Of a stretch of DNA of 11,289 bases, positions 1-11,289 are shown piece by piece. Position 1 is the stretch's first letter. Every line of letters starts with the position of its first letter. The notes under the pieces are model-generated. The model ran no database searches and was not told the DNA's origin. It saw only the letters and a program-made list of their open reading frames with translations. A program made the position numbers and the translations under genes. The DNA is from an uncultured Lachnospiraceae bacterium (GTDB taxonomy: Bacteria > Bacillota > Clostridia > Lachnospirales > Lachnospiraceae). The DNA lies in the NCBI GenBank assembly GCA_945827765.1, contig CALZPS010000030.1:1-11289 (forward strand). Direction: 5' to 3'.

Positions 1-27
1 GCTTGCTCATGTTTAGCGGGACCCATA

Positions 28-62
28 GACATAAGAATACATGCAAGCATGTATTTTATGTC
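28..62. repeat. Long imperfect inverted repeat
   Basis: The left arm GACATAAGAATACATGC and the right arm GCATGTATTTTATGTC are complementary across 16 bp, with one unpaired G at position 35 and a two-base centre (AA). The inner nine pairs (36-44 with 47-55) are perfect. No clear T-tract follows, so a standard intrinsic terminator is not obvious. It could be an operator, a cruciform or the end of an upstream transcript. The symmetry is directly visible; its role is unknown. Confidence 0.6.
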
Positions 63-188
63 CATTTGTCCCTTGACTCATATTATAATGGCCGGAGCAA
101 AATATATCTACTGTTTTTTGCGATGTTGCGTCATGGATTTTGCAGCTGTTTGGGCGGTTGCCCGTGAAAAGCATCTTTGCAACTGCCG

Positions 189-225
189 GTTGACAGATTT
201 CCAAGCGCAATTGGTAGTTGTCAAC
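189..225. promoter_or_regulatory. Nested inverted repeat, candidate operator of the XRE membrane regulator
   Basis: GTTGACA (189-195) is the exact reverse complement of TGTCAAC (219-225). Inside it CCAA (201-204) pairs with TTGG (211-214). The right arm covers the likely -35 region of the promoter of the regulator gene at 287. XRE regulators often autoregulate through dyad sites, so this is a candidate operator. That role is inferred from position only. Confidence 0.35.
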
Positions 226-243
226 TGAGTTTTGTGTTAAAAT
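215..243 (+). promoter_or_regulatory. Candidate promoter for the XRE membrane regulator
   Basis: TAAAAT at 238-243 is preceded by TG at 235-236, giving an extended -10 element. A weak -35 (TAGTTG, 215-220) lies 17 bases upstream. Transcription would begin near 250, upstream of the ribosome site AAGGAGG at 271-277. A perfect TTGACA at 190-195 has no -10 at a workable distance and belongs to the inverted repeat instead. Confidence 0.4.
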
Positions 244-286
244 GAAGGTGACAGATAGGTAAAAAGAGCCAAGGAGGAGACAGGAT

Positions 287-1306
287 ATGATTTTGGCAGA
301 TAAGATTATGCAATTGAGAAAACAAAAGGGATGGTCGCAGGAGGAACTGGCAGAAAAGTTGGGAATTTCCAGGCAATCCGTCTCCAAATGGGAATCCGGG
401 ATGTCGGTTCCCGATCTGGATAAGATCTTGAAACTGGGAGAATTATTTGCGGTCAGCACAGATTATCTTCTAAAAGAGGAAATGGAAGAATATGAACAGG
501 ACAAAGACGGAATCAATGTTTATGTGGAGGATTCGGCATATGGGGAAGGAGAATGTGACCCGATACGCAGTATTTCCATGCAGGAAGCGGAAGACTATTT
601 AAATCTGACGGAGAATATGTCCAAAAGGATTGCAGCGGGAGTTATGCTTTGCATTCTTTCCCCGGTCTGTCTGATTTTGCTGGGTGGAATATGCGAATAT
701 TTCGGTACATTATCAGATTCCGCAGCAGGAGGACTGGGAATGGTTGTTCTGCTGGGAATGATTATTCTTGCGGTTGCGATTTTTATTTTAAATGGAACAA
801 AACTTTCAAGATATGAATATATAGAAAAAGAAATTATTTCGTTGCAATATGGCGTAAAAGGGATGGTGGAGCGGAAGAAGGAGATGTATGAAGATCATTT
901 CCGGCTGTGGCTGACAGTAGGAGTGAGTCTGTGTATCGCGGCGGTGATTCCTCTTTTCCTGAGTATTATGCTGTTCGGAGAGAATGAATTTTTGTTGGTT
1001 GTCTGTGTGGCAATTCTTCTGGTAATGGTTGCAGTGGGGGTTTTTGTACTGGTCTCTGTCGGTATGGTGCATGAAAGCTATGAGAAATTATTGCAGAACG
1101 GAGATTATACGGTGGAACAAAAAGAACTGGGAAAACGGACGTCGTTTTTCCCGCCAATTTACTGGTGCCTTGTGGTGGCGATTTATCTGGGAATTAGTTT
1201 TCACACGATGAACTGGGAGAGGACATGGATTATCTGGCCGGTGGCAGGCGTGTTGTTTGCGGCTGTTTACGGAGTTGTAAAAGCGATGGCGGGAAGGAAG
1301 AGATAA
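287..1306 (+). CDS. XRE-family transcriptional regulator with C-terminal membrane domain
   Basis: This is a 339-residue protein with an XRE-type helix-turn-helix at about residues 5-60; the recognition region contains GISRQSVSKWESG. An acidic linker follows (about 64-110). Six hydrophobic stretches then look like membrane helices: about 115-137, 149-169, 207-230, 235-260, 290-305 and 312-333. The middle loop (171-205) is charged. The ATG follows AAGGAGG with nine bases of spacing, which fixes the start. The family is common in Clostridia and Bacilli, where a cytoplasmic DNA-binding head is tethered to a membrane part that may sense a signal; the ligand is not evident. The gene stands alone: its own candidate promoter lies upstream and a strong terminator separates it from the por operon. 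It probably regulates itself or an unseen neighbour on the left. The fold assignment is confident; the target and signal are unknown. Confidence 0.9.
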   Translation: MILADKIMQLRKQKGWSQEELAEKLGISRQSVSKWESGMSVPDLDKILKLGELFAVSTDYLLKEEMEEYEQDKDGINVYVEDSAYGEGECDPIRSISMQEAEDYLNLTENMSKRIAAGVMLCILSPVCLILLGGICEYFGTLSDSAAGGLGMVVLLGMIILAVAIFILNGTKLSRYEYIEKEIISLQYGVKGMVERKKEMYEDHFRLWLTVGVSLCIAAVIPLFLSIMLFGENEFLLVVCVAILLVMVAVGVFVLVSVGMVHESYEKLLQNGDYTVEQKELGKRTSFFPPIYWCLVVAIYLGISFHTMNWERTWIIWPVAGVLFAAVYGVVKAMAGRKR

Positions 1307-1382
1307 ATAAGGTTTGTTAACGTAAATCATACAAAAAACAGAGTACGCTCTGGACAATTCTCGTAGAATGAAGTAAAATGGC

Positions 1383-1424
1383 CCTATGTAGTCTTTGGAG
1401 AGCAAAAGACTACATAGGTTTTTT
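1383..1424 (+). terminator. Intrinsic terminator after the XRE membrane regulator
   Basis: A perfect 14-bp stem (1383-1396 with 1405-1418) encloses an eight-base loop and is followed at once by six T residues (1419-1424). It lies 77 bases after the regulator's stop codon and isolates that gene from the por operon. Confidence 0.92.
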
Positions 1425-1555
1425 ACTATGGGAAACTCTTTCAGAATATCCCGTAGTGCGAAGATGTAATCTTTTTATAGAAACAAAAGAAACACCCTGA
1501 GGGTATTGCGATATGCCCGATAAGAGGGGCAATGAAGAGGAAAGGAAACAAACTC
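1425..1555 (+). other. Leader region of the por operon with several small hairpins
   Basis: This 131-base gap must hold the por promoter, but no convincing -35/-10 pair is visible; TATAGA at 1476-1481 is a weak -10 candidate. It contains ACTATGGGA (1425-1433) facing TCCCGTAGT (1449-1457), a nine-pair stem with one G-U pair. ACCC-TGA-GGGT (1494-1504) and TGCCC (1514-1518) facing GGGCA (1527-1531) are also present. The last hairpin would bury the GAGGGG in front of an in-frame ATG at 1532, which favours the downstream start at 1556. No known riboswitch class is recognised. Confidence 0.4.
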
Positions 1556-2128
1556 ATGAGTAACGTGACAGAAATCAGATGGCACGGCCGCGGCGGTCAG
1601 GGTGCCAAGACGGCCGCATTGCTTTTGGCGGATGTGGCATTTCAGACGGGCAAGTATGTACAGGGTTTCCCGGAGTACGGCCCGGAGCGTATGGGCGCAC
1701 CGATCACAGCATATAACCGAATCAGTGACACGCAGATTCGCGTACATTCCAATATTTATGATCCACAGTATGTCGTGGTAGTGGACGAGTCCCTTTTGGA
1801 GACGGTGGATGTGACCGCAGGTCTCAAAAAGGATGGAGCCATCCTCATTAATACGGCACGTCCGAAGGAAGAAATCATTCCGCACCTGAAAGGATACGAA
1901 GGTAAGGTTTACACGATTGACGCCAGAAAGGTATCCATGGCGACATTGGGAAAATATTTCCCGAATACCCCGCTTCTGGCGGCAATTGTAAAGGTGGCGG
2001 GCATCATGGACGAAGATAGGTTCCTGACCGAGATGAGAGGATCCTTTAACCACAAATTTGCCAGCAAGCCGGAGGTCATTGAAGGCAACATGGCGGCTCT
2101 TAAAATGGCATTTCAGGAGGTGCAGTGA
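1556..2128 (+). CDS. porG: Pyruvate (2-oxoacid):ferredoxin oxidoreductase, gamma subunit
   Basis: This 190-residue protein is the gamma subunit of a heterotetrameric 2-oxoacid:ferredoxin oxidoreductase. The complex converts pyruvate and coenzyme A to acetyl-CoA and CO2 and passes electrons to ferredoxin in the cytoplasm. The family signature HGRGGQGAKTAA is near the N-terminus (about residues 10-21), and FPEYGPERMGAPI follows at about 38-50. The length fits the family. An in-frame ATG at 1532 would add eight basic residues (MKRKGNKL). The start at 1556 is preferred because homologues typically begin just before the TEIRWHGRGGQG segment and AGGAAAGG lies a suitable distance upstream. It is the first gene of the operon and its TGA overlaps the porD ATG by one base. 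Substrate preference for pyruvate is inferred from the alpha subunit; related enzymes use branched-chain 2-oxoacids or 2-oxoglutarate. Confidence 0.93.
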   Translation: MSNVTEIRWHGRGGQGAKTAALLLADVAFQTGKYVQGFPEYGPERMGAPITAYNRISDTQIRVHSNIYDPQYVVVVDESLLETVDVTAGLKKDGAILINTARPKEEIIPHLKGYEGKVYTIDARKVSMATLGKYFPNTPLLAAIVKVAGIMDEDRFLTEMRGSFNHKFASKPEVIEGNMAALKMAFQEVQ

Positions 2129-2430
2129 TGGCGACAGATATCAGTAAATTAGGTGTAAAAGTAAAATGGCAGGATTTGACGGAAGGAATGATGATTGCCG
2201 GGGCGGGGACATCCAAAGAGTTTTTGACCGGTGAGTGGTCTTCCGTGAAACCGGAGATAGACTGGGAGAAATGTAAACAATGTCTTTTGTGTGCGCCGGT
2301 ATGCCCGGACAGTTGTATTCCGGTAGCGGACAAAAAACGTCTTGATTTTGATTATGACCATTGCAAAGGATGCGGCATCTGTGTGAAGGCATGTCCGTTC
2401 GGTGCGATTACGATGGAAGGGGTGAAGTAG
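2128..2430 (+). CDS. porD: Pyruvate:ferredoxin oxidoreductase, delta subunit (2x[4Fe-4S] ferredoxin-like)
   Basis: This is a 100-residue ferredoxin-like subunit that relays electrons from the catalytic core to external ferredoxin. Two classic [4Fe-4S] motifs are visible: CKQCLLCAPVCP with Cys49, 52, 55 and 59, and CKGCGICVKACP with Cys79, 82, 85 and 89. The N-terminal 45 residues (KVKWQDLTEGMMIAGAG) are typical of PorD. The ATG at 2128 overlaps the porG stop as TGATG and follows AGGAGG (2115-2120) by seven bases; a GTG one codon earlier is less likely. The overlap implies translational coupling with porG. The cysteine sets make the assignment very secure. Confidence 0.94.
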   Translation: MATDISKLGVKVKWQDLTEGMMIAGAGTSKEFLTGEWSSVKPEIDWEKCKQCLLCAPVCPDSCIPVADKKRLDFDYDHCKGCGICVKACPFGAITMEGVK

Positions 2431-2431
2431 G

Positions 2432-3613
2432 ATGAGCAAAAGAGAACGTTTATCAGGAAATGAGGCGGTGGCGATTGCCCTGCGTCAGATTAACCCGGAT
2501 GTATTTCCGGCATTCCCGATTACCCCGTCCACGGAGATTCCGCAGTATTTTGCCTCTTATGTGGCAAACGGACAGGTAGATACCGAGTTTATCCCGGTGG
2601 AGAGTGAGCATAGCTCTATGAGTGCGGCAATCGGCGCATCCGCTGCAGGTGCAAGAGCGCTGACCGCAACATCTTCCTGCGGACTGGCATACATGTGGGA
2701 GGAACTCTACATTGCGGCATCCAACAGACTGCCGCTGGCACTGGCGCTTGTAAACCGTGCGCTGTCCGGTCCGATTAATATCAACTGCGACCATTCCGAC
2801 AGTATGGGAGCCAGAGACGCGGGATGGATTCAGATTTATGCGGAGAATAATCAGGAGGCCTATGACAACATGGTTCAGGCTTACCGCATTGCCGAGCACC
2901 AGGACGTGCGTCTGCCCATCATGATTTGCCAGGACGGATTCATCACCAGCCATGCGGTAGAGAATATTGAATTGCTGGATGACGCAGATGTGAAAAATTT
3001 TGTTGGTGAGTATGAGCCGGAAACCTATCTTCTGAACCCGGACTGCCCGGCGGCGGTCGGTCCGTACTCCATTACGGATTACTATTTTGAGGCAAAACGA
3101 AATCAGGCGGAGGGCATGAAACATGTGCCTCAGGTGGTGCTGGATGTGGCGAAGGAATTTGCCGCAGTGTCCGGCAGAGAGTATGGTCTGTTTGAAGAAT
3201 ATTGCATGGAGGACGCCGACCGGGCGGTGGTCATCATCGGTTCGGCGGCGGGAACGACCAAGGATGCGATTGATGCGCTGCGCGAAAAAGGCGAGAAGGT
3301 CGGTATGATCAAGATTCGTCTTTACCGCCCGTTCCCGGCAGAGGAGATTGCCGACTCCCTGAAAAATGTGAAGGCGGTGGCCATTATGGACAGAGCGGAG
3401 AGCTACACCAATCACGGCGGTCCGCTGGGAGCAGATGTGATGGCAGCGCTGTTCCGCGCAAGGAGCAATGCATGGGCTGTCAATTATGTGTATGGTCTGG
3501 GCGGACGTGACGTGCGCGTGGAGGACATGGAGAATGTCTACGCAGACCTGCAGCAGATAATCGATGACAATGATGCGGGAGAGACTTACCGTTTCATGGG
3601 TATCAGAGAATAA
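2432..3613 (+). CDS. porA: Pyruvate:ferredoxin oxidoreductase, alpha subunit
   Basis: This 393-residue protein carries the pyrimidine-binding domain for thiamine diphosphate and the central transketolase-like domain. Visible family features are FPITPSTEI at about residues 28-36, the acidic VESEHSSMSAAIGAS segment at 56-70 with the expected TPP-activating glutamate, and GPININCDHSDSMGARDAGW at about 113-132. A C-terminal domain II (RLYRPFPAEEI, then DRAESYTNHGGPLG) follows. The CDHSDSMGARD segment resembles pyruvate-type alpha subunits more than 2-oxoglutarate or indolepyruvate types; this is recalled family knowledge, not an alignment. Only one base separates it from porD, and its GGTGAAGTAGG ribosome site overlaps the end of porD. 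Full length, with no odd residues noted. Confidence 0.94.
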   Translation: MSKRERLSGNEAVAIALRQINPDVFPAFPITPSTEIPQYFASYVANGQVDTEFIPVESEHSSMSAAIGASAAGARALTATSSCGLAYMWEELYIAASNRLPLALALVNRALSGPININCDHSDSMGARDAGWIQIYAENNQEAYDNMVQAYRIAEHQDVRLPIMICQDGFITSHAVENIELLDDADVKNFVGEYEPETYLLNPDCPAAVGPYSITDYYFEAKRNQAEGMKHVPQVVLDVAKEFAAVSGREYGLFEEYCMEDADRAVVIIGSAAGTTKDAIDALREKGEKVGMIKIRLYRPFPAEEIADSLKNVKAVAIMDRAESYTNHGGPLGADVMAALFRARSNAWAVNYVYGLGGRDVRVEDMENVYADLQQIIDDNDAGETYRFMGIRE

Positions 3614-3628
3614 GGAGGGACGTTTGAG

Positions 3629-4561
3629 ATGGCTTATAATTTTAAAGAGACAATGAACAAACCGGAACGTCTGGCTCCGGGACATAGAATGTGCGCCGGA
3701 TGCGGCGGGACGATTGCAGTAAGAAATGTGCTGCGCGGACTGCACGAGGGCGACAAGGCGGTTATCGGAAATGCGACGGGATGTCTGGAGGTGTCCACCT
3801 TTACTTACCCGTATACTTCATGGGAGGATTCCTACATTCACAATGCATTTGAAAATGCGGGCGCGACCATGAGCGGTGTGGAAGGCGCTTATAAAGCATT
3901 GAAGAAAAAAGGGAAAATCGATGAGACATACAAATTCATCACCTTCGGCGGCGACGGCGGTACCTACGATATCGGTATGCAGTCATTGTCGGGCGCGATG
4001 GAGCGTAACCATGATTTTGTGTATGTCTGCTATGACAACGGCGCTTACATGAACACTGGTATCCAGCGTTCTTCCGCGACTCCGATGTATGCGGACACAA
4101 CGACCACTCCGGTCGGCAGTGAGAGCAACGGAAAACCGCAGAACCGTAAGGATCTGGCAGCGGTCATCGCGGCACATGATGTGCCGTACGTGGCCCAGAC
4201 GACGTTCGTGCAGAATTTTAAAGACTTGCACATCAAGGCAGAGAAGGCAATCTATACTCCGGGCGCCGCACTGTTAAATATCATGGCTCCGTGTCCGCGC
4301 GGCTGGAGATACAACACTCCGGATATCATGGAAATCTGTAAACTGGGCGTGGAAACCTGTTACTGGCCGCTGTTTGAGGTCGTGGAAGGCAAGTGGATTT
4401 TAAACTACGAGCCGAAGAAGAAACTGCCGATTGAAGAATTTTTGAAACCGCAGGGCAGATTTAAGCATCTGTTTAAGCCGGAAAATGAATATCTGATCGA
4501 GGCGTTCCAGAAAGAAGTGGACAGACGGTGGGAAGAACTGCTGTTTAGATGTTCGAGATAA
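3629..4561 (+). CDS. porB: Pyruvate:ferredoxin oxidoreductase, beta subunit (TPP-binding)
   Basis: This 310-residue subunit binds the diphosphate end of thiamine diphosphate and the proximal [4Fe-4S] cluster. Cys22 and Cys25 (MCAGCGG), Cys52 (NATGCLEV) and Cys222 (APCPRGW) match the four cluster ligands known for the family. The TPP motif runs from GGDGG at residues 107-111 to the Asn at 137 (YDNGAYMNTG), the usual distance. The start follows AAGGAGGG (3612-3619), which directly abuts the porA stop, giving a 15-base gap. It is the last gene of the operon and a bidirectional terminator lies 23 bases downstream. Together with porG, porD and porA it makes a complete four-subunit enzyme. Confidence 0.95.
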   Translation: MAYNFKETMNKPERLAPGHRMCAGCGGTIAVRNVLRGLHEGDKAVIGNATGCLEVSTFTYPYTSWEDSYIHNAFENAGATMSGVEGAYKALKKKGKIDETYKFITFGGDGGTYDIGMQSLSGAMERNHDFVYVCYDNGAYMNTGIQRSSATPMYADTTTTPVGSESNGKPQNRKDLAAVIAAHDVPYVAQTTFVQNFKDLHIKAEKAIYTPGAALLNIMAPCPRGWRYNTPDIMEICKLGVETCYWPLFEVVEGKWILNYEPKKKLPIEEFLKPQGRFKHLFKPENEYLIEAFQKEVDRRWEELLFRCSR

Positions 4562-4584
4562 TCGTGTATATGATACTCGGCGAT

Positions 4585-4618
4585 GAAAATAGGGGCTGCG
4601 GTGGCAGCCCCTATTTTC
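4585..4618. terminator. Bidirectional terminator shared by porB and the convergent immA-like gene
   Basis: A perfect 15-bp stem (4585-4599 with 4604-4618) closes a four-base loop. Its outer part is A/T-rich (AAAATA and TATTTT), so transcripts from both directions end in a GC-rich hairpin with a U-rich 3' side. It serves the rightward por operon and the leftward immA-like gene. The stop codon of the latter (4611-4613) lies inside the stem. Confidence 0.88.
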
Positions 4619-5075
4619 GTCCGATAGCCAGACATGGTTCAAAACAGATATAATAATCTTCGTATTCTGTATAAATTCCGTATTTCGCACGATAACATTC
4701 GATTGCCCTGCGCAGACATTCTTCTGTGACTCCCAGAAATTCGGCTACTTCATAGAGTTCCCTGCATCCATGCAGATATGCTTTCATCAGTCCCGACAGC
4801 CCGATCAGGCGGTTGTAAGACCATACACGTGCCTGATGTTCCTGCTTTGCATTGCCGAAATCAGAGGAATCGAGGATATTCCCTACAGTCGTGTAGTGAT
4901 GTCCGAGCTCTTCGGCGAGGACACAGGCTTTTTCCGCGGAAGTATCCAGACGGTCGGAAAGGGCAATATTTTGGTCAATATACAGCCCTTTCAGAGCACT
5001 TTTAAAATGATAATCCTCGTCAACGGAAATCTGTGCATTCGCCGCTTCATCCAACAATTCTTCATATTTAGTCAT
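4611..5075 (-). CDS. ImmA/IrrE family metallopeptidase-like protein
   Basis: This 154-residue protein resembles the ImmA/IrrE (COG2856-type) family, whose founding member cleaves the partner repressor ImmR and so induces the mobile element ICEBs1. The core KACVLAEELGHHYTTVGNIL spans about residues 49-68. The canonical HExxH appears as E55-E-L-G-H59, followed by H60, so the first zinc histidine is replaced by Glu. Downstream E79 and the RVWSYNRLIGLSG segment are further family-like features. I recall similar EELGH forms in Firmicute phage and element proteins, so this may be a subfamily trait rather than decay. It lies 20 bases after the XRE gene on the same strand and is probably co-transcribed. 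Its ribosome site is weak (AGAGG about 15 bases upstream). It ends in a shared terminator. Predicted role, by family and context: proteolysis or other inactivation of the adjacent repressor. Confidence 0.82.
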   Translation of the reverse strand: MTKYEELLDEAANAQISVDEDYHFKSALKGLYIDQNIALSDRLDTSAEKACVLAEELGHHYTTVGNILDSSDFGNAKQEHQARVWSYNRLIGLSGLMKAYLHGCRELYEVAEFLGVTEECLRRAIECYRAKYGIYTEYEDYYICFEPCLAIGRK

Positions 5076-5095
5076 ATTTCGTTCTTTGCGCCTCT

Positions 5096-5422
5096 CTATG
5101 ATTTCCGCTTAGAGCGGATAAATTTGATATAATCTGCCACATCTTCCAACTCGGCGTCGGTAAGTCCATAGGTATCCAGATGCGCCGCTATGGTAACCGG
5201 CGAAAAGTGTCCGGAGGAAGTCTCCTCCCGCCCCAGCAGATAATCCATGTCCACCTGAAAAATATCCGCTATCTTGCGGCAGGTGTCCAAATCCGGTTCC
5301 CGCCGTCCCTGCTCATACATGCTGATCGTGCTTTTTGAGACGCCGAGGCGCTGTGCCAGATCCGGCTGTGACCAGCCTCTCTCTTTTCGTAATGTTTTCA
5401 ATATGTCAGAAAATTCAGTCAT
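5096..5422 (-). CDS. XRE-family repressor, ImmR/phage-repressor type
   Basis: This 108-residue protein has an N-terminal XRE helix-turn-helix at about residues 7-61 (RKERGWSQPDLAQRLGVSKS, then TISMYEQGRREPDL and YLLG). A short helical C-terminal part ends in ELEDVADYIKFIRSKRKS, a tail common in small Firmicute repressors. GGAG lies ten bases upstream of the ATG. It is the first gene of a leftward pair with the immA-like gene, the ImmR-ImmA arrangement. It is divergent from the giant RHS gene, with 269 bases between the start codons. Three copies of a 15-bp near-palindrome in that gap are its likely binding sites, giving autorepression and repression of the RHS gene. The family is clear; the regulatory targets are inferred from layout. 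Confidence 0.9.
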   Translation of the reverse strand: MTEFSDILKTLRKERGWSQPDLAQRLGVSKSTISMYEQGRREPDLDTCRKIADIFQVDMDYLLGREETSSGHFSPVTIAAHLDTYGLTDAELEDVADYIKFIRSKRKS

Positions 5423-5506
5423 AACGCCACATCTCCATTCTTTTCATGAATGTTATTTACGGCTTTCTGCCGATAAATGTATTCGTTCGAATCATTCAAC
5501 AACTAT

Positions 5507-5535
5507 ATAATACACAAAATGTGTTCAAAAGTAAA
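5507..5535 (-). promoter_or_regulatory. Leftward promoter for the XRE repressor/immA-like pair
   Basis: On the minus strand TTTACT (complement of 5530-5535) and TATTAT (complement of 5507-5512) are separated by exactly 17 bases. The spacer contains operator copy 1 (5511-5525), so bound repressor would block it. The leader to the repressor ATG is about 80 bases and includes a perfect palindrome, ATTCG-TT-CGAAT, at 5481-5492. Confidence 0.55.
5511..5525. promoter_or_regulatory. Operator copy 1 (leftward promoter spacer)
   Basis: TACACAAAATGTGTT contains a perfect dyad ACACA-AAA-TGTGT at 5512-5524. It shares its core with copies 2 and 3, consensus TACACRAAAYGTGY. It sits between the -35 and -10 of the leftward promoter, which suits autorepression by the XRE protein. 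Confidence 0.65.
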
Positions 5536-5561
5536 GCGAATCGGAAAAAAATATAAAAAAA

Positions 5562-5576
5562 TACACGAAATGTGCT
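5562..5576. promoter_or_regulatory. Operator copy 2 (abuts -35 of the RHS promoter)
   Basis: TACACGAAATGTGCT matches copies 1 and 3 with two and two differences in the 15-bp unit. It touches the TTGACA -35 element starting at 5576, where a repressor would compete with RNA polymerase. Its centre is 51 bp from that of copy 1. Confidence 0.65.
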
Positions 5577-5604
5577 TGACAAGCAGAAGGCGAACGTGTA
5601 TTCT
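5576..5604 (+). promoter_or_regulatory. Rightward promoter of the giant RHS gene
   Basis: A consensus -35 TTGACA (5576-5581), a 17-base spacer and a -10 TATTCT (5599-5604) predict transcription start near 5611. The leader would be about 80 bases. Operator copy 2 abuts the -35 and copy 3 covers the predicted start. A lone half-site (ACGTGTA, 5594-5600) overlaps the -10. Confidence 0.7.
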
Positions 5605-5609
5605 TATAG

Positions 5610-5624
5610 TACACGAAACGTGCA
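5610..5624. promoter_or_regulatory. Operator copy 3 (over the RHS transcription start)
   Basis: TACACGAAACGTGCA has the dyad CACG-AAA-CGTG and differs from copy 2 at two positions. It covers the predicted start of the RHS transcript. Its centre is 48 bp from that of copy 2. Confidence 0.65.
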
Positions 5625-5658
5625 CGGAGTGTAAACACAAAACAGAAACATAGAGGCG

Positions 5659-5675
5659 GGAACGAAATTCGTTCC
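5659..5675. repeat. Perfect palindrome in the leader of the RHS gene
   Basis: GGAACGAA and TTCGTTCC are exact reverse complements around a single central A. It lies 16 bases before the ATG at 5692 and just before the AAGGA ribosome site (5683-5686). It could be a second operator or a short leader hairpin. Confidence 0.4.
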
Positions 5676-5691
5676 GGCGGAAAGGAAAAAA

Positions 5692-8600
5692 ATGAAAGAA
5701 CAGATTTTACAGGAAGTGAAGGAAAGAAGAGAACAATGCGTCAAGCACTTCCGGATGGCGCAGAAGGGAATGGCGGCAGCGGTATATCCGTCGCCGGTCC
5801 ATTATGAAAAAGACGGACAGTGGGAAGAAATCGATAACCGGCTCGAACCTGTCATGGAGGATGGAAGAGAGGTATACAAAAACCGGGCGTCCTCTTTGAA
5901 GGTTTGCTTTGCGGGAGAACTTGGGGAAGATTCACTGGTGACGGTGGAAAAAGACGGCAGGAAGGTGTCGTGGAGACTGGATACGCCGACACAGCCCGAG
6001 TCCGGTGCATCGGCACAGTTATCAGGTGGTTTGTCGGCGCAGCCTGCATACAGCATATCAACACAGCCTGTATACGGGGAGACAGCGGAAGACGTTTCAA
6101 ACGAATTGCGTACAGCGTCGGAAGAGAGCGCCAAGGTTTGCAGCGGCAAAAGAGGTTTTCAGGTTTTAGAAAAGTCAGAGTTCTGGAAAGATCCTGCGGT
6201 TTTGAGAGAAGAAAAAAATGCGGCAGCCAGAAGTGAAACGGTGGCAGCTGAAAGTGAAACGGCAGTAACTAGAAGTGAAACGGCAGTAACTAGAAGTGAA
6301 GACGCAGAAATTGGAAGTGAAACGGTAGTAACCGGGACTGACACGGCACAGAGCGCAGAAGGTTCGAACGGACAGTTGGACGTGGCCACGGTTCGTGAGA
6401 AAATGGGCGTGCCTCATCTGCTCAGCGAGGGAATGTACGAGGGCGTCCTCCCCGGAGTAGATCTTCATTATGCCCTTCACGGTGAGCGGATCAAAGAAAA
6501 TATCCGCATTCACACAAGGACAGCGGCACAGCAGCCGTTTGTATTCTCATTTTCCCATCCGGGAATGGAGATGCGCATGGAGGAAGACGGCAGCATGGGA
6601 CTGTATGCAAAAACGTCCGGCGAAAATACTGTGGATGTTCAGGACGATCACGAGGACCAGGAAGATCAGGAAACGTCAGGGCAGAGTGCGGAGCGCTGCT
6701 ATCGCTTCGCGAAACCTTATATGTACGATGCGGCGGGAAATTGTTCCGCAGACGTCGTATTTCGGCTGGAGCAGGGAAATAAAAGCAGCCGTGTGACCAT
6801 CGTGCCGGACATGGAGTGGCTGCTTAAAGAAGAACGGGAATACCCGGTGGTGATCGACCCGATGACGGAGACTGCCAAAACCCGCGCCAATATTGAAGAC
6901 ACTTATATTTTTACGGGCGGGACAAGCTCGGAAAATCCGGCGGAAGTATATGCATACGGTTCCGTCGCGGTAGGACAAAGCACGGAGCTGGGAAAATCAC
7001 GCGCGCTGCTGAAATTTAAAAATCTGCCGGATATCGGGAAAGGTTCCATCATTTATGCGGCGACTATGTACCTTTGGCAGTTCCAATATTCCACTTACGG
7101 GACATCTACAATTCCGCTGATGGCACATGAGATCACGGGCAATTGGGATGAAAGATCGGCGCGGTGGTCGAATCAGCCGTCCTTCGATGAAAATGTACTT
7201 GATTATAAGCAGGTCGGGCAGGTGGCGAACGGAAATACCATCACAATCACACCGATTGGTTTTGACGTCACAAGGCTGGTGCGCCAGTGGTACAATACCG
7301 GAAAAAACTATGGTATTATGGTACGTTCGCAGTACGAAGACACCACCACGCTTGCAAATCGCGCATACGCCAGATTCTATGCGTCGGATGCGCCGGATAT
7401 CTCGTCCGACCAGTTCCCGAGCGGCGTATTCTACTATCGTAATGTCGATGGACTGGAGGATTATCAGAGCTATCATGAGCAGCCGATGGGACGGGCAGGA
7501 ACCGGATACACAAACGATTATACGGGAAATGTGGTCTGGATCCATGCGGATGCAGAGACAGTCGGTGGACCGCTGCAGGCGCAGATTAAGCATGTATATA
7601 ATTCCAGCGAGGCGGCAACTGCGCGCAGGCTTGGCTATGGATGGAGGTTCAGTTTTGAACAGGAACTGAAAGAAAGCGGCATTGCAGATTATCCGTATGT
7701 TTATATTGACGAAGACCGGACGAAACATTATTTTTACAGAGATACCTCCGACGGAAATAAGCTGAAGGACGAGGACGGACTTGGACTGACGATCACGCAA
7801 ACCTCCGGTTCCGATTATGATCACTATCGCTGTATGGAGACAAAGGATAAGACCAAATATACATTTGCGCAGGATGGTTTTCTGAGGTTTATAGAAGATT
7901 TGGACGGCAATCAGATCGAGTACAAATATCTCTGGAACGACTGGGGAAATTATCTGAGCTATGTCACGGATCACAAGGGCGCGCGTATAGATGTTACATT
8001 TGCAGACGATGCGCTGAGAACCCGCATGTTGTCGGTAAAGGATATGGCGGGTCGGGTGATCCAGTATAGTTACGATTCTGCGGATAACCTGTCGCAGATC
8101 ACATATCCTGACGGGACAAAGACGAAGTTTACATATGATACGGGGCATCGCCTGCTGAGCGTGACGGCGCCGGACGGAACCTGTGTGAAATATGAATATG
8201 CAATGGATTTTCGCGTTCCCAGAGTCAGCAAGATTTCGCGGTACGGGGAGAATAATACGCCCGGACAGGAGCTGAAGATTTCATACGAAAACGGAAACAC
8301 GACCATATTTGAAGAACCGGGGCTGGATGGGGAACTTTCGCAGACCGCGGACAATAAAAAATCGATCTGGCATTTTGACAATATGGGACGTCCGACGGAT
8401 GTGCTGGAGTCGGACGGCTACGCGAACACATACAGTTACTACACGCAGGGAATGCAGAATCATAAGCTGGGGAAAGACGGGGCTACGCAGAAACCGGTGG
8501 AAAATTTTATTCGGAATCCGTTGTTTAGTCCGGCATTTCCGGATGAGTGGCGGAAACGGAACTGGACGAGCCAGACAGTGGAAAGCATAACCGGTTTTGT

Positions 8601-11289
8601 GAACGGCTACCATGGTCTGAAAGGCGTAGCGACTCAGAACACCCAGCCGACGGGAGCCAATACATTGCAGCAGGAAATGTTTGTCGTTCCGGGCACCTAT
8701 ACACTTTCGGCTTATGTAAAAACAGAAGGGATGAGTACACAGAATACACCCGCGGGGACTCAGCTGCTTGAAGGCGTCGGAAGAGGAGCGGCGCTTATGG
8801 TCAAAGCCTCCGATCAAATTGTTTGCTGCAGCCGGTACATTGATTACGCGACCGACACAAATGTAGACGACGGCTGGGAGCGCTTATCTGTGACATTCCA
8901 CCTGGATAGTTGGGCAATATTGACTTTGCACGCAGGACTTTTCCAGATGACCGGAACTGCATATATCAGCGGAATGCAAATGGAGCTTGGAACAGTGGCA
9001 AACCGCCTGAATCTGATCGATAACGGTCACTTTAGCCGGTGCGTAACCGGAGGTCCTGATAACTGGACATTCTTCACGACCGCGAGCGGCGACAAAACTG
9101 CCGAAGATCCGGAGAGGGGAAGATGTCTGTCGATGCAGGGCAGGATCGATGCCAATCAGGATTGTATGCAGGAGATGGAAATTTCAGGAAAGGAAGGCGA
9201 CACGTATTCATTCAGCAGTTGGGTAAAAGCAATCGGCATTCCCGGCAAAAACTTCGTGATCACCGCCCGTGTCATGCACACTGACGGCACGGATAAATGG
9301 CATGAGTTTGCCTGCAATCCGAATATCATCGGCTGGCAGTTTGTGTGCGGGACATTCCGCGCCGGAAAAGCTTACCAGCGCATACAGGTTTATTTGAGCT
9401 ACCATAATCAGGTGAACAAAGTGCTCTTTACGGACGTTCAGCTGGTGCGCGACGATGGGGAAAGCTACCAGTATGACAGCAAAGGAAATCTGACCAATGC
9501 AATCAGTGCAACAGAAAAGCAGCATTTTGTATCCGACAAGAACGGCAACCTGACACGAATGGGTAATATAAGTGGGACAGCATTTGAGTATGGATATAAT
9601 GATAAGAATCATTTGCTGCTGGCATCCAGTTCGGAGGGCGTGCGCTACCGTTTTGAGTATGACGCGAACGGTCAGCCGGTCAGTATGCATGCGGAGGGCG
9701 GCAGAAACCTCGGCGCGGTGATACCGGGCAGGACCTATTATATCCGTGAGAAATATTCCGGTAATTATCTGGATGTGCGAAACGGAGCAACCGCAAACTA
9801 TACGGTGATCCAGATGAAAGATTTCCATGGGAATGCATCGGAGAAATGGAAAGTAATCGACTGTAAGGACGGATATTTCCAGTTTGAGCCGGAAAATGCG
9901 CCGGGATCTCAATTGGATCTTGCATTCAATTCCGGTGAGGAAGGAGCTACAGTCCAGCTGCATCAGAAAAATACATCGGACGCCCAGAAATGGAAACTTC
10001 ACCCGAAGGAGGACGGAAGTTTCTGGATCAGCTGCAAAGGAACAGAAGATAAAAACGGCTTAACCAATGTTTTGAAGAGCACGGAGGATAATCAGGCGGT
10101 ACAGAGCTGTAAGCTTGTGGAGGGAAATCCGGCTCAGATGTGGTACTTTGAACCTGCTGATACCGGAAAAATCTCAGACGTTCCGACCGACGGAAAAACC
10201 TATCATATCCGAGTGCGCCATTCAGGACAATATCTGGATGTGGATCACAAACAAACGACGGCTGGAACCCGTGTGATGCAGCACTATTTCAACGGCGGCA
10301 TGAACCAGCAGTTCAGGCTGACGGCGGCAGACGAGACGTATTTCTGGCTGGAACCGGCTTACGCGCCGGGGATGGTGCTGGCAAAATCAGGAAAGAACGA
10401 CCGAAATCTGGATCTGCTGTCTTTAGAGACGAAACAGACAGGGGCGGCAAATCAGTTGTTCCGCTTTACGCCGGTCGAAACAGGAACGACAAAAGGATAT
10501 GCGATCATCTGTAAATCAGGAAACGCAGCGCTGGACGTTATCGATTATACGTATGCAGAGTCCGCCGATGTGATTCTGACAGCCTATGAAAGCGTACAGG
10601 TCAATAAATGGTGGATTCTGGAAGAGTGCAGCGACCGGCTGGAGACGCAGATGGAGTACACGACCGACGGCAGGCAGATTTCTAAGATTACGGACGCAAG
10701 AGGAAATTCGGTACGATATGAGTATGATGCCAGGAACCGGCTGATGACAAAAGCATTTGATGCAAAAGGGAAGGCTACAATTTATACCTACGACGCAAAC
10801 ATAGATCACCTGACAAACGTGAAAAAAACAGTAGGCAGTACGGACGTTGAGGTGAGCTACACTTATGTGAACGACCGCCTGAAAACGATCACGCACAACG
10901 GATTTAACTATACCTATGATTACGACAGCTATGGAAATCTGGAATCTGTCGCCGCAGCAGGGACAAAGCTGGAGACGATCACATACCGAAATCGTGACGG
11001 ACTTGTTGACCGTACAACTTATGCGACAGGCGAGGCAGTGCGAAACGAGTACGATGCGGAGGAACGTTTGAAGAGCCAGTATCTTGTGAAAGCGGACGGA
11101 ACGGAGGAGAAACTTTTCACCAATACATACGATAATTGCGGAAATGTCGTGGCACAACAAGACCATAAAAACGGCGTCACCCGAAACTGCCAGTACGATT
11201 TGATTGGCAGAACAATCGGGGAAGACGGTACGGACGGACTGCATCTGCGCACGGCATATGACGATAAGAACCGTGTGGAGGGTGTGACC
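5692..11289 (+). CDS. Giant WapA-like RHS/YD-repeat protein, probable polymorphic toxin (3' end outside window)
   Basis: The frame is open from the ATG at 5692 to the window edge: 1866 codons with no stop. An in-frame TAA at 5632 and AAGGA just upstream fix the start. Order by residue: a WapA-type opening (AAVYPSPVHYEKDGQWEEID, about 27-46); a low-complexity, repetitive linker (about 100-225); LSEGMYEGVLPGVDLHY (about 241-257); YPVVIDP (about 384); a DNRLRE domain (about 400-563, with NWDERSARWSNQP); RHS core entry (GRAGTGYTNDYTGN, about 600); YD repeats (about 675-930, e.g. GRVIQYSYDSADNL); two jelly-roll-like modules (about 938-1258); YD repeats (1260-1343); two ricin trefoils (1346-1645); then YD repeats to the end. 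Relatives such as Bacillus WapA form a shell that delivers a C-terminal toxin to neighbouring cells. No signal peptide is visible: the N-terminus is MKEQILQEVKERREQCVKHF. The toxin tip and immunity gene are not in view, so the toxin role is inferred. Expression is probably controlled by the divergent XRE/ImmA-like pair. Confidence 0.93.
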   Translation, partial: MKEQILQEVKERREQCVKHFRMAQKGMAAAVYPSPVHYEKDGQWEEIDNRLEPVMEDGREVYKNRASSLKVCFAGELGEDSLVTVEKDGRKVSWRLDTPTQPESGASAQLSGGLSAQPAYSISTQPVYGETAEDVSNELRTASEESAKVCSGKRGFQVLEKSEFWKDPAVLREEKNAAARSETVAAESETAVTRSETAVTRSEDAEIGSETVVTGTDTAQSAEGSNGQLDVATVREKMGVPHLLSEGMYEGVLPGVDLHYALHGERIKENIRIHTRTAAQQPFVFSFSHPGMEMRMEEDGSMGLYAKTSGENTVDVQDDHEDQEDQETSGQSAERCYRFAKPYMYDAAGNCSADVVFRLEQGNKSSRVTIVPDMEWLLKEEREYPVVIDPMTETAKTRANIEDTYIFTGGTSSENPAEVYAYGSVAVGQSTELGKSRALLKFKNLPDIGKGSIIYAATMYLWQFQYSTYGTSTIPLMAHEITGNWDERSARWSNQPSFDENVLDYKQVGQVANGNTITITPIGFDVTRLVRQWYNTGKNYGIMVRSQYEDTTTLANRAYARFYASDAPDISSDQFPSGVFYYRNVDGLEDYQSYHEQPMGRAGTGYTNDYTGNVVWIHADAETVGGPLQAQIKHVYNSSEAATARRLGYGWRFSFEQELKESGIADYPYVYIDEDRTKHYFYRDTSDGNKLKDEDGLGLTITQTSGSDYDHYRCMETKDKTKYTFAQDGFLRFIEDLDGNQIEYKYLWNDWGNYLSYVTDHKGARIDVTFADDALRTRMLSVKDMAGRVIQYSYDSADNLSQITYPDGTKTKFTYDTGHRLLSVTAPDGTCVKYEYAMDFRVPRVSKISRYGENNTPGQELKISYENGNTTIFEEPGLDGELSQTADNKKSIWHFDNMGRPTDVLESDGYANTYSYYTQGMQNHKLGKDGATQKPVENFIRNPLFSPAFPDEWRKRNWTSQTVESITGFVNGYHGLKGVATQNTQPTGANTLQQEMFVVPGTYTLSAYVKTEGMSTQNTPAGTQLLEGVGRGAALMVKASDQIVCCSRYIDYATDTNVDDGWERLSVTFHLDSWAILTLHAGLFQMTGTAYISGMQMELGTVANRLNLIDNGHFSRCVTGGPDNWTFFTTASGDKTAEDPERGRCLSMQGRIDANQDCMQEMEISGKEGDTYSFSSWVKAIGIPGKNFVITARVMHTDGTDKWHEFACNPNIIGWQFVCGTFRAGKAYQRIQVYLSYHNQVNKVLFTDVQLVRDDGESYQYDSKGNLTNAISATEKQHFVSDKNGNLTRMGNISGTAFEYGYNDKNHLLLASSSEGVRYRFEYDANGQPVSMHAEGGRNLGAVIPGRTYYIREKYSGNYLDVRNGATANYTVIQMKDFHGNASEKWKVIDCKDGYFQFEPENAPGSQLDLAFNSGEEGATVQLHQKNTSDAQKWKLHPKEDGSFWISCKGTEDKNGLTNVLKSTEDNQAVQSCKLVEGNPAQMWYFEPADTGKISDVPTDGKTYHIRVRHSGQYLDVDHKQTTAGTRVMQHYFNGGMNQQFRLTAADETYFWLEPAYAPGMVLAKSGKNDRNLDLLSLETKQTGAANQLFRFTPVETGTTKGYAIICKSGNAALDVIDYTYAESADVILTAYESVQVNKWWILEECSDRLETQMEYTTDGRQISKITDARGNSVRYEYDARNRLMTKAFDAKGKATIYTYDANIDHLTNVKKTVGSTDVEVSYTYVNDRLKTITHNGFNYTYDYDSYGNLESVAAAGTKLETITYRNRDGLVDRTTYATGEAVRNEYDAEERLKSQYLVKADGTEEKLFTNTYDNCGNVVAQQDHKNGVTRNCQYDLIGRTIGEDGTDGLHLRTAYDDKNRVEGVT
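6229..6354 (+). repeat. Six 21-bp tandem repeats encoding heptapeptides in the RHS linker
   Basis: Six 21-bp units (starts 6229, 6250, 6271, 6292, 6313, 6334) encode a degenerate heptapeptide, consensus RSETAVT, at residues 180-221. Units 2 and 3 differ at a single codon (GAA/AGA); units 1, 4 and 5 are diverged and unit 6 is weak. The unit length keeps the frame, so gain or loss of copies changes only linker length. A shorter octapeptide pair (SAQPAYSI, STQPVYGE) lies upstream at 6034-6081. Confidence 0.85.
8503..9468 (+). other. Two jelly-roll-like (carbohydrate-binding-module-like) segments in the RHS protein
   Basis: Two segments of about 160 residues interrupt the YD repeats. They open with similar phrases, NFIRNPLFSPAFPDEW (residue 938) and NLIDNGHFSRCVTGGPDNW (residue 1107). 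Both then carry a strand resembling YTLSAYVKTEG or YSFSSWVKAIG, and end near a phrase like YISGMQMELG or VLFTDVQLVRD. This pattern is typical of CBM-like beta-sandwich modules of surface proteins. Family assignment is by eye; ligand unknown. Confidence 0.6.
9727..10626 (+). other. Tandem ricin-type beta-trefoil lectin domains in the RHS protein
   Basis: Two related blocks begin TYYIREKYSGNYLDV (residue 1346) and TYHIRVRHSGQYLDV (about 1503). Each has three QxW/F-like motifs: EKW (W1386), QKW (W1434), QMW (W1484), then QQF (F1541), QLF (F1590), NKW (W1640). The spacing of about 48-50 residues inside each block is the three-fold repeat of a ricin B lectin. They likely bind glycans or another surface ligand. 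Confidence 0.85.

Follow-up and report, generated by a model that had tools for sequence, protein, structure and literature searches.

The window, by which we mean the whole stretch of DNA analysed here, is one entire contig of 11,289 bases from a genome assembly of 1.8 Mb that is 69% complete. A divergent promoter region (5422-5692) lies between a gene for an XRE-family repressor and a giant RHS gene; an M78-family gene stands immediately 3' of the XRE gene on the same strand, after a gap of 20 bp. The features on which the analysis is built are the following, in order of position:

4611..5075, minus strand: M78 (ImmA/IrrE/DUF955) protease, 154 aa, MpaR-like (Peptidase_M78 2.2e-7, above its cut-off; PHROG metallo-protease 2.5e-35)
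4899..4913, minus strand: EELGH, M78 residues 55-59, replacing HExxH (from the sequence)
5096..5422, minus strand: XRE repressor, 108 aa, ImmR/CI-like (HTH_3 1.3e-20)
5174..5194, minus strand: TIAAHLD, repressor residues 77-83, with a predicted cut at A80/H81 (by analogy with MpaR cleavage of TIAAHID)
5507..5535, minus strand: leftward promoter-like hexamers TTTACT/TATTAT, 17 bp spacer (9 of 12 matches, consensus only)
5511..5524, no strand: operator-like site 1, TACACAAAATGTGT, inside the spacer of the leftward promoter, in contact with the -10 (counterparts in L014-L016 and L072)
5562..5575, no strand: operator-like site 2, TACACGAAATGTGC, abutting the rightward -35
5576..5604, plus strand: rightward promoter-like hexamers TTGACA/TATTCT, 17 bp spacer (10 of 12 matches, consensus only)
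5610..5623, no strand: operator-like site 3, TACACGAAACGTGC, at about the predicted rightward start site
5692..11289, plus strand: giant RHS gene, signal-less, 1866 aa read, running off the contig end (profile matches and hydrophobicity)

The RHS protein carries CBM96/DNRLRE, DUF6531, RHS repeats (PF05593, 1.9e-29), CBM_4_9 and ricin-type lectin domains, and its N-terminus has no signal-like hydrophobic segment (the best 14-residue mean within the first 119 aa is 0.74). Because the contig stops within the RHS gene, the toxin tip and the immunity and lysis genes are outside the view in the window; a sequence-only reading of this DNA had spoken of an RHS toxin-like gene, with the correction that a toxin domain is not visible in the window. 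No other contig of the assembly has an RHS repeat. The RHS leader is predicted to fold more stably than shuffled sequence (-17.8 kcal/mol for the stretch 5611-5710, z -2.7), and a hairpin with the stem GGAACGA..TCGTTCC (5656-5678, plus strand) lies in it just 5' of the ribosome-binding region; the search against Rfam returned no match at gathering scores. Elsewhere in the window, the stretches 287-1306 and 1532-4561 hold a second XRE gene with a long membrane-like C-terminus (HTH_3 2e-19) and genes that presumably resemble a 2-oxoacid:ferredoxin oxidoreductase. No integrative element was recognised from the ORF list of this 11.3-kb contig, of which four proteins were scanned.

Operator-like sites at the divergent promoters

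The sequence-only reading had described three near-palindromes of 15 bp; they are real and lie where it placed them, with the correction that each has 14 letters as written and is better rendered as CAC-N5-GTG. All three are exact matches of its consensus and share the core CACRAAAYGTG, and their start-to-start distances of 51 and 48 bp agree with the spacing it gave. A hexamer scan likewise puts site 1 within the leftward spacer, site 2 next to the rightward -35 and site 3 at about the rightward start, in a stretch where nine promoter-like hexamer pairs were found against 2.0 expected; the predicted rightward start is about 80 bp 5' of the first RHS codon.

A consensus search alone proves little, because the consensus was derived from these very sites and, with up to three mismatches allowed, the window has eight matches against 5.0 by chance (eight were reached in 27 of 200 shuffles). 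We also used an outside weight matrix, made from 13 sites chosen by eye at four other loci (L014, L015, L016, L072), and this matrix ranks the three sites first, second and third in the window (16.4-16.6; next 12.0); in 300 resampled windows with the same neighbour frequencies, positions that good occurred 0.03 times on average and at most once. The pattern ACACNAAAYGTG is found five times in the genome, three of them in this stretch, and a reversed control pattern four times, so that it is the clustering that is unusual and not the count; the remaining two copies fall within long ORFs of other contigs. A candidate fourth site within the spacer of the rightward promoter (AAGGCGAACGTGTA), picked by eye after L015 and L016, was rejected, no start within 5576-5602 scoring above -6 with the outside matrix. 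The window has no LexA-type box GAACNNNNGTTC.

The closest XRE-M78 pairs are those of genomes G159, G096 and G394, with repressors 51-54% and proteases 58-59% identical to those of the window. By eye, all three have similar motifs at the same landmarks together with one more copy in the spacer of the rightward promoter, the motifs of G159 being more worn than those of G096 and G394, and no RHS match was found near these pairs in the 19-kb stretches fetched. The pairs of G096 and G394 adjoin small or unrelated genes. In G159 (L092), the pair with its four similar sites adjoins a phage-tail-like cluster (tail tube 9e-19), possibly a tailocin. The nearest relative of the RHS protein (53% identical over 702 aa) is that of G243, where the divergent order of the window is kept, save for an additional 109-aa gene ahead of the RHS gene, and where the promoters are ringed by four sites (CACGAATTGTG, CACGTTTTGTG, CACAAAACGTG, CACAGAATGTG); within the genus of G243, the RHS N-terminus occurs in one of eight genomes, namely G243 itself. 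Since the sites are present both at the nearest repressors without RHS and at G243, they belong to the repressor module. The proposed operators are thus conserved in relatives, with the amendment that they travel with the repressor, also where RHS is absent. As to the expectation that orthologous loci with the same gene order would keep the repeat, G243 does, and no repeated operator was found at the promoter of the second RHS copy of Coprococcus catus.

The pairing of site and repressor was examined on 35 XRE-M78 pairs, left from 50 after removal of duplicates. Upstream of the repressor, two or more CACNAANNGTG sites are present in five of the seven cases with the helix S[KR]SxxxM[YW]E and in none of the 28 others (Fisher 6.5e-5). 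G243 is counted here as a miss, with one site, the upstream stretch having been taken from a too-early ORF start; the locus has four. L185 is a plain exception, with this helix and no CACNAANNGTG sites. A different helix, VAKSTYSLYE, goes together with TTGCAAAATGCAA-like sites at L017, L021, L032 and L039, which are absent at L008 although its repressor has this helix, and the Robinsoniella repressor has five TGAATAAAAATCA-like sites. The comparison hence favours the earlier proposal of one repressor that would act on shared operators of two promoters, the pattern in relatives following the recognition helix.

The repressor and its EExxH protease

By sequence, the best solved relative of the repressor is an Xre-family regulator of ICEBs1 (7t8i, 3.3e-10), which we take to be ImmR; the repressor of the window also shares 42% identity over 97 aa with that of Listeria phage HB17054, where the motif reads LLAAHID. 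An ImmR/ImmA-type pair had been proposed for this locus. Its two members are indeed an XRE and an M78 protein; the partner is an EExxH protein resembling MpaR and not an HExxH ImmA. E55, E56, G58 and H59 are invariant across a 16-row M78 alignment. ICEBs1 ImmA has HExxH. An HExxH motif is likewise described for the ImmA homologue of Streptococcus mutans in the accessible text of PMC10233336. MpaR of the Listeria monocin element has EELMH and is reported to cleave CI-like repressors, more so under mitomycin C; a His-to-Ala change abolishes the cleavage, and mass spectrometry mapped the cut between A74 and H75 of TIAAHID (PMC6872733, accessible part). Because MpaR cleaves with EELMH, the EELGH protein of the window need not be a dead enzyme.

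Repressor tail and protease type change together. Among the fetched loci, AAH is found in the repressor tail of 31 of 31 EExxH pairs versus none of four other pairs, and in viral contigs in 64 of 72 EExxH-family pairs (58 of 65 distinct tails) versus none of 30 distinct HExxH pairs; these are not counts of independent events, because related sequences are compared and similarity to the M78 protein of the window was the criterion for gathering the EExxH set. The viral EExxH set comprised 80 loci (L217-L296), eight of them with no repressor found, and the HExxH set 62 loci (L297-L358). The eight phage EExxH-family pairs (of 72) without AAH have AAN, AAQ, AAR or ALH instead, and many tails of HExxH pairs share an (I/V)ARNGK-like motif. 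In G243, an HELGH protease and an IAR-type tail have been swapped in, the DNA-binding half and the operators being kept. At the level of sequence, the comparison shows the DNA-binding helix going with the operator and the C-terminal tail with the protease type, as would be expected of a modular switch. The suggestion that the partner is an anti-repressor protease gains support from these EExxH pairs with AAH tails and from the MpaR precedent, and we file the switch of the window, on its sequence features, as a putative member of the MpaR-type repressor-protease family.

RHS cargo and neighbouring genes in relatives

Relatives of the RHS N-terminus include proteins of Dorea, Coprococcus, Fusicatenibacter and Robinsoniella, which would place the window in the Lachnospiraceae. 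A genome scan with this N-terminus kept 80 of 85 loci, the window and G243 being outside this set; a second family-level draw brought up mostly the same genomes again. A signal-like hydrophobic stretch is present at 67 of the 80 scanned loci and absent at 13, among which the starts of L152, L159 and L163 are poorly resolved. When only genes with at least 1.5 kb upstream are considered, a divergent XRE-M78 pair stands beside three of 12 signal-less RHS genes versus none of 63 signal-bearing ones (Fisher 0.003). Altogether, the divergent pair with a signal-less RHS gene is found at five loci in five genomes: the window, G243, Fusicatenibacter saccharivorans (G129), C. catus copy 2 (G036) and Robinsoniella sp. 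SUG377. Over the alignable parts, identity to the repressor of the window is 27-51% for the repressors of the other four loci, and the regulators are partly unrelated (27% over 62 aa between window and G129). Signal-less RHS genes with no neighbouring XRE-M78 pair are those of G037, G221 (2.6 kb seen), C. catus copy 1, Dorea sp. SUG81, L145 and L168. No occurrence of the RHS N-terminus was confirmed among nine pattern matches in viral contigs, and none of eight plasmid records reached 80% query coverage.

Some of these neighbourhoods have peculiarities of their own. In Dorea sp. SUG81 (L104, 1-1960), whose RHS N-terminus is 65% identical to that of the window, what reads as a broken transposase-like ORF pair occupies the position of the repressor pair, and one partial site (GGCACAAAACGTTATG as reverse complement) remains before the RHS gene. 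At L146 (3083-4444), neighbouring genes for an M78 protein with HExxH and a LexA-like protein are found 2-3 kb before an RHS gene that does bear a signal, and a third gene, likewise regulator-like, stands in between; this locus was excluded from the pair count because it has no XRE match. G734, another Eubacteriales genome, has signal-less RHS genes after small phage-like genes (L392, L393), where no XRE-M78 pair was seen on reading.

Three of the five pair-bearing loci have holin genes within the same run of genes, two of them with endolysins as well. In Robinsoniella, three genes lie between the operators and the RHS gene: a holin (Holin_SPP1, 7e-23), an endolysin (Amidase_3, 6.7e-17) and a small gene of a PHROG of unknown function, which we presume to be XhlA-like. 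In G129, the RHS gene is followed by a candidate immunity gene, then a holin (4.1e-33) and an Amidase_2 gene (2.9e-19), and in G243 holin genes (one scanned, 5.2e-33) are found repeatedly, along with RHS tips and candidate immunity genes. The repeat units downstream of the G243 RHS gene (L360, L364), three copies of which were seen, one of them short, are broken by transposase-like genes. Downstream of C. catus copy 1 lie a holin (2.6e-20) and an Amidase_3 gene (7.5e-20), but this copy has no XRE-M78 pair alongside. The candidate immunity genes owe this name solely to their position; those scanned gave no family match, and the three RHS tips scanned in relatives no toxin family match.

Reading of the gene lists revealed no lysis genes at G037 (6 kb downstream) or Dorea (16.8 kb), and there are none between the promoter and the RHS gene of the window; the sequences of the window, C. 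catus copy 2 and G221 end too early for a view of downstream lysis genes. As a control, Pfam was run on 77 genes that follow 14 signal-bearing RHS genes on the same strand (15 stretches examined, one without usable genes), and no holin or amidase family was among the matches listed, which cover 25 of 56 families, single-member ones down to 1.6e-14; the holins and endolysins counted as positives are all stronger than that value. A phmmer search with six lysis proteins had missed the C. catus copy 1 pair and hence does not serve as a control. The genome of the window has no match to Phage_holin_4_1, which is weak evidence against lysis genes, because about 31% of this 69%-complete genome is missing and this was the sole holin family searched. 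The lysis genes beside some RHS relatives suggest a stress-triggered, lysis-released weapon rather than an ordinary secreted one.

A proposed damage-responsive switch and its known counterparts

From the sites, gene order, motifs, conservation and helix-operator pairing described above, we infer the following scheme of repressor binding, cleavage, signal, toxin activity and lysis release. The XRE protein would bind the three CACRAAAYGTG sites and repress both its own gene and the RHS gene from the two divergent promoters. A stress signal, most likely DNA damage, would activate its operon partner, the MpaR-type M78 protein, which is predicted to cut the repressor at TIAA/HLD (A80/H81), between its DNA-binding and C-terminal parts; both promoters would then open and the RHS protein be made. 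The XRE-M78 operon would be co-induced, which may amplify the response until the signal ends. The RHS protein would accumulate in the cytosol and, judging from the relatives, may possibly exit by lysis. That the locus is a repressor/protease switch on shared operators we regard as highly likely from comparison of the sequences, its RHS product being probably, by analogy with the relatives, a toxin released at lysis. More tentatively, the signal-less RHS proteins of gut Lachnospiraceae might be colicin-like giant bacteriocins, made only when the repressor is cut after damage and freed not by secretion but by the holin and endolysin that belong to the same element; the regulator pair would then have been exchanged several times, the cargo remaining constant. 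For giant signal-less RHS proteins of Gram-positive cells, these loci suggest a testable exit route in gut commensals, namely damage-triggered expression plus lysis; the locus also yields an exact cleavage prediction.

Other explanations of the same genes have to be weighed. The XRE-M78 pair could be a prophage leftover that regulates itself only, the RHS gene merely adjoining an old early promoter, and this would fit both the M78 relatives in 250 phage records and the near relatives of the pair that stand without RHS (G096, G394) or by a phage-tail cluster (G159). We nevertheless consider it distinctly unlikely: the same layout is found at five loci whose pairs are in part unrelated and at none of the 63 signal-bearing RHS genes, and the side towards the RHS gene has a -35, a -10 and two operators of its own, the predicted start falling about 80 bp before the first RHS codon. 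Loss of catalysis in the M78 protein, with release through another anti-repressor or RecA, is suggested by the first metal-binding His of HExxH being Glu in all 16 aligned members, a branch for which our sequence search found no solved structure. It is very unlikely in view of MpaR, which cleaves in vivo with EELMH and loses this activity upon the His-to-Ala change (PMC6872733, accessible part), and of the joint change of repressor tail motif and protease type.

Alternatively, the RHS protein could be an abortive-infection effector acting inside the producer, like CBASS under CapH-CapP, and no weapon against neighbours. The repressor does match the capH model (4.3e-15), the M78 proteins of G129 and G243 match capP (9.1e-19 and 1.8e-12), and immune operons are gated by CapH-CapP (PMC13373217, accessible part); however, the M78 protein of the window has no capP match, and some relatives have RHS tips, candidate immunity genes and holins or endolysins, the make-up of an intercellular weapon, which renders this reading unlikely. 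Highly improbable, finally, is a toxin-antitoxin module or Rosmerta-like defence unconnected with the RHS gene. Among the phage homologues, some bear the annotation of a TA-system toxin, and the XRE protein matches the N-terminal part of RmrA models, yet these models span 357-400 positions with HTH and M78 in one chain, whereas separate genes are found here; moreover, the M78 protein of the window matches none of the PADLOC families, and an ImmRA pair of S. mutans did not act as a toxin-antitoxin system, as stated in the accessible text of PMC10233336.

The switch of shared operators, repressor and protease that we favour has several known counterparts. The closest is the CI-like/MpaR pair of the Listeria monocin, with which the window shares an XRE repressor followed by an EExxH M78 gene, a TIAAH[IL]D motif and divergent promoters; the monocin is a resident, non-excising killing element, which the locus resembles in this respect, and is SOS-induced and released by lysis. 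Its cargo is a phage-tail-like bacteriocin with holin and endolysin, whereas that of the window is a giant RHS protein (PMC6872733, accessible part). ImmR-ImmA of ICEBs1 has the same gene order and logic, with repeated operators at divergent promoters (recognised here from sequence alone), but controls an integrative element, none of which was recognised in the window, and the ImmR-ImmA type is defined by HExxH, in whose place the window has EELGH. CapH-CapP resembles the window in the capH-matching repressor and in gating a potentially lethal operon; it controls adjacent immune operons, and the cargo here is not one of these, nor does the M78 protein match capP. Together with CapW/BrxR, CapH-CapP is described as controlling BREX, Pycsar, CBASS, DISARM and Bub operons (PMC13373217, PMC10233336, accessible parts). 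Rosmerta shares XRE and M78 parts; its one-chain architecture is not found here, where only the HTH part matches.

On the side of the cargo, WapA-type RHS toxins of Firmicutes have the same RHS repeats, DNRLRE/CBM96 and DUF6531 and, in the relatives, variable C-terminal tips; the RHS protein of the window differs in the lack of a signal-like segment, which 67 of the 80 related loci have, and in the adjoining regulator pair. Bcn-A of Xanthomonas perforans is an RHS-family bacteriocin with an immunity gene, but it is Gram-negative and supernatant-borne, its authors link it to secretion, and the accessible part of the report describes no XRE-M78 switch or lysis cassette (PMC7259588). Neither 'holin' nor 'DUF955' occurs in the first 300,000 characters of the 2012 survey of polymorphic toxins (PMC3482391), and by title and abstract opening no paper on an RHS gene under such a switch was found among the matches listed, a search that left subscription papers and preprints outside. 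That such pairs gate chromosomal killing systems is already published (Listeria monocin/MpaR; CapH-CapP). Of the novelty that the sequence-only reading had seen in a switch gating a chromosomal toxin, there remains the RHS cargo, which we did not find in the literature among those matches. The best reading is thus a switch of a known kind, new in part only, in which the signal-less RHS cargo is the unusual element.
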